Shown here piece after piece: positions 1 to 64,000 of a DNA stretch of 64,000 nucleotides. Below the pieces are notes generated by a model. That model worked only from the letters and a program-made list of their open reading frames with translations. It ran no database searches and had not been told where the DNA came from. The stretch covers positions 1 to 64,000 of the forward strand of contig NZ_JADEVV010000006.1 in assembly GCF_015207985.1 (NCBI RefSeq), written 5' to 3'. The stretch's first letter is position 1. Each line of letters starts with the position of its first letter. The stretch is from Synechocystis salina LEGE 00031. GTDB lineage: Bacteria; Cyanobacteriota; Cyanobacteriia; Cyanobacteriales; Microcystaceae. The translations under genes and the position numbers were made by a program.

Positions 1-50
1 TCTATCAATCCAGCCACTATCCCTAGATGATCTAGATTCTCTACTTTCAT
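1..50 (-). mobile_element. 5' end of an IS1634-type (DUF4277) transposase gene, cut by the window edge
   Basis: Reading leftward from an ATG at 50-48, the frame is open to the window edge and translates as MKVENLDHLGIVAGLI. From memory, this is the typical opening of DUF4277-containing transposases of the IS1634 group, common in cyanobacteria. Only about 16 residues are visible, so neither the DDE catalytic core nor integrity can be judged. The end of the element probably lies in the next 50-100 bases. Around 105-120 a short inverted repeat (CCGCT, six bases, AGCGG) could belong to the terminal repeat. The element ends close to the 3' end of the UPF0182 gene without interrupting it. Confidence 0.65.
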
Positions 51-281
51 TGCAGGCTCCATACACCCTCTTCATTATTAATACATCCCAATTATATCAG
101 TCCCCGCTTTTAATAGCGGAATGTAAGTTGAAAAATTAAGTTTTCGGAGTTAGATTGTTAGACTTCTCCTTGCGCCCCTTGATGAGTTATAAATTTTGGC
201 CGCAGTCTCTTCTGTCAAACCGTAGCTTCAGTGGCATGGAGCTATTGGTTTAAGCTGGTTTGAATTTTGTAAACTTACCCC

Positions 282-3200
282 TTAGTTAGATTCTTCATTA
301 ATACCTCCGCTATTAAGGTCATTAACAGCGTCATCCAGGGGGCGAACAATTGCGTTTCTTCCAGTTGGATTAGGGTCAAAAATGGCATCTATGGCTTCAT
401 TTAAACTCTCTGCCATAACAATTTGATTACCATAAACTACCACCACCCGAGCGAGAGTGGGCAAACTATTTTTCTCTGCTTCCAGATAAATTGGTTCCAC
501 ATACAGTAAGGATTCTTCAATGGGAATTACCAGCAAATTACCCTGAATAGCCCGAGAACCTCGGCGATTCCACAAACTAATCCGTTCCGAAATTACCGGA
601 TCTTGATTAACCAATGCTTCAATTTGTTCTGGCCCATAGACTAGTCTTTCCTTGGGTAGAGTATAGAGCAACAATTTGCCATAATTTTGTTCATCACAAC
701 GGGCAAAGAGCAAGGCAATCAGGTTATTACGGGCGTTGGGAGTGTAAACCTGGGAAAGAACAAACTCTTCTTCTTTGGCATCAATCCCTGCCAATTTCAT
801 AATTAAATAATAGGGCGCAATGGGTTGTTGCTCATCGGCATAGGTTTCCTGGGGAATGCGCCATTGGTCTTCCCGATTGTAAAATACGTCAATATCCTCC
901 ATGTGGTAGGTCAATAACCGCTCCGATTGGGTACTGAACATATCCACCGGATAACGAATATGACTTTTTAAAGTGGCGGGCATGGAGCTAAAAGGTAAGA
1001 ATAATTCGGGAAATATTTTTTGCCAGGCATTAATTAACGGATCTTGTTTATCAATGGTAAAAAGCCGCACATCGCCGTTGTAGGCATCTACCAAAATTTT
1101 GACCGAATTACGAATGTAGTTAAAGTTGCGCCCCGGTTGGTTAGCATCTCCTTCCCCCGGATCGGAATAGGGATAGTAGTTGCTGGTGGTGTAGGCATCA
1201 ATCAACCAATAAAGGGTGGAATGTTCTTCTCCTTTTACTTTGGCTGTTACTAAGTAAGGATCACGGTCAAAGCGTAAAAAGGGAGCAATGTGGCGGATGC
1301 GATGGTTAATATTACGACGAAATAAAATTCTGGTATCAGGCTTAAAGTTCTCCGTGAACAGCATTTGCCAGTCCCGCAAATAAACGGCAAATAATAATTT
1401 TCTGATGGGAGAATTCAAAAAAATGCCACCCCGACCGTCATAAAAGTTGTAAACGTTTTCCTCGCCACTGGGAAAATCTAGTTCAGGAATGGCGGTGTTG
1501 GTCATGATGTAGTTATCAGTAATCTCACCAAAATAAATGCGGGGCTTGCCGATGGGAATACTGGTGCGGATCAGTTCACTGGAGGTGCGCAGAGCGCCTT
1601 CGTTTTCGTCAGTACCAATATCTTTGACAAAGTAATAGGGCAAACCCCCTTGGTCCACTAGATTAACGGGGGAAAGGGTGAAACCGTAGCCGTGGGTATA
1701 GACCAAATGTTTGTTTACCCAGGTTTGGGCCTTTTCTGGCACAGCGGTGTAGTCCAATTCCCTGGGGGCAATGAGAACCTGTTGTTTGGCTGTGCTGATG
1801 GTTTGGGTGTCGTCTTTTTGCACCCGGATGGTGTAGCGGTCTAGGTCAGCATCAACGAATTTATAGTAAAGCCGAATTTGTTGTAGTTGCCGATTGGTTT
1901 TCAGCAGGGTGATGGGGTCCCAAAGGCGGATATTGTCCAGGGTGAGTCGGTTTTTTTCTAGACTAGCCGGGGTGAGTTGGCCACGACCACTGAGGGTGGC
2001 GGGCTGAATAATTTGTAGGTTAAAAGCTTCCCTGGTGGCGGCGATGTTGCGGGCAAGATAGGGCCTTTCCCTGGTGAGTTGATTGGGTTGCACCACCAAC
2101 AGTTCGATCGCCCAACCGCCCAGGTTTTGCAGTAGCAGAATTAAAAGATAAATAGACATCGGCAACCAGAGGCCAATGAGGGGTAACTGTCCCCGTCGCT
2201 GGGGAACACTGTTTCCTTTCCCTAGGGGCCAACCTTTAAGGCTCAACCATCCCGACCAAAGGGCGATCGCCACGCTGAAAACTACTAGCCCAGTTTCTAC
2301 GGGTAAACGCCAATGAACATCAGTGTAATTGGCTCCATAGACAACGCCATGGTTAGCAAACAAATAATCGTAACGTTTTAACCAATGCTCCACGGCTAGG
2401 GTGGCGGCCAGAGCGGCGACCAAGGCACTTAGATGTCTCAACTGAGCTGAGGAAAAGCCAGGAAATCGTCCCTCCGATAAACTATTACCGGATTTAAGAA
2501 TAATTAGAGTTACCGCCAACAAACTGAAGAGAAATAGTCCCCGCCACCAACTCTCTAGCAACTGCCAGAGGGGAATTTGGAAAATATAAAAGCTAATATT
2601 GCGGTGAAATTGGGGGTCAATGGCATTGAAGGACTGACTGTTAAAAGAAAGCAACAATCGAAACCAGTTGCCCGACAGCAACAGTCCCCAAACCCCACTC
2701 AAAATAAAAACTAAGCCTGGTAATAGCCTGGGACCCCGTAATACACCAATGAGGGCTAAAACTCCGGCCAAAGCCGTTGCTCCTAATTGGGCAGGCCCAT
2801 TGCCGAAATTGGTAAACAACAAATGAAGCCGAAAGGGTTGGGGCACCGCCGGGGTGATATTGGGCAGAGTATAGTCTGGGGTCCACACTTGAATGGTGAT
2901 GAAAACGTAATACATCACTAGGGCCACCAGAATCAGCTGTAGGGCAATAATCAGGGGCAGTAGAACGGGTAATTGTAGAGAACGGGAATGGGCTTTTGGC
3001 CCCACCGGCGGCTCGGGCATGGGCAAGTAACGGGAGCCGATCGCCACGGGCACTGGTGCAGAAGCAGCTTGGGCAAGGGCAAGGCTTTTCAGTTGGGCTT
3101 CCTCGTGGGCCAGACGGTTAGCGACTTTGACCTGGAAAACGACAAAGGCCCAGGAAATAAAGCCTGCAACCAACGCAATGCTCCCCTGCCAGCGCACCCG

Positions 3201-3326
3201 CTTCCAAAAGACGGACTGGAAGTTTAACTCTCGGAACCAGAGATTTTCCACATAGATGCGGGCAATGACTTCCAAACCAACCCAAGCGATGGCCAGAACA
3301 ATCGCCACCTTGACCCACCCTTTCAT
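282..3326 (-). CDS. UPF0182 family large membrane protein
   Basis: About 1014 residues. The N-terminal third holds six to seven hydrophobic segments; the rest is a large, mostly hydrophilic domain with conserved-looking Tyr/Asn/Pro-rich stretches. This is the usual layout of UPF0182 proteins, found in cyanobacteria, actinobacteria and some other bacteria, whose function is unknown. The ATG at 3326 (MKGWVKVAIVLAIAWVG) is preferred to a GTG 69 bases upstream. It has a purine-rich GGGAGTTAG ahead of it, puts the first membrane segment at the N-terminus, and lies 4 bases after the stop of the upstream small gene, suggesting co-transcription. The acidic end of the protein (about 1000-1014) is probably disordered. 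Confidence 0.85.
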   Translation of the reverse strand: MKGWVKVAIVLAIAWVGLEVIARIYVENLWFRELNFQSVFWKRVRWQGSIALVAGFISWAFVVFQVKVANRLAHEEAQLKSLALAQAASAPVPVAIGSRYLPMPEPPVGPKAHSRSLQLPVLLPLIIALQLILVALVMYYVFITIQVWTPDYTLPNITPAVPQPFRLHLLFTNFGNGPAQLGATALAGVLALIGVLRGPRLLPGLVFILSGVWGLLLSGNWFRLLLSFNSQSFNAIDPQFHRNISFYIFQIPLWQLLESWWRGLFLFSLLAVTLIILKSGNSLSEGRFPGFSSAQLRHLSALVAALAATLAVEHWLKRYDYLFANHGVVYGANYTDVHWRLPVETGLVVFSVAIALWSGWLSLKGWPLGKGNSVPQRRGQLPLIGLWLPMSIYLLILLLQNLGGWAIELLVVQPNQLTRERPYLARNIAATREAFNLQIIQPATLSGRGQLTPASLEKNRLTLDNIRLWDPITLLKTNRQLQQIRLYYKFVDADLDRYTIRVQKDDTQTISTAKQQVLIAPRELDYTAVPEKAQTWVNKHLVYTHGYGFTLSPVNLVDQGGLPYYFVKDIGTDENEGALRTSSELIRTSIPIGKPRIYFGEITDNYIMTNTAIPELDFPSGEENVYNFYDGRGGIFLNSPIRKLLFAVYLRDWQMLFTENFKPDTRILFRRNINHRIRHIAPFLRFDRDPYLVTAKVKGEEHSTLYWLIDAYTTSNYYPYSDPGEGDANQPGRNFNYIRNSVKILVDAYNGDVRLFTIDKQDPLINAWQKIFPELFLPFSSMPATLKSHIRYPVDMFSTQSERLLTYHMEDIDVFYNREDQWRIPQETYADEQQPIAPYYLIMKLAGIDAKEEEFVLSQVYTPNARNNLIALLFARCDEQNYGKLLLYTLPKERLVYGPEQIEALVNQDPVISERISLWNRRGSRAIQGNLLVIPIEESLLYVEPIYLEAEKNSLPTLARVVVVYGNQIVMAESLNEAIDAIFDPNPTGRNAIVRPLDDAVNDLNSGGINEESN

Positions 3327-3330
3327 GGCC

Positions 3331-3582
3331 CTAACTCCCTTGTTTTGCAGTGAACCATTGGGAAAGTTTTTTGATCCCCCAACTACTGATGGCACCCAAA
3401 ATTAAAATACTAATGGCGGGATTGAACAGGGGTAGCCAGAGTTTTTGCCAAATTTGATAGCCCAAGGGAATACCGGTGGATTCCCCCACCACAGCGATGG
3501 CAAACCAGAAAAAGCCCAGCAGCACCAGGAATACATCGGCAATCAAAATACAGTCTAGCCAGGTTAGTAGTAAAGTTTTCAT
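3331..3582 (-). CDS. Small membrane protein of unknown function
   Basis: About 83 residues from the ATG at 3582 (MKTLLLTWLDCILIADVF); a TTG at 3597 would add five residues. The protein has two or three hydrophobic segments (about 5-30 and 50-70) with a short polar link. I do not recognise a named family. It lies 4 bases upstream of the UPF0182 gene on the same strand, so the two probably share a transcript and perhaps a membrane role. That link rests on position only. Confidence 0.6.
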   Translation of the reverse strand: MKTLLLTWLDCILIADVFLVLLGFFWFAIAVVGESTGIPLGYQIWQKLWLPLFNPAISILILGAISSWGIKKLSQWFTAKQGS

Positions 3583-3841
3583 ACAATTTGCATCCAATCC
3601 AGATAATCATGTCGGCGACTGATTTCTGCTTAGCGGTGGGGCCGGGGCCCCCAATTGATACCCATGGCAGGTATTTGTTTCCCATCTTAATCCTTTGGTG
3701 GATGGCCTCCGTTAACTAGCCGCTTGGCCCCAGGGAGTGGGCGATCGCCAAGCTGTTAACCCTCGCCTTGGTAAACCAACCATGACGGTCTAGGTTGGAA
3801 AAACTAATGTGTTGCTTAAACTTCCCTTGGAGAAACTAACC

Positions 3842-4132
3842 ATGATGAATGCCATCAAACAAATTAGCTATTTTCTAGCCGGCGTGGTGCTGATGGAAAT
3901 GACCCTCACAGCGGCGATCGCCAGGGCCGATGACCGGGATGTGACGGCCCAGGAAAGACAGAGAATCGTCCAAGTACTCAATGGCATGGGCTGTAATTCC
4001 TTTGATGATGCTGAGTACGAAATCGACAAAAAACGTTTTGAAATTGACGATGCAGTTTGTGCCGACGGGCGGGAATATGAAATTTATCTAGATACCAATT
4101 ATCGAGTTATCAAGAAGGAATTGGATGACTAA
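3842..4132 (+). CDS. Small secreted PepSY-like protein
   Basis: 96 residues. The ATG at 3842 is chosen because GGAGAAACTAAC lies just upstream and the protein then begins with a clean signal peptide (MMNAIKQISYFLAGVV..., probable cleavage after ARA near residue 29). The mature part is short and acidic, has two cysteines (C51, C73) that could form a disulfide, and ends with YEIYLDTNYRVIKKELDD. That pattern of a strand with alternating charges resembles PepSY-type domains, which bind or inhibit proteases in the periplasm. The family assignment is tentative. A reading frame from 3809 would spoil the signal peptide. Confidence 0.7.
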   Translation: MMNAIKQISYFLAGVVLMEMTLTAAIARADDRDVTAQERQRIVQVLNGMGCNSFDDAEYEIDKKRFEIDDAVCADGREYEIYLDTNYRVIKKELDD

Positions 4133-4339
4133 CCCTAGTCAATCAGGAAAAAATTGGGCTTTTCAAAAACAAAACGGACTACATTTGTTTTAGAACCTGT
4201 TCGTCAAGTCCAATTCTGCTCCTTAAATTTTCTAATGCCTTAATGTCGGGGGACTTTAAGTTTTTCCCGTCAAATGGGGGGGCAAGGAGGCTTGGCAAAC
4301 ACCACCTTAAATTTTTGACTTTCCTTAGCCGAAACCAGC

Positions 4340-5149
4340 ATGGATCCCCTGATTGCTCCCCTTGCCTTCCTGCTTGTCATTGCCCTGGGCTCTGCTGTGG
4401 GTAGTTTTCTCAACGTGGTGGCCTATCGCTTACCAGAGGGTTTATCCCTGGTGCATCCCCCTTCCCGTTGTCCCCACTGTGGCCACCCACTGGGGCCAAA
4501 AGAAAATGTGCCAGTGGTGGGTTGGCTTTGGCTACGGGGTAAATGCCGTTGGTGCCAAGTCTCTATTTCCCCCCGCTATCCCGTGGTGGAGGCTGTTACG
4601 GGTTTATTATTTGCCCTGACCTGTTGGCGTTTTGGTTGGCAGTGGCAAATCCTCGGCTACTGGACATTAATTAGTTTTTTAATTGCCCTAACTTTAATCG
4701 ACTGGGACACCATGACCCTACCCAATAGTCTCACTAAACCAGGACTGGTGCTGGGGCTATTATTTCATTTACTGCTGGGTTGGCAGAGCGGCAATTGGAT
4801 TATTCCCTTGGTGGAGGCGATCGCCTCGGCGGTATTGGGGCTATGGCTGTTTGATTTGATCCGCATGGGAGGGAGTCTGTTGCTCGGCAGGGAAGGCATG
4901 GGGGACGGCGATCCCAAATTAGCGGCCATGGTGGGAGCTTGGTTGGGCTGGCCATCATTGCTCTTGACCACATTCATTGCCTGTCTATTCGGTTCCATCT
5001 ATGGCGGTTTAAAGCTATTGCTGGGCACATTGCAACGGCGACAGGGCTTTCCCTTCGGCCCCTTTTTGGCGATCGGTGCCCTCGTCAGTCTCTTTTGGGG
5101 TGAAAAACTGATTGCTAGCTACTTAAACTTTGTGACCCCACAATTTTGA
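4340..5149 (+). CDS. pilD: Type 4 prepilin peptidase / N-methyltransferase
   Basis: 269 residues. This inner-membrane aspartic protease cleaves type IV prepilins and N-methylates the new N-terminus, needed for pili, motility and DNA uptake. The N-terminal cytoplasmic domain has the two zinc-type cysteine pairs (C44-x2-C47 and C69-x2-C72) of bifunctional enzymes. The catalytic aspartates are in [11 protein letters not shown] (D121/D123) and in the GxGD-type motif GMGDGDPKL (D189). Six to eight membrane helices follow the usual order. Length is normal for the family. The roughly 200 bases upstream contain no other gene, so it is probably transcribed alone. Pilin genes are not in this window. 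Confidence 0.95.
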
Positions 5150-5289
5150 ACTTTTGGGTGTCGTTATTGCTTCTTACAGCGGTTACAGTACTTGAATGAA
5201 ACAGTAAAACCTTTGCAAAAGTGGGTTTACCGCTCTTCTATCAGAAAAGGGAAGATGGAAGAGTGATAATTCCGAGTGGGGATCGAAAC

Positions 5290-6381
5290 CTAAACGTTGA
5301 AGCGGAAGAGCAAAACATCTCCTTCTTGCACCACATATTCTTTGCCTTCACTGCGTACCAAACCCTTTTCTTTGGCTCCTTGCATACTGCCACAGCTAAT
5401 TAAATCTTCATAGGCCACGGTTTCTGCCCGGATAAAGCCCCGCTCAAAATCGGTGTGAATTACTCCCGCCGCTTGGGGAGCTTTCATACCACTGATGATG
5501 GTCCAAGCCCTGGTTTCCTGGGGTCCCGTGGTCAGGTAGGTGCGTAGCCCCAGCAGTTCATAGGTAGCTCTAATTAAGGATTTTAATCCCCCTTCCGTCA
5601 CCCCCAAGCTAGCCAAAAAATCCTGTCGTTCTTCCTCCGGCAATTCAATCAGCTCCGATTCCACTTGGGCCGAAATCACTACCACTTTTGCTTCATCCTT
5701 GGCGGCGATCGCCTTTACTTGTTCCACCCAATCATTGCCGGTGGCCAAATCATCCTCGGTGACGTTGGTGGCATAAATGATCGGTTTGAGAGTCAGTAAA
5801 CCCAGGGATTTAATTAATTCCTGTTCCTCCGCCGTTAGTCCCACCCGTCGGGCTGGAATACCCTCATTGAGGGCGGCGACTAATTTTTCCAAGATGGCCA
5901 CTTCTTCCAATAGGTCCTTATTGCCCCGAGCTTGCTTGCGACTGCGTTCTAATCGTTTTTCCACCTGGGCTAAATCCGCCAGCACCAACTCTAGATCAAT
6001 CACCTCCACATCCCGCACCGGATCCACCGAACCCGCCACATGGATAATGTCATCGTCATCAAAACAGCGCACCACATGGACAATGGCATCTACTTCCCGG
6101 ATATTGGCTAAGAACTGGTTCCCCAATCCCTCTCCCTTGCTGGCCCCTGCCACCAAACCGGCAATATCAACAAATTCCATCCGGGTGGGAACTACCTTAA
6201 TCGATTGGGAAATCTCTGCCAATTTGCCCAGGCGATCGTCCGGCACAGATACCACCCCCACATTGGGTTCGATGGTGCAGAAGGGGAAGTTGGCCGCTTC
6301 CGCCTTGGCATTGGCCACCAGGGCGTTAAAGAGGGTAGATTTTCCCACATTGGGCAGACCAACAATTCCAGCTCTAAGCAT
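5290..6381 (-). CDS. ychF: Redox-regulated ATPase/GTPase YchF (OLA1 family)
   Basis: 363 residues, full family length. The P-loop GLPNVGKST lies near residue 8 and the switch region [16 protein letters not shown] near 74. A coiled-coil insert follows around 130-160 and a C-terminal TGS domain after about 280. YchF binds ATP better than GTP and associates with ribosomes; it is linked to stress responses and translation fidelity. Nothing in the neighbourhood refines its role. The ATG at 6381 gives the canonical [15 protein letters not shown] start. Confidence 0.95.
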
Positions 6382-6518
6382 AATGTCTAACTATCTTGAG
6401 GATGATTATGGGGGGCAAAACAGTCTCCCATCGTACCAAAATCAGGTGGGCACTACATCACATTGGCAGTCTCCCACAGTATTAAACCGCTTGTGATTTT
6501 AGTGAACTTGATGCAAAT

Positions 6519-6941
6519 TCACGGGAATTTATAGACAATACCGCCGGACTCACTGGCTTCAAACGTGGCATTAAATTCGATCGCCTTTTGGTCTAAATAT
6601 TCCTTGGCTTCCTTACCTTCAATTTCTGCGGCCTTGCAAAATTCCAGCACGGTAATAGTGTTGTCATTTTCTTCTAGAACTTGAAAGAAAATTTTTCTGA
6701 GGTTCTCCGAGGCTTCCATGCTTATTTTTTGTCGTTGCTTTCTGCCATCATGGACTGCACTCCAAAGTAGCCCGCCTCCCAAGACGCTCATCGGTAAAGC
6801 AAAAATCATGAGGGCCGCTGCGGCTCCATCCCGGTCCTCCTGGGACTTGGTGGAATCAAATATTTCCACCACACAGTACAGTCCTAAAGGCAATCCCAAA
6901 GAGAGCAAAAGAAAGGCCAAAATCTGCTTAATCAGTTTCAT
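6519..6941 (-). CDS. Two-helix membrane protein of unknown function
   Basis: 140 residues. Two membrane segments (about 5-25 and 43-63) are separated by a short loop. A charged cytoplasmic domain of about 75 residues follows, with helix-rich LRKIFFQVLEENDNTITVLEFCKAAEIEG and ending in GGIVYKFP. That tail has the feel of a small winged-helix or EF-like bundle. I do not recognise the family. It lies 60 bases downstream of glgX on the same strand and could be its distal cistron. Confidence 0.65.
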   Translation of the reverse strand: MKLIKQILAFLLLSLGLPLGLYCVVEIFDSTKSQEDRDGAAAALMIFALPMSVLGGGLLWSAVHDGRKQRQKISMEASENLRKIFFQVLEENDNTITVLEFCKAAEIEGKEAKEYLDQKAIEFNATFEASESGGIVYKFP

Positions 6942-7004
6942 TATTTTAGTAAGCTGACAAAAGTGAAATTGGGCAAAAATTCAAGCAACACCTCCATTGA
7001 GGCA

Positions 7005-9257
7005 CTATTTTGCCATTAATACCACCGATGAGCGGGGTTGGACCCAATATTGATCGCCCTTGATAGGAGGAGCAATTTCTGGCTCTTGAAAATCCGCCGG
7101 GGTGGGCAGATAGGTATCCACCAGTCGGTGCCACACCATACCATCATTTAAAGGGGGCAACTCAAAACTGAGGGGTTCCCAATAGGCGTTAAAAATTAGA
7201 TGCAAAATTTCCTTGGCTGCTGGATAGAATAGTGTGGCCGCCAAGGTGTGGGAAGTATAGGACCAATCGGGCTGGGCCAGTTTTGCCCCCTGCCAGACCA
7301 CACAGGGTCCAGGTAAATCCTTGGTAGCCTTGAGGTACATTTCCCGCAGAGTCACTTCATCCACTGGCGGGAGGGGTTTATAAATAGGCTCCTCCCCCTC
7401 CTGGCTATCCTCCTCGGAGCCGTCATTTTCATCGGGCAAGCGGGGCAGGTCAAAATGTAGCACCGGCAATAAACTTTCCTCAAGGAAGAGGGATAACTTT
7501 TGGGTCAGGGCAATAATTCCCCGCAAAAAGTGGGTTTCATCGCTGTGGGTTTCTTCCCCGCTCCAGTCGAACCAACTGAGTTTGTTATCTTGGCAATAGC
7601 CGTTATTGTTACCCTTTTGGGTGCGCCCCACCGGGTCTCCCATCAATAACATTGGTGTGCCCTGGGAGAAAAAAAGAATGGTAAGAAAATTTTTAATCTG
7701 TCGCAGTCGCAGTTGGTTAATTTCAGGATCATCGGTTTCCCCTTCCACGCCGCAGTTCCAACTAAAGTTGTCATTGGCGCCGTCGCGATTATTCTCTCCG
7801 TTGGCTTCATTGTGTTTTTCGTTGTAGGAAACCAAGTCGTAAATAGTAAAACCGTCGTGACAGGTGACAAAATTAATACTGCGGTTAATGTCCGTATCTT
7901 GACGATGGTAAATGTCAGGACTACCCAGTAAGCGGCTAGCTAGGAGGGGTACAGTGCCATTATCCCCTTTGACAAAACGGCGTACATCGTCCCGAAAGGG
8001 GCCATTCCATTCCGCAAACCAGTCCGCCAATTCCACAAATTTCCCCACGCTATACAGACCAGCCGCATCCCAGGCTTCGGCAATTAATTTCGTGCCAGCC
8101 AAAATGGGATCGGATTCGATCGCCCAGATAACGTTAGCGGTGGCAATGGCACTGTCATGGAGGGGCACTCCTTTGGTATCTCGCACCAGTACCGAAGCGA
8201 GGTCGAAACGGAAACCATCCACGTGCATTTCTGAAACCCAGTAACGGAGGGAATCAAGAATTAGGCCGCCGACGATGGGGTGATTGGCTTTGATGCTGTT
8301 GCCGCAACCACTATAGTTGCTGTAGGAACTCTTGTCTTCATCAAGAATATAGTACACCCTGTTATCAATGCCCCGGAAGGAAAGGGTCGGGCCATTTTCG
8401 TTGCCCTCTGCCGTATGGTTAAACACCACATCTAAAATTACCTCTATGCCCGCTTTGTGCAGGGCTTTGACCATATCCCGAAATTCGTCCACCACTTCCA
8501 GGGGATCATCGGCGGCACTGTAGCCCTGGTGGGGAGCAAAAAAGCCGATGGTGCTATAACCCCAATAGTTGGTCAGCCCCGGTTGGGCGTCTTCAGGGTC
8601 AAAATAATGCACCGGCAATAATTCCACCGCTGTAATACCCAGTTCCTTGAGGTAGGGAATTTTTTCAATTAAGCCGGCATAGGTGCCCCGCTTGTTTTCA
8701 CTGAGCCCGGAATTGGGGTTGCGGGTAAAACCCCCCACGTGGAGTTCGTAGATAATGCTGGCGGCGTAGGGCGTACGGGGAGCATGGTCATCTTCCCAGT
8801 CGTAGACACTGGTGTCCACCACCACACTGCGTAGGGCCTGGGCACAGTTATCTCCGGGAACCATGGCCGCTTTGCGGTCGTAAATATCCTTACCGGCGAT
8901 CGCCTTGGCGTAGGGATCGAGCAAAACTTTATCTGGATCGAAGCGATGGCCCTTTTCTGGCTCGTGGGGGCCATCAATGCGGTAAGCGTAAACCTGTCCT
9001 GCCTTTAAACCCGCCACAAAAATGTGCCAGTAGTAGAAAGTCCGGTTCTGCCCTCGATGGAGCTCAATGGTGCGGGCCGGGGCCGGATCATTAGGGCGAT
9101 CAAACAACAATAGCGTCACCTTTTCTGCATGCTTGGAAAACAGGCAGAAATTGACCCCATCGGCATAAACCGTTGCCCCCAACGGAAAAGTTTGGCCTAG
9201 GCGGACATCGGTGGACAGGTTGGGAACAGGTATCAACTGTGGCACGGGCAATTCCAA
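7005..9257 (-). CDS. glgX: Glycogen debranching enzyme (isoamylase type, GH13)
   Basis: 750 residues. The enzyme hydrolyses alpha-1,6 branches of glycogen. An N-terminal CBM48-type domain (about 20-130) precedes a GH13 barrel. The four conserved regions are present: DVVFNH (276-281), GFRFDLAS with nucleophile D352, IAEAWD with acid E394, and CHDG (466-469) with H467/D468. A Glu/Asp-rich insert near residue 630 precedes the C-terminal beta domain. The start is a TTG at 9257, with AAAGGAAAG about 17 bases upstream, so the first few residues are uncertain. Confidence 0.92.
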   Translation of the reverse strand: MELPVPQLIPVPNLSTDVRLGQTFPLGATVYADGVNFCLFSKHAEKVTLLLFDRPNDPAPARTIELHRGQNRTFYYWHIFVAGLKAGQVYAYRIDGPHEPEKGHRFDPDKVLLDPYAKAIAGKDIYDRKAAMVPGDNCAQALRSVVVDTSVYDWEDDHAPRTPYAASIIYELHVGGFTRNPNSGLSENKRGTYAGLIEKIPYLKELGITAVELLPVHYFDPEDAQPGLTNYWGYSTIGFFAPHQGYSAADDPLEVVDEFRDMVKALHKAGIEVILDVVFNHTAEGNENGPTLSFRGIDNRVYYILDEDKSSYSNYSGCGNSIKANHPIVGGLILDSLRYWVSEMHVDGFRFDLASVLVRDTKGVPLHDSAIATANVIWAIESDPILAGTKLIAEAWDAAGLYSVGKFVELADWFAEWNGPFRDDVRRFVKGDNGTVPLLASRLLGSPDIYHRQDTDINRSINFVTCHDGFTIYDLVSYNEKHNEANGENNRDGANDNFSWNCGVEGETDDPEINQLRLRQIKNFLTILFFSQGTPMLLMGDPVGRTQKGNNNGYCQDNKLSWFDWSGEETHSDETHFLRGIIALTQKLSLFLEESLLPVLHFDLPRLPDENDGSEEDSQEGEEPIYKPLPPVDEVTLREMYLKATKDLPGPCVVWQGAKLAQPDWSYTSHTLAATLFYPAAKEILHLIFNAYWEPLSFELPPLNDGMVWHRLVDTYLPTPADFQEPEIAPPIKGDQYWVQPRSSVVLMAK

Positions 9258-9429
9258 AAATTGTTCAGACTCTTTCCTTTAAAGCTAGCAAACCTTTGGA
9301 AAAGGGAAACAATTCCGATCGCCATGGCCAGATGGAACTGTTCCTTCCCTAGGGGCAGGAAGTTGGGCTAGAACCGCCAGGAAAAAGTGAGAAGTTAAAA
9401 CTTCTGGGGTAATGGGCTCTTATCGTTCC

Positions 9430-10098
9430 TCACCCTAGCCCCGGTGGCAAAGGTTCCCCACAAATTAAATGCACTTCCTTGATGCGCTCAAACAACCAAG
9501 GTACGGACTCTCGATAAGCAGGCAACAGTGCCAAGGGACTGAGCAAAGCGGCGGCGGTTAAATCTGCCACGGTCAATTGATCACCGCACAGATAGGGGCG
9601 ATCCCGCCAACCAGCTAGCACCTGGAAAGCTAAGTCTAATCGTTTTTTGGCCAGGGCAACGGTGGTGTTATTGATGTTGTACTGGTGACGGACAATTTGA
9701 ATAACTATCTGACTGGCCAGGGATGGATCAATGGCCTTGCCCGCCCCAGCTCGGTAGTCGTAATAAACAAACCGGGTTGCCGTACCAATACTCTCATCCA
9801 GCCAATCTTCCAACCATTCCGTCCTTAATCTCTGTTCAGCATCTGGGGGAAACAAACGGCGATCGGGGGAGATTTCCTCTAAAAAACGGAAAATTTCGCT
9901 GGAATCACTGATATATTCCGGTTGCCCTGGGAGTTCTGGACAAAGCACCGGCACCGTAGTGGCACCGGTCTTGGGTTTAAGTTGCAGGGCATGGACACCG
10001 GGGGTTAAATTTCTAACTCGGTAAACCATGCTCTTATAACCCAGGGCCAGCCTGGCTTTGCGGCAATAATGGGAAGTGCTGAATTGGAGCAACAACAT
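9430..10098 (-). CDS. Glutathione S-transferase family protein
   Basis: 222 residues. The N-terminal thioredoxin-like half (about 1-80) begins LLLQFSTSHYCRKARLAL, with YCRK resembling the glutaredoxin/GST active-site region, and contains the DSSEIFRFLEE glutathione-contact motif. An all-helical C-terminal GST domain follows, with DQLTVADLTAAALLSPL near 170. The substrate cannot be predicted. Its ATG lies one base after the infB stop, so it is probably translated from the infB transcript. Its link with translation is likely only positional. Confidence 0.85.
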   Translation of the reverse strand: MLLLQFSTSHYCRKARLALGYKSMVYRVRNLTPGVHALQLKPKTGATTVPVLCPELPGQPEYISDSSEIFRFLEEISPDRRLFPPDAEQRLRTEWLEDWLDESIGTATRFVYYDYRAGAGKAIDPSLASQIVIQIVRHQYNINNTTVALAKKRLDLAFQVLAGWRDRPYLCGDQLTVADLTAAALLSPLALLPAYRESVPWLFERIKEVHLICGEPLPPGLG

Positions 10099-10099
10099 C

Positions 10100-13000
10100 C
10101 TAAGTAGCCAATGTGCGACGCTTCATGGTCATTTCATAGGCTTCGATGATGTCTCCCTCTTTCCAATCGTTGAACTTGCTACAGCCAATACCGCATTCAT
10201 AGCCGGCATTAACTTCCCGCACGTCCTCCTTAATACGTTTGAGGGAATCAATGTTGCCTTCAAACACCACTTGGTCACCCCGACGCACCCGTAGGTTACG
10301 GTTCCGGATAATTTTGCCCGACTGGACGTAACAACCGGCAATGTTGCCCCGACCCACAGGGAAGACCGCCCGCACTTCTGCCGTTCCCAGGGAGGACTCA
10401 ATTTCTTCGGGATCCAATAGACCTTCCATGGCCCCTTGGATGTCATCCAGAAGCTTATAGATAATGTCGTATTCCCGAATGTCCACCCCTTCCTGGTCGG
10501 CCGCTTGACGGGCCCCACTGGCCAAGGTGGTGTTGAAACCAATGATAATTGCTCCACTGGCGGCGGCTAGGTCCACATCGGTTTCCGTTACCTCTCCAGG
10601 GGATGCTAACAGAACCCGGATCTGTACTTCCCCTTGGGGTAATTGTTCCAAGGAACCCAAAATCGCCCCCACCGAACCTTGTACGTCCGCTTTGAGGATA
10701 ATATTCAGTTCTTTGAGTTCCCCTTCCTGGGCCTGGGCAGAAATACTGCTGAGGGTCACCTTGCGGGAAGACATGGCTTGTTGCAGACGGGTTTGACGGT
10801 CTTCCATGGCCCGGGCTTCGGCCTGGAGACGGGCATCCTTTTCATTGGTGAAGACTTCAAACTCATCCCCAGCGGCGGGCACATCCCCCAGACCAAGGAT
10901 TTCCACGGCGAAGGAAGGACTGGCTTCTTCCACCTTGTCGCCCCGGTCGTCGATCATGGCTCGGATTTTTCCGTACACAGCCCCCACCACAATGGCATCC
11001 CCAACCCGGAGAGTACCATTTTGGATCAAGAGGGTAGCCACAGGGCCCCTGGTGCGGTCTAGGTGAGCTTCGATTACCGTACCTTTGGCTTGACGTTGGG
11101 GGTTAGCCACCAATTCTTCTACTTCCGACACCAGCAGAATCATTTCCAACAAGCCATCTAGGTTGTCGCCGTTGAGGGCACTGACGGGCACCATGATGGT
11201 GTCTCCACCCCATTCTTCGGCCAGGAGACCAAGCTCGGATAACTCCTGCTTAATGCGATCGGGATTAGCTTCGGGCTTATCGACTTTGTTGATGGCCACA
11301 ATTAAGGGCACGCCGGCGGCCTTGGCATGGCTAATGGCCTCTTTGGTTTGGGGTTGCACACCGTCATCGGCGGCCACCACCAGAATGGCAATGTCTGTAA
11401 CCTTAGCTCCCCGGGCCCGCATGGCGGTAAAGGCTTCGTGGCCAGGAGTATCGAGGAAGACAATCTGTTCGGTTTTGTCGTTGTGCTCCACTTCAACGTG
11501 GTAAGCACCAATGTGCTGGGTAATGCCCCCTGCTTCCCCTTGGGCTACCTTGGTTTTGCGAATGGAGTCCAACAGGGTAGTTTTACCGTGGTCTACGTGC
11601 CCCATGATGGTAACCACGGGGGGACGACGCACCAGGTTATCCAGATCCGCTTCGTCGAGCATTTCTGTGGTTTTAGCAGCGGCGGCCACTTTTTCGGGGG
11701 TTTCCACTGCCACTTCAAAGGATTCGGCCACCATGCGGGCGGTTTCTTCGTCCAGGGTTTGGGTAATTTGTACCGCTACCCCTTTGAGGAAGAGCCGTTT
11801 GATAATGTCCGTTTCGGAAACTTTTAACAGATCTGCCAGATCCCGGACAGTTAAGCTCCGGTCCAACATGATCACTTCTGGTTTTTGCACCACTTCCTTC
11901 CGGTCGCGGCGATCACCACGGTTACGGGAACTGCTGCTGCTACCACTGCCGGCCTCGGACTTGAGGGTCGGCTTTTTAACCTTGGCCACAGTGGGGGTGC
12001 TAGGTTTAGCTACCAAGGATTTTGGTTTGGGAGGACGGGCAATGGAAAGACTAACGAGGGTGGGCTTGGGACCATTATCCCCATCTATATCCAGGTCATC
12101 GTCATCGTCGTCCATCTTGGGCCGTCGTTTGCCCTTGTTGGCCGCCTTAGCTTTATTGGCTTTTTCGTCTTCATCATCCTCCCATTGATCCGGTTTACCA
12201 AGGCGAGGAGGGGTGGGACGTTTTAGCTTCGGCTTGGGTTTTTCGGTGGAGAGCAGATCACTGTCATCGCCATCGTTATCTCCATCGCCTCCTTTGCCCC
12301 GACTGAGGGGAGGAAATTCCAGCAATTCTGGTAAATTTTCGTCCTCTTCGGGCCGGGGGGGCTTGGGACGGCGCAATTCTACCTTGGGCTTGGGGGGCTC
12401 CGGAGCATTATTGGACTTAGGGGCCCCAACCGGGACCGCTAGTTTTTCCTCTTTATCGTTATTGGCGGAGCGACTCTGACCGCGGTTGTCCTTAAGACTG
12501 ACAATTTCCGGACGGTTAGCTTTGGGCTTGGCTGGAGCAGCGGGCTTGCCTGGACTGGAAGTGCGGCTGGGAGGCCCTGCTAAACGGGGAGCCGCAGCAG
12601 TTTTCTTCGCCGGGGAGCTGGGAAGAACCGGCTTACTGGGGGGCGTTTGTAGGCTGGGTACAGGGGGAGGAGTCAGGGAAGGGGGAGCACTCTTCAGGGT
12701 CTCATTAGGAATATCTTCCTGTTTCTGCACCTTCGGGGCTGGAGCTTTAGCCACGGGGGGCTGGGGTGGAGTAGGGGCCTTCGGTGCCTGTAGTTTTGGC
12801 CTGGGAGCAGGGGTGGGGCGGGCCGGAGATGCAGCGCCGGATTTCTCCTGTTTGTGGTGGATTGCTAAAATCTTTTGTTGCTTGGGATCTGACTTATCCT
12901 CTTTCGACTCTGGCTTAGCGGCCACTCTAGGCTTCTTTGGTTGCTGGGGGGTGAATTTTTCGGCCGCCGCTTTGATGCGCTCCGCATCGGATTCACTAAT

Positions 13001-13117
13001 GGTACTGCTGTGACTTTTGGCGGCCACGTTGAGCCGTTCGCAGATGTCTAAAATATCTCGATTCTCCAGATTTAATTCTTTTGATAGGTCATAAATTCTG
13101 ACTTTGGCGTTGTTCAT
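10100..13117 (-). CDS. infB: Translation initiation factor IF-2
   Basis: 1005 residues. IF-2 is a GTPase that places initiator fMet-tRNA on the 30S subunit and promotes subunit joining. A short IF2-N motif (1-55) is followed by a long disordered region rich in Pro, Lys and Ala with acidic runs (about 60-415), as is common in cyanobacteria. A second IF2-N domain comes next (about 415-470). The GTPase domain has G1 GHVDHGKT (506-513), DTPGHEAF and NKVD, then domains II, III and the C-terminal C2 domain that binds fMet-tRNA. It follows ylxR on the same strand after a 259-base spacer and is tightly followed by the GST gene. Confidence 0.97.
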
Positions 13118-13376
13118 CCACTGTCCCCCTGACTAATGATCCATAAATTTAATAAGTGACAAATTGGTTTAGGTGAGTGCAAAGACTGGGTGCACAGACA
13201 GAGCACTAACTCTTTCCAGGGGAATCGTCCCCGGGAACGCTTTGCGGAGTTGATAAGGTGAAGCCGAGATGGTAGATGGTCTTACTCCTAATGCTAACTA
13301 ACGATAACTGCCGCTGGGTAAGTTTCGGCAAGGGGCATCCATGGTGGTGGATAGGGAGAGGGTTTATGACAGGGCC
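13118..13376 (-). other. Spacer between ylxR and infB with a small hairpin
   Basis: 259 bases without a convincing gene inside an otherwise compact operon. In the direction of transcription a GGGGA-CGAT-TCCCC hairpin (13219-13232) is seen, without a T-run, so it is not a typical terminator. The stretch may be a leader or an extra promoter for infB. Open frames on the plus strand here look like chance. Confidence 0.3.
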
Positions 13377-13631
13377 TCAGGGAGTGGCGAGAAGACGAGC
13401 TTCTAGTTGCTCAAAGAGATGGCTGGGGACTGGGGCTCGGAGGGCCCGCCCCAACAGATTTTTGTGGCGAGCCTTACGCAGACAGTCATGGGTCGGACAT
13501 AAATAAGCCGATCGCCCCATACCGTGATCTAATTGTACAGTTCGGGATGGATAGACTCTGACAATTCGCCAAAATTGTCGGCGATCGCCTACTTTGCGGC
13601 AACTGAGGCAACGACGGTATCCGGGGGCCAT
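13377..13631 (-). CDS. ylxR: YlxR family RNA-binding protein
   Basis: 84 residues from the ATG at 13631 (MAPGYRRCLSCRK). A TTG two codons upstream is less likely. The family signatures are present: an N-terminal RRCLSCRKVGDRRQFWRIVR and the central GRSAYLCPTHDCLRKA (usual form GRGAYLC). YlxR is a small basic protein of the nusA-infB operon implicated in RNA binding and, in some bacteria, RNase P or transcription control. The position between nusA and infB is the standard one. Confidence 0.9.
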   Translation of the reverse strand: MAPGYRRCLSCRKVGDRRQFWRIVRVYPSRTVQLDHGMGRSAYLCPTHDCLRKARHKNLLGRALRAPVPSHLFEQLEARLLATP

Positions 13632-13694
13632 GGTCAACGGTGGGCTAGAAATGGTCAGGACAAATTAGCAGAAAGCTGGCATTGTCAATCTTCC

Positions 13695-15071
13695 CTAGCT
13701 TAGCGCTTCTTCATCCCCTAACTCCGGCCCTTGGTCTTGGTCTGATTCCTCCAGTTCTTCTTCCCCCCCGGCGATCGCCTCGGCAGTGGACTCCAATTCT
13801 TCTGCTTCTTCCGCTTGGAGGGCGGCCATTTCCGCTTCTAATTTAGCCTGGGCTTCCTGTTCCGCTGCTTCCCGTTCTGCCCTGGCCTGGGCAGAAGCCG
13901 CCGCCCGTTCCAAAATAGATTGTTCAATGGCTTCCTTATCCCGGGCATAGGTTTCGGGGTCTTTGATGTCAATTTTCCAACCAGTTAAACGGGCTGCCAA
14001 ACGGACATTTTGCCCCTCCTTACCGATCGCCAAACTAAGTTGATCCTCTGCCACAATTACCAGGGCATGGCGCTCCTCCGCATGGATGAGGTAAACCTGG
14101 TCCACCCGGGCTGGGCTAAGGGCCTGGGCAATGTAGGTAGCGGGGTCTGGGGACCAACGGATCACATCAATTTTTTCTCCCCGTAATTCATTGACCACCG
14201 CGTGGATTCGGGAACCCCGGGCGCCAATGCAAGCCCCCACTGGGTCTACGTCCCGCTCCAGGGTATCCACGGCAATTTTAGTGCGGGGCCCTACAGAGGG
14301 GGAAGGGGGTTTAGCTTCCCTGGCCACTGCCACGATGCGCACCACTTCTTCTTCAATTTCCGGTACTTCCACACTGAAGAGGTCCACCACCAAACCGGCC
14401 GCCGCCCGGGAGACTACTAATTGGGGCCCCCGTTGGGAGCCTTCCCGTACCCGTTTGAGATACACCCGGAAAGTGGAGTTAGCCCGGTAATTATCATTGG
14501 GCAACTGTTCTCGCTTGGGCAATTCCGCTTCCACTTCTGGCTGGCCAAAACTACTCTGGACCGCCACAATGATCGATTGACGCTCAAACCGGAGGGCCCG
14601 GGCATTGAGCACTGACCCCTCCAGATCTTGGAATTCTTCTTGGATAATTTTTCGTTGTTGATCCCGCAGTTTTTGCAGTAGCACCTGCTTAGTTTGGATG
14701 GCGGCCATGCGCCCAAAGTCTTTCTGCTCCGGGGTCACATCCAACACCACTTCGTCCCCCAGTTGGGCTTCTTGGGCCACTTCTAACACTTCCTTGAGGG
14801 AAATTTGTTGGTCAGAATTTTCCACTTCCTCCACAATGCGCTTGGTGGAAAGCACCCGAAAACCCTCTTCCTCCGTGTCTAGTTCCACCTCAAAGTTATT
14901 GAAATATTCTTCGGGGAATTGGTGCCCCATCAACTGCGATCGCCGAAAACGTTCGTAGCCCTTCAATAAAGCTTCCCGCAGGGCTTCTTCCACCGCCGTG
15001 GTGGGCAAATTATTGCGCTTACTAATTTCACTGATCATGGCCGGGAGCCCCGGTAAACTGACAAGAGACAT
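13695..15071 (-). CDS. nusA: Transcription termination/antitermination factor NusA
   Basis: About 458 residues. NusA binds RNA polymerase and nascent RNA to modulate pausing, termination and antitermination. An N-terminal domain (about 1-130) is followed by an S1 domain and two KH domains containing GACIGARGSRIHAVVNELRGE and SLAIGKEGQNVRLAARLTGW. The C-terminal tail is very acidic and Ala-rich (about 395-458) in place of the E. coli acidic repeats. The start is the ATG at 15071, because TTTTGGAGGATTTTCC with a strong GGAGG lies just upstream. The longer frame back to a TTG abutting the rimP stop lacks such a signal. Confidence 0.95.
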   Translation of the reverse strand: MSLVSLPGLPAMISEISKRNNLPTTAVEEALREALLKGYERFRRSQLMGHQFPEEYFNNFEVELDTEEEGFRVLSTKRIVEEVENSDQQISLKEVLEVAQEAQLGDEVVLDVTPEQKDFGRMAAIQTKQVLLQKLRDQQRKIIQEEFQDLEGSVLNARALRFERQSIIVAVQSSFGQPEVEAELPKREQLPNDNYRANSTFRVYLKRVREGSQRGPQLVVSRAAAGLVVDLFSVEVPEIEEEVVRIVAVAREAKPPSPSVGPRTKIAVDTLERDVDPVGACIGARGSRIHAVVNELRGEKIDVIRWSPDPATYIAQALSPARVDQVYLIHAEERHALVIVAEDQLSLAIGKEGQNVRLAARLTGWKIDIKDPETYARDKEAIEQSILERAAASAQARAEREAAEQEAQAKLEAEMAALQAEEAEELESTAEAIAGGEEELEESDQDQGPELGDEEALS

Positions 15072-15146
15072 GGAAAATCCTCCAAAATGTTTGCGATAAG
15101 GCTCTAGGCCGTCCCCAGAGCTAGGCTGGCTAAATTCTGGGGTCAA

Positions 15147-15602
15147 TCAATGGGGTAGCTGCACCGTTAACCCCGCTGCCAAAGGAATAGCTACGGTTCT
15201 CCCCCTAATGCTCAAGTACACCGCCTCTCCATCTCGCCCCTGTAAACTCCCCTGCCACTGACTTTGACCCTGGTGGGGATTGTCACTGGTAACCATCACT
15301 TCAAACCCTTTAAAGGCAATAAAATCTCGCTCCGTGGCGAGGTAGGGGGAAATGCCTGGGCTAGAAACTTCCAACACGTAGGCGCTGGCTATCAAACTGC
15401 TTTCCTCTAATTGGGCTTCAAAGCTCCGACTAAAGGCTTCACAGTCATTTAGGCTAGTATCCTGCTGGAGATTACGGACATCAATCCGCAATACCGGTGG
15501 ACGTTTATTGGTTTGGAACACCGCATCCGTCACTTCCAGCCCCAAATCCTCAGCAATGGGCTGTGCTAATGCAAGAATGTCGGGAATTACGGGATGGGTC
15601 AT
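15147..15602 (-). CDS. rimP: Ribosome maturation factor RimP
   Basis: 151 residues from the ATG at 15602 (MTHPVIPDILALAQPIAEDLGLEV). The frame extends 25 codons upstream from a different ATG-like start, but family length and the N-terminal alignment favour this one. RimP helps 30S subunit assembly. Seen here are the N-terminal domain with RIDVRN and DCEAFSRSFEAQLEE, the conserved YVLEVSSPGISPYLATERDF, and a small C-terminal SH3-like domain. It is first in the rimP-nusA-ylxR-infB cluster. Its stop is 75 bases before the nusA start. Confidence 0.93.
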   Translation of the reverse strand: MTHPVIPDILALAQPIAEDLGLEVTDAVFQTNKRPPVLRIDVRNLQQDTSLNDCEAFSRSFEAQLEESSLIASAYVLEVSSPGISPYLATERDFIAFKGFEVMVTSDNPHQGQSQWQGSLQGRDGEAVYLSIRGRTVAIPLAAGLTVQLPH

Positions 15603-15763
15603 TGAATACAATTGGGCATAAAAAAAGCGGGGGACACCCACTTCTGGAAAAAAGTCCAAGATTGGGGCAGACCGCACCGTTGCGTATCTACTCTCCGTCT
15701 AGTTTAGCAAATCTTCGTTGCCATCAGACCGAATCTCCCCAGTCCCTAATTGATCGCCTCACC

Positions 15764-16438
15764 TCATTCCCTTTTGCCGGTGACGATATAGGAAACCCGT
15801 TGGGCGATGTTAGTGGCATGATCGGCCATTCTTTCCAGGTGGCGGATCACCAAGGCCATGAGCAAAATGGGTTCCACCACTCCTTTGATATCCCGCTGAA
15901 AGGCGAGGGTTTTATAAAGGCGATCGTAGGCATCGTCCACCACATCGTCCATTTTTTTGACAATTTCCCCGGCGTTGGGGTCTAGCTGGGTCAGGCAAAC
16001 GAGACTCTGGTCTAACATGTGTTGGGCCTGCCAGGCCATGGCGGCAATGTCGTCCATACAGGGATGGGGCGGATAACGGGTCAACTTCATGGCAATTTCC
16101 CCCAAATCCTGGGCATAGTCGCCAATTCTTTCTAAGTCCCGCACTAATTGCATAATGGCGCTGAGTAGGCGCAAATCTTGGGCCACGGGGGCCTGGAGGG
16201 TGAGAAAACTGGCGCATTCCTGTTCAATGTGGCGGTAGAGGCGATCAATTTCCTTTTCCAATTCGACAATTTTGAGGGGAGTTTCCAATCTATTCTCAAA
16301 CAAGGCCTGGTGACTCATGCGGAAGGATTCCTCCACCAAAGCCCCCATGCGGAGTACATCCTGCTCCACTCGCTTGAGGGCTTGCTCAAAATAACTACGT
16401 TCGGGATTGTTAATCTGTTGGGATAAACTGGCGGCCAT
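15764..16438 (-). CDS. phoU: Phosphate signalling regulator PhoU
   Basis: 224 residues comprising two PhoU three-helix repeats (about 15-110 and 120-215). The metal-binding-type motifs ELEKEIDRLYRHIE, RDLERIGDYAQDLGEIA and RHLERMADHATNIAQRV are present. PhoU connects the Pst phosphate transporter to the PhoR-type kinase (SphS in cyanobacteria) and represses the Pho regulon when phosphate is ample. No pst genes are adjacent. It is divergent from the CPBP protease gene at 16625. Confidence 0.94.
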   Translation of the reverse strand: MAASLSQQINNPERSYFEQALKRVEQDVLRMGALVEESFRMSHQALFENRLETPLKIVELEKEIDRLYRHIEQECASFLTLQAPVAQDLRLLSAIMQLVRDLERIGDYAQDLGEIAMKLTRYPPHPCMDDIAAMAWQAQHMLDQSLVCLTQLDPNAGEIVKKMDDVVDDAYDRLYKTLAFQRDIKGVVEPILLMALVIRHLERMADHATNIAQRVSYIVTGKRE

Positions 16439-16624
16439 GGCGGGAATGGGGAGGGAGAGAGCAATGGAAACAACTGGGAGCGGGGGCGGAGCCTCAAGTC
16501 TGCCTAACTATCTAATTTTTGGGAAAAGTCCTGATTTTAATGGGTCAATGTTAAGAGGCAGCATGGGACTTTACCAAGGAATTCTTGGCAAACAAACTAT
16601 TGAGCTTTATTCAGGAAGAACAGC

Positions 16625-17482
16625 ATGCCCAAATCCGTCGTTAATTTTAGGTTGAACGGCCAAGCCATGGCTCGGCTAGCTCCCCCATTGAGAATAGGTG
16701 TGTTCATTTTACTGCTGGCCATTGCCTGGTTGCCGTTTTTGCTGCCCCTATCCCTGGCGATCGCCGATGCCAATTTGCGTTCCATTGTGGTGATGGGGAT
16801 TTTATTTTTAATTTTCCTCATCTTGCTAATTTTTTGGAGTCATTGGTGTTACCAAACGCCGCTGTCCCTAAGGGCTTATGGGGAGTATGGTTTGGGCTGG
16901 AACCGCCGCCAGAGAGTGGAGTTATTACAAGGGCTGGGGCTGGGTTTTGGTTTTACGTTCGGTTTGTTTATCATCCAGGCGTTGTTGGGGTGGGCGGTGC
17001 TGGAACCCGCTGGCGATCGCCTCTGGGCAATTATCCTACAGGGGAGCCTTACGGGGCTGGGGGTGGCCCTGGCGGAGGAATTATTTTTTCGGGGCTGGTT
17101 GCTGAAGGAGTTGGAACAGGGTTACAGCAGGGGAGTTTCCCTGGGCAGTAATGCCATCATTTTTGCCGTGCTCCATTTTCTTAAGCCCCTGGGGGAAGTA
17201 ATCCGCACCCTACCCCAATTTCCCGCTTTGGTGTTGTTGGGTTTGAGCTTGGTGGTCACGAAACACCGCCACGGCGATCGCCTGGGGCATTGCATTGGTC
17301 TCCACGGAGGATTGGTGTGGGCTTATTACATTGTCAATGTGGGGCAGTTGATCAGCTATACCGATAGGGTACCGGCCTGGGTAACGGGCATTGATCAAAA
17401 TCCCCTCTCCGGGGTGATGGGCATTGCCGGTTTATCCCTTTTACTCTTGCTGGTGAGCCGGGGACAGAAAGCTTCGGTTTAA
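16625..17482 (+). CDS. CPBP family intramembrane metalloprotease
   Basis: 285 residues with about seven membrane segments. The CPBP (ABI/Rce1-like) motifs are visible: EELFFRG (E151, E152, R156), FAVLH (H184) and GLHGGLVW (H227). In cyanobacteria and plants such proteins are often of unknown substrate; some process peptides or act in membrane-protein regulation. The ATG at 16625 gives a short polar head before the first helix. Its 3' end overlaps the convergent downstream gene by 4 bases. Confidence 0.87.
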   Translation: MPKSVVNFRLNGQAMARLAPPLRIGVFILLLAIAWLPFLLPLSLAIADANLRSIVVMGILFLIFLILLIFWSHWCYQTPLSLRAYGEYGLGWNRRQRVELLQGLGLGFGFTFGLFIIQALLGWAVLEPAGDRLWAIILQGSLTGLGVALAEELFFRGWLLKELEQGYSRGVSLGSNAIIFAVLHFLKPLGEVIRTLPQFPALVLLGLSLVVTKHRHGDRLGHCIGLHGGLVWAYYIVNVGQLISYTDRVPAWVTGIDQNPLSGVMGIAGLSLLLLLVSRGQKASV

Positions 17483-17874
17483 ACGGACTGGCCCTTAATT
17501 CCGGTAACGAATTGCCGCAACTTCAATAAACTCACCGTCTGTCCCAAATTTAAGGGCAAGATAGAAATGCCTTCCAAACGGGATTGCACCCAGCCATCGC
17601 CCCAGTACCATTCATGGAAACCGTCAATGGCCCCACTGAGTATGAGGCGTAAATGGTCGTCCCCCACCCGGTCCACCGTTTGGGTTAAGGTGGCAAAACC
17701 AATGCCAGTGTGGAGCGTAACACCGGGGACGAGACGTTCCGGTAAACCTTCCCCCAGGGGGAGGGGCGCTAACCATTGCCGCAGTTGGGGAATTTTGGTT
17801 AAGCTGTCCCGAATTACCGGCGCCGCCGCTTCTACTTCAAGGCGGAGTTGGCTATGTTGAAAATTTCCCAGCAT
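17479..17874 (-). CDS. Conserved hypothetical protein, possibly SRPBCC-like
   Basis: 131 residues with no signal peptide or membrane segment. The pattern of alternating beta strands with a long amphipathic stretch, FHEWYWGDGWVQSRLEGISILPLNLGQTVSLLKL in several blocks, recalls the helix-grip SRPBCC fold, as in small cyanobacterial proteins of unknown function near crtE. That assignment is a guess from pattern. It lies 79 bases downstream of nothing on its own strand other than crtE, which is transcribed toward it with the crtE start upstream at 18862; its own ATG is at 17874. Confidence 0.6.
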   Translation of the reverse strand: MLGNFQHSQLRLEVEAAAPVIRDSLTKIPQLRQWLAPLPLGEGLPERLVPGVTLHTGIGFATLTQTVDRVGDDHLRLILSGAIDGFHEWYWGDGWVQSRLEGISILPLNLGQTVSLLKLRQFVTGIKGQSV

Positions 17875-17953
17875 GGCGAGTGTGAGTTCAGTTAATGCAT
17901 TGAACAGATCAAACTGTCCCTAGCTTAACGAGAAACCAGTCCAAAGCAAGGAA

Positions 17954-18862
17954 TCAATACTTTCTGGCAACAATATATTCGGCGATCGCCTGGAGAGGCT
18001 GGGCGGAGGGGCCAAAGGGTTCCAGGGCGGCAATGGCTTGGTCAATCAAACTTTGGGCCTGGGCCCGAGAAGCTTCCAAACCGAGCAGACTGGGATAGGT
18101 GGCCTTTTGGGCTTTGACATCTTTACCGGCGGTTTTACCCAATTCTTCCTGGGTGGCAGTAATGTCGAGGATGTCATCCACCACCTGAAAAGCCAAACCA
18201 ATGTTTTGGGCATAGCGAGCCAACCTCTGTTGTTGCTCCCCACTGGCCCCCGCCAAAATCGCCCCAGTGAGCACGGAAGCTTCCAGTAACGCTCCGGTTT
18301 TATGGGTATGGATAAAAGTTAAAGTTTCCGGCGTAATGTCTGTGCGGCCCTCCGATTCCAGGTCTAGGACTTGACCCCCCACTAAACCGGCTGCCCCCAC
18401 AGTGCGACCTAAACGGGCAATGACCTGGAGCAAAGCTTGGGGATCGGCTTGGGGAGTATGGGTGACTACATACTCAAACGCATAGGCCAGCAGTCCATCC
18501 CCGGCCAAAATGGCAATGTCTTCCCCGTACACTTTGTGGTTAGTGGGTTTCCCGCGGCGAAAATCGTCATTATCCATGGAGGGCAGATCGTCATGGATGA
18601 GGGACATGGTATGAATCATTTCCAGGGCACAGGCCGTGGGCAGGGCCAGGGCTTCATCGCCGCCACATAGTTCACAGGCCGTAATACATAAAATAGGGCG
18701 CAGTCGTTTTCCCCCCGCCAACAGGGAGTAGCGCATGGCTTCGTAAATCTTTTCGGGGCGGGCGATCGCCAGGGAACTATCTAGGGCTGCCTCGACCACG
18801 CCTTTTTTAATTTGTAAGTATTGGGCTAAATCAAAGTCGGTTCGTGTTTGTTGGGCAACCAT
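17954..18862 (-). CDS. crtE: Geranylgeranyl diphosphate synthase
   Basis: 302 residues. It condenses isopentenyl diphosphate with allylic diphosphates to GGPP for carotenoids, chlorophyll phytyl chains and quinones. The first aspartate-rich motif is [11 protein letters not shown] and the second is VVDDILD. Small residues before the first motif fit a C20 product. The ATG at 18862 ([16 protein letters not shown]) matches the length I remember for the PCC 6803 enzyme. The longer GTG frame would add 17 residues without family support. A few residues differ from the PCC 6803 sequence as I recall it, which supports a close relative rather than that strain itself. Confidence 0.95.
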
Positions 18863-18951
18863 ACTGTCACTGGATACTGAATAACGGTGTTGGGCAATGG
18901 CCGGGGACGGCACCTACGGCCCATTTTACAGGTAGGGGTGATGGAAGAAAC

Positions 18952-20478
18952 CTAGGATAGGGCACGAATGGCTTCCAACAGGCCCCGGGCTTTATTGAGG
19001 GTTTCTTCGTACTCTTTTTGGGGATCGGAATCCGCCACAATGCCCGCTCCGGCCTGCACCGATACCCGGTGGGTTCCATCAGCCTGTTCCTGGACCACCA
19101 TGGTACGAATGGCGATCGCCGTGTTTAATTGCCCTTCAAAATCGTAATAACCATATACTCCAGAGTAGGGCCCCCGCCGTTCCGGTTCCAGTTCATTAAT
19201 AATTTCCATGGCCCGGATTTTGGGTGCACCACTGACAGTGCCAGCGGGAAAACAGGCCTTCAACAGATCCCAGGCCGTTTTATCGGCAGCCATTTCCCCA
19301 ATGACATTACTAACAATGTGCATAACGTGGGAGTAACGCTCAATCACCATCAATTCATTGACCTTAACGGAACCCTGCACACAGACTCGCCCCAGATCGT
19401 TACGTCCTAAATCCACCAGCATGACGTGTTCAGCAATTTCCTTGGGATCGTTGAGCAATTCTTCCGCTAACTGTTCATCTTCTAGGTGGGTTGTGCCCCT
19501 GGGTCTAGTACCCGCAATAGGCCTAACCGTGGCCACGAGTTTCCCGTCCGGTTGCCGTTCCGCCTTCACCATTACCTCCGGGCTGGAGCCAATAATTTGC
19601 CAATGGCCAAAGTTGTAATAGGCCATGTAGGGGGAAGGGTTAATCAGCCTGAGGGAACGGTATAGCTTAAACGGATCATCCCGATAAATGGTGGAGAGGC
19701 GTTGGGAGAGCACCACCTGGAAAATGTCCCCCGCAGTAATGTAATCCTTGGCAGTGGTCACTTCCTCTAAAAATTTGCCCTGTTCGGTATTGCTGGCGTA
19801 GTGCAGTTCTTTGCCTTGGAGTTGCCCTGGACTCAATAACTCTAGGGGAGTGGCATCGGGGGGCAGGGGCAGTTGCAATTGCAGAACCAATTTGGTCACC
19901 CGTTGACAGGCCGCTTGGTAGGCGGCTTCCAGGTCTACATTCTCTCCCCGCAGATCCGCAAAGGCGATCGCCCAAATTTTGCGTTTTACCTGGTCAAAAA
20001 TCAGCAGATGATCCACCTGCATCCAAATACCGTCCGGTAGGTCTTCGGGCTGGGGTTCATAAACGGGAACTCTGGGTTCCATCCAACGAATCAACTCATA
20101 GCCCCAAACCCCAAATAGCCCACCAATGCCCGGAGGTAGCTGGGGTAAATTCACCGGGCGGATAGATTCCAAACATTGGGACAAAATATCTAGGGGATTG
20201 CCCGTAAATGTCTGCTTCTGGCCATCCCGCCAAACTAAATTGGTTACCATCCCCCTGGCTTCCAATACCCACATTGGGTCACAACCAAGGAAGCTATAGC
20301 GGCCAATATTTTCTCCCCCTTCCACCGACTCCAGCAGGAAATTGTAGGGTTGGGTGGAGCAAACTTTATACCAAGCAGAAACTGGTGTTTCTAAATCCGC
20401 CACCCATTCTTGATACACCGGAATAAAATTACCGTGTTGGGCGAGTTCAGTGAAGTGAGAAAACCCAGGGGAAATCAT
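18952..20478 (-). CDS. trpE: Anthranilate synthase component I
   Basis: 508 residues from the ATG at 20478 (MISPGFSHFTELAQHG), preceded by AAAGG. A TTG 12 codons upstream is less likely. The enzyme converts chorismate to anthranilate with the TrpG glutaminase, the first step of tryptophan synthesis. The N-terminal regulatory domain is followed by the chorismate-binding domain with IAGTRPRGTTHLEDEQLAEELL, LVDLGRNDLGRV, GTVSGAPKIRAMEIINELEP and the C-terminal QAGAGIVADSDPQKEYEET. The last distinguishes TrpE/PabB-type enzymes. Standing beside psaD, away from other trp genes, is as I recall for Synechocystis. Confidence 0.92.
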   Translation of the reverse strand: MISPGFSHFTELAQHGNFIPVYQEWVADLETPVSAWYKVCSTQPYNFLLESVEGGENIGRYSFLGCDPMWVLEARGMVTNLVWRDGQKQTFTGNPLDILSQCLESIRPVNLPQLPPGIGGLFGVWGYELIRWMEPRVPVYEPQPEDLPDGIWMQVDHLLIFDQVKRKIWAIAFADLRGENVDLEAAYQAACQRVTKLVLQLQLPLPPDATPLELLSPGQLQGKELHYASNTEQGKFLEEVTTAKDYITAGDIFQVVLSQRLSTIYRDDPFKLYRSLRLINPSPYMAYYNFGHWQIIGSSPEVMVKAERQPDGKLVATVRPIAGTRPRGTTHLEDEQLAEELLNDPKEIAEHVMLVDLGRNDLGRVCVQGSVKVNELMVIERYSHVMHIVSNVIGEMAADKTAWDLLKACFPAGTVSGAPKIRAMEIINELEPERRGPYSGVYGYYDFEGQLNTAIAIRTMVVQEQADGTHRVSVQAGAGIVADSDPQKEYEETLNKARGLLEAIRALS

Positions 20479-20599
20479 AAAACCTTTGCCAACAGTGAAA
20501 GAGCGAACTGTCAAAGGTGCAGTGGTGCCTTTAACAAATTCGCCCGTTAGTTAAACTTCTGCCAATTGTGCAAGTTCCGCAAGCAAATATCGCCAGGAA

Positions 20600-21220
<621 letters not shown>

Positions 21221-23212
21221 ATGGGGACTTCCGTGTCCAATCCGACGGCGATTTTACAGACCCTGCAGGGTTTTCTGCGGAAATGGTGGTCTGAGTTTAA
21301 CCTGCAAACTCGGTTGATGGCGGCGGCCACCCTGGTGGTGTCCCTATTGATGAGTGGGCTAACTTTTTGGGCAGTAAATACAATCCAAGAGGATGCTCAA
21401 TTGGTGGATACCCGTTTTGGCCGGGATGTGGGTTTGTTGTTGGCGGCCAATGTTGCCCCCATGATTGCCGATAAAAATTTGACGGAAGTGGCCCGGTTTT
21501 CCAGTCGCTTTTACGAAAATACTTCTAATATCCGTTACATGATCTATGCTGACCCCTCCGGCAAGATCTTTTTTGGCATTCCCTATTCCGAAGAAACCGT
21601 CCAAAACTCCCTCACCCTAGAGCGGCGTATCGAATTACCCCAGATTGATCCCCACAACTTTGACCAGCCTTTTGTGCGGCAACACCACACTCCCAATGGC
21701 GATGTCACCGATGTCTTCATTCCCCTGCAATACCAGGGCAAATCCCTCGGAGTTTTGGCGATCGGGATCAACCCCAACCCCGCTGCGGTCAACTCTTCCA
21801 ACTTGACCAGGGATGTGACCATTGCTGTTTTTATTTCCATCTGGGTGATGGTAATTCTCGGGGCTGTATTCAATGCCCTCACCATTACCCAACCGATTAA
21901 GGAATTATTGCTGGGGGTAAAGAACATCGCCGCCGGTAACTTTAAGCAGAGAATCACCCTGCCCTTCGGGGGGGAATTGGGGGAATTAATTGTTAACTTC
22001 AACGAGATGGCGGAGAGGCTAGAGCGCTATGAAGCCCAAAACATTGAAGAGTTGACTGCGGAAAAAGCCAAACTGGACACCCTGGTTTCCACGATCGCCG
22101 ATGGGGCCATGTTAGTGGACACCAACTTGGAACTATTGTTGGTCAATCCCACTGCCCGCCGCCTATTTGCCTGGGAAAATAAGCCCATCATTGGCGAGAA
22201 TCTACTGGAAAATTTACCCCCGGAAATCACGGCCCAACTGACCCAACCCCTAAGAGAATTGGCTGCTGACCAGGGAAGCTTGCTGTTTGCCCCCGGCCAT
22301 GGGCCTCAAGAAAAAGAGGAGGATAAAACCTATGCCCCGGAAGAATTTCGCATTAGCCTCACCCAACCGTTTCCCCGCACCATTCGTCTGATGTTGACCC
22401 AGGTGTTGGATCAAAACAGGGAAAATTTACGGGGCATTGTGATGACGGTGCAGGATATTACCAGGGAAGTGGAATTAAATGAAGCCAAAAGTCAGTTCAT
22501 CAGTAATGTTTCCCACGAACTGCGTACCCCCCTATTCAACATCAAATCCTTCATTGAAACCCTGAGCGAGTTTGGGGAAGATTTGAGTGAAGTGGAGCGG
22601 AAGGAATTTTTAGAAACTGCCAACCACGAAACCGATCGCCTGAGCCGATTGGTCAACGATGTGTTGGATTTATCCCGGCTGGAATCCTCAAAAATTTACC
22701 AGTTGGACGCGGTGGATCTGCATCAATTAATTGAGCAAAGTTTACGTAGTTACCAACTCAATGCCAAGGATAAACAACTACAGTTGGAAAAAATCTTGGA
22801 TCCGGATCTACCCCTGGCTCTGGGCAACTACGACCTACTCCTGCAGGTAATGACCAATTTAATTGGTAATTCCTTTAAATTCACTAAAGCCGGGGGGAAA
22901 ATCATTGTGCGGGCCTATGCTCTCCACCGCAGTAACCTCAGGGCAGAAGATGGCCCAGGACTAGTCCGGGTGGAAATTTCCGACACTGGCATTGGCATCG
23001 ACCCAGAGGATCAAGCGGCTATTTTTGAGCGTTTCTTTCGGGTGGAAAACCGAGTCCACACCCTGGAAGGTACGGGACTGGGGCTTTCCATTGTCAAAAA
23101 CATCATTGCCAAACACCAAAGCCAAATTCATTTGGTCAGTGAGGTGGGGGTTGGTACCACCTTTTGGTTTGATCTAGCGGTATATCAATCAATGTTGATG
23201 GTGGTGGGCTAG
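21221..23212 (+). CDS. hik33: Multistress sensor histidine kinase Hik33 (DspA/NblS, plastid Ycf26 homologue)
   Basis: 663 residues. TM1 (about 30-52), an extracytoplasmic sensor region (53-199), TM2 (200-222), HAMP (222-275), PAS (about 285-415), HisKA with phospho-acceptor H432 in SNVSHELRTP, then an HATPase with N box TNLIGNSFKFT, G1 DTGIGI, F box FERFFRV and G2 GTGLGLS. This conserved cyanobacterial kinase responds to cold, osmotic, oxidative and high-light stress and signals mainly through RpaB. A good SD (AAGGAG) fixes the start. It lies head to head with psaD, and photosystem genes are among its known targets. Confidence 0.96.
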   Translation: MGTSVSNPTAILQTLQGFLRKWWSEFNLQTRLMAAATLVVSLLMSGLTFWAVNTIQEDAQLVDTRFGRDVGLLLAANVAPMIADKNLTEVARFSSRFYENTSNIRYMIYADPSGKIFFGIPYSEETVQNSLTLERRIELPQIDPHNFDQPFVRQHHTPNGDVTDVFIPLQYQGKSLGVLAIGINPNPAAVNSSNLTRDVTIAVFISIWVMVILGAVFNALTITQPIKELLLGVKNIAAGNFKQRITLPFGGELGELIVNFNEMAERLERYEAQNIEELTAEKAKLDTLVSTIADGAMLVDTNLELLLVNPTARRLFAWENKPIIGENLLENLPPEITAQLTQPLRELAADQGSLLFAPGHGPQEKEEDKTYAPEEFRISLTQPFPRTIRLMLTQVLDQNRENLRGIVMTVQDITREVELNEAKSQFISNVSHELRTPLFNIKSFIETLSEFGEDLSEVERKEFLETANHETDRLSRLVNDVLDLSRLESSKIYQLDAVDLHQLIEQSLRSYQLNAKDKQLQLEKILDPDLPLALGNYDLLLQVMTNLIGNSFKFTKAGGKIIVRAYALHRSNLRAEDGPGLVRVEISDTGIGIDPEDQAAIFERFFRVENRVHTLEGTGLGLSIVKNIIAKHQSQIHLVSEVGVGTTFWFDLAVYQSMLMVVG

Positions 23213-23257
23213 ATTTTCTTTTGTCGGCGCTGGTTTAAAAGGCAAATTTTTCTCTCT

Positions 23258-24376
23258 TTAGGTTAGTTTTGCCTTTAACCAAGTTTTTACTTCCTGGGCT
23301 GTGCCTGGGGCAAGGAGCACACCATTGCGGTGATGGCCAGTGGCCAAGAGAACATTGTCATAGCCATCCAGGGGGCGGATTACCGGCGCACTTTCCCCCA
23401 CCGGCCGAGGACGTTTCCCACTCCAATAATTAATAATTTCTGCCCGTTCTAAAAATGGATAATAGGCGATCGCCTGTTGCCAAAGCTTTTCCCTTAGTTC
23501 AGTATTAGGCTCTCCACTGGGACAGTCGGCGGGAAATTCCACGGTGGCCCCCAACCAAAATTGGCCATTGGCAAGGGGGACGAGGTGAATATCTTCTGTA
23601 GTCAAGACCGATCGCCAAGGGGAATGGTGCAGGGGATTATAGGCGTCGGCAAATTGTAGTAGGAAGGCTTGGCCAATCACTGGCTGTAACTGCAATAGTG
23701 GATTTTTACCATTTGCGGTCCCTACTAGGGGATCACTGCCTAGGCCGGCGGTGACGATAACATAGTCCACCGGAAAATCATCCTGGCTGGTGGGCAAACT
23801 CTGGCAATGTTTACTAACAGTAGCCGGAGGCAGAGAATGAACAGTTTGCTGGAAATGGCAACGCACTCCCCGTTGTTGGGCTGCTTCAATCAAACTTTGG
23901 GTGAGAGCCTGGGGCTGAATTTGCCAATCCCAGGGGGAATAGATGGCTCCGGCCATGGCTTCGTAGTCCAAAGACCAGCCCGATAATTTTTGTTCAACTT
24001 CTGCCCTAGTCCACAATTCCAGGGGATAGCCCTGACTGCGACGCACAGTTTGCAGTTGTTGCCAGCGGGACCAATCCTCTTCCAGCAAGATTTTTACTAA
24101 GCCTTGGCGATCGCCGGGAATGGTCTTGCCTGTGGCCGCTTCTAGTTCGGGTAAAAGGGTGCGGTATCTCTGTAAACTCTGTTCCCGCAAGCGCCAACCC
24201 CGGCCCTTGGTTTTCTGACTAATGACCGCCATCAAAATGCCTAAGGCTGCTCCAGTGGCTCCTTGGGCTGGTGCCTGGGCATCAAACAGGTCAATGGTTA
24301 ACCCTGGCAATCCACTAAGCTCATAGGCGATGGTGGCCCCCACCACCCCAGCTCCGACAATGGCTACTTTTGGCAT
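23258..24376 (-). CDS. FAD-dependent amine/amino-acid oxidase (DAO family)
   Basis: 372 residues. The N-terminal dinucleotide-binding motif is VAIVGAGVVGATIAYEL, followed by FDAQAPAQGATGAALG. The C-terminal FAD-contact motif is NVLLATGHHRNGVLLAPGTA, typical of glycine oxidase/ThiO-like members of the DAO family. The substrate could be glycine (thiazole synthesis), another amino acid, or an N-methyl amine. Nothing adjacent decides between them. The gene is convergent with hik33 (46 bases between the two stops). Confidence 0.82.
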   Translation of the reverse strand: MPKVAIVGAGVVGATIAYELSGLPGLTIDLFDAQAPAQGATGAALGILMAVISQKTKGRGWRLREQSLQRYRTLLPELEAATGKTIPGDRQGLVKILLEEDWSRWQQLQTVRRSQGYPLELWTRAEVEQKLSGWSLDYEAMAGAIYSPWDWQIQPQALTQSLIEAAQQRGVRCHFQQTVHSLPPATVSKHCQSLPTSQDDFPVDYVIVTAGLGSDPLVGTANGKNPLLQLQPVIGQAFLLQFADAYNPLHHSPWRSVLTTEDIHLVPLANGQFWLGATVEFPADCPSGEPNTELREKLWQQAIAYYPFLERAEIINYWSGKRPRPVGESAPVIRPLDGYDNVLLATGHHRNGVLLAPGTAQEVKTWLKAKLT

Positions 24377-24694
24377 TGGTGAACTTTGCTGATGCTGAAA
24401 ATCTGATCATAGGGGAAAATTTCCGGTTTTGCTCTCACCCTAAAAGGACTGTTGCCCCGTATCCCAGAAAATAATTGCCTCCTATCCCGGCCAGCAGCAA
24501 TAAATTTTTCAAAATACTTTTAGTTTCTAGAATTTTTTAATCTGTAAATTCTAGACTTTTAGAGTTCAGGTATTTAGCATTCTAGGTATCTAGACTAAAA
24601 TGCAACAAAGTTGCTAAAATACTTTAAACTAAGAAATCTAGTAACTAAGTTAACTAAAATTAAAGCAATGCTAAATTCTAGCACTGTAAACTCC
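24377..24694. other. AT-rich 318-base intergenic region before the RHH gene
   Basis: No open frame of note. From about 24505 the DNA becomes strongly AT-rich, unlike its neighbours, and holds repeated TCTAG elements described separately. A GCAAC-AAA-GTTGC inverted repeat lies at 24602-24614. The promoter of the ribbon-helix-helix gene must lie here. An upstream in-frame extension of that gene (from 24611 or 24668) runs through this AT-rich DNA and looks non-coding in composition. Confidence 0.5.
24526..24681. promoter_or_regulatory. Cluster of six TCTAG elements, including a perfect 10-bp inverted repeat
   Basis: TCTAG occurs at 24526, 24550, 24581, 24589, 24637 and 24677. The first two form a perfect inverted repeat: TCTAGAATTT (24526-24535), ten bases, AAATTCTAGA (24546-24555). 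The copy at 24673-24681 repeats AAATTCTAG, just before the ATG at 24695. Ribbon-helix-helix proteins usually bind such clustered palindromic half-sites as dimers of dimers to repress their own promoter. That this is the operator of the adjacent gene is inference. Plasmid-type iterons or a recombination site are alternatives. Confidence 0.45.
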
Positions 24695-24952
24695 ATGGGC
24701 AAAATCAGTAAAAATTTTTCCACCAAACAGACCACCATCCGCCTGGAAAGCAAACTCATGGAGCGGATTGGTAAGCTCTGTGCCAAGGAAGGTTTGAGCA
24801 GAGAAGTTTTATTTGAGGCTTTATTCGAGCACTATCTGGAAGACAAAGAGGCCTGGGCCGCCATTCTGGAACAGGCGAAGCAAAAGGCTGAATTTCGCCA
24901 GGCGATCGCCAACCATAAGCGGGCAAAAACGATGATGGAAAAGTTTGGTTAG
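24695..24952 (+). CDS. Small ribbon-helix-helix (CopG/Arc-like) DNA-binding protein
   Basis: 85 residues from the ATG at 24695 (MGKISKNFSTKQTTIRLES). Starts at 24668 or 24611 are possible but fall in AT-rich DNA. The N-terminal TTIRLESKLMERIGKLCAKEGLSREVLFEALFEHYL has the strand-helix-helix pattern of RHH proteins. The C-terminal 30 residues are a charged helix rich in Lys, Gln and Glu. Such proteins act as antitoxin repressors or plasmid partition/copy regulators. No toxin is visible next to it. Its partner on the other side is a convergent tyrosine recombinase. Confidence 0.68.
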   Translation: MGKISKNFSTKQTTIRLESKLMERIGKLCAKEGLSREVLFEALFEHYLEDKEAWAAILEQAKQKAEFRQAIANHKRAKTMMEKFG

Positions 24953-24997
24953 AAAAATTGAGAGAATTACCAGTATTTTTCCCATAAACCAGAAAAT

Positions 24998-25939
24998 TTA
25001 AAGTAGATCCGCCAGAATATCGGTGATTTGAGCTTGGTGCTGGTGGCGGTTATCGTCGTAAATCATCAGGGTATTTAAATTGCTGTGGCGACTTAGTTTT
25101 TGCACTTTGCGAGTATCACCATTGGTAGCTTCTAGGGCGGCGGTGATGGCGCTGTGGCGCACTCGGTGGGGACTCATAACTTTATTGATCCCGGCGGATT
25201 CTGCACTGGTGCGGACGATGTTATAGATGGCGTTCCCACTGAGGCGATGGCCAAAAGTTGCCCGGTCGAGGGTGCAAAATAGGGGCTCATTTTTAGGGCG
25301 GGGCCCAATAGCAGTTAACCATTGGTTAATTAAAGCAATGCCTTTAACGCTGAGGGTGATGGCCTGTTTGCCTAATTTTCCCTTGCCTTTAATAAGTAAT
25401 TGACGCTCCGTTGGCTGATAGTCCCCCAGGTTAAGAGCGCACACTTCCGCCCGTCGGAGGGCATTGTCCCAGAGCAAACGCAGAATGGCTAAATCCCGCT
25501 TACCTTTGAGGGAATCAGGGGTAATGTGGTCGGTAATTTGTTTGAAGGAAGTGGGGCTAACTCCGGTGGTATCCCGATAGGTTTCTGCTTTTAAACCTTC
25601 CACATCTTCCAGGGTGTACTGACATTTTCCTACCCGACGGGCGTAGTTTACCAAGCTTTTGATCGCCGCCAATCGCACATTAATGGTGGCTGGTTTCAAT
25701 TCCCTTTCTAATAATTCCGCCCGATAGCGTAAAACCATGGCGATCGCCTCGAAGTGATCCAAGCTTAAAAACCAGGCAATGACATCTGGGGACGGTTCTT
25801 CCCCGGCCATGGTGAGGAAAAAATCCTTTAACGCTTTGGCATAGGTTCTCCGGGTATTAGGCGATCGTTTATCCCGCAGTAGTTCTTCGAGGATGTTTTG
25901 GTTAAGCCCAGATAAATTGGTAGGGGAAGGGAGAAACAT
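24998..25939 (-). CDS. Tyrosine recombinase, XerC/XerD-like
   Basis: 313 residues. The N-terminal SAM-like core-binding domain (about 10-105) is followed by a catalytic domain with the expected residues: Arg in ALRRAE (R162/163), Lys in the GKGKLGK hairpin (about 184-190), H258-x2-R261 in SPHRVRH, H285 in LSRHSN, and nucleophile Y294 in MIYDDNR. Length fits Xer-type enzymes that resolve chromosome dimers, though integrases of small elements look alike. From memory the PCC 6803 homologue is annotated xerC. A dif-like 11-6-11 site was not found nearby. It is convergent with the RHH gene. Confidence 0.87.
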   Translation of the reverse strand: MFLPSPTNLSGLNQNILEELLRDKRSPNTRRTYAKALKDFFLTMAGEEPSPDVIAWFLSLDHFEAIAMVLRYRAELLERELKPATINVRLAAIKSLVNYARRVGKCQYTLEDVEGLKAETYRDTTGVSPTSFKQITDHITPDSLKGKRDLAILRLLWDNALRRAEVCALNLGDYQPTERQLLIKGKGKLGKQAITLSVKGIALINQWLTAIGPRPKNEPLFCTLDRATFGHRLSGNAIYNIVRTSAESAGINKVMSPHRVRHSAITAALEATNGDTRKVQKLSRHSNLNTLMIYDDNRHQHQAQITDILADLL

Positions 25940-26107
25940 AGGGGGAAAGTTGTTGTTTTATTCTTGCTCTTTAACCATCAGGCAAAGTTCTATAACTTGA
26001 CGGCAGTCGTGGGCCCCACTCTGATCCGTTACCCTAAAAGCAGAAAAGGAAAGGCCGCAAACCCTCCCTTTCCAACCAAAATTTGAACTTTAAAGGAGGT
26101 GTAACCC

Positions 26108-26365
26108 ATGACTGAAATGGATAGCCCAAGGTTTTATGATTTGTTTCGTAAGGTAGCCAGCTTAGAAAAGCGATTAACTAAGCTAGAGGATGGACATCAA
26201 CAGCTAGATAACATTCTTGATCCAAGCGGTTGGATAGGGGAAGCATTTGATTTGCAGGAGCAAGACCTGGAAGCTATCAAAGCTGAGATTAAAGGATTAC
26301 AGGCAGAAGTTAATGGCAAGTTAGATGTGATTCTGAGTCACCTAACCGGACTGAGCAAAGACTAA
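26108..26365 (+). CDS. Small coiled-coil protein of unknown function
   Basis: 85 residues. The ATG is fixed by an exceptionally good Shine-Dalgarno (AAAGGAGGTGTAACCC). The protein is almost all helix with two heptad-rich stretches (about 12-35 and 55-80) separated by a short acidic link containing DPSGWIGEAFDL. There is no signal peptide or membrane segment. A hairpin terminator follows 27 bases after the stop, so this is a single-gene transcript. The strong ribosome site suggests high translation. I do not recognise the family. Confidence 0.72.
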   Translation: MTEMDSPRFYDLFRKVASLEKRLTKLEDGHQQLDNILDPSGWIGEAFDLQEQDLEAIKAEIKGLQAEVNGKLDVILSHLTGLSKD

Positions 26366-26391
26366 CAGTAAGCATTGTTAAACCACCATCA

Positions 26392-26415
26392 CCCTGGCCA
26401 AAGCCGGGGATTTTT
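26392..26415 (+). terminator. Intrinsic terminator after the coiled-coil gene
   Basis: CCCTGGC (26392-26398), loop CAAA, GCCGGGG (26403-26409) form a 7-bp stem with one G-T wobble, followed by ATTTTTATTT. This is the clearest Rho-independent terminator in the window. It also lies between the convergent coiled-coil and DUF2283 genes. Confidence 0.75.
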
Positions 26416-26445
26416 ATTTGGGGGAGTGTCAAAAAAATAAAAAAA

Positions 26446-26697
26446 TTAGGCGATCGCCAATTTGGGCAACCATTCTTGAAGTCGCTCCAAGGCTGATTGT
26501 GAAAGTAAAGACTTTAGTTTCTGAAAATCATCGGGGTTAATTGTCTTAACTCCCAAAAGCTCTACGGCGATCACATTCCTGTTTTGGTCATAGTCAACAA
26601 TAATGCCGTCTGCAATTTCTTCAGAGTCAATCCCAGGTTGATCTGCCAGCCGAAAATAGACTGAATCAACTTCTGGGTCATATTCGATATTGTTCAT
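26446..26697 (-). CDS. DUF2283 family small protein
   Basis: 83 residues. The opening IEYDPEVDSVYFRLADQPGIDSEEIADGIIVDYDQNRNVIAVELLGV, seen in blocks, is the standard DUF2283 pattern: a small beta-rich fold with DxxxDxxYxRL and GxxxDYDxxGxxxGIE-like motifs. The function is unknown. These genes are scattered in bacteria and often sit beside DUF4258-type toxin-antitoxin-like genes. No such partner is visible here. The ATG at 26697 is the only reasonable start. Confidence 0.85.
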   Translation of the reverse strand: MNNIEYDPEVDSVYFRLADQPGIDSEEIADGIIVDYDQNRNVIAVELLGVKTINPDDFQKLKSLLSQSALERLQEWLPKLAIA

Positions 26698-26871
26698 TAT
26701 TTACCTCTGGTTTATGGTGAAAATCAAGGATGCGGAAACATCCATTATCACATCCTTAATATAAGATAGCCCCCAGACAGTAAAGGTTCCAGCCCACTCA
26801 ATCCACACCGGAGCAAGGCTAGGGGTAGAATTGCCAGGAAAGAGAATTATCCCCCCTTTAATTGTTCGCCC

Positions 26872-27264
26872 ATGGCCATCGTTATCAATTACCGTTTCCC
26901 GATCGCCGTCCTTGGGGCCTGCCTATGCCTCTCGGCGATCGCCCCTGCCGAAGCTGTGCCCCTGCAGTCTCCTATGTTGATTAGCCAAACCCAATTGCTA
27001 CCACCGCCCCCCACCAGTCCCAATCCGGTGCCTGACCCCAGTGCGTTGAGCTTCACCCCCAATGCCACTTCCTACCGGGTGATGGCCCTAGTAACCTCTC
27101 CAGTGCAGGAACAACAGGTTAAAGCCGCCTATCCTGGGGCCTTTTTCACCACCTTCAATGGGCAACGGCTATTGCAAATTGGTAGTTTTAGTGACCCCCT
27201 TAACGCCCAACAGGCGGCCTTGAGTTTGCAAAATTTGGGACTAGAAACGGTAATCAATCCCTAG
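26872..27264 (+). CDS. Secreted SPOR-like protein
   Basis: 130 residues. A signal peptide (about 1-28, ending near PAEA) is followed by a proline-rich linker (about 45-58) and a 70-residue C-terminal domain. Its pattern YRVMALVTSPVQEQQVKAAYP ... LLQIGSFSDPLNAQQAALSL ... GLETVI resembles the SPOR fold that binds denuded peptidoglycan glycans at division sites. The domain assignment rests on the GSFSDPxNAQQAALxLQxLG motif and is moderately sure. A HIP1 site lies in the signal-peptide region. Confidence 0.72.
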   Translation: MAIVINYRFPIAVLGACLCLSAIAPAEAVPLQSPMLISQTQLLPPPPTSPNPVPDPSALSFTPNATSYRVMALVTSPVQEQQVKAAYPGAFFTTFNGQRLLQIGSFSDPLNAQQAALSLQNLGLETVINP

Positions 27265-27331
27265 GTTGGTAAACTGTTCCATCCTTCAATTCCCTGGAAG
27301 GCGATCGCCTGTTACCAGTTAAAGGTCAACT

Positions 27332-28501
27332 ATGTATCAGCTAGTGATTATCGGGGCCAGTCCAGAGGGGTTAGCGGCGGCCCATAGCTGCGTTGAACAA
27401 TATCCCACGGCCAGAATTGCCCTAGTCACCCAGGGTTGGGAACGGGGTTGGTCTGGCGATCGCCATGGAGAGTTAGCGGAGGAAAACTTTTGGGAGCAGT
27501 TACGCCTACTGGCGGCCCAAACAGTTGATGTAGTGGTGGGAGAGGGCACTTTTTCACAAACACCGTCAGGATTGCTATATCAAACCCAGGAGCGGACGTT
27601 AGAAGGGGAAAGTTATTTACTTACCAGCGGCAAAGTTGATGAAGAAAACTTTAATCGTCTCAGTGAAACTCCCCAACGGTGGGCTTTGGTGGGGGCCTTG
27701 CCGGAAAATCTGGTTTTAGCCCAGGAGTTAACCAAACAAGGCCATGGGGTCACCATCCTGACTCGCAACAGTCACCTATTACCGGGGGAAGACCCCGAAA
27801 TGGCAGCCCTTCTGCAAACCTATTTGACCAGTTTAGGCATTGAGTTTTGGTTTAACTGCCGTAACTTGATTTCCCATTACGGCCAAAGCAATTGTACTTA
27901 TGGACTCCAGTTTAACCATGGTTCCGAGGGGGCTAGCCATCACCTCACTGTGGATAACCTACGTTCCAAGGGGCGATCGCCTAGGTACGAGAATTTACTA
28001 GCTAACCTGCCGGAATTAAATGACAATGCCAGCCCAAGGCAAAATTGCTACCTGACTGTAAACCCGAACTTGCAAACCGCCCATGGCCAAATCTATGCCT
28101 GTGGTGATTGGTTAAAAGGCTACCGTTGCCCCGCCATTGCCCAGCGGGAAGCCAAGTATGTGGTCCACCGAATTTTAGGCCAAGATACTACCCCCATTAA
28201 CTACGGTCAAATACCCTTTACCGTTGACCTAGAGCCTCTTTGGTATCGCATCGGCGACCCCACCGCCCTGGACTATGCCCAGAAAATCATCCGGGGCTTT
28301 GAACCCTACAGCGACCACTGTGACCTAAGGGGAATGTTTAAATTGGCATTGGACTCCCAAGACCGGATTATCAGCGCCCACTGGTTTGGGCAACGGGGCC
28401 AGGAAAGTATGTCCTTATTACTACTGGCGATCGCCAAGGGGATTAGCTGGCGGGAATTGCAACCCCTACCCCTGTGGGAAAATTGTCAAACTTTGTACTA
28501 A
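27332..28501 (+). CDS. Pyridine-nucleotide-disulfide oxidoreductase-like flavoprotein lacking the redox disulfide
   Basis: 389 residues. An N-terminal FAD-type motif LVIIGASPEGLAAAHS is followed by an NAD(P)-type motif WALVGALPENLVLAQELTKQGHGVTILTR and LLPGEDPEM. A second FAD contact, GQIYACGDWLKGYRCPAIAQREA, and a dimerisation-type C-terminal domain follow. The CxxxxC pair that glutathione reductase-like enzymes carry near residue 40 is absent; that segment reads VTQGWERGWSGDRHG. It may be a non-disulfide flavoprotein or a degenerate member. AAAGG lies just ahead of the ATG. The substrate is unknown. Confidence 0.75.
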   Translation: MYQLVIIGASPEGLAAAHSCVEQYPTARIALVTQGWERGWSGDRHGELAEENFWEQLRLLAAQTVDVVVGEGTFSQTPSGLLYQTQERTLEGESYLLTSGKVDEENFNRLSETPQRWALVGALPENLVLAQELTKQGHGVTILTRNSHLLPGEDPEMAALLQTYLTSLGIEFWFNCRNLISHYGQSNCTYGLQFNHGSEGASHHLTVDNLRSKGRSPRYENLLANLPELNDNASPRQNCYLTVNPNLQTAHGQIYACGDWLKGYRCPAIAQREAKYVVHRILGQDTTPINYGQIPFTVDLEPLWYRIGDPTALDYAQKIIRGFEPYSDHCDLRGMFKLALDSQDRIISAHWFGQRGQESMSLLLLAIAKGISWRELQPLPLWENCQTLY

Positions 28502-28502
28502 G

Positions 28503-28970
28503 TTAATGCTTAATATTAACATTCAGCCTCTTAATCATCCAAAAGCTCGTCGCCAAACACAAAATCGCAAAGCCCAACGCCAATAAATCTAAGCCTTCAT
28601 ATTTGCTGAAGTCAAAAATAATAATTTTCCTGGCTACGGCAATCATGGCCGTCACAATCACCAGTTCCACTTGGATAACATTATCTTTCAGATAAACGGT
28701 GATATTTTCCAACAGTTCTAGGGCGATCAATATATTTAAAAATAAACCAAAAATCTCGATTAAAGTTCGATTAAAAAAACCAAAGGGTTCCCCCCGTAAT
28801 TCGATAACTAACACCTTAAAAAGGTCGAACACAGCAACAAAAACCACCACCATCAGGCAAATGGCCAGTAATTTAGAAACTAGCTTCTCAAAACTACGTA
28901 GCACCGACAAAAATAGTGAGTCTTGATCCGTAGATAATAGTAATCTGATGTATCTCTGGATTGATTTCAT
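28503..28970 (-). CDS. PsiE-like (phosphate-starvation-inducible E family) membrane protein
   Basis: 155 residues from the ATG at 28970 (MKSIQRYIRLLLSTDQDS). The frame from 29018 adds 16 residues without support. Four membrane segments and the polar motifs LRGEPFGFFNRTLIEIFGLF and LKDNVIQVELVIVTAMIAVARKIII, read in blocks, match the PsiE family. These proteins are widespread in cyanobacteria; the function is unknown and regulation by phosphate has only been shown in E. coli. It is convergent with the flavoprotein gene, with stops nearly touching. Confidence 0.8.
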   Translation of the reverse strand: MKSIQRYIRLLLSTDQDSLFLSVLRSFEKLVSKLLAICLMVVVFVAVFDLFKVLVIELRGEPFGFFNRTLIEIFGLFLNILIALELLENITVYLKDNVIQVELVIVTAMIAVARKIIIFDFSKYEGLDLLALGFAILCLATSFWMIKRLNVNIKH

Positions 28971-29145
28971 GGAGTGGCAATGAGCAATAACAAAGGTCTC
29001 GCCATATTTTATCGGCAATGATCAGCCAAAATTTGCCCAGTTTGCAATGATAATTATTTTCTCGACGATCGCCGGAGGGGTAGGGAAGATTACAATGGGG
29101 TTAATCCCATAGGAAGAGTGTTATCCGTTACCCGATCAATGTGCC

Positions 29146-30321
29146 ATGAAAATTTACCTCGATTACAGTGCCACCACTCCGCCCCGGCAAGAGGTAAAGG
29201 CCGCAGTGCAAAATTTTTTGGATCAAAGTTGGGGCAATCCCGCTAGTCTGCACCATTGGGGGAACCGGGCCGCCCTGGCCCTGGAAACCGCTCGCCTGCA
29301 AGTGGCCCAATTGCTCAACGCTGGCCACCCCGACAGTATCGTTTTTACCTCCGGTGGCACGGAAGCTAACCATCTGGCTCTGTTTGGGGTCACCCGCAAT
29401 TACCCCAGCCCCCAACATTTAATCATTTCCACTGTGGAACACTCGGCGATCGCCGCCCCGGTGCGATGGTTAGAAAACCAAGGTTGGCAAGTAACTCGCC
29501 TAGGGGTAAATGCCCAGGGTCGGGTCAATCCGGCCGCATTAGCCGAGGCCATCCAAAGCAATACGGTGCTAATTTCCGTCATCTATGGCCAAAGTGAAGT
29601 GGGCACCCTCCAACCCATCGAAGAATTGGGGCGCATTGCCCGACAACGACATATTCCCTTCCACACCGATGCAGTACAGGTGGCGGGGCGCTGTCCAGTG
29701 GACGTGAAACATTTACCGGTGGATCTCCTCTCCCTCTCCAGCCACAAACTCTACGGCATCCAAGGCGCTGGCGCTTTATACATCCATCCCGACCTGGCCA
29801 TTGGCCCTCTGCTCATGGGAGGCGGCCAAGAACAGGGTTTACGATCCGGAACTCCTCCCCTGCCGGCCATTGTTGGTTTGGGGATGGCCGCCGAGTTGGC
29901 CCAAGGGGAATTGGCCGAAGAAGTAGCCAGGCTACAAGCCCTGCGGGACCGTTGCTTTGACCTACTGGCCGATTGTGAATTTTTGACCCCCACTGGCGAT
30001 CGCCTTTATCGGTTGCCCCATCACGTTAGCTTTGTTGTCCAATCCCGTCTCCATTGCACTGCGGGGCTGACGGGAAAACAATTGGTGCGGGCTTTGAATC
30101 GGGAAGGCATTGCCATTAGTGCCGGGGCCGCCTGCAATTCCGGTAAACTCAATCCCAGTCCGGTACTGTTGGCCATGGGTTACCAAGAACAGCAGGCCCT
30201 AGCTGGCATTCGTCTCACCTTTGGCCGGGAAACCACCATGGCCGATATTGAGGTAACGGCCCGGACCATTAAAGAGGTTTTTGCCCAACTTTGTCCCCAG
30301 TTAACCGGCATCCAAGGTTAG
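29146..30321 (+). CDS. Cysteine desulfurase (NifS/IscS family)
   Basis: 391 residues. This PLP enzyme moves sulfur from cysteine to Fe-S scaffolds or other acceptors. It opens IYLDYSATTPP as in NifS/IscS. The PLP lysine is in SLSSHKLYGIQGAGALY. The substrate histidine region is STVEHSAI, and the active-site loop is ISAGAACNSGKLNPS with the persulfide cysteine. The GAACNSG form resembles group I enzymes. It is one of several desulfurases expected in such a genome. There is no isc/suf partner nearby. Confidence 0.93.
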   Translation: MKIYLDYSATTPPRQEVKAAVQNFLDQSWGNPASLHHWGNRAALALETARLQVAQLLNAGHPDSIVFTSGGTEANHLALFGVTRNYPSPQHLIISTVEHSAIAAPVRWLENQGWQVTRLGVNAQGRVNPAALAEAIQSNTVLISVIYGQSEVGTLQPIEELGRIARQRHIPFHTDAVQVAGRCPVDVKHLPVDLLSLSSHKLYGIQGAGALYIHPDLAIGPLLMGGGQEQGLRSGTPPLPAIVGLGMAAELAQGELAEEVARLQALRDRCFDLLADCEFLTPTGDRLYRLPHHVSFVVQSRLHCTAGLTGKQLVRALNREGIAISAGAACNSGKLNPSPVLLAMGYQEQQALAGIRLTFGRETTMADIEVTARTIKEVFAQLCPQLTGIQG

Positions 30322-30354
30322 GGCACTGACTGGATTAATTTGATTTCGACTAGA

Positions 30355-31557
30355 CTACGAAAAATAGTTACTGCCCCCGGCTTGGTAACTAGGCGCAAAG
30401 GCCAGTAAAAGGGGAAATTGCAACAGGGCCAAGTCAATTTGTTCTTCTGTTTCATCCACCAGGACCAAGGGCATTTGGCGATCGCCGACTAGTCTTTCTG
30501 CCCGCTGAATCAGAGCACTAGCAGATTCAAACAGGACAATGCCCCGCTCTGGGCCAAAATCACTGCGGGAAATACCCAAACAATCCTGTAAACCCCGTCG
30601 CCATTCCCCCAAGCGTTCCGGTGTGGCTGCCAAAATTAACGCCCGACAACGATCGCCGTAGAGTTGATTCAAAATGGCGATCGCCGCTGAACCCACCAAA
30701 ATATTTTGCAAACGACTGTCTAAACTGAGGATGGCCCCCCGGCCGCCCAGGGTAAATAACCAATTTTCAATCCGTTCTGCATGGATCGGCTCAAAGGTGC
30801 GACGTAATTGCCAAGGGGGACCGTAATAATCAGGGCGGGTGCGGTATTGCTCCAACAAAGCTTGGATTTGTCGTTTTTGGCTACTGAAACCCTGCTCTGC
30901 AAAACTCACCACGGGAGTGGTGTCGGCATTTTCAATAATCGCATCCCCATGGGTAGAGGAAGATTCCCAACTGTCCCCTACTCCCAATTCCAATTGGTCG
31001 GCGGCGGAAACTAAATCCTGCAAACTCCCCACCAAATAATCCTTAAAGCCCTGCACCCGGATAGCCAACTCCTGGGAAGCCCCAGCGAAGGTGGTACGCA
31101 TTTCCTGTTGAATCCGTTCCTGGCGCCGTTCTAACTTCTCAATTTCCTTTTCCAGGGCTGCTCTTTTTTGCACTAATTCCCTGGTGCCTTCTTCCACTAG
31201 CTGGGCCATTTCCCGTTGTAATTGCTGGAACTGCTGGCCATACCACTGGGCTTTTTCCCGTTGCAGAGCGGCAATTTCTTTTTCCAGGGTAGTCTTTTGG
31301 GCGGTTAAGTCACTCAACGCTAGGGGTTCGGCCTCCAATTGAGCTTCCACCACTGGAGCTATTTCTGCCACTTCCGCCACCATGGCATCCATCGGGGGCA
31401 ACTCCTCCGGGGGGGAAAGTTCCTCTGCCACTACCCCATCTCCTTCCCGATCTTGCTCCGGTTCATGGGCATCACCATCCTGGCCAACAGCCGCTGGGGT
31501 CAGCCAAGCATCAGAAGGAGTTTCTTCGGGAAAATTAGGATTCAATTCTGGGGTCAT
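30355..31557 (-). CDS. DUF3086 family cyanobacterial protein
   Basis: About 400 residues. The N-terminal quarter (1-90) is acidic and low-complexity, followed by a coiled coil (about 90-165, with Leu/Glu/Arg heptads). A globular C-terminal domain ends with VGDRQMPLVLVDETEEQIDLALLQFPLLLAF. The C-terminal domain is what I know as DUF3086, restricted to cyanobacteria and of unknown function. The start is the ATG at 31557. It overlaps the stop of the upstream DUF3119 gene as ATGA, so translation is probably coupled. A TTG nine codons upstream lacks this logic. Confidence 0.8.
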   Translation of the reverse strand: MTPELNPNFPEETPSDAWLTPAAVGQDGDAHEPEQDREGDGVVAEELSPPEELPPMDAMVAEVAEIAPVVEAQLEAEPLALSDLTAQKTTLEKEIAALQREKAQWYGQQFQQLQREMAQLVEEGTRELVQKRAALEKEIEKLERRQERIQQEMRTTFAGASQELAIRVQGFKDYLVGSLQDLVSAADQLELGVGDSWESSSTHGDAIIENADTTPVVSFAEQGFSSQKRQIQALLEQYRTRPDYYGPPWQLRRTFEPIHAERIENWLFTLGGRGAILSLDSRLQNILVGSAAIAILNQLYGDRCRALILAATPERLGEWRRGLQDCLGISRSDFGPERGIVLFESASALIQRAERLVGDRQMPLVLVDETEEQIDLALLQFPLLLAFAPSYQAGGSNYFS

Positions 31558-31952
31558 TCCGGACGTAGGGACTGGAGGGGACAATGGCGCTCAAGACAAG
31601 CCTTGAGGGTGCCGGGGTCAAAGATAATCGGCAAAAAATGGATGCTCTTGACCTCTTTAAAATAAAACAAAATGGGAGCGGGTTCCCAAAAGATTCGCCA
31701 GTTTTGCCACTCTGTGTAAGGGAAAGAGCGAATTAGCTTGCTCCCACGGTACACTTCCAACGCAGTGGCCGTAAAGCTGAGTTTGATGATGGCGGTTTGC
31801 ACCATTAAAAAAACACCAAACACGGCGATCGCCAGGCCGACCCACATCTGCAAAAAGAAGACCGGTATGGCCCCAAACAGCAGTACGAGGGGAATGACAA
31901 AGCTGGGTTCTAAGTCGGTGCGGGCTTGGCTCTGGATGGGGGTGCTGGCCAT
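31554..31952 (-). CDS. DUF3119 family membrane protein
   Basis: 132 residues. Two close membrane segments (about 18-55) are followed by a PH-like domain with ALEVYRGSKLIRSFPYTEWQNWRIFWEPAPILFYFKE, read in blocks, and HFLPIIFDP. This is the DUF3119 pattern, found in cyanobacteria and plastid-bearing plants. Its stop codon overlaps the DUF3086 start as ATGA. The two families recur next to each other, which suggests a shared membrane-associated complex; that is inference. Confidence 0.8.
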   Translation of the reverse strand: MASTPIQSQARTDLEPSFVIPLVLLFGAIPVFFLQMWVGLAIAVFGVFLMVQTAIIKLSFTATALEVYRGSKLIRSFPYTEWQNWRIFWEPAPILFYFKEVKSIHFLPIIFDPGTLKACLERHCPLQSLRPE

Positions 31953-32043
31953 AGGAATTGTGCTTGGTGACGAATGTTTGCGGGCAAAGGCAAAAACGCC
32001 GAACAGTTAGGGATTTTTCCCAACCTTTAACGGCGGAAAAATT

Positions 32044-32349
32044 TTAAAAATTCTTACTTTGATATTCTTCCAACAGGGTCAGCAAACGGTTAACCATGGT
32101 GCTAGATAGGGCATCCAGTAGGGAAATGTTGACCTTGCCCCCACCGATCGCCACGGACAAATCCTTCAGAGCGCTTTCTACTGTGGCCCGGCTTAGTTCA
32201 TCCTTCTCCAACAGGGGATAAACCCTTTCGGCCAGGGGAATATGCAAATGGGCTTCCGCCAAAAATAGATTCCACTTGGCCACATCAATGGCAATTTGTT
32301 CACCAATGTCAGCGGCGAGGGCTTCAATTTCTGGGGTGGTTGAGCTCAT
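32044..32349 (-). CDS. DUF3181 family small cyanobacterial protein
   Basis: 101 residues from the ATG at 32349 (MSSTTPEIEALAADIGEQIAI). The TTG two codons earlier is less likely. The protein is soluble and helical, with EIEALAADIGEQIAIDVAKWNLFL and ERVYPLLEKDEL motifs that I associate with DUF3181, a cyanobacterial family of unknown function. It has its own spacing from both neighbours and no obvious operon partner. Confidence 0.78.
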   Translation of the reverse strand: MSSTTPEIEALAADIGEQIAIDVAKWNLFLAEAHLHIPLAERVYPLLEKDELSRATVESALKDLSVAIGGGKVNISLLDALSSTMVNRLLTLLEEYQSKNF

Positions 32350-32478
32350 GGTCAATGGGGAGGGGATGGGGTTGACGGGGCAAACTTAAGGGAGCATTGC
32401 CGGTATCTAGCAATTAACTTCATGTTGCCACTCCCCCCATGGTAGATCACAACCCTAAGAACCTGGGGCAACGACCAT

Positions 32479-33813
32479 TTACCCAGGCACTTCTAACTTG
32501 GCCGGATTACCCCGGGCCAATTTTGCTCCATAGCGTTGACTCACCCCGGCGATCGCCGCGAGGAAAATCCAGCCCAGCACATTATTGCGCATATCAAAAA
32601 TGGTGACATCGAATAGGTTGTACAAACAAAGGGCGGCAAAGGCAATGCCATAGGACAGCAGTAATAAATGTTGGGACTGACGGCGAAAACCACGACAACG
32701 ACCAAGGTTGATCAATAGCATCATGCCCTGGGCCAGAATGAAACCCACTGCTCCCAACATCAAGCCAGTACCAATCAAGCCCGTTTCCCCCAACAGCATC
32801 AGCACCAAGTTATGGGGATGGCCAATCCAAACGTTCATGGCGGCTTGGTACAGGGGGGTAAAATTTCTCAAGCCCTGGCCAAAAATGGGTTGATCGAGGA
32901 ACATATCCCAACTAAATTGCCACTGGGTACTCCTGAGGGCCGTTCTGTAACGGTCCGGGTAAAGTTCATCCGACAATCTGCCCCAAAAATATTTAGGCAC
33001 TATCATTCGCAATGGTTCTTTGCCGAAGGGGCCAAAGGATGCCCATAACACCATGGCAGTCGCTCCCCCGGCCAAGGCCACTAACCAGTACCAACTTAAA
33101 TAGATGGCGTAGGCAATGCCAATTAGTAACCCAATGCCCCAAGCACTGCGGGAACCGGTCAACACCAAGGCGATCGCCTCTAGGATGCAAGCAAGCAAGA
33201 GGGCCCACACCAGGGGAGGAGGATTAAGGCGGTTACTGGGGGCGGTGAAATGCCAGCGGCGGATGCATTGGATTAATAGCCCCAGGCTGAGGGGAAACAC
33301 CATCAATAACCAAGCGGAAAATAGGTTGGCATACATTAATAAGGATGACATCCGACCTTCCGGTCTGCCTCCGGCCACTAGGTTGGTGCCGATCGCCGCT
33401 AACCAATCGGGGGTGGCCCAGTTGCCATAGATTTGCCCAAAGCCAAGGATGACTAATACTACGGTGTTGGCGGTCAGTAGCCAGGCTAAGTTATTCAGTT
33501 GCTTAAATTGGCAAATTACCTGACTGAAGGCCAGAAAAACGATGAAGTAGGGTACAAAGTTGGCCAGTCCCAACAGGGCTTCCCCCCGGTCATGGGCGGT
33601 GAAGGTGGTCAACAAAAACCACAGGGTCAGGGCAGTCCACACTTTGGCCAGGGGTAGGCTTGCTAATTTTTTACCATGGAAAAACCAGGGGCTCAGGCTA
33701 GCAAACAGCAGTGGCAGTAACCCCGCTACGGCGTTGAAGGGCAGTAGGGTTAACCCCACAGAGACCGCTAGTTGTTCTTTCTTTAAGAGATGGGAAGGGA
33801 TTTTCAACTGCAA
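32479..33813 (-). CDS. O-antigen ligase/polymerase-like (Wzy_C) membrane protein
   Basis: 444 residues with eleven or twelve membrane segments. A large extracytoplasmic loop (about 270-320) contains RTALRSTQWQFSWDMFLDQPIFGQGLRNF and IGHPHNLVLMLLGETGL, the Wzy_C signatures. In cyanobacteria this superfamily includes O-antigen ligases, polymerases and IctB-type proteins. Which one applies here is not clear. No ATG is available near the N-terminus. The start is a TTG at 33813, or one at 33807 which sits better behind GGGAG. Confidence 0.82.
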   Translation of the reverse strand: MQLKIPSHLLKKEQLAVSVGLTLLPFNAVAGLLPLLFASLSPWFFHGKKLASLPLAKVWTALTLWFLLTTFTAHDRGEALLGLANFVPYFIVFLAFSQVICQFKQLNNLAWLLTANTVVLVILGFGQIYGNWATPDWLAAIGTNLVAGGRPEGRMSSLLMYANLFSAWLLMVFPLSLGLLIQCIRRWHFTAPSNRLNPPPLVWALLLACILEAIALVLTGSRSAWGIGLLIGIAYAIYLSWYWLVALAGGATAMVLWASFGPFGKEPLRMIVPKYFWGRLSDELYPDRYRTALRSTQWQFSWDMFLDQPIFGQGLRNFTPLYQAAMNVWIGHPHNLVLMLLGETGLIGTGLMLGAVGFILAQGMMLLINLGRCRGFRRQSQHLLLLSYGIAFAALCLYNLFDVTIFDMRNNVLGWIFLAAIAGVSQRYGAKLARGNPAKLEVPG

Positions 33814-33891
33814 CTCCCAAAATTACCACTCCCCATATTATCCCCAGGCGATCGCCTTCCGCATTGACCCTCCGTCTGATTGGTAGTCAAG

Positions 33892-34905
33892 CTACTTGGC
33901 AACCTCAACCTTCAATATGTTTTTGACTTGATAAAGTCTTTGCATCAGGGTTTCGTTAGCATGTTCTGGATATCTCTCAACTACAAAATCAATAAAATCT
34001 TGTACAGTACAGGGCTGATCAAATCCTCCCATCCAACTATGGAACTCTTGATGGATGATTGAATCAATAGTGATCAAGTTATCTACAACCGAGGCTAGAT
34101 GGGGATAACCTTTGACAGAATAAAGGTGGTGAGCTGTCAGAATCATTTGATTGATACTATTCGGCTTGATTAGTTTTATCTGACAAGTTTTTTTATTTCT
34201 TTTCTTAGCTCTAATTTTTGCATTCTCAATTTTCCTGGAGATATTTTTTGTATCGTTATCAAGAGCTTGTAATGCTTTTTCTATTTCAACTGTGATAGTA
34301 CGGCATTTGCTTCTTCTCGCTTTATCTTTGAGGGTTTGACTGATTTCACGAGAAACGATCACACAACCTTTACCAGAGAACCATAGTTGTTGTCCCTGTT
34401 TCTGCTTTTTGGGGTTATGAAAGTTCCTTTCGACGTAATCAATGTCAATCTCTAGTGGGCTATTCTGCCTTAAATATTCAAGAGTTCTTTTAATAGTCTG
34501 TCCATTAGTCTCCAAGATACGTCGTAGGCATTGCTTATGAACAAAATTACGACCGTTAACCTGAACGATTTTATCTTGGGGCTCAGAAAATTCCTCTTGG
34601 ATAATTCTTTGAGCCAAAGCGTGTTTCAGCCTATTTGAATTTTGAGTAATGAAATCTTTAATACGATGTACGAAACCAAGACTACCGTGGGCATCAAGGT
34701 AGTAAGCTATTTCAAGAGCCCCTTTATCAGAGAATTTTTTCATTCCCAAAGATGGTCTAATAACGATATAGTCCTTTCCTTCTACTAAATCCCATTCGTC
34801 ATCGGGGTCTGAGTCAAAAAACTCAATAATGTCTAACAGTTTTTGATGACTAATATCAAGTGCCTTAGCTAATTCTTCCTCAGAAATAGTAAATTTTATA
34901 GGCAT
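33892..34905 (-). CDS. HNH endonuclease-like protein with duplicated N-terminal module
   Basis: 337 residues. The C-terminal part carries an HNH-type signature: LTAHHLYSVKGYPHLASVVDN with H259/H260 and N276, then IIHQEFHSWMGG with H285 and H289, and a phage-HNH-like tail TVQDFIDFVVERYPE. The CxxC zinc pairs of some HNH proteins are absent. The N-terminal 200 residues contain two similar modules, KDYIVIRPSLGMKKFSDKGAL (about 44-64) and IDYVERNFHNP...LWFSGKGCV (about 155-182), reminiscent of phage antirepressor or KilA-type domains. A basic linker (about 220-240) joins the halves. It lies 14 bases after a J-domain gene, and both are AT-richer than the surroundings. Its role is unknown; defence or a mobile element is plausible. 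Confidence 0.7.
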   Translation of the reverse strand: MPIKFTISEEELAKALDISHQKLLDIIEFFDSDPDDEWDLVEGKDYIVIRPSLGMKKFSDKGALEIAYYLDAHGSLGFVHRIKDFITQNSNRLKHALAQRIIQEEFSEPQDKIVQVNGRNFVHKQCLRRILETNGQTIKRTLEYLRQNSPLEIDIDYVERNFHNPKKQKQGQQLWFSGKGCVIVSREISQTLKDKARRSKCRTITVEIEKALQALDNDTKNISRKIENAKIRAKKRNKKTCQIKLIKPNSINQMILTAHHLYSVKGYPHLASVVDNLITIDSIIHQEFHSWMGGFDQPCTVQDFIDFVVERYPEHANETLMQRLYQVKNILKVEVAK

Positions 34906-34919
34906 AGCGCTGATCCTGT

Positions 34920-35486
34920 CTATTTGAAGGTGTTCGGATTGATGGAACGATACATTTGATTGATGCGGTCGAAAACTTTAGCATTCCCTGTTTGAGGATT
35001 GTCGGGATGATAAACCTTAGATAGTTGTCGGTAGGCACTTTTGATCTGTTCTTCTGTTGCTGTGGTGCCATCTAGACCAAATACTTGCCAGGGTTTGAAA
35101 TACTTAAATATATTTATGCCGTTTATGCAATCCTCCCCAGTTTCTCCCACCTCGTTTGGCAAGATACCAACAAAGTCTCGGTATAGCTTTTCCCAAGAAT
35201 CTTTTTTGCTGAAATTTAGCTCCATATCCCGTGTAGCTAGTTGAAACTCACCAGATTCTTTCAATTCATCAGTGTTAGATACGGCAAAGTATTTGTAGAC
35301 TGCTTCCTTAACTTCACTCAACTTCAGGGCAGGGACTTTCTTCGGTTTCTTGGGAGTCGTTTTTGCTTTAGCTTTAGGCTTTTTCTGGGCAAGGACAAAC
35401 TCCGCAAATTGCTCTAGGTGCCCGGCATCATAGCCATGCAGGGAAACTAGTCTCTCTATTTCCTTTCTGATGCCATCAGTGACCAT
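34920..35486 (-). CDS. J-domain protein with C-terminal J domain
   Basis: 188 residues. The J domain is at the C-terminus (about 130-188): PWQVFGLDGTTATEEQIKSAY, then RQLSKVYHPDNPQTG with HPD at 160-162. The N-terminal 30 residues are helical, followed by a Lys/Pro/Ala low-complexity linker (35-55) and a region of unknown fold (56-128). No zinc fingers or DnaJ client-binding domains are present. Such proteins recruit Hsp70 to a specific partner. The ATG has GAGGGAAAG upstream. It is the first gene of a two-gene unit with the HNH-like gene. Confidence 0.8.
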   Translation of the reverse strand: MVTDGIRKEIERLVSLHGYDAGHLEQFAEFVLAQKKPKAKAKTTPKKPKKVPALKLSEVKEAVYKYFAVSNTDELKESGEFQLATRDMELNFSKKDSWEKLYRDFVGILPNEVGETGEDCINGINIFKYFKPWQVFGLDGTTATEEQIKSAYRQLSKVYHPDNPQTGNAKVFDRINQMYRSINPNTFK

Positions 35487-35711
35487 GCACTTTCCCTCAG
35501 TAGCAGATTACTTTAATAATAAATGCTAATTGAAAATTCGTATGTATGCTTAGGACGAGATTCTACCAGATTATGGATCTACTCTGCTAAATCTGCTTAA
35601 AGTTTTTTAAACTACAAGGTCATAATGCCTGTAGTCTTGTGGCGATGGGCGTAAAAGCAGTCTAACCAAACCTTGGTGAGGTGTATCGTGGGGGGCTGTT
35701 AGAAACTCTGT
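35487..35711. other. Spacer upstream of the J-domain operon
   Basis: 225 bases with no convincing gene. The half next to the J-domain gene is AT-rich and must hold its promoter. No terminator-like hairpin was recognised, and no direct repeats mark an insertion boundary. Confidence 0.3.
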
Positions 35712-36824
35712 TTATTCCAAAAGGCGATCGCGGCAGAAGGCGAGGGTGCTGTAGAGATGGAAAGCCTTATCCCAATTAGTATCTTCCCGGCGGAGAAAAG
35801 GAATGTGGGGGTCCACTGATTTGAGTAATTCCTGAAAATCTAGGGCCGTTTCCGCAAACGCATTGAACTCCTTCCAAGCTGGTTTATCCGCTAAATTTGT
35901 CTGCCAGATGTGGCTCAGTTGTTGCCATTGTTGATGGGCCGTACCCTGTTGCCCATGGACAGATTTTTCATCATCTAGGCTAATGCCCTGGTTAAACTCG
36001 TAAATTTGGTCGCAAAAACGCAGAATTGTTTGGTGTTGCGGTAAATGTAAATCACAAATGTGGGCGTAATCTAAAATTTCCGTTTTGCGCTGGATTTTGC
36101 CCCGCACATTCACATCCACACATTCCTCAAAAATGGGCAATAAACCCTCCACCGTTTGACTGACATCTTGCCAAGTAAAGCTAAAAGTCCCCTCCTCCTC
36201 CCGACTAATGCGATAGGTAACCGTGACCACGGGGGACAAACTTTCAATGCGGAAAACGGGGAAAACTTTTAGGGCCAAAATGTCAGCTAAAGCCACAGAA
36301 AAGCTAGGAATGGCCGCCGCCTGACATTGCTGATGGTAATAGTTCAACTCTCCGATCGCCCCAGTGCGATAGAGCCGCCAAGCCCGACTGGGTAACTGGA
36401 GCCGAGCCGTGTAGGGGTCCATGGCCATGATTTTGCCAAACTGTATTGCCTTGGCTTGTTTTTCCGCAAGGGGCACCGGTTCCAGCACAAAAATTCCCGC
36501 CGACTGGGCCTCCGGATCTGCCTTGGCCTCCTCAATGGCCGCCTGTTGTTCCGCCAGGGATTGGGCTGTTTCCGCTTGACGATGGGTATCAATGCGACCC
36601 AGCCCCGCCCTAATTTTGGCCACCAGTTGGGGACTGTGACTAATGACCAACAATTGCCGAAATTTTTCCTCCGCCCCGTTTAAATTTCCCTGGGCTTCCA
36701 GCAGGCGAGCTTGGTAATAGGCCGTCATCGGGTTTTCCCAACTCTCCCCCTCCATCGCGGCCAACAGTTGTTCTGCTGTGGCCAGGTCGTGGCTGTCAAT
36801 GGCGTCGGCAATGGCTTTATACAT
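35712..36824 (-). CDS. Cyanobacterial TPR-like protein of unknown function
   Basis: 370 residues, soluble. The N-terminal 90 residues form TPR-like helical pairs (ATAEQLLAAMEGESWENPMTAYYQARLLEAQGNLNGAEEKFRQLL, read in blocks). A Gln/Glu/Ala-rich helix follows (about 90-125), then a mixed domain of about 240 residues that I cannot assign. The ATG at 36824 is clear. It runs in the same direction as and just downstream of rsmE (21 bases between rsmE stop and this start), so the two may be co-transcribed. Confidence 0.65.
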   Translation of the reverse strand: MYKAIADAIDSHDLATAEQLLAAMEGESWENPMTAYYQARLLEAQGNLNGAEEKFRQLLVISHSPQLVAKIRAGLGRIDTHRQAETAQSLAEQQAAIEEAKADPEAQSAGIFVLEPVPLAEKQAKAIQFGKIMAMDPYTARLQLPSRAWRLYRTGAIGELNYYHQQCQAAAIPSFSVALADILALKVFPVFRIESLSPVVTVTYRISREEEGTFSFTWQDVSQTVEGLLPIFEECVDVNVRGKIQRKTEILDYAHICDLHLPQHQTILRFCDQIYEFNQGISLDDEKSVHGQQGTAHQQWQQLSHIWQTNLADKPAWKEFNAFAETALDFQELLKSVDPHIPFLRREDTNWDKAFHLYSTLAFCRDRLLE

Positions 36825-36845
36825 AGGGAAACAGGCCGAAAAATA

Positions 36846-37568
36846 TTAGGTTTCCAACAGAGCAGTAAGCTGGGCTAGGGCTACGGTGGGGGCTGTCACC
36901 GCCCGCAAAATCCGTTTACCGAGGGATACGGGCTGAAACCCTTTGGCGATCGCCAGGGCGATTTCCTGATCCGTCCATCCCCCCTCTGGGCCAGTGGCCA
37001 ACACCATTTGGGCCGGCAAACCACTCTGTTTCAAGTATGCCCCAAGCATAGGGCTATTTCTACGGGTCACACAGAGCAAAGCCAGGGTTTCTGGCCCCGT
37101 AACCTCTTCGACAAATTGACCAAACGTTAATGGAGGAGCCACCGGGGGTAACCATTGCCGCTCCGACTGTTCCGCCGCTTCTGTGACAATGCGTTGCCAA
37201 CGCTCAAGTTTGTTTGGACTGGGCTTTAGCAGGGTGCGTTCCGTCAACAAAGGTTGAAACGCTGTGGCTCCCAACTCCGTACAGGGGCGAATAATTTCCT
37301 CAAACCCACTGCCCTTGGGCAAGGCGATCGCCAAAGTCACCGCCAGGGGTAATTCATTCTGCTCACTGACCGCTTCTAATAATTGGGCTGTGCCATCATC
37401 CAAATCATTTAACTGGGCCCGCCATACTCCGCCACCACCATCCAACACCATGAAGCCATCACCCCTTTGCAGTCGCAATACCCGCTGGAGATAATGCCGC
37501 TGGGAAGCAGTCAGCATAACTGTAGCATCAGTAATTTGCTCTGGGGCAACAACCAAACGGTAGGCCAT
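36846..37568 (-). CDS. rsmE: 16S rRNA (uracil1498-N3)-methyltransferase RsmE
   Basis: 240 residues from the ATG at 37568 (MAYRLVVAPEQITDATVMLT); the frame extends further upstream from a TTG without family support. A PUA-like N-terminal domain with QRHYLQRVLRLQRGDGF is followed by a SPOUT methyltransferase domain with LVLATGPEGGWTDQEIALA and SLGKRILRAVTAPTVAL, the SAM-binding knot. It methylates U1498 of 16S rRNA. It is divergent from rsmA, another 16S rRNA methyltransferase, with 131 bases between them. Confidence 0.92.
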   Translation of the reverse strand: MAYRLVVAPEQITDATVMLTASQRHYLQRVLRLQRGDGFMVLDGGGGVWRAQLNDLDDGTAQLLEAVSEQNELPLAVTLAIALPKGSGFEEIIRPCTELGATAFQPLLTERTLLKPSPNKLERWQRIVTEAAEQSERQWLPPVAPPLTFGQFVEEVTGPETLALLCVTRRNSPMLGAYLKQSGLPAQMVLATGPEGGWTDQEIALAIAKGFQPVSLGKRILRAVTAPTVALAQLTALLET

Positions 37569-37699
37569 AGGACAGTAATTGAGGAATTTTTCCCCGCTAA
37601 AATCAATCCCCAAACGAGGGTGGAGGATAGGACAAATTGTACAATGGGCTTCTGGCATTGCCTCCCCAGGGCACTGACCCAAGCACTAAGCAAAATTTT

Positions 37700-38530
37700 A
37701 TGGCTTTTCGACCCCGCAAACGCTTTGGCCAACATTGGCTGAACCATCCACCAACTTTGCAGGCCATTGTGGCGGCGGCAGATATCCAACCCGGCGATCG
37801 CCTCTGGGAAATTGGCCCGGGCATGGGGGTTTTGACCAAGCAGTTATTAGCAACGGGCAATCCCCTGGTGGCGGTGGAGTTAGACCGGGATTTATGTCTT
37901 AAATTACGCAAAAAATTAGGGCAACGGGAAAATTTTCTGCTTTTGGAAGGAGATGTCTTAAAACTAGATTTAAACGCTTTATTACAGGATTTTCCCCAAT
38001 TTTCAGCCCCGAATAAGGTAGTGGCAAACATTCCCTACAACATCACCAGCCCCATTCTCGAACTACTACTCGGCACCATCCAAAAACCCCGATCACCTAG
38101 TTTGGCCACCATTGTTTTATTAGTACAAAAAGAAATTGCGGAACGATTAACGGCCCAACCCAGCACCAAAGCCTACGGAGCCTTGTCGGTGCGGATGCAA
38201 TACCTCGCCCGGGTGGATTGGATTGTGGATGTATCCCCCAAAGCCTTTACCCCGCCGCCCAAAGTGGATTCCGCTGTTATTCGCTTAACTCCCTACCCCG
38301 TAGATCAGTTACCAGGCGATCGCCGTTTATTGGATCAACTCCTCCGACTGGGGTTCGCCAATCGCCGTAAAATGTTACGCAATAACCTCAAGGGATTAAT
38401 TGCCCCGGAACAGTTAACTACCGTATTAGAACAGTTAGCCTTGCCGAGTACTGCCCGGGCGGAAGACTTGAGCCTAGAACAATGGTTAGAGTTAACTAAT
38501 TTGTTGCCGACTTTCTTTTCCCCAACCTGA
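37700..38530 (+). CDS. rsmA: 16S rRNA (adenine1518-N6/adenine1519-N6)-dimethyltransferase RsmA/KsgA
   Basis: 276 residues from the ATG at 37700 (MAFRPRKRFGQHWLNH). Upstream codons in frame do not fit the family. The SAM motif is LWEIGPGMGVLTKQLL and the catalytic NxxY motif is NIPYNI. The C-terminal helical domain contains FANRRKMLRNNL. It dimethylates two adenines near the 3' end of 16S rRNA. The stop codon overlaps an ATG (TGATG at 38528-38532) that starts a relic of ispE. This shows that rsmA and ispE were once overlapping, translationally coupled genes. The last part of this gene is repeated in degraded form at 39484-39572. Confidence 0.95.
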   Translation: MAFRPRKRFGQHWLNHPPTLQAIVAAADIQPGDRLWEIGPGMGVLTKQLLATGNPLVAVELDRDLCLKLRKKLGQRENFLLLEGDVLKLDLNALLQDFPQFSAPNKVVANIPYNITSPILELLLGTIQKPRSPSLATIVLLVQKEIAERLTAQPSTKAYGALSVRMQYLARVDWIVDVSPKAFTPPPKVDSAVIRLTPYPVDQLPGDRRLLDQLLRLGFANRRKMLRNNLKGLIAPEQLTTVLEQLALPSTARAEDLSLEQWLELTNLLPTFFSPT

Positions 38531-38595
38531 TGCATTACTACACCCTCCACGCCCCGCCAAAATCAATCTTTTCCTGGAAATTCTTGGCGATCGCC
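38354..38595 (+). repeat. Left copy of the duplicated rsmA-ispE junction
   Basis: This stretch spans the rsmA 3' part and the first 66 bases of an ispE copy. It matches 39487-39639. The first 24 bases are identical in both copies. A middle part is deleted in the right copy. The last 66/67 bases align with 3 substitutions and a one-base gap. The match ends exactly with GGCGATCGCC (38586-38595). The two copies flank xisH-xisI as direct repeats. Confidence 0.88.
38530..38595 (+). pseudogene. Relic of the ispE 5' end
   Basis: Begins with an ATG overlapping the rsmA stop and reproduces the first 22 codons of the intact ispE at 39573. Within CACGCCCC-GCC one C is missing relative to the intact copy, giving a frameshift. 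Three substitutions are also present. After the HIP1 palindrome the sequence is unrelated. It cannot encode a kinase; the functional gene is 1 kb downstream. Confidence 0.88.
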
Positions 38596-38728
38596 AAGCA
38601 AATTATGGCTATCACTGACGGCGGATCAAGTTTTGCTAGAAAGTTTTAGATTTATGTTTGTAGTTCTTACAGTTATGGGATCTTTAATCCAGCTTTTCGA
38701 ATAGATTAAAATTAAATTCTAGCAACCT
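38596..38728. other. AT-rich spacer upstream of xisH
   Basis: 133 bases unique to the inserted segment, with no gene. It is AT-rich, unlike the flanking genes, and presumably carries the xisH-xisI promoter. TAAATTCTAGC occurs at 38713-38723 just before the xisH ATG. No good Shine-Dalgarno precedes that ATG. Confidence 0.4.
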
Positions 38729-39145
38729 ATGCCAGCCAAAGATATTTTCCACGACTGTGTTAAAAATGCTTTGATTAAGGAAGGATGGACGATCACGGAA
38801 GACCCCCTGAGCTTGAAAATAGGCAAAAAGGATCTGTTTGTTGATTTGGCGGCGGAAAAGTTGCTGATTGCAGAAAAACAGAATCGCAGAATTGCGGTAG
38901 AGATTAAAAGTTTTATTGGTACATCGGAGGTGGAAGACCTTAAAAATGCTTTAGGTCAATATATTCTTTATGAAAAAATCATCAAAAGGCAATCTCTTGG
39001 TCGAGTTTTGTATCTTGCCATTAGGGACGCTATTTATAGAAAATTATTTATGGAGGAGATTGGCCAAATTTTACTAGAAGAAAACACAGTTAGATTAATT
39101 GTCTTTGACCCTGAAAAAGAGGTTATTATCCAATGGATAGGCTAG
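38729..39145 (+). CDS. xisH: XisH family protein (fdxN-element excision controlling factor type)
   Basis: 138 residues. The sequence MPAKDIFHDCVKNALIKEGW is the typical XisH opening. The fold is known to resemble restriction-endonuclease-like nucleases, and a candidate PD-(D/E)XK site is visible: D39 in LFVDLAAE and E58-x-K60 in AVEIKSF. In Anabaena, XisH and XisI are needed with the recombinase XisF to excise the fdxN element during heterocyst formation. Many cyanobacteria that do not form heterocysts carry xisH-xisI pairs without xisF, function unknown. It overlaps xisI by 13 bases. Confidence 0.9.
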   Translation: MPAKDIFHDCVKNALIKEGWTITEDPLSLKIGKKDLFVDLAAEKLLIAEKQNRRIAVEIKSFIGTSEVEDLKNALGQYILYEKIIKRQSLGRVLYLAIRDAIYRKLFMEEIGQILLEENTVRLIVFDPEKEVIIQWIG

Positions 39146-39468
39146 CTAAACATCGCCAAATTATTGAGAAAGTCCTAACTCCCTATGCCAATATTTCCTA
39201 TGCCAACGCCGAAATTAAAAATCGTCTTGTCATTGATGAAACCCATGATCAATACCTAATTATTTCCGAAGGTTGGCAACGGAACCAACGCTATCACAGT
39301 GTTCTAATTCATCTGGAAATTATTGACGGTAAGCTCTGGATTCAGTGTGACAACACAGAGGATGGCATTGCCACAGAACTCGTCAGTGCAGGTATTGCCA
39401 AAGAAGAAATTGTCCTTGGCTTCCATGAGCCACAAATACGCCCCTATACTGGTTTCGCCGTTGCTTAG
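39133..39468 (+). CDS. xisI: XisI family protein
   Basis: 111 residues. The motifs YANISYANAEIKNRLVIDE, HDQYLIISEGW, RYHSVLIHLEIIDGKLWIQCDNTEDGIA and the ending VLGFHEPQIRPYTGFAVA, read in blocks, are those of XisI. The start overlaps the end of xisH by 13 bases in another frame, so the two are translated together and probably form a complex. No XisF-type recombinase is nearby; the tyrosine recombinase at 25 kb is of another class (XisF is a serine recombinase). Confidence 0.9.
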   Translation: MDRLAKHRQIIEKVLTPYANISYANAEIKNRLVIDETHDQYLIISEGWQRNQRYHSVLIHLEIIDGKLWIQCDNTEDGIATELVSAGIAKEEIVLGFHEPQIRPYTGFAVA

Positions 39469-39483
39469 AAAAAGATCAAATTA

Positions 39484-39572
39484 GGATTCGCCAATCGCCG
39501 TAAAATGTTAGGCGAGATAACTTGAGTGGTTAGATTTAACTGATTTATTGCCCCTCTTTCACCCCCAACCTA
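39484..39572 (+). pseudogene. Relic of the rsmA 3' end
   Basis: TTCGCCAATCGCCGTAAAAT and the next four bases (39487-39510) are identical to 38354-38377 inside rsmA. After that the relic jumps to a degraded version of the last 80 bases of rsmA (CTTGAG, GGTTAGA.TTAACT, TTGCC, CCCCAACCT.ATG), about 80 bases being missing. It runs directly into the intact ispE start. It cannot encode protein. Confidence 0.85.
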
Positions 39573-39639
39573 ATGTATTCCTACACCCTCCACGCCCCCG
39601 CCAAAATTAATCTTTTCCTGGAAATTCTTGGCGATCGCC
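39487..39639 (+). repeat. Right copy of the duplicated rsmA-ispE junction
   Basis: Pairs with 38354-38595. This copy keeps the intact ispE side, while its rsmA side is decayed and internally deleted. The shared segment ends at GGCGATCGCC (39630-39639). Direct repeats flanking xisH-xisI could allow precise loss of the cassette by homologous recombination, which would restore a fused rsmA-ispE junction. Confidence 0.87.
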
Positions 39640-40520
39640 CCGACGGCTTCCACGAATTGGTGATGGTGTTGCAGAGCATTGCCCTGGGGGATGAAATTAC
39701 CGTGCGGGCCAACGGCACTGATGACATCCGCCTCAGTTGTGGGGACAGTCCCCTGGCCAACGATGCCACTAATTTGGCCTACCGGGCGGCCCAGTTGATG
39801 ATTAACCATTTTCCCCAGGCCCATAGTCAGTATGGCGGTGTAGATATCACCCTGACCAAGCACATTCCCATGGCGGCGGGGTTAGCAGGCGGTTCGGCCG
39901 ATGCGGCGGCGGTGTTAGTGGGTTTAGACCTGCTCTGGAATTTGGGTTTAACCAGGCCGGAATTAGAACAGTTAGCGGCCCAACTGGGTTCCGACATTCC
40001 CTTTTGCATTGGGGGCGGCACGGCGATCGCCACGGGACGGGGGGAAATCCTCGACCCCTTACCGGACGGGGATTGTTTCTGGGTGGTGTTGGCCAAACAC
40101 CGTTCCATGGAAGTTTCTACCCCCTGGGCCTACCAAACCTATCGCCAACAGTTTGGCAAAAATTACCTAAACGACGACCAATCCCAACGGGCCCGGCGTA
40201 AAACCATCCATGCGGGGCCCCTCCTCCAGGGCATTCAGCACCGCAACCCAGGGCAAATTGCCAGCCATATCCACAATGATTTAGAAAAAGTTGTGTTACC
40301 CGCCCATGAAGCTGTGGCCCAGTTACGCCAGGCCTTACAGTCCGCGGGGGGATTGGGCACCATGATGTCCGGCTCCGGCCCCAGCGTTTTTACCCTCTGT
40401 CAGGATCAAGCGACCGCAGAACAGGTGTTGGCGATCGCCAAAGAAAAATTAAACGACCCCGATGTGGATTTTTGGTTAACCCACACCATCGGCCATGGCA
40501 TTCAAATTATTGATCACTGA
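39573..40520 (+). CDS. ispE: 4-diphosphocytidyl-2-C-methyl-D-erythritol kinase
   Basis: 315 residues. The enzyme phosphorylates CDP-ME in the non-mevalonate (MEP) isoprenoid pathway. It opens [26 protein letters not shown]. The GHMP ATP-binding loop is [20 protein letters not shown] and the C-terminal motif is [12 protein letters not shown]. Upstream it follows an rsmA relic instead of intact rsmA, so the coupling to rsmA has been lost and expression may now depend on the inserted segment. CrtE, using the pathway product, is 20 kb away. Confidence 0.94.
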
Positions 40521-40625
40521 AATTGGGCACTGAATCAGATCAACCAATTCCGCGAAAATTCTCCCTGGGGTAGGATAACCTAACAGGGTTTTAACCCCAG
40601 ATTGCCCGCCCTACCTCAATTCAGC

Positions 40626-41603
40626 ATGGATATTAAGCATGGCTTTGTGGACTCCATTGGCCACACCCCCTTGATTCGCCTCAACAGTTTCAGTGACGAA
40701 ACCGGCTGTGAAATTTTAGGCAAAGCGGAATTCCTCAACCCCGGCGGCTCCGTCAAAGACCGGGCGGCCCTGGGCATCATTGAAACGGCGGAAAAGCAAG
40801 GCCAGCTTAAACCAGGCGGCACCGTGGTGGAAGGCACAGCCGGTAATACGGGCATTGGTTTGGCCCATATTTGCAATGCCAAAGGCTATAAATGCTTAAT
40901 CGTCATTCCCGACACCCAATCCCAGGAAAAAATTGACCTACTGCGTACCCTCGGCGCAGAAGTGAGGACAGTGCCAGCGGTGCCCTACCGAGACCCCAAC
41001 AATTACGTCAAACTATCCGGCCGCATTGCCGCAGAACTGGATAATGCCATCTGGGCCAATCAATTTGATAATTTGGCTAACCGTGAAGCCCACTACCACA
41101 CCACCGGCCCGGAAATTTGGCAACAAACGGACGGCAAAGTGGATGCCTGGGTAGCAGCTACGGGTACTGGGGGCACCTATGCAGGGGTAGCCCTGTACCT
41201 CAAGGAACAGTCCGCAGCGGTGCAATGCGTGGTGGCGGACCCCATGGGCAGTGGCCTGTATAGCTTCGTTAAAACCGGGGAAATTAACCCCAGCGGTAAT
41301 TCCATCACTGAAGGCATTGGCAACAGTCGCATCACCGCCAATATGGAAAATGTGCCCATTGACGATGCGGTGCAAATCGATGACCCGGAAGCGTTGCGGG
41401 TGGTGTACCAACTGCTACGACAGGATGGCCTCTTTATGGGCGGCTCCGTGGGCATTAATGTGGGGGCGGCCTATGAGTTGGCCAAAAAGCTAGGGCCAGG
41501 GCACACCATTGTTACCGTACTTTGTGACGGAGGAGCCCGTTACCAATCCCGTCTTTACAACGGGGAATGGCTGGCCAGTAAGGGTTTAACCGTTCCAGAT
41601 TAG
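40626..41603 (+). CDS. cysM: Cysteine synthase (O-acetylserine sulfhydrylase family)
   Basis: 325 residues from the ATG at 40626 (MDIKHGFVDSIGHTPLIRL); a TTG eight codons upstream is less likely. PLP lysine is in NPGGSVKDRAALG. The substrate loop is EGTAGNTGIGLA, where the more usual form is EPTSGNTGIGLA. The phosphate loop is ATGTGGTYAG. It forms cysteine from O-acetylserine and sulfide. I use cysM from memory of the PCC 6803 annotation; the loop variant GTAGNTG leaves room for another substrate. It follows ispE by about 100 bases. Confidence 0.88.
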   Translation: MDIKHGFVDSIGHTPLIRLNSFSDETGCEILGKAEFLNPGGSVKDRAALGIIETAEKQGQLKPGGTVVEGTAGNTGIGLAHICNAKGYKCLIVIPDTQSQEKIDLLRTLGAEVRTVPAVPYRDPNNYVKLSGRIAAELDNAIWANQFDNLANREAHYHTTGPEIWQQTDGKVDAWVAATGTGGTYAGVALYLKEQSAAVQCVVADPMGSGLYSFVKTGEINPSGNSITEGIGNSRITANMENVPIDDAVQIDDPEALRVVYQLLRQDGLFMGGSVGINVGAAYELAKKLGPGHTIVTVLCDGGARYQSRLYNGEWLASKGLTVPD

Positions 41604-41760
41604 TTTCGGCGCCGAGGCTCTTGCTTTTTATCGGGGAACGGGGCCCATAGTGCTCCATTTGATCGTCGCCATGGAAAAAATTGGTCTAACAATCTATGCC
41701 TTTGGAAACTGCCAAAATTTTTCAGCTTAGGTTAACCGGAAATATTCTCGGTGATAGGCC

Positions 41761-42468
41761 ATGGCGATCGTTTTTCAGCTAATTATCCTGACCATAGGTT
41801 TCGCCCTCTTTCACCGCATGGGTTGGAGTTATCTCCAAGCTCTAGCTCAATACCAACCACTGCCTCCCGGTAAAAGGGGGCGATCGGGTCAAAAGGTCTA
41901 TGTGGAAGGAATGTATGGTTCAGGAACCATTTTACGGTCTCCCATTGCCCAGGAATTTTGCCTCCGCTGGCGGGTTATCGTCACCGAAAAACAAGGTAAA
42001 AACAGCATTAGCCGCCTCGACCATGGTTCCTACGGAGTGGAAAATTTTGCCATTCTACGCCGGGGCGATCGCCGTTCCTTTCTAGTTGAGCAGCAACCGG
42101 ACACTGTGCTGAAGCAGATCCATGACCTGGGGGGTCACCATGGCCCCAAACATCAATACCAACAAAACTTGCTTTGGCAGAGTAATCATCCCCAGATGGT
42201 GGAGTTTTTGCAGAACAATGGCATTAGCCCTGATAACTGGTTGGGGGTGCGACGTTCCCTCACCGTCACTGAACTATTTTGGCGCACTAACGATCCTGTT
42301 TTTGTCTTCGGTGAACTGACAGAACAAGAAGGACAGTGGTGCCTGAAAGCCCATTTGCTCAGCGACCAATCCGTGGAAAAACTCAGGCGGGTGCCTAGTC
42401 TATTCCTGTTAATTGGTGTGGTTATTCTCTTTTTTGCCGGCTTGGGGATGTTCAACCTTTGGCGCTGA
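41761..42468 (+). CDS. Membrane-anchored protein of unknown function (possibly GIDE-like)
   Basis: 235 residues. An N-terminal membrane segment (about 1-18) and a C-terminal one (about 213-232) bracket a soluble domain. The internal segment GTILRSPIAQEFCLRWRVIV ... GDRRSFLVEQQPDTVL and RRSLTVTELFWRTNDPVFVFGELTEQEGQW recall the GIDE/BAM domain of MUL1-type proteins, whose bacterial members are uncharacterised. That likeness is weak and from pattern only. The ATG at 41761 gives the clean N-terminal anchor. Confidence 0.65.
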   Translation: MAIVFQLIILTIGFALFHRMGWSYLQALAQYQPLPPGKRGRSGQKVYVEGMYGSGTILRSPIAQEFCLRWRVIVTEKQGKNSISRLDHGSYGVENFAILRRGDRRSFLVEQQPDTVLKQIHDLGGHHGPKHQYQQNLLWQSNHPQMVEFLQNNGISPDNWLGVRRSLTVTELFWRTNDPVFVFGELTEQEGQWCLKAHLLSDQSVEKLRRVPSLFLLIGVVILFFAGLGMFNLWR

Positions 42469-42518
42469 ATCTTATCCCAACGCTTAGTAATAGCAGTGAC
42501 TGGTTTACCCAACGGGCA

Positions 42519-43910
42519 TTATCGGGCCGCTACCCCCTCACTGCGGGCGGCCAACTGCACCGCACTGGCCACGGTGGTGGCAACTCGATTGTCAAAAACC
42601 GAAGGAATAATATGCTCACTATCTAGGGTGTTGCTGTGCACCAAAGAGGCGATCGCCTTGGCCGCTTCGATGCACATGCTGGTGGTGATGATACTAGCCC
42701 GACAATCAATAGCTCCCCGGAAAACCCCCGGAAAAGCGAGCACATTGTTAATTTGGTTGGGGTAATCACTGCGCCCCGTGGCAATGACCGCCGCATCCTC
42801 CTGAATTAATTCCGGTTGAATTTCCGGGATGGGATTGGCCATGGCAAACACAATCGGATCTTTGGCCATGGATTGCACCATTTCCCTGGTCACTACCCCC
42901 GGCGCACTCACCCCTAAAAAGACATCGGCTCCGGCCATGGCATCGGCCAGGGTACCTTCCGCCTCCACCGCAAAGCCCTGTTTTTTGCTGTTTAAATCGG
43001 TGCGATGTTTACCCACAATGCCCTTGGAATCGCAGATCCAAATATTTTCTGCCCCGGATTCCTGCAGTAATTCGGCGATCGCCAACCCGGCGGCCCCAGC
43101 GCCGTTGATGACAATGCGTACCTTAGCCATGGCCTTGCCGACAAACTTCAGCGCATTGAACAGGGCGGCCAGGGTAACAATGGCGGTGCCATGTTGATCG
43201 TCGTGAAATACGGGGATATTTAATTCTTTTTTGAGGCGGGCTTCAATTTCAAAGCAGCGGGGAGCGGCAATATCTTCCAAATTAATCCCCCCAAATACCG
43301 GGGCGATCGCCTTAACGGTGCGGATAATTTCCTCCGTATCCTGGGTGGCCAAACAGATGGGAAACGCATCTAGTTGGGCAAATTCTTTGAACAGCATTGC
43401 TTTCCCTTCCATCACTGGCAAGGCCGCTTCTGGCCCCAGGTTGCCCAATCCCAACACCGCACTGCCATCGGTCACCACCGCCACCGTATTACTTTTGATG
43501 GTCAGGGAGTAAACCTTATCCGGGTCCTCGGCGATCGCCCGGCAAATGCGCCCCACCCCAGGGGTATAGGCCATGGCCAAGTCCGACTGGGAAGTGAGGG
43601 GAATGCGACTGACAACGCTAATTTTTCCCTGGCGATGCAAATCAAAGGTGCGGTCAGATACCTTCAGTAATTTGACATTATCCAGAGCCTTCACCGCCCC
43701 AATAATTTTTTCCGCATGCTCACTGCTCGAAGCATCTACGGAAATTTCCCGGCGGGTGAGCTTAAGATTACTTTCAATCAAGGAAATTTGCCCAAAACTT
43801 CCCCCCGCATCGGCGATCGCCTGGGTAACGCTGGCCAAGGTGCCGGCATGGTTGGGTAGCTCCAACAGGAGGCTGACGCTATAACTCGGATTGGGGGTAA
43901 GGCTAACCAT
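42519..43910 (-). CDS. me: NAD(P)-dependent malic enzyme with N-terminal ACT domain
   Basis: 463 residues. It decarboxylates malate to pyruvate. An ACT-type regulatory domain (about 10-85, YSVSLLLELPNHAGTLASVTQA) precedes the malic domain, which has AYTPGVGRICRAIAEDP, VAVVTDGSAVLGLGNLG, GINLEDIAAPRCFEIE and PVFHDDQHGTAIV. The Rossmann domain has VINGAGAAGLAIAELL. The ACT fusion is typical of cyanobacterial and some Gram-positive enzymes and suggests amino-acid or other ligand control. It is convergent with the membrane-anchored protein upstream. Confidence 0.94.
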   Translation of the reverse strand: MVSLTPNPSYSVSLLLELPNHAGTLASVTQAIADAGGSFGQISLIESNLKLTRREISVDASSSEHAEKIIGAVKALDNVKLLKVSDRTFDLHRQGKISVVSRIPLTSQSDLAMAYTPGVGRICRAIAEDPDKVYSLTIKSNTVAVVTDGSAVLGLGNLGPEAALPVMEGKAMLFKEFAQLDAFPICLATQDTEEIIRTVKAIAPVFGGINLEDIAAPRCFEIEARLKKELNIPVFHDDQHGTAIVTLAALFNALKFVGKAMAKVRIVINGAGAAGLAIAELLQESGAENIWICDSKGIVGKHRTDLNSKKQGFAVEAEGTLADAMAGADVFLGVSAPGVVTREMVQSMAKDPIVFAMANPIPEIQPELIQEDAAVIATGRSDYPNQINNVLAFPGVFRGAIDCRASIITTSMCIEAAKAIASLVHSNTLDSEHIIPSVFDNRVATTVASAVQLAARSEGVAAR

Positions 43911-44100
43911 AGGGCGATCGAAAAAAGGTTGAAAAGCGAAAATCGATAATCTCAGGCGGCGTTTGGGTACGCAGTCTCTCCTCGATTATGCTTGATCTGT
44001 GACCTTTGCTTACCGAGGTTTGCCCTGGCTGTCAGGGTTTGCCTATCTATCCAGCCCTAGCAATCTCCCCCCAGGACCGTTTCCCGTTCGATTCCCTTTT

Positions 44101-44673
44101 ATGCAAAATTCCCCCGCCTCTTCCCGTTGGCAATTCATCAAGGAAAATATTCCCCTGCTCGTTGTGGCCCTGCTGTTGGCCCTGCTACTGCGTTTCTTTG
44201 TGGCGGAACCCCGCTACATTCCCTCCGACTCCATGCTGCCCACCCTCGAACAAGGCGATCGCCTGGTGGTGGAGAAAATTTCCTACCATTTCCATCCTCC
44301 CCAGGTTGGGGACATCATCGTGTTCCATCCGCCGGAGTTGTTGCAGGTGCAGGGCTACGACGGCAATCAAGCCTTTATCAAACGGGTCATTGCCATGCCT
44401 GGGCAAACGATAGCGGTGAATAATGGCATTGTCTACCGGGATGGACAACCCCTGGAAGAGAAATATATTTTGGAGCCGCCCCAATATAATTTGCCCGCCG
44501 TGCAGGTGCCAGAAGGTCAAGTGTTTGTCATGGGGGACAACCGCAACAACAGCAACGATTCCCATGTGTGGGGATTTTTACCCCAGGAAAACATCATCGG
44601 CCATGCCCTATTTCGCTTTTTTCCCGCCAGCCGTTGGGGGCAACTGACCGGCCCGGAATCATCGGTAGCCTAA
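44101..44673 (+). CDS. lepB: Signal peptidase I
   Basis: 190 residues from the ATG at 44101 (MQNSPASSRWQFIKENIPLL). A GTG frame from 43999 adds 34 residues rich in Pro/Leu without family support. One membrane segment (about 17-34) is followed by catalytic S44 in YIPSDSMLPTL and K94 in AFIKRVIAMPGQ. The C-terminal signature is VMGDNRNNSNDSHVWG. It removes signal peptides of exported and thylakoid-lumen proteins. Cyanobacteria usually have two such enzymes. Confidence 0.94.
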   Translation: MQNSPASSRWQFIKENIPLLVVALLLALLLRFFVAEPRYIPSDSMLPTLEQGDRLVVEKISYHFHPPQVGDIIVFHPPELLQVQGYDGNQAFIKRVIAMPGQTIAVNNGIVYRDGQPLEEKYILEPPQYNLPAVQVPEGQVFVMGDNRNNSNDSHVWGFLPQENIIGHALFRFFPASRWGQLTGPESSVA

Positions 44674-44693
44674 TCGACTCAGTTGCCAACTTT

Positions 44694-44849
44694 TTACTCA
44701 GTTTGTCGTTGGGCGATCGCCGTGAGCTCATTGGCATCAAGAATGGTAATCTTGCCTCCCCGTTGGTCGGTAAGGTACCTATTGCCAAACCAAAAAATGG
44801 GGCGAGAACTGCTCCCCAGCAAGAGCCAAAGTTTAATTCCAAATTGCAA
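44694..44849 (-). CDS. Possible small protein (about 51 residues), TTG start
   Basis: Opposite strand between lepB and the cupin gene. The frame reads LQFGIKLWLLLG..., then FWFGNRYLTDQRGGKITIL and DANELTAIAQRQTE before a TAA. The middle (RGGKITILDANELTAI) looks protein-like rather than random, and a HIP1 site falls in the coding sense. There is no ATG and no clear Shine-Dalgarno. The start at 44849 is a guess. It could also be the end of a truncated gene. Confidence 0.33.
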   Translation of the reverse strand: MQFGIKLWLLLGSSSRPIFWFGNRYLTDQRGGKITILDANELTAIAQRQTE

Positions 44850-44869
44850 CCATTGTCTTCGAGGTTTTT

Positions 44870-45202
44870 ATGGTCAACACCATTCTTTCCCTACAACCAT
44901 CATCCACTCAATTACAAAGTCACATTGAGTATCCCCAGGCCGGCATCCTGAGTAAAGTACTACTCCAAGACCGGGTTTGTCAGTACACGCTTTTTTGTCT
45001 AGCGACAGGCACCGACATCTCAGAACACAGCACTCCCCGTAACGCCGTCGTGCAATGTCTGGAAGGCACAGGAGAACTGAGCTTGGACGGCCAAAACATT
45101 ACCCTGGAACCAGGCGTGTGGGTGGTGATGCCGGCCAATGCGCCCCATGCTCTCAAAGCGACGTCCAACTTGGCCTTTTTACTTACCCTCAGTCAGCCCT
45201 AG
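44870..45202 (+). CDS. Cupin domain protein
   Basis: 110 residues forming a single small beta-barrel. The cupin motif 1 is reduced (GTDISEHSTPRNAVVQCLEGTGELSLDG), with one His where two are usual, and motif 2 is PGVWVVMPANAPHAL. Metal binding through one or two histidines is possible. Function unknown. It sits after lepB and before pnp, on the same strand, with 167 and 206 bases of spacing. Confidence 0.83.
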   Translation: MVNTILSLQPSSTQLQSHIEYPQAGILSKVLLQDRVCQYTLFCLATGTDISEHSTPRNAVVQCLEGTGELSLDGQNITLEPGVWVVMPANAPHALKATSNLAFLLTLSQP

Positions 45203-45408
45203 ACCCCAATCTGACCAACGGTTCTCTATTCCCATAGCGCAACAAAAAAGTTCAACCAGCTCGGAAAAAGCCCTAAGGCCAAGGGGAATCCTGGCAAAGA
45301 TAGGGATCATGCCCAGGCGATCGCCGTTTGGTCGGCCCAGGGTTCGTCAATGGTGTTAGGATCTGCTGAGAAGAAGAAACGTCATAGCACATAAGGAAAA
45401 CACGTTAA

Positions 45409-47565
45409 ATGCAAGAGTTTGACAAGTCCATATCCTTCGACGGACGGGATATAAGACTCAAAATGGGAACCCTAGCTCCCCAAGCAGGAGGTTCAGTCCT
45501 CATTCAATCCGGTGATACAGCGGTGTTGGTCACGGCGACCAGAGCTAAAGGAAGGGATGGCATTGATTTTCTACCCCTAACGGTGGACTACGAAGGACGA
45601 CTCTATGCCGCAGGTCGTATTCCGGGCGGTTTTTTGCGGCGGGAAGGCCGACCCCCAGAAAAGGCCACATTAATTAGCCGCCTCATTGATCGTCCTTTAC
45701 GTCCCCTGTTTCCCCATTGGCTCAGGGATGAACTACAAATAGTTGCCACTACCCTTTCCATGGACGAGGAAGTTCCCCCCGATGTTTTGGCTGTGACAGG
45801 GGCTTCGGTGGCGGTCATTCTAGCCAAAATTCCCTTCAAAGGTCCCATGGCCGCAGTGCGGGTAGGTCTAGTGGGGGATGATTTCATTATTAACCCCACC
45901 TATCGAGAGGTCTATAACGGAGATTTGGACTTGGTGGTGGCTGGTACCCCCGCCGGTATTGTCATGGTAGAAGCTGGAGCGAACCAGTTACCAGAACAGG
46001 ACATCATCGAAGCGATTGATTTTGGCTATGAAGCAGTACAGGATCTGATCAACGCCCAGCAGGAATTGATGACAGATTTGGGCATCACCCTGGCTACCTC
46101 TGAGCCTCCCTTGGTCAATACCACGGTGGAACAGTTCATCGAAAGTAAAGCCGCCCCAAAAATTATCACTGTACTTGGTAAATTTGACCTGGGTAAAGAT
46201 GGTAGGGACGCCGCCCTCGATGAAATTAAAGCCAGTGAAGTGGAAGCGGCGATCGCCGAATTGCCGGAAACCGATCCCGTCAAACAGAGTGTGGAAGAAG
46301 ACCCCAAACTAGTGGGCAATCTCTACAAAGCATTGACCAAAAAGTTAATGCGCAAACAGATTGTCGAAGAAGGGGTACGGGTAGACGGCCGCAAACTCGA
46401 ACAGGTACGACCCATTAGCTGTGAAGTGGGCTTTCTGCCCCGGCGGGTCCATGGTAGTGGTTTATTTAACCGGGGTTTAACCCAGGTACTATCCCTCGCC
46501 ACCCTTGGTTCCCCAGGTGATGCCCAGGATCTAGCGGACGACCTCCATCCCGAGGACGAAAAGCGCTATCTCCACCATTACAACTTTCCCCCCTACTCTG
46601 TGGGTGAGGCCCGCCCCATGCGCTCCCCTGGCCGCCGGGAAATTGGCCACGGTGCTTTAGCAGAACGGGCCATCATACCAGTACTCCCCCCCCAGGAAGA
46701 CTTTCCCTATGTGGTGCGGGTGGTATCGGAAGTTCTGTCTTCCAACGGTTCCACCTCCATGGGCTCCGTTTGTGGTTCCACCCTTGCCCTGATGGATGCC
46801 GGGGTACCGATCAAAAAACCCGTCAGTGGCGCCGCCATGGGCTTGATCAAAGAAGGGGATGAAATTCGTATTCTCACCGATATTCAGGGCATTGAAGATT
46901 TCCTTGGGGATATGGATTTCAAAGTAGCTGGTACCGATTCCGGTATCACCGCCCTGCAAATGGATATGAAAATTGATGGTCTGAGCATGGAAGTAGTCTC
47001 TAAGGCCATCATGCAAGCCCTCCCCGCCCGGCTCCATATCCTCGACAAAATGTTAGCCACCATCCGGGAGCCCCGTCCCGAGTTGTCTCCCTTTGCGCCC
47101 CGGTTATTGACCCTGAAAATCGAGCCCGAACATATCGGCATGGTCATTGGGCCCGGTGGTAAAACCATTAAGGGCATCACCGAACAAACCAGTTGCAAAA
47201 TCGACATTGCCGACGATGGTACTGTTACCATTGCCTCCAGCGAAGGGGAACGGGCAGAACGGGCTCGGCAGATGATTTACAACATGACCCGCAAACTCAA
47301 CGAAGGGGAAGTGTACCTCGGTCGTGTGACCCGAATCATTCCCATTGGGGCTTTTGTGGAAGTGCTACCTGGAAAAGAAGGCATGATCCATATTTCCCAA
47401 TTAACGGAAGGCCGGGTCGGCAAAGTGGAAGACGAAGTGGGCGTGGGTGATGAGGTCATTGTCAAAGTACGGGAAATTGACAGTAAAGGCCGCTTAAACC
47501 TGACCCGCTTGGGTATCCACCCCGATGAAGCGGCGGAAGCCCGTCGTAACGTCAGCCGGGGCTAA
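45409..47565 (+). CDS. pnp: Polyribonucleotide nucleotidyltransferase (PNPase)
   Basis: 718 residues. PNPase degrades RNA 3'-to-5' with phosphate and can add heteropolymeric tails; cyanobacteria use it for tailing because they lack poly(A) polymerase. Two RNase PH domains (about 1-215 and 315-540) flank a helical linker. A KH domain with [16 protein letters not shown] and an S1 domain with [20 protein letters not shown] follow at the C-terminus. AAGGA lies about a dozen bases before the ATG. RNase E, whose C-terminus binds PNPase in cyanobacteria, is encoded 1.3 kb further on the opposite strand. Confidence 0.96.
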
Positions 47566-47797
47566 GTTAACTTGCTTGTGGGGGTTTAGGGCTAATTGGC
47601 CTATTGCCAATAGGGGTCAGACCTAAATTGATTTTGGGTTTGACTCTCCCAACGCCACTGATTACAAGCCAATGAGCCGCAACTGTTTTGCCTAACTTGA
47701 CCAAGTAAGCTGATATCATCCCGATCCCCTGGGTATCCGAACTTAGGGGATTTGCTTTGGTGTTTACTCCGAGTTTTTATTGACACTGTTTTTTCCC
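47566..47797. other. Spacer between pnp and mutT with two inverted repeats
   Basis: 232 bases without a gene. CCTATTG-C-CAATAGG (47600-47614) is a perfect palindromic hairpin without a T-run. ATCCCCT (47724-47730) and AGGGGAT (47745-47751) form a second stem with a 14-base loop, followed by a T-rich stretch. Either could end the pnp transcript, the second more likely. Confidence 0.35.
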
Positions 47798-48208
47798 ATG
47801 GCCCATTCTTTTCCCCATAAACAAATTGGCGTAGCGGTAATTATCAATGACCAAGGCCAAGTATTGATCGATCGCCGTCCGGTGGGGGGATCCTTTGGGG
47901 GGCTGTGGGAATTTCCTGGGGGTAAACTGGAGCCGGGGGAAACCGCCGCCGAATGTATTGCACGGGAAGTGCGGGAAGAAATTGCCATTGAAGTGGCAGT
48001 GGGGGAATCCCTGCTCACCATTGACCATACCTATCCCCAGGTGCGACTAACTTTGTATGTCCATCTCTGTCAGTATTTATCGGGGCAACCCCAAACCATT
48101 GCCTGTGAAGAAGTACGCTGGGTGGCGATCGCCGATTTAGGGGAGTATCGTTTTCCCAAGGCTAATGGGGAAATTATTCAGGCCCTGCGCCAAAAGTTTC
48201 TGAAATAA
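47798..48208 (+). CDS. mutT: MutT-type Nudix hydrolase (8-oxo-dGTP diphosphatase-like)
   Basis: 136 residues from the ATG at 47798 (MAHSFPHKQIGVAVIIND). A TTG six codons earlier is less likely. The Nudix box is GGKLEPGETAAECIAREVREEIAIE (first 20 residues GGKLEPGETAAECIAREVRE), and the WEFPGGKLEPGE context is that of MutT proteins that clear oxidised dGTP. It is convergent with rnhB, with 9 bases between stops. Confidence 0.88.
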   Translation: MAHSFPHKQIGVAVIINDQGQVLIDRRPVGGSFGGLWEFPGGKLEPGETAAECIAREVREEIAIEVAVGESLLTIDHTYPQVRLTLYVHLCQYLSGQPQTIACEEVRWVAIADLGEYRFPKANGEIIQALRQKFLK

Positions 48209-48217
48209 ACGGGTCGG

Positions 48218-48865
48218 TCAATCCAGGTCTTCAATAATTTTGCGACAAAAAAGCGGGCGATGTAGAGGAGTTGCACCATACTGCCTTAACCCTTGGCGAT
48301 GGTTGGCCGTGCCATAACCTTTATTGCTAGCCAGGTCGTAATGGGGAAAGCGTTCTGCTAAACGGGTAATTAAACTATCCCGCCAAACCTTAGCTAAAAT
48401 GCTAGCGGCACCGATTAGCAAAGATTTACCATCTCCCCCGGTAATGGCCATTTGGGCAGAAACAATGCGGGGTAACCTGTCTCGCCCATCCACCAACACA
48501 TAGGCCGGCATAACGGGCAATTTCTGCACCGCTCTCTCCATGGCCAACAAACTAGCTTGACGAATATTAATCCGTTCAATAGTGGGCACATCGGCAAAGC
48601 TAATGCCATAGCTGTGGAGATAGGGGGGCAATGCCTGGGCCAACTGGGCACGACGTTGGGGAGACAGTTTTTTACTATCCTTCACCCCCAAAGCCTGTAA
48701 CTGGTCAATGGCTTCGATGGGAACTAGCACCGCCGCCGCCACCACCGGCCCAAATAAAGCTCCCCGCCCCACTTCATCCACCCCCGCCACCAGGCGATCG
48801 CCGGATAGTCCTTGGCTCTCCTGCCACCATTGGCGATCGTTGTAACAACTGGGAGAGTAAATCAA
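48218..48865 (-). CDS. rnhB: Ribonuclease HII
   Basis: 215 residues, TTG start at 48865. It removes RNA from RNA-DNA hybrids. The catalytic acidic residues are in LVAGVDEVGRGALFGPVVAAAV (first 20: LVAGVDEVGRGALFGPVVAA) and VDGRDRLP; the family motif ASILAKVWRDSLI and SNKGYGTANHRQGL are also present. It begins 8 bases after the rne stop, so both are made from one transcript. The N-terminal dozen residues (IYSPSCYNDRQWW) are poorly conserved in such proteins, leaving the start slightly open. Confidence 0.92.
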   Translation of the reverse strand: MIYSPSCYNDRQWWQESQGLSGDRLVAGVDEVGRGALFGPVVAAAVLVPIEAIDQLQALGVKDSKKLSPQRRAQLAQALPPYLHSYGISFADVPTIERINIRQASLLAMERAVQKLPVMPAYVLVDGRDRLPRIVSAQMAITGGDGKSLLIGAASILAKVWRDSLITRLAERFPHYDLASNKGYGTANHRQGLRQYGATPLHRPLFCRKIIEDLD

Positions 48866-48873
48866 GCTAATAC

Positions 48874-50901
48874 CTACTCCGCCGAAGAACGCCGCCGTCT
48901 TCTGCCAGGACGTTTTTTTGTTTCCGTGGGAGTAGATACCTCTGCCACCGCAGCAGATGAAGCTTCATCATCGAGTTGGGGCAAGTCAACTTTTTCCTGA
49001 GCTACCGTTTCGTCTACTGATTGCTCAATAACTGGGGCTGTGACCTCAGATATAATCGTCGGCCCATCACTGGGGACATCATCGGGACTATTATCGCCAT
49101 TGTCCACCGCTGTAATGACCGTATTAACCTGACTGCCATTACCATTGTTATTTTCCTCCCGGGCCGTACCCGCAGTAACCACCGAAACCACAAAGGAGCG
49201 GGGGTCCTGGTCAGCGTATTCCGTTTTGACCAGGGGAGAAATTCCCATGCGGGCATAAATGTCCTGTTCCAAAGTTGTCATGGTGACATCCACCGGAACC
49301 AACGTTTTTTCCACTCGACGGGACGGCCGCTCACGACGGGGAGGGGCAGTGCCACTGGCCTTTTCCTTGGTAGGGCTGGGGCTAGTGCCAGTGCTCTTAC
49401 TGCGGGCAACCCCCACGGACTTAGTATTTTCCTTTTCAGAAAAGTCCGAGCCTCGACGACGGCGACGACGGCGGTTATTATCCCGATCGCCTTGCTCTTG
49501 ATAATTAGGATGGAAGAGTAAGTCCAGAGGGCTAGATATTTTCGCTTCTTCCTTCTTCGGCGGCTCACTGACCTTGGCAGTGGGGGGAGAGAGAATTGGT
49601 TTTTCCACCAACCGGGGGGGAATGCTACTACTGACCGCTGTGGGAACCAAGGAAACAAAACCCTTTTCGCCAGGGAGTTCCACCAAATGGCCTAAACCAC
49701 CACACTCAGGACAGGTCTGGCCAAACAGTTCATACAAATTCTGTCCCTGGCGCTTACGGGTCAACTCCACTAGCCCCAACTCCGTCAACTGGGCAATCTG
49801 GGGCCGGGCTTTGTCGGACTCCAAACAACGGTTGAAATGCTCCAAAAGTTGTAGTTGATCCTTATGGGTGTCCATGTCAATAAAGTCGACAATGATTACC
49901 CCACCAATATTTCTTAGCTTCAACTGGCGCGCAATTTCCGTGGCCGCTTCATAGTTAGTCCAGAGCACCGTTTCCCGGGAATTGGCCGAATGGGTAAAGG
50001 AACCAGAGTTAACGTCAATGACCGTCAAAGCTTCCGTCGGTTCAATAATTACATAACCCCCCGAAGGCAGATCCACCCTGGGCTTGAGGGCTTCCCGGAT
50101 GGTGGCATTGACTCGAAAATACTCCAGAATACTGAGGGATTCCCGGTGACAATCAATTAAAACCCCCTCCGGCAAACGACCTTGGTCCCAGTTCATCAAT
50201 TGTTGTTTGATCCGTTTCATCCCCGCCGGGGTATCCACCACAATGCGATTCACTTCGCTGGAATACATATCCCGCAGCACTCGCTTGATGAAATCATCAT
50301 CCCGGTCTAGGAGCATGGGGGCACTACGGGTCATGGCCTGTTGTTGCACCAACTCCCATTGCTTTTGCAGATTTTCCAAATCTTCGATAATTGCATCTTC
50401 CGGCACATCTTCCGCTTCCGTCCGCACCAGTAGTCCCATGCCCGGTGGCTTGATCAACACCGCCAAAGCCCTTAAACGACTGCGTTCCTCCTCCCGGTTA
50501 ATGCGGCGGGAAAGATTAACTCCCCGACCATAGGGCATCAACACCATGTAACGCCCTGGCATACTGATATTTCCAGTCAGGCGGGGGCCTTTATTCCCGG
50601 TGGGTTCTTTCATCACCTGCACCAACACCCTCTGTTGGGGAGCTAAAAGTTCCGAAATGGAACCGGCGGTGCGTCTTAATCTAACTGGGCCTAGGTCGCT
50701 GACGTGGATAAAGCCATTTTTTTCGGTGTCCCCAATGTTAATAAAAGCGGCGTCAATGCTGGGCAGAATATTGTCAACTAAGCCTAAATAAATATCTCCC
50801 ACCTGTTGGCTGCCCGTGGACACCACCAATTCTTGAATTTGATCCTTCCAAAAAACAGCAGCAACCTGATGTTTTTCAGCAATGACAATTTGTTTTGGCA
50901 T
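48874..50901 (-). CDS. rne: Ribonuclease E/G family endoribonuclease
   Basis: 675 residues from the ATG at 50901 (MPKQIVIAEKHQVAAVF), chosen because GAGGAATATATTT precedes it. An S1 domain (about 35-105, GDIYLGLVDNILPSIDAAF) is followed by the RNase E/G catalytic domain with DVNSGSFTHS and IIVDFIDM (metal-binding Asp). The Zn-link CPECGG follows near 400. The C-terminal half is disordered, with arginine-rich RRRRRRRGSDFSEKE, and ends in GRRRRRSSAE, the conserved cyanobacterial tail reported to bind PNPase. It starts mRNA decay and stands first in an rne-rnhB unit. Confidence 0.95.
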   Translation of the reverse strand: MPKQIVIAEKHQVAAVFWKDQIQELVVSTGSQQVGDIYLGLVDNILPSIDAAFINIGDTEKNGFIHVSDLGPVRLRRTAGSISELLAPQQRVLVQVMKEPTGNKGPRLTGNISMPGRYMVLMPYGRGVNLSRRINREEERSRLRALAVLIKPPGMGLLVRTEAEDVPEDAIIEDLENLQKQWELVQQQAMTRSAPMLLDRDDDFIKRVLRDMYSSEVNRIVVDTPAGMKRIKQQLMNWDQGRLPEGVLIDCHRESLSILEYFRVNATIREALKPRVDLPSGGYVIIEPTEALTVIDVNSGSFTHSANSRETVLWTNYEAATEIARQLKLRNIGGVIIVDFIDMDTHKDQLQLLEHFNRCLESDKARPQIAQLTELGLVELTRKRQGQNLYELFGQTCPECGGLGHLVELPGEKGFVSLVPTAVSSSIPPRLVEKPILSPPTAKVSEPPKKEEAKISSPLDLLFHPNYQEQGDRDNNRRRRRRRGSDFSEKENTKSVGVARSKSTGTSPSPTKEKASGTAPPRRERPSRRVEKTLVPVDVTMTTLEQDIYARMGISPLVKTEYADQDPRSFVVSVVTAGTAREENNNGNGSQVNTVITAVDNGDNSPDDVPSDGPTIISEVTAPVIEQSVDETVAQEKVDLPQLDDEASSAAVAEVSTPTETKKRPGRRRRRSSAE

Positions 50902-51551
50902 AAATATATTCCTCAAAAGGCCATCCGAAAGCCGTCCCAGTGGTGTGGACAGGGGCAGGGTGGCCTACAGAAAAATGTTGTAATGTTGGACATGGGGTGA
51001 ACTGAATATTTTCCTCTCTAGGGTCAACCTACCCTCTCGCCCAGTGAACTACTCCCGTCATCCCCATGGCCATAGTTGTGACCGTTTTTTGCCACCACAG
51101 CTTCCTGATCAGGTGTGAGCAGGAACTTTTGGGGGGGCATGGATTACGGTCAGCTTGCTGGAGAAAGCCGTAGATATTCCCAGGGAAACGCCCAGGGGAC
51201 AGCCGCCCATCGCACGGACGGGGGAGATAGATAGGCAAGAGTATTGGAGGCAGTTTAAGACGGAAAAAACTATCTGTTTTTCTGCACCGTAAGAACGACA
51301 ACCGGTAACGATTAGAAAAGAAGAATCGGGGGCTGCTTACGGCGATTCACTACAGGGGCATAACTTTTGCTGGTTATCCCTGGATCAATGCCAATGATTA
51401 CATCGGACATCGAACCTGAGGGTTTGGAGTCCCTCTCAAAATAACCCGGGCATTGTCAAAAGAAATAAACCTGATGCCCAAGAAATTTAAACTGAATATA
51501 ACCTGAAATGGTAGCCTTTAGCAAGAAACCCCGGCTCTCCAGGCCAGTTGC
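50902..51551 (-). other. Long non-coding region upstream of rne
   Basis: 650 bases without a credible gene, the longest such stretch in the window. It separates rne from the SPFH gene, on the same strand. RNase E genes commonly have long leaders through which the enzyme destabilises its own mRNA, and the strong SD near 50910 marks the end of this leader. A small antisense-looking frame at 51029-51301 lacks protein character. A small RNA gene or the SPFH terminator may also be present; I cannot see which. Confidence 0.5.
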
Positions 51552-52517
51552 CTACCCAGCCCGATGACGATCCACCTTATCCAAGGCCGCCTCTAATCCT
51601 TCATCCAGGGCACCATCCCCCACAATGGACCGCACTCCTTCCAAGGTGGAAAGAATGTTACGGGGGTCGAGGAACATTACCTTGCTGCTGTCACTACTGC
51701 CGATCGCCGTACCCATGTTGAGGTATTGCTGGGCCAGAAGAAATTGCAGAGCTTCCCTGGCATGGTTATCGGAACTCAATTTTTCCGTAAGGATACTGAG
51801 GGCCTCCGCTGTAGCCTTAGCTTCCAACACTTTTTTCTGTTGTTCCGCTTCTGCATTGAGGATAGCCGCTTTTTTCTTAGCCTCCGCTTCTAACACCCGA
51901 GCTTGGGCATCCCCCTGGGCTGAGTTGATGGCGGAATCCCGTTGACCTTCGGAAGTGAGAATAGCCGCCCGTTTTTTTCTCTCTGCGGTCATTTGCAGTT
52001 CCATGGAATCCAACACTGCTTTAGAAGGCATAATGTCCCGTAATTCCACCCTAGTAACTTTTACCCCCCAAGGGTCAGTGGAAATATCCAGTTCCCGCAG
52101 TAGTAATTCATTAATTTCCGTCCGGGCAGTGAAGGTTTGATCCAACTCAAGCTTGCCAATTTCAGAGCGGATTTGGGTCAACACCAAGTTCACCATGGCG
52201 GACTGTAAATTTTCCACCTTGTAATAGGCTTTCTCCATATCGATAATGCGCCAATAGACCACAGCATCGGCGGTAATGGCCACGTTGTCTTTGGTAATAC
52301 AGGACTGGGGGGGAATGTCGATGACCTTTTCCCTGGTGGTTTGCTTAAAAACGACCCGATCCAAAATAGGAACCGTAAAATTCAGCCCTGGGGTAAGTTT
52401 TTTGTTGTAACTTCCCAGCCGTTCCACTAGAAATTCATTTTTTTCATTAACAATTTTGACCGAAGTACCGATCGCCGATCCGAAGAAGACGAGAAAGAAG
52501 AGAAAAAAGGCTTCCAT
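51552..52517 (-). CDS. SPFH (stomatin/prohibitin/flotillin) family protein
   Basis: 321 residues. An N-terminal membrane anchor (about 1-18) is followed by the SPFH domain (about 20-190) with [21 protein letters not shown] and [14 protein letters not shown] long alanine- and glutamate-rich helix (about 175-260) then drives oligomerisation. This is the stomatin/slipin branch (HflK/C-like), scaffolds of membrane microdomains. From memory the PCC 6803 homologue is slr1128. The ATG at 52517 puts the anchor at the very start. Confidence 0.92.
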
Positions 52518-52652
52518 GGTTTAGCTCCGCTGTGACTGGGGAAAGTTGGGGACAATGTCAGTAAAATCAACAATCAATCAGTGAAAAAAGACGAAAGGAT
52601 AGAAAACTTGTTCTATGGGTCTAGCCATTGGCCGGAGGGTGTTATGGCAAGG

Positions 52653-53327
52653 CTAGAGTTGAATTTGAAACTGATCCTCAGGGGGTTGGAAAGGTTCGTC
52701 CTGGTCCCCTGGTAGGGACTGACTGGGTAGATCCTGAATATGAATTTCCTGTCGTTGCTGTTCGTTGAGGGTGATGGGCTCCAGGGTTCCCCCGCCAGTA
52801 TTCAACTGGTACGCTTCAGAAACCAGGGCACTAGGACAACATTGGGGGTCTCCCTGCTGGTGCTTCAACATATTGAGGCGGATTTGCCCATTTTTAATAA
52901 CTAAACTTTGTACCCGCACTCGATCGCCGAGGAAATAGGTGTTGGGGTTGGCGATCGGTCCATTGAGCCCATCGGTCACCACTGCGAGGTAAATCAGTTC
53001 TTCTGGGCCCACCGCACTGCCCCAGCGTAAAATCACCGCCGCATCCTGGTCGCCGTCTTGGTCCACGTCCCCAAGGGCAATGGGCTTAATCAAATTGAGG
53101 TTAAAGGTTCCGCCGGTAAACACACCGTTGTTGAGGGGGTATATGCCCTGGTCGGGAATGCTATAGCTCAGGTTTTTCAACACATCCACCGTCAAAGGGG
53201 CAGAGCTATTCTGGGCGATCGCCAGGGGGGGCCTTAAAGGGGTTGCCATTACCAGGGACCCCAGGGCCTCCCCTCCCACCAGGGCAGTGAGTAAACCTAA
53301 ACTTATTGAACCAATCCTATTAGCCAT
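52653..53327 (-). CDS. Secreted protein of unknown function
   Basis: 224 residues from the ATG at 53327, which has AAAGGATTGAGACA ahead of it and opens a signal peptide (MANRIGSISLGLLTALVGG..., cleavage near AIAQ, about 39). A longer frame to 53444 has no such signal. The mature part contains a repeat-like DVDQDGDQDAAVIL segment, a calcium-binding-looking Asp-rich loop, within a beta-rich domain. No named family recognised. It is divergent from the propeller/transglutaminase gene. Confidence 0.72.
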   Translation of the reverse strand: MANRIGSISLGLLTALVGGEALGSLVMATPLRPPLAIAQNSSAPLTVDVLKNLSYSIPDQGIYPLNNGVFTGGTFNLNLIKPIALGDVDQDGDQDAAVILRWGSAVGPEELIYLAVVTDGLNGPIANPNTYFLGDRVRVQSLVIKNGQIRLNMLKHQQGDPQCCPSALVSEAYQLNTGGGTLEPITLNEQQRQEIHIQDLPSQSLPGDQDEPFQPPEDQFQIQL

Positions 53328-53557
53328 TGTCTCAATCCTTTGGGAAATTTCTCTGAACATTGTGCCCAGACAGAAGCACTTTCCTAGGGCAAAAGGACAG
53401 TTTCGCAGTGGTTTTTGTTGCCCTCTTTTCCGTTCTAAAGGCATGGTAGCACGACCCCTGGGAACAGTAGCAGGGGAACGTTCGTGGTGAGCATCTGCCC
53501 CACCTGGGCCTTTGTTAAGCTGTAGAATTGCCTAAACTGTCCTGCCATCTAGTGTCT

Positions 53558-55246
53558 ATGGTTGTCGATTCTGTGCCCGATTCATCTACCTTTGTGGGAA
53601 AAACCATTCGTCCCGTGGCCGCCGTTTCCATCCATGGCATTGTCTTCGACGGAGATCGTCTGTTGGCTGTGGACAGCAAAAATGGTTACCTGTTGGAAAT
53701 CGATCCCTACACCAACAACACCAAGTTACTCAACGGTCAGTACTGGCAAGAATTTATCGGGGCCACCGGCCTGGCGATCGCCGACGGGCAGCTATGGTTT
53801 AGCTCAGGACAGTATGTTTACACCTGTAATCTGGAAGGGGAAGACCTGAAGCCGGAGGTATTTGCCTGGTTTGACGACCCAGTCAATGGGGTAGCCATCT
53901 GGGGCAGCACTGTGTACATTACCTGCCATAAGCGGGGCCACATTTTGGTGTATGGCAGGGACACCCGCAAGCTAGTGGCCACTTTTTACAGTCCCGGCAT
54001 CGGCGTGGAAAACATTACCGTGCGGGGGGAAGAACTGTGGGTATGTGACAGTGCCGAACAAAGTGTTTATTGCCTCGATCGGGCCACCGGGGAAATTAAT
54101 TTTAGCCTGATTACCCCCTTTGAAAGCCCCACTGGCCTGGCTTTTTACAACGATCAAGCTGGGGAAAAAGCAACCCTCTATGTGGCCTATGTGCAACAGG
54201 AACCCTACGTCCGGGATAACCCCAACGCCGATCCCAACCACGAGTTGATGTATCGGGAAACCACCTTCATCCATCCCCTCTATTTCTACAACGATACCCA
54301 CAAGCGTTGTACCTTTTCCAACGGGTACTTGGTGGAGATGCGCTACGTTGAGGAACTAGCCCCCCTGGACCCCGTTGATTTAAAACAGGTGGAATGGCGC
54401 ATGGCCCTGCCGGCGGCCACCCCCCGACAAAGAATTCGCAAAATTGAATCGGTGGGTTTACCCTTTAGCCGTATTGATGATGTCAACGGGCAAAAAGTGG
54501 CTGTGTTCGAGTTTGACCAGCTTGATTTAGATAGTCGGGCCGTGTTTGGTTGGCGGGTGGAAATGGAAGTATGGGGCATTAAATATCGCCTGAAACCCAG
54601 TGATTGCGAGCATCTTCCCGCCTTACCTGAAGGCTTTGCTGACCGTTATTTAGTGGATAACGATAACCTCAGCATGGAAACCGATATTATTATCCGGGCC
54701 GCGGCCGAGGCGATCGGTCGGGAAACCAACAGCCTCCGTAAGATGTTCAATATCCGGAACTACGTCTACGATCGCCTTTCCTATGGCATTAAACCCCACA
54801 TTGATACTCCCGACTTAGCCCTACGGCGGGGGGTGGGGTCCTGCGGGGAATACGTGGGGGTTTTGTTAGCCCTGGCCCGGTTGAATGGCATTGCCTGTCG
54901 CACCGCTGGCCGCTATAAATGCCCCCCCCATCCCCTCCAGCGTAATTTGCCCATGGAACCGGACTTCAACCATGTTTGGTTTGAATTTTATCTGCCCGGC
55001 ATCGGTTGGTTGCCTATGGAATCTAATCCCGACGACACCAATGATGGTGGCCCGTACCCCACCCGTTTCTTTATGGGTCTGGCTTGGTACCACGCTGAAA
55101 CCGCCAAGGATGTGCCCTTTGAGCAGCTACTGAGTCAGGGTATTCCCGTCAATAAACAGGTGGTTTCCATTGGCGAACTGGCCATTAACCATGTGCAATT
55201 CACCATCCTGGAGGAACTAGACCCGGCGGTGCATTTGGCTGATTAA
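53558..55246 (+). CDS. Beta-propeller protein with C-terminal transglutaminase-like domain
   Basis: 562 residues from the ATG at 53558; a TTG ten codons earlier is weaker. The N-terminal half (about 20-230) shows repeating strands such as GIVFDGDRLLAVDSKNGYLLEID, LAIADGQLWFSSGQYVY and VAIWGSTVYITCHKRGHILVY, read in blocks, as in SMP-30/NHL-type propellers. The C-terminal half has a transglutaminase-type triad: Cys in RRGVGSCGEYVGV, His in FNHVWFEFYL and Asp/Asn in PMESNPDD. It may be a cysteine protease or cross-linking enzyme. No signal peptide is evident. It is upstream of cpcF on the same strand. Confidence 0.75.
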   Translation: MVVDSVPDSSTFVGKTIRPVAAVSIHGIVFDGDRLLAVDSKNGYLLEIDPYTNNTKLLNGQYWQEFIGATGLAIADGQLWFSSGQYVYTCNLEGEDLKPEVFAWFDDPVNGVAIWGSTVYITCHKRGHILVYGRDTRKLVATFYSPGIGVENITVRGEELWVCDSAEQSVYCLDRATGEINFSLITPFESPTGLAFYNDQAGEKATLYVAYVQQEPYVRDNPNADPNHELMYRETTFIHPLYFYNDTHKRCTFSNGYLVEMRYVEELAPLDPVDLKQVEWRMALPAATPRQRIRKIESVGLPFSRIDDVNGQKVAVFEFDQLDLDSRAVFGWRVEMEVWGIKYRLKPSDCEHLPALPEGFADRYLVDNDNLSMETDIIIRAAAEAIGRETNSLRKMFNIRNYVYDRLSYGIKPHIDTPDLALRRGVGSCGEYVGVLLALARLNGIACRTAGRYKCPPHPLQRNLPMEPDFNHVWFEFYLPGIGWLPMESNPDDTNDGGPYPTRFFMGLAWYHAETAKDVPFEQLLSQGIPVNKQVVSIGELAINHVQFTILEELDPAVHLAD

Positions 55247-55411
55247 TTTAACTTTGGTAAGAGGGAAACTTCCTCCCCTGTCTACGAGGTAGTGCTGGGA
55301 ATATTCCCCCGCTCTTTAATGCCTGGTATTTACAGAGATGTTAGGGCCGAAGCAATGTTATGGTGATTCACTGTCAGTAGCATAGGTAGCGTAGGCTTCA
55401 GGGGCTAAACC

Positions 55412-56056
55412 ATGGAGGATAATAGCGTCATAACTCCGGAAATTGAACAATTAATCCAAGCAGTGGAAACCGCAGACTCGGCGGCCAAGTTAGTGGGGGC
55501 AGTGCGAGCCCTGGCGGCCACCCGATCGCCGTTGGCAGTACCCCAATTGACCACAGTGTTGCGTTACAACAATCCAGGGGCAGCGGTGGCGGCGGTGGAT
55601 GGGCTGATCCAAATCGGGGACGCGGCCATGGCCCACTTGATGGCCAATATGGATGGCTACAATTATGGCGCTAGGGCCTGGGCCACCAGAGCCTGTGCAG
55701 GCATTGGTGATCCGAGAGCGTTGGCTTTGTTGCAGGAAGCGGCCCTGACGGATTTTGCCCTTAGTGTGCGGCGGGCGGCGGCCAAGGGACTAGGTTTTCT
55801 CCGCTGGCAATCCCTACCCCAGGAAGAACAAGAGACAGTACAAAAAGCTATTTACGACACCCTGGTCCAAGTTTGTGAAGATCCAGAATGGGTGGTGCGC
55901 TACGGGGCGATCGCCGGTTTGGAAAATTTAACTACCCAGGCTGTCCATTATCGCCAACCCCTCACGACATTTCTCCAAGCTCTACTGAAAAAGGAACCAG
56001 AGGCGATCGTGGGGGAACGCATTCTTTTGGCCCTGGAAAATATCAGCCCGATGTAA
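55412..56056 (+). CDS. cpcF: Phycocyanin alpha-subunit phycocyanobilin lyase subunit CpcF
   Basis: 214 residues made of HEAT-like repeats (PBS-lyase type): VGAVRALAATRSPLAVPQL, AVDGLIQIGDAAM, GIGDPRALALLQEAAL, RAAAKGLGFL, AIAGLENL. CpcE and CpcF together attach or remove phycocyanobilin at Cys84 of alpha-phycocyanin. cpcE is not in this window, in agreement with cpcF standing apart from the cpc operon in Synechocystis. The exact function is by family plus length; other PBS-lyase HEAT proteins (NblB, CpcE) are longer. From memory this is the sll1051 type. Confidence 0.85.
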   Translation: MEDNSVITPEIEQLIQAVETADSAAKLVGAVRALAATRSPLAVPQLTTVLRYNNPGAAVAAVDGLIQIGDAAMAHLMANMDGYNYGARAWATRACAGIGDPRALALLQEAALTDFALSVRRAAAKGLGFLRWQSLPQEEQETVQKAIYDTLVQVCEDPEWVVRYGAIAGLENLTTQAVHYRQPLTTFLQALLKKEPEAIVGERILLALENISPM

Positions 56057-56163
56057 ACCCTGTGGAGCAGATTTAAGCTTCCACTGCAGGGATTGTCAAA
56101 ACCTAGACCCAGATTGGCCATACACTGGAACAAAAAATTTCCAAATTAATTTACCCAGCAAAG

Positions 56164-56538
56164 ATGGCCATCAACACTTTCACCATTGTCAGTTTTATTG
56201 CCCTAGGTTTAATGGCCGGCTTTGCCAGCGGCCTCATTGGCATCGGCGGCGGGTTGGTTATTGTACCAGTGCTAGTGTTTGGTTTTGGTTTTACCCAACA
56301 TTTAGCCCAAGGCACGACCCTCGCCCTCATGGTGCCCCCCATCGGTCTGGCGGCGGCCTGGACCTACTACCAAAAGGGGGACGTGGACATCAAAGTAGCC
56401 GTGCTAATTTGCCTGGGATTTGTCCTTGGTAGTCTGTTTGGCGCCAGGGTCGCCACCAACATTTCCAATGAACTGCTGGGGCGTATTTTTGGCGGAGCGA
56501 TGTTGGTTATTGCCCTCAAAATGATTTGGGGCAAATAG
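56164..56538 (+). CDS. Half-size TauE/SafE (DUF81) membrane protein
   Basis: 124 residues with four membrane segments. The typical TauE/SafE start, GFASGLIGIGGGLVIVPVLVFGFGF, read in blocks, and the motif HLAQGTTLALMVPP are present. The protein is half the length of usual sulfite/organosulfonate exporters, which have two such halves. The gene ends cleanly at TAG, so this is not an obvious frameshift: a half-size protein that would need to dimerise. The substrate is unknown. Confidence 0.83.
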   Translation: MAINTFTIVSFIALGLMAGFASGLIGIGGGLVIVPVLVFGFGFTQHLAQGTTLALMVPPIGLAAAWTYYQKGDVDIKVAVLICLGFVLGSLFGARVATNISNELLGRIFGGAMLVIALKMIWGK

Positions 56539-56711
56539 TTTGGATGGGCATGACCTCCCCTGGGGGAAGTTCAAATGGTTTTCCTTAACCTCCGCCCATA
56601 CCAAATCGTCCGTCGTCATCGTACCCACGAACTTTCCTCTTTTTTTCTACCGCTTGCCCGACTATTTCACCACCAAGGAACAAGATTTTCCACTGCTAGA
56701 ATTGTTGAAAT

Positions 56712-57971
56712 TTAGCGAATCACCCCCGCTGTTACCTGTTCGATAATATCCGCCGCCTTGGTAACACCTCCAGCAGTTTTAATTGCTTGTTGAAGCTGGA
56801 GAGCCTTTCTTTTGTAGGAATCTTCTGTGAGAACTTTTTCAAGGGCCGTCCGCAGATTGTTCACATTCAATTTACTTAAGGGAATAAATTCCCCCACTCC
56901 AGCCCAGGCAATGCGGGCCGCCACGGCTGGTTGGTCATTGGCAATGGGAATGGCCACCATGGGCACTGCGTTATTGAGGCATTCCAATGTGGTGTTGAGG
57001 CCGGCATGGGTAATGGTAAGAGCTGTTCTTTGCAAAAGTTCCAGTTGGGGGGCGTAATTAACAACAAGGGGATTACCAGGTAGTACCGGCATAGATTCCA
57101 AATCAGCTCCCCCCAGAGAAATAGCCAATTGGGCATCTAGGCCTACGCAGGCTTCGGCAATGGTTTTAAAGGTGCCCACTAACTGATTTTGAATCGTACC
57201 CAGGGAGGCATAAATTAGGGGTTTACCATTGAGTTTATCCCAGGGAAAATCGGGCACATCTCGCCCCACCGCGCTGTGAAATGGGCCAGTGAAATGGAAA
57301 TGGGCTGGTAAGCATTGTCGAGGAAATTCAAATGCTGCCGGTTGCTGACTAATTTGCGCTAATGGGGAATAACGATCATTGGGACTGAATTGGCGGGGTA
57401 AATTCCAGCGATGACGATAATCATTAATCAATTCCGTAATTGGTTTGGTAGCCCGTTCTAAAAGTGCATAGCCAAGGCGATTCCGCAGTTGCCCCAACCA
57501 ATTAGGAGCGTATGGCCAAGGGGTGGCACAGGGGGGGATAGTGGGCTCACGATTAAGCACCACAGCACTACAGATTGTGACAAAAGGAATACCAAGGTGA
57601 TCGGCAATGGTGCCCCCTTCCTGGGAAACTTGATCGACCAATAGAACTTCCACACCAGCCTTGGTTATCACCCCAGGGGCTTCCTTAAAAAAGGCTTCTG
57701 TTTTTTTTGTGATCATGGCCACAGTGCATTGCAACGCCTTCAGCCCACTGAGTTTCCCCAACCGGGCCATAAACTCTATTTGGGCACCCAAGGGAAATTC
57801 CTCTACGGCGATCGCCTGAAAATCCAGACCGGCCGCTAGGGTTTTAGCCTGGGCATCCAACACCCCAAACATGGTCACGGTGTGACCCCGCTGTTGCAAC
57901 TCCTTGCCTAAGGGCAACATGGTGTTGAGGTGCCCCGTTGTTGCTGGACAGAGTAGGCCGAAGTGAGTCAT
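56712..57971 (-). CDS. Glycosyltransferase of the UGT/MGT type (GT1)
   Basis: 419 residues with a two-domain GT-B fold. The N-terminal half starts THFGLLCPATTGHLNTMLPL. The C-terminal nucleotide-sugar site has NYAPQLELLQRTALTITHAG and LNTTLECLNNAVPMVAIPIA, then NDQPAVAARI. The motif HAG.NT..E with DQ is the GT1 signature. Close relatives include zeaxanthin glucosyltransferase-like (CrtX) proteins. Whether carotenoids, lipids or other small molecules are the acceptor is unknown. Confidence 0.87.
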   Translation of the reverse strand: MTHFGLLCPATTGHLNTMLPLGKELQQRGHTVTMFGVLDAQAKTLAAGLDFQAIAVEEFPLGAQIEFMARLGKLSGLKALQCTVAMITKKTEAFFKEAPGVITKAGVEVLLVDQVSQEGGTIADHLGIPFVTICSAVVLNREPTIPPCATPWPYAPNWLGQLRNRLGYALLERATKPITELINDYRHRWNLPRQFSPNDRYSPLAQISQQPAAFEFPRQCLPAHFHFTGPFHSAVGRDVPDFPWDKLNGKPLIYASLGTIQNQLVGTFKTIAEACVGLDAQLAISLGGADLESMPVLPGNPLVVNYAPQLELLQRTALTITHAGLNTTLECLNNAVPMVAIPIANDQPAVAARIAWAGVGEFIPLSKLNVNNLRTALEKVLTEDSYKRKALQLQQAIKTAGGVTKAADIIEQVTAGVIR

Positions 57972-58024
57972 GGCAAAAAGTAGTTAGGGAACTAATGGGA
58001 GCATCACCTGCCCGTTCAACAGGT

Positions 58025-59356
58025 CTATAGGGCCCCGGCGGCGGTCTGATCCAACACTGTCCCCAAATGGCCCATTAAGTTAATGGCTTGAATAACCGGG
58101 GGTTTATCCAAACCCTGGGGATAATCAATGACGCTCACCCCGCCATTGCCCTGTTTAATCTGCCAAAAATGGGCTGGGGATAACCCCAATAAATAGGCCA
58201 AAATCACCTTGTTAATAGCATCGTGGGCCACCACAATTCCCACCGTGGAGCCATCCCCCTGGCTATAGAATTTGACCCGTTCCTGCCAACAGGCGATCGC
58301 CCGGTCCCAAACTTGTTGTAAATTTTCCCCTTCTGGCATTTGCACCGTGGCGGGGGCATCCTTCCACTGTTGCAGTAAACCAGGGTATTCCGCTTCAATT
58401 TCTGTTTCTAGTTTCCCTTCCCATAACCCGTGGCAAATTTCTGTCAATTCCGGTTGTAAATCCAGGGTGACAGCGGGATGATATTGCAGAATAATCTCCG
58501 CCGTTTCCTTGGGCCGAGCCATGGGACTGCTGATACCTAGGTTGATCGGTATATTCTTGAGAAACTCTGCCGCCTTTTGAGCTTGGTTTTTACCATTTTC
58601 GTTCAAGGGAATATCCCGAATGCCTTGGAAACGTCCTTCCCGATTCCATTGGGTTTCCCCATGGCGAATGAGCAGTAACCGCAGGCGATTATTCTCCTTA
58701 CGGGGAGGGGGGAGGGGGACTCCCATATGGGCCGTTTGGTTGAGGGACTCTAGTTGCACTGGATCGCCCCAGCCACCGCTAAAGTTCAACACGTTAATGT
58801 TGCAGTTGGACTGTTGTAGGCGCTGATAATGGGAAGCCGGCATGCCAATGGCACTCATTAACAGGCAACGGTTAATGCCATTGTGGGCCACAATCAGCAA
58901 GGTTTGCCCGGCCGCATCGGCTAACACATCCTGCCAAAACCTTTGAGCCTGGGCGTAGAGGGCGGCAACGGGGTAATACTCGGCCCCGTCCACTGTCATG
59001 GCGAGCTGATCTGGAGCTTCATGCCAAAGACAGTATTCCACCGGATATTGATTGGCCACATCCTCCTTAGTCATTTTTTCCCAGAGGGGCAGGTTGACCT
59101 CCAATAAATTTTCGCTGGGGACCAATGCCGGGGGTTGGGCAAAGCTGGCTTGGATGATCTGGGCGGTTTCCTTGGCCCGGCGCAGGGGACTGCAATAGAT
59201 TTTGTCGATCGCCAGGGAGCCTAGGGTTTGCCCTACTTTTTGGGCATCGGCCTTACCCTTGTCGGTGAGCACTGATAGATCACTGCGACCTTGAATGCGT
59301 TTTTCTGCGTTATAGGTGCTCTGCCCGTGGCGAACAATGATGACCCGAGTAGCCAA
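58025..59356 (-). CDS. Tandem histidine phosphatase (phosphoglycerate-mutase superfamily) with two domains
   Basis: 443 residues. Two complete histidine phosphatase domains: the first with VRHGQSTYN (H10) and VAHNG (H158), the second with IRHGETQWN (H232) and VAHDA. The start is a TTG at 59356, well supported by AGGAGG eight bases upstream. The enzyme acts on small phosphorylated compounds. From memory, the PCC 6803 homologue slr1124 has been reported as a phosphoserine phosphatase; I cannot confirm that here. It lies between the glycosyltransferase and guanylate kinase genes, same strand. Confidence 0.88.
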   Translation of the reverse strand: MATRVIIVRHGQSTYNAEKRIQGRSDLSVLTDKGKADAQKVGQTLGSLAIDKIYCSPLRRAKETAQIIQASFAQPPALVPSENLLEVNLPLWEKMTKEDVANQYPVEYCLWHEAPDQLAMTVDGAEYYPVAALYAQAQRFWQDVLADAAGQTLLIVAHNGINRCLLMSAIGMPASHYQRLQQSNCNINVLNFSGGWGDPVQLESLNQTAHMGVPLPPPRKENNRLRLLLIRHGETQWNREGRFQGIRDIPLNENGKNQAQKAAEFLKNIPINLGISSPMARPKETAEIILQYHPAVTLDLQPELTEICHGLWEGKLETEIEAEYPGLLQQWKDAPATVQMPEGENLQQVWDRAIACWQERVKFYSQGDGSTVGIVVAHDAINKVILAYLLGLSPAHFWQIKQGNGGVSVIDYPQGLDKPPVIQAINLMGHLGTVLDQTAAGAL

Positions 59357-59422
59357 TCCCCCTGCCTCCTGAACGATAAAATCAGACCAATTTTACAGGG
59401 TTGGGGTGGCACTGGCCGTATT

Positions 59423-60010
59423 TTAATCCTGGGGCTGGTTCCCTTCCTCAATTAGATCAATTAAGCAATGCAATGCCCGGTCCAAGTCATCATTCACCAG
59501 TTGGTGGTCAAATTCCGCCGCTGCCTGCAATTCCTGCTGGGCCTGGGCTAAACGCTTGGCGATCGCCGTTTCACTGTCGGAACCCCGGCCTCGTAACCTT
59601 TCCTCCAGCACCTCCACGGAGGGGGGCAAAATAAAAATCCGTCGGGCGGAGGGAAAAGTTTGTTTAATTTGTCGGGCTCCCAGCACTTCGATTTCCAGCA
59701 ACACAGTTTTACCCTGGGCGATCTGGGCTTCCACCGGTTGCCTGGGGGTGCCGTAATAGTTGCCTGCATATTCAGCCCATTCCAGTAGTTTTTCCTCCCC
59801 AATCCAGGTTTGAAACTCTTCCTTGCTTAAAAAATAGTAGGACTGCCCGTCTTCCTCCCCAGCCCTTGGCGATCGGGTGGTGGCGGAAATGGACAAAAAC
59901 CAATGGGGGTGTCGCTCCAGCAGTAGTTGCACCAACGTCCCCTTACCTACACCACTCGGGCCCGTTAGCACAATCAATTGTCCTTTTGCTGAGGTTTGGT
60001 CTGGGGCCAT
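59423..60010 (-). CDS. gmk: Guanylate kinase
   Basis: 195 residues from the ATG at 60010 (MAPDQTSAKGQLIVLTGPSG). A TTG four codons upstream is less likely. It makes GDP from GMP. The P-loop is TGPSGVGKGTLV; the GMP-binding stretch is SISATTRSPRAGEEDGQSYYF, the lid DSETAIAKRLAQAQQEL. Same strand as, and 66 bases ahead of, the histidine phosphatase gene. Confidence 0.94.
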   Translation of the reverse strand: MAPDQTSAKGQLIVLTGPSGVGKGTLVQLLLERHPHWFLSISATTRSPRAGEEDGQSYYFLSKEEFQTWIGEEKLLEWAEYAGNYYGTPRQPVEAQIAQGKTVLLEIEVLGARQIKQTFPSARRIFILPPSVEVLEERLRGRGSDSETAIAKRLAQAQQELQAAAEFDHQLVNDDLDRALHCLIDLIEEGNQPQD

Positions 60011-60280
60011 GGAGCTTAACAACTACTTAATTAAAATAAGGTGAATAATTCTGATAAACCTGGGACAGGGATAGGGAAGCAAAAACTAAGGCTAGATAGC
60101 AACAAAGGAGACCAAGGTTAAGCAACCTCTGGTTGACCGGGGCTTTTTAGTAGGAACAACCTTAAAATCCCCAAATACTCCCTAAGAACGAAGCGCCCTG
60201 GGGGAAAGATCCGCTACCCTGGGGTTTTGCGTCCGTGTAAACTTTTCTTAAAGATTAGCCCATTTAGTCCCCCCTTACCC
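60011..60280. other. Divergent spacer between gmk and the HlyD-type gene
   Basis: 270 bases with no clear gene. A short CAACC-TCT-GGTTG hairpin (60123-60135) is followed by ACCGGGGCTTTTTAG. It faces rightward with no gene to its left on that strand, so it might end a small RNA or be chance. Both flanking promoters must lie here. Confidence 0.3.
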
Positions 60281-61843
60281 ATGACTGAGCCCCCCGTACT
60301 GCACGAAACTCATCCGGAATCGGAAAAGGAACAAAGCATTGGTAAACAAAATTTGTCCTTTCAGCCCATTCCCCAGGCTTCCAAACCAGGCAAACGACTC
60401 TGGCTAGTGGTGGGGGCCTTAATTTTGCTGGGGGGCGGAGGTTATTGGTGGTTTCAGTCCCGTTCCGGTGGCCCTCCCGGAGGAGCCATGATGGGTCAAA
60501 TGCCGCCAGCCCCTGTGAAGTGGCAGGTGTTAGAACCCACTGAAGTTAGGGATTTCACCACGTTGATGGGAACGTTGGAAGCGCCCAAGGGCATGGAAAT
60601 TGATTCAGAAATTGATGGGCGGGTCCAAGAAATTTTAGTCAGGGAAGGGCAACGGGTACAACAGGGGCAGGTTTTGTTTCGCATTGATAACGATGTCCTC
60701 CAAACCGAGTTATTGGAAGCCCAGGCTAATTTAGCGGCGGAAAGGGCCCAATTGGCTGAGTTGGAGGCGGGCAGTCGTCAGGAAGATGTTGCGGCGGCGG
60801 AGGCCCAGTTACGTCAAGCTCAAACCCGTTTAGCCAATGCTAAGGGAGGATCTAGCCCGGAAGAAATTGCCCAGGCCCAAGCCCAGTTAGATTCCACCAA
60901 GGCGGGGGCGGAATTGGCCAGTGAGCGGGTGCGCCGGTTTCGTAATCTGCGGGACCAAGGGGTGATTTCCCTCGATGCCTATGATCAACAGTTGAAGGAA
61001 GAACGGCAGGCGATCGCCGATGTGGAAGCGGCCCAACGGCGGTTACAACAGCTTAAACAAGCCCGCAGCTCCGATGTGGAAAGGTTAACGGCGGAAGTGG
61101 ATGCCCAACGACAAAATTTAAACCGTTTAAGGGCGGGGGAAAGGCCCGAAAGCATTGCCCAAGCTCGGGCCCGGGTGGGGCAAGCCCTGGCCAGCGTCAA
61201 AACCTTGCAAGCCCGCCTAGGTAAGTCGGAAATTACCGCCCCCTTTGCGGGGATAGTGGGGTACATTCCAGTGAAATTGGGGGATTACGTCCAGGCCAAT
61301 GATGATTTGACTCATTTGACCGAAAATCAGCAATTAGATCTGAATTTAGCCGTACCCCTTGCCCAAGCACCCCGGTTACGCCCCGGCCTGACCGTGGAAA
61401 TCCTTGATGGCCAAGAAACGGCGATCGCCAGGGGGCAAATTAGTTTTGTCTCCCCCGATGTGGACAATGATGGCCAGAGTGTATTAGCCAGGGCCACCTT
61501 CAGCAACCAAGACCAAAAACTGCTCAACAATCAGTTAGTGCAGGCCCGCATCATTTGGGAGCAAGACACGGGGCTAGTGGTGCCCACCGTGGCCATCACC
61601 CGCATTGGCGGGGAAAGTTTTGTTTACGTAGTCCAAGAAAAAGAAAACGAGCAAACCGGGGAACCAGGTTTAGTGGCTCAACAAAAAGCCGTTAACCTGG
61701 GCAGTATCCAAGGTAGTGATTACCAAGTTCTGTCCGGTTTAGAACCGGGGGATAAGGTAATTACAGCGGGGCTATTGAGGGTACAGGATGGAGCCCCCAT
61801 CCAGCCAGCACCAGCAGAAGAGCCGTCCAATCCAATTCCCTAG
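60281..61843 (+). CDS. HlyD/RND-type membrane fusion protein
   Basis: 520 residues from the ATG at 60281 (MTEPPVLHETHPESEKE); the frame extends to a TTG upstream without reason. One membrane segment (about 48-66, LWLVVGALILLGGGGYWWF). A lipoyl/barrel-sandwich domain split by a long coiled coil (about 145-300, Ala/Gln/Glu/Leu heptads with a repeated EAQLRQAQTRLANAKGG-type pattern) and a C-terminal beta-barrel. It is the periplasmic adaptor of a tripartite efflux or secretion system. The pump and outer-membrane channel are not in the window. Confidence 0.88.
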   Translation: MTEPPVLHETHPESEKEQSIGKQNLSFQPIPQASKPGKRLWLVVGALILLGGGGYWWFQSRSGGPPGGAMMGQMPPAPVKWQVLEPTEVRDFTTLMGTLEAPKGMEIDSEIDGRVQEILVREGQRVQQGQVLFRIDNDVLQTELLEAQANLAAERAQLAELEAGSRQEDVAAAEAQLRQAQTRLANAKGGSSPEEIAQAQAQLDSTKAGAELASERVRRFRNLRDQGVISLDAYDQQLKEERQAIADVEAAQRRLQQLKQARSSDVERLTAEVDAQRQNLNRLRAGERPESIAQARARVGQALASVKTLQARLGKSEITAPFAGIVGYIPVKLGDYVQANDDLTHLTENQQLDLNLAVPLAQAPRLRPGLTVEILDGQETAIARGQISFVSPDVDNDGQSVLARATFSNQDQKLLNNQLVQARIIWEQDTGLVVPTVAITRIGGESFVYVVQEKENEQTGEPGLVAQQKAVNLGSIQGSDYQVLSGLEPGDKVITAGLLRVQDGAPIQPAPAEEPSNPIP

Positions 61844-61876
61844 ACCCATCGTTAAGACCCATCTTTTTTGCTTAGT

Positions 61877-62440
61877 ATGATTGCCCCAGATTCATCCCCC
61901 CGTTCTTTGGAAATTGCCCCGGTACTCCAGCAAAAACTCTTTTACCGAGGACGCAAATTTAACTTTGATGTCAGTCGGAGGCAGTTACCCAACGGCGTGG
62001 TAGGGGACTGGGAATTAATCCAACACCCAGGGGGGGCCCTAGTGGTGCCCATTACCAACGAAGGTCAGTTGGTGCTAGTGCGGCAATATCGTTTCGCTTT
62101 GGCGGCGCGGCTGTTGGAATTTCCGGCGGGCACCGTAGAAGTGGGGGAAAATCCAGCAGAAACTATTAGACGGGAATTGGAAGAAGAAGCGGGTTACCGG
62201 GGCCATGCCTGGCAGACCATTGGTCAATTTCCCCTCGCTCCGGGCTACTCCGACGAAATTATCTATGCCTATCTCGCTACCGATCTCGAAAAGTTACCCA
62301 ATCCACCGGCCCAAGACGAAGATGAAGACATTGAAGTGGTGTTAATGACATTTGACCAGTTTGAAACGGCGATCGCCAAAGGGGAAATGGTTGACGCTAA
62401 ATCCATTGCTAGTTATTTCTGGATGCGCCATTTGCTTTGA
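61877..62440 (+). CDS. Nudix hydrolase (ADP-ribose pyrophosphatase-like)
   Basis: 187 residues from the ATG at 61877 (MIAPDSSPRSLEIAP), three codons after a TTG. The Nudix box is GTVEVGENPAETIRRELEEE followed by AGY. The preceding VLVRQYRFALAARLLEFPAG and following PLAPGYSDEIIYAYLATDLE are typical of the ADP-sugar diphosphatase branch. It starts 33 bases after the HlyD-type gene. Confidence 0.88.
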   Translation: MIAPDSSPRSLEIAPVLQQKLFYRGRKFNFDVSRRQLPNGVVGDWELIQHPGGALVVPITNEGQLVLVRQYRFALAARLLEFPAGTVEVGENPAETIRRELEEEAGYRGHAWQTIGQFPLAPGYSDEIIYAYLATDLEKLPNPPAQDEDEDIEVVLMTFDQFETAIAKGEMVDAKSIASYFWMRHLL

Positions 62441-62445
62441 AAAAA

Positions 62446-63198
62446 CTAAAATAAACGACGTTTGGCCGGGGAAGACTTGGGCGGAGTGGTGGCGGATTTT
62501 TTAACCGGCTTGGGTGTACTGGTTTTGGGTTTAGGCGTTGACTTCCCAGTGGGTTTGCCTGAGCTTGGCCGTCGTTGCATCTGCCCCAGGTCAGTGGCTT
62601 TTTCCAAAACTAGTTCATTGCCCTGGAGAGTTGCTTCCATATCCCAAAAACGCCGGAGGGGACGACGACAAATTTCCCCTTCCCCATCCTTTAAAATTCC
62701 GCTAATTTTTACCTTAAAAAACAAGGGCCGTTTGCTGGGGGACTTGGGGGATTGGCGAATTTTCATCACAATGTTTTCCCTCGCCTGGGATACAAATACT
62801 ACTTCTCCCCGAATGGAAAAATAGGGGTGATCTACTTTGGGACTAGGTAAACTGTTCGACGCAGGGTCAGAGGCTGAGGTCAGACCAGGGCCAAGATTTT
62901 CTGGTTCCCATAAGCCTGCCAACTGAAAATGGAGATGATCATCCTTATCCCGTAGTCGGGGATAAACCACCCAAAAATGGGGATCTTCTAAGTTGACATG
63001 GCGTTTAAACAGACTAAAAGTTTTTCCCAATAACACCGACTCCACAATGTCCCCGGTTTCCGTCACCAATATCCCCCGTTGACTGGATTCCTCGCTGGCA
63101 TAGTAGCGCCCATATACCACCCCGATCGCCCGGAATTGTTTGGGGTGACTGGGGGGGGAAATGGGATGCTGACGGGGTTGTAGCGCAGAATCGGCCAT
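62446..63198 (-). CDS. Cyanobacterial protein with beta-rich core and basic Pro/Lys tail
   Basis: 250 residues. A core (about 20-190) contains IGVVYGRYYASEESSQRGILV, VVYPRLRDKDDHLHFQLAGL and PYFSIRGEVVFVSQA segments, beta-rich and hydrophilic. The tail (about 205-250) is low-complexity Lys/Pro/Ser/Thr ending PAKRRLF, probably disordered and nucleic-acid binding. I know such proteins only as cyanobacterial hypotheticals. The ATG at 63198 is clear. It is convergent with the Nudix gene. Confidence 0.7.
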   Translation of the reverse strand: MADSALQPRQHPISPPSHPKQFRAIGVVYGRYYASEESSQRGILVTETGDIVESVLLGKTFSLFKRHVNLEDPHFWVVYPRLRDKDDHLHFQLAGLWEPENLGPGLTSASDPASNSLPSPKVDHPYFSIRGEVVFVSQARENIVMKIRQSPKSPSKRPLFFKVKISGILKDGEGEICRRPLRRFWDMEATLQGNELVLEKATDLGQMQRRPSSGKPTGKSTPKPKTSTPKPVKKSATTPPKSSPAKRRLF

Positions 63199-63351
63199 GG
63201 ATGATCAGAGTCAGTGTTTAAAAGTTGGAGGGTTGATTTGACGCCCGATGGACACTAGGCACATTCTACCTTGAACTATCTAAGCGGATTGTTTTTGGGC
63301 AATGTCAGATAAAATGAGCCTGGAATCCCTGACCCTTTTACCCTCCTTGCC

Positions 63352-64000
63352 ATGACCGCCCCCTTTACCCCTACCGAAATCGCCGCCGAAGGTATAAAAC
63401 CAGAGGAGTACCTGGATATTGTGCAACGGCTGGGTCGCCATCCTAACAAAGCTGAGCTTGGCATGTTCGGTGTCATGTGGTCAGAACATTGTTGTTATAA
63501 AAATTCCCGGCCCCTATTGAGTAATTTTCCTACCGAAGGGGAACGGATTTTAGTAGGCCCTGGGGAAAATGCCGGCGTCGTGGATCTGGGGGATGGCTTG
63601 CAACTGGCTTTTAAAATCGAATCCCATAACCATCCCTCTGCAGTGGAACCATTCCAGGGAGCAGCCACCGGGGTGGGGGGCATTCTGCGGGACATTTTCA
63701 CCATGGGAGCCCGGCCGATCGCCATTTTAAATTCCCTACGGTTTGGTAATTTGGACGATGCCAGAAATCGACGCATTTTCACCGGGGTAGTGGATGGGAT
63801 CAGTCATTACGGAAATGCAGTTGGAGTACCCACCGTAGGGGGAGAAATCTATTTTGATCCAGCCTATTCCGGTAATCCCTTAGTCAACGCCATGGCCTTG
63901 GGCTTGATGGAAACGGAAGAAATTGTCAAAGCCGGGGCTTCTGGGGTGGGCAATCCGGTTTTATATGTGGGTTCCACCACGGGGCGGGATGGCATGGGGG
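63352..64000 (+). CDS. purL: Phosphoribosylformylglycinamidine synthase II, 5' part
   Basis: The first 216 residues; the gene runs off the window. It opens [20 protein letters not shown] and continues with [40 protein letters not shown] and [20 protein letters not shown], the PurL motifs for ATP and FGAR binding. The enzyme turns FGAR into FGAM in purine synthesis with PurQ and PurS. No upstream Shine-Dalgarno stands out beyond CCTTGCC. From memory it follows the same neighbours as in PCC 6803 (sll1056). Confidence 0.96.

Follow-up and report, generated by a model that had tools for sequence, protein, structure and literature searches.

A two-gene cassette, xisH-xisI (xisHI), lies between rsmA and ispE in the genome of Synechocystis salina LEGE 00031, and it probably moved into this junction as a bare two-gene unit, whose joining to the chromosome duplicated about 263 nt of the target and left both neighboring genes whole. 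At this junction an insertion and a duplication of the target are seen beside single-copy, empty sites in relatives; the same scar recurs at other xisHI sites; and near-identical xisHI units, which have no constant ends, occur at places unrelated to one another. The recurring scar suggests that xisHI spreads without a transposase. In print, xisHI figures mainly as a helper pair in the excision of the fdxN element of Anabaena, though many copies are present across cyanobacteria. A reproducible insertion scar, together with empty sites, marks xisHI itself as a mobile unit. It also carries a pattern seen with restriction-modification genes over to a further phylum and a further pair of nuclease type, and it provides concrete sites at which the joining mechanism can now be examined.

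The xisHI insertion between rsmA and ispE

The DNA analyzed, referred to here as the window, is a stretch of 64,000 nt (contig NZ_JADEVV010000006.1, positions 1 to 64,000 of the forward strand). It contains the following features at the junction.

37700..38530, + strand: rsmA (16S rRNA dimethyladenosine transferase; PF00398), left neighbor, intact
38333..38595, + strand: left copy of the duplicated target, 263 nt, comprising the 3' part of rsmA and the first 66 nt of ispE
38530..38595, + strand: frameshifted relic of the ispE start, within the left copy
38596..39473, + strand: inserted unit, 878 nt, comprising 133 nt of upstream sequence, xisH, xisI, and 5 nt
38729..39145, + strand: xisH, 138 amino acids (PF08814; E value, 2e-55)
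39133..39468, + strand: xisI, 111 amino acids, overlapping xisH by 13 nt (PF08869; E value, 4.5e-43)
39474..39639, + strand: right copy of the duplicated target, 166 nt remaining after internal deletions
39474..39572, + strand: eroded relic of the rsmA 3' end, within the right copy
39573..40520, + strand: ispE (GHMP kinase domains), right neighbor, intact

Both Pfam models are fully covered by the products of the pair (XisH, 187.1 bits; XisI, 146.6 bits; curated cut-off, 25). The context of the ATG start of rsmA is the same in locus L004, and the open reading frame (ORF) list offers a TTG at 37637 as an upstream start.

A preliminary description of this DNA had placed an intact rsmA and a frameshifted 66-base relic of the ispE start to the left of xisHI, and a degraded relic of the rsmA end and an intact ispE to its right. 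Alignment confirmed both sides. The 66-nt relic on the left is one C short in a C run relative to the intact ispE and is therefore frameshifted, while the right copy has four gaps, in which 8, about 79, 10, and 3 nt are missing. The same description had the duplication starting at 38354; the duplication exists, but it begins further left, at about 38333, and its copies end at 38595 and 39639. The left and right copies agree at 146 of the 166 bases aligned across the full repeat, and the local alignment of the 3' part of the repeat scores 149, compared to a maximum of 28 in 200 mononucleotide shuffles. The left copy terminates in the palindrome GGCGATCGCC (38586 to 38595), which includes the HIP1 octamer. 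At the edge of the right copy, GATCAA (39474 to 39479) could represent a junction microhomology.

No transposase or recombinase was found among the ORFs of the 878-nt unit. Besides xisH and xisI, a single overlapping ORF of 53 amino acids starts between the repeats (ORFs of at least 50 amino acids considered), and none of the 16 inverted-repeat pairs checked joins the two ends of the unit. Upstream of xisH, an inverted repeat was noted by eye, with arms TTGCTAGAA (38633 to 38641) and TTCTAGCAA (38717 to 38725), the second of which immediately precedes the start codon; it is possibly regulatory.

Empty sites in related genomes

Three of the four same-genus genomes (G004, G003, and G002, with 98%, 93%, and 69% IspE identity to the window, respectively) have an rsmA stop that adjoins the ispE start, in single copy and without xisHI. 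No rsmA was found within a distance of 1.5 kb in the fourth, G001. Among the ispE loci of 29 relatives, rsmA directly adjoins ispE without xisHI in 17, a gap of 433 nt separates the two genes in 1, and no rsmA is found nearby in 11. The repeat in the window, set against the single-copy empty junctions of G004, G003, and G002, is therefore the product of an insertion that duplicated about 263 nt of its target. The preliminary description had likewise regarded xisHI as lying between direct repeats of the target, which greatly exceed an insertion sequence (IS) duplication in length, and it had named relatives that lack xisHI and still carry both relics as evidence against an insertion with duplication. 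G004, G003, and G002 have neither relic nor xisHI at this junction, and the first view thus stands. In strain PCC 6803, sll0709 and sll0710 presumably lie between ksgA and ispE, and they would then be the same insertion.

Both copies in the window contain CACGCC and CTGGAAA, where G003 and G004 contain CATGCC and CTCGAAA. Two base states of the duplicated ispE start are thus common to both window copies and absent from G003 and G004, and the duplicate was therefore copied from the window's own lineage. Along the 58.7 kb that could be chained to G004, three length differences of more than 150 nt were found between aligned blocks, and a long target overlap is present at xisHI only.

Two length differences away from the junction were noted in the comparison with relatives. 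Window positions 44640 to 45311 (about 670 nt) correspond to 72 to 97 nt in G004 and G003, with no target overlap seen, and include a small cupin-like ORF, named by eye, at 44870 to 45202. Positions 41603 to 42528 (926 nt) correspond to 11 nt in G003 and are aligned throughout to G004.

Recurrence of the scar at other xisHI sites

xisHI loci were sampled from named GTDB genomes (the best 80 of 119 relatives), from the genus, and from 50 genomes of the family (100 stretches). The 217 loci, some of which represent the same place twice, yielded 220 pairs, distributed over 212 loci. Complete 350-nt flanks were missing from 10 pairs, and the 210 pairs that had them on both sides were merged into 141 distinct sites. 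A bracketing repeat was defined as a direct repeat between the flanks with a score of at least 38, the next value below being 29.

Such a close direct repeat brackets 26 of the 141 sites when the best-scoring member of each site is used and 24 of 141 with one fixed member per site. In comparison, 88 of 3896 placements shifted within the same loci reach a score of 38, as do 10 of 285 gene-aligned controls, all of them distinct and away from any xisHI (19 candidates near another xisHI were left out). The difference between xisHI sites and gene-aligned controls has Fisher p values of 8.2e-7 (26/141) and 4.1e-6 (24/141); a smaller first survey had given 11/80 versus 62/2527. Of the 26 repeats, 16 are confined to a single locus within the 2.27 Mb examined, and ten also occur elsewhere, one of them (L191) solely at an orthologous site, so that 17 sites were counted as locus specific. 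Locus-specific repeats are found at 17/141 xisHI sites, compared to 7/285 controls (p = 1.6e-4). The insertion scar therefore recurs at other xisHI sites above the controls, and the similar duplications that the preliminary description had proposed looking for are present at some of them. At L045, L162, L141, L105, and L142, the repeat is, by eye, the start or end of an intact neighboring gene, as in the window.

About six of the 26 repeats are short and HIP1 rich. A HIP1 octamer is flush with an end of the repeat at 10/26 xisHI sites versus 4/69 control repeats (p = 2.5e-4), the controls being unmatched and mostly another kind of repeat; a link between HIP1 and the repeat ends is suggestive. 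No bracketing repeat is present at 115 of the 141 xisHI sites, for which we propose either decay or another route.

Nine predicted empty sites (L191, L214, L177, L210, L207, L141, L142, L162, and L234) were searched in the 50 genomes, and a clean answer was obtained at L191 only. The prediction at L214 corresponds to a dispersed repeat and that at L177 to a tandem repeat. Among the 50 genomes, L141, L142, and L162 have filled relatives only, and no clean empty site was found for L234. For L045 and L067, the search gave no empty site. A relative of L141, G015, contains the xisHI unit of L141 without the left copy. At the site of L234, loci L389 (G044) and L392 (G041) have a partly deleted xisH and have kept xisI and the flanking repeat copies, and they form a decay series of the xisHI cassette at this site.

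A second resolved site in Microcystis

The L191 site is located in a genus taken to be Microcystis on the basis of one matching contig. In G057, G053, and G054, a 359-nt target (D) is present on both sides of xisHI, with gaps in the copies of G053 and G054, and a single copy of D without xisHI is present in G058, G049, G010, G056, and G055. These counts (three filled, five empty) leave out G018, G050, and G051, which have partial matches, and G052, for which no match is listed.

The same xisHI unit (98% identity) is also found in G058, where it lies 6 kb away from the empty site of that genome (locus L312, in reversed orientation, with the unit at 10485 to 11366 and the empty site at 4153). 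Behind xisI of this G058 unit are the first 35 nt of D, and a G in this piece recurs, among 12 copies, only in the right-hand copy of D in G057. Most simply, the unit would have departed, with a ragged end, from a filled site like that of G057 and then landed anew; the 35 nt are perhaps a footprint of this earlier residence. The reverse, in which a donor by chance matched the target over 35 nt, is less likely. The tree of the Microcystis flanks has weak support, and no order of gain and loss was taken from it.

The moving unit and its genes

A total of 155 pairs of cassettes are at least 85% identical to each other. Both flanks are unlike in 84 of these pairs, 42 are at the same site, and 29 are mixed or short of flank. 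In the 84 pairs with unlike flanks, the median extent of shared sequence is 33.5 nt on the upstream side of xisH and 0 nt past xisI, and the moving unit therefore consists of the two genes and a short upstream stretch. It has no constant ends, no transposase, and no terminal repeats. The second xisHI in the genome of the window (contig C25; L388/L002) is 94 to 95% identical to three Microcystis units, with which it has 74 to 111 nt upstream and 0 to 50 nt downstream in common; L208, from another genus (G008), has more of the left flank of the C25 unit in common than the Microcystis units have.

Median dN/dS values of 0.12 for xisH (202 pairs) and 0.08 for xisI (199 pairs), in both cases from nonindependent pairs, indicate that both genes are under purifying selection. 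Conservation across 173 distinct XisH proteins is 0.98 for D39, 1.00 for E58, and 0.99 for K60, which we read as putative PD-(D/E)XK-type residues. XisH is named as a PD-(D/E)XK member in a published listing (PMC1189080), and 2okf and 2inb are solved structures related to it; a nuclease role is possible. Genomes of the family contain up to 12 XisH matches each, broken ones included (50 genomes). A phage vehicle was considered and rejected, with no XisH match in 50,697 phage records. Membership in a known defense family was rejected as well, with no PADLOC match at E values up to 1.

Joining mechanism and alternative explanations

Our best guess for the joining mechanism is one-sided or microhomology-mediated recombination. 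The two ends of a piece of DNA bearing xisHI would have attached to the target at two points separated by about 263 nt, in overlapping order, which would yield just this product. The joins might have used one-sided homology or microhomology, perhaps at GGCGATCGCC on the left and at GATCAA on the right, where the microhomologies are short and the junctions have decayed. Such a process could be likened to homology-facilitated illegitimate recombination or to template switching in break repair. Insertions whose duplication spared the neighboring genes would have survived, and the useless half of each copy would then have decayed.

XisH might itself cut the target, with repair copying flanking DNA and an xisHI template, in the manner of homing or of a transposase-less selfish element. 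The conserved D, E, and K residues, the low dN/dS values, the number of matches per genome, the mobility of the unit, and the listing of XisH as a PD-(D/E)XK member (PMC1189080) are all consistent with this explanation, which we nevertheless hold to be rather unlikely. Similar repeats are found at vapBC pairs. The vapBC toxin is an RNase. Since vapBC loci of the same family also have flanking repeats, a general joining route is as likely as a break made by XisH. A broader proposal, which we regard as speculative and somewhat doubtful, is that xisHI and perhaps vapBC are transposase-less selfish pairs that spread from site to site in cyanobacteria by insertion with long target duplication, in which XisH, acting as a nuclease, would create or direct the break and palindromes with HIP1 would serve as joining points.

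Campbell-type integration, which the preliminary description had offered as an option, appears improbable. A circle or plasmid with xisHI and an rsmA-ispE junction would have recombined once with the chromosome, and the rest would have been deleted later. This would give direct target repeats with both genes intact, and XisH relatives are indeed present on 38 plasmid records, but all of these are less than 60% identical. A circle from another strain is disfavored because both copies share the base states of the window's lineage and because only xisHI lies between the repeats, with no replicon remaining. Moreover, the different target at each site would demand a circle with a matching junction every time, and near-identical xisHI units are found at other sites without junction DNA. 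It is more improbable still that the junction was first duplicated in tandem and the cassette then landed between the copies by chance. Tandem duplications are common and the product would look alike, yet at both resolved sites the relatives examined that lack xisHI all have a single target copy (three genomes of the genus and five of Microcystis). Least credible is an origin of the flanking repeats in chance or in the dispersed repeats of cyanobacterial genomes. Another locus does contain the repeat in 10 of the 26 cases, for L191 only at an orthologous site, and several repeats flanking toxin-antitoxin pairs are dispersed. However, the window repeat is coding DNA of both neighbors and occurs in no other locus examined, and locus-specific repeats are more frequent at xisHI sites than at controls. 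Chance is ruled out as the source of the repeats by the shuffles and controls, and for the window and the L191 site chance and dispersed repeats are both refuted by the empty sites. We retain insertion of the bare xisHI unit with duplication of its target as the probable explanation.

Comparison with known systems

For restriction-modification genes, "insertion with long target duplication," in which the duplication is long and variable, has been described (PMC1643837, PMC3874152, and PMC3031569, citing Nobusato et al. 2000 and Furuta et al. 2010). As far as these papers describe such insertions, xisHI resembles them in being a unit without mobile-element machinery, with a long and variable target duplication (on the order of 100 bp) that is recognized by comparison of close genomes. 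The target is single copy in relatives, and the repeats are about 263 nt here, 359 nt in Microcystis, and shorter elsewhere. In contrast to the insertions depicted there, the genes are xisHI, the hosts are cyanobacteria of several genera, and one unit appears to carry a piece of an earlier target. Restriction-modification genes, which are linked to this type of insertion by association in print and not by a strict definition, are absent from the unit, where only xisH and xisI are found. The preliminary description knew of no account of xisHI moving in this way. This holds for xisHI, for which no report of movement by long target duplication was found in the literature searched, where few subscription journals were covered; the kind of event, on the other hand, is known for restriction-modification genes.

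In transformable bacteria, homology-facilitated illegitimate recombination joins DNA through one-sided homology (PMC3240628). A homologous join at one end and an illegitimate one at the other could give overlapping joins and a duplication; the demonstrations found concern other DNA only.

The fdxN element of Anabaena (XisF, XisH, and XisI) contains homologous xisH and xisI. Unlike that element, with its XisF recombinase and core sites, the unit has no xisF; xisHI itself moves and is not a helper inside a larger element. In one reported view, XisI serves XisF as a directionality factor, and XisH has endonuclease activity (PMC4853749). The unit also differs from an IS or transposon, with only two genes, no terminal inverted repeats, and a duplication of about 263 nt in place of a fixed, short one.

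Mobile toxin-antitoxin pairs (vapBC and relBE/parDE) are, like xisHI, small overlapping gene pairs with a patchy distribution and many copies. xisHI was matched by no PADLOC model. A term search did not find "xis" in the main texts of two toxin-antitoxin papers (PMC2701414 and PMC4963859). Flanking repeats are present at 10/29 PIN/VapC loci versus 6/226 shifted placements, some of them dispersed. The ParE loci do not clearly exceed their shifted placements (4/30 versus 21/283), and L343, counted among these four, is artefactual. With repeats at the flanks of some vapBC pairs as well, xisHI may not be a special case. Two vapBC-type pairs, L369 (308 nt) and L362 (153 nt), are bracketed by direct repeats that were found in no other locus examined, a scar like that of xisHI.
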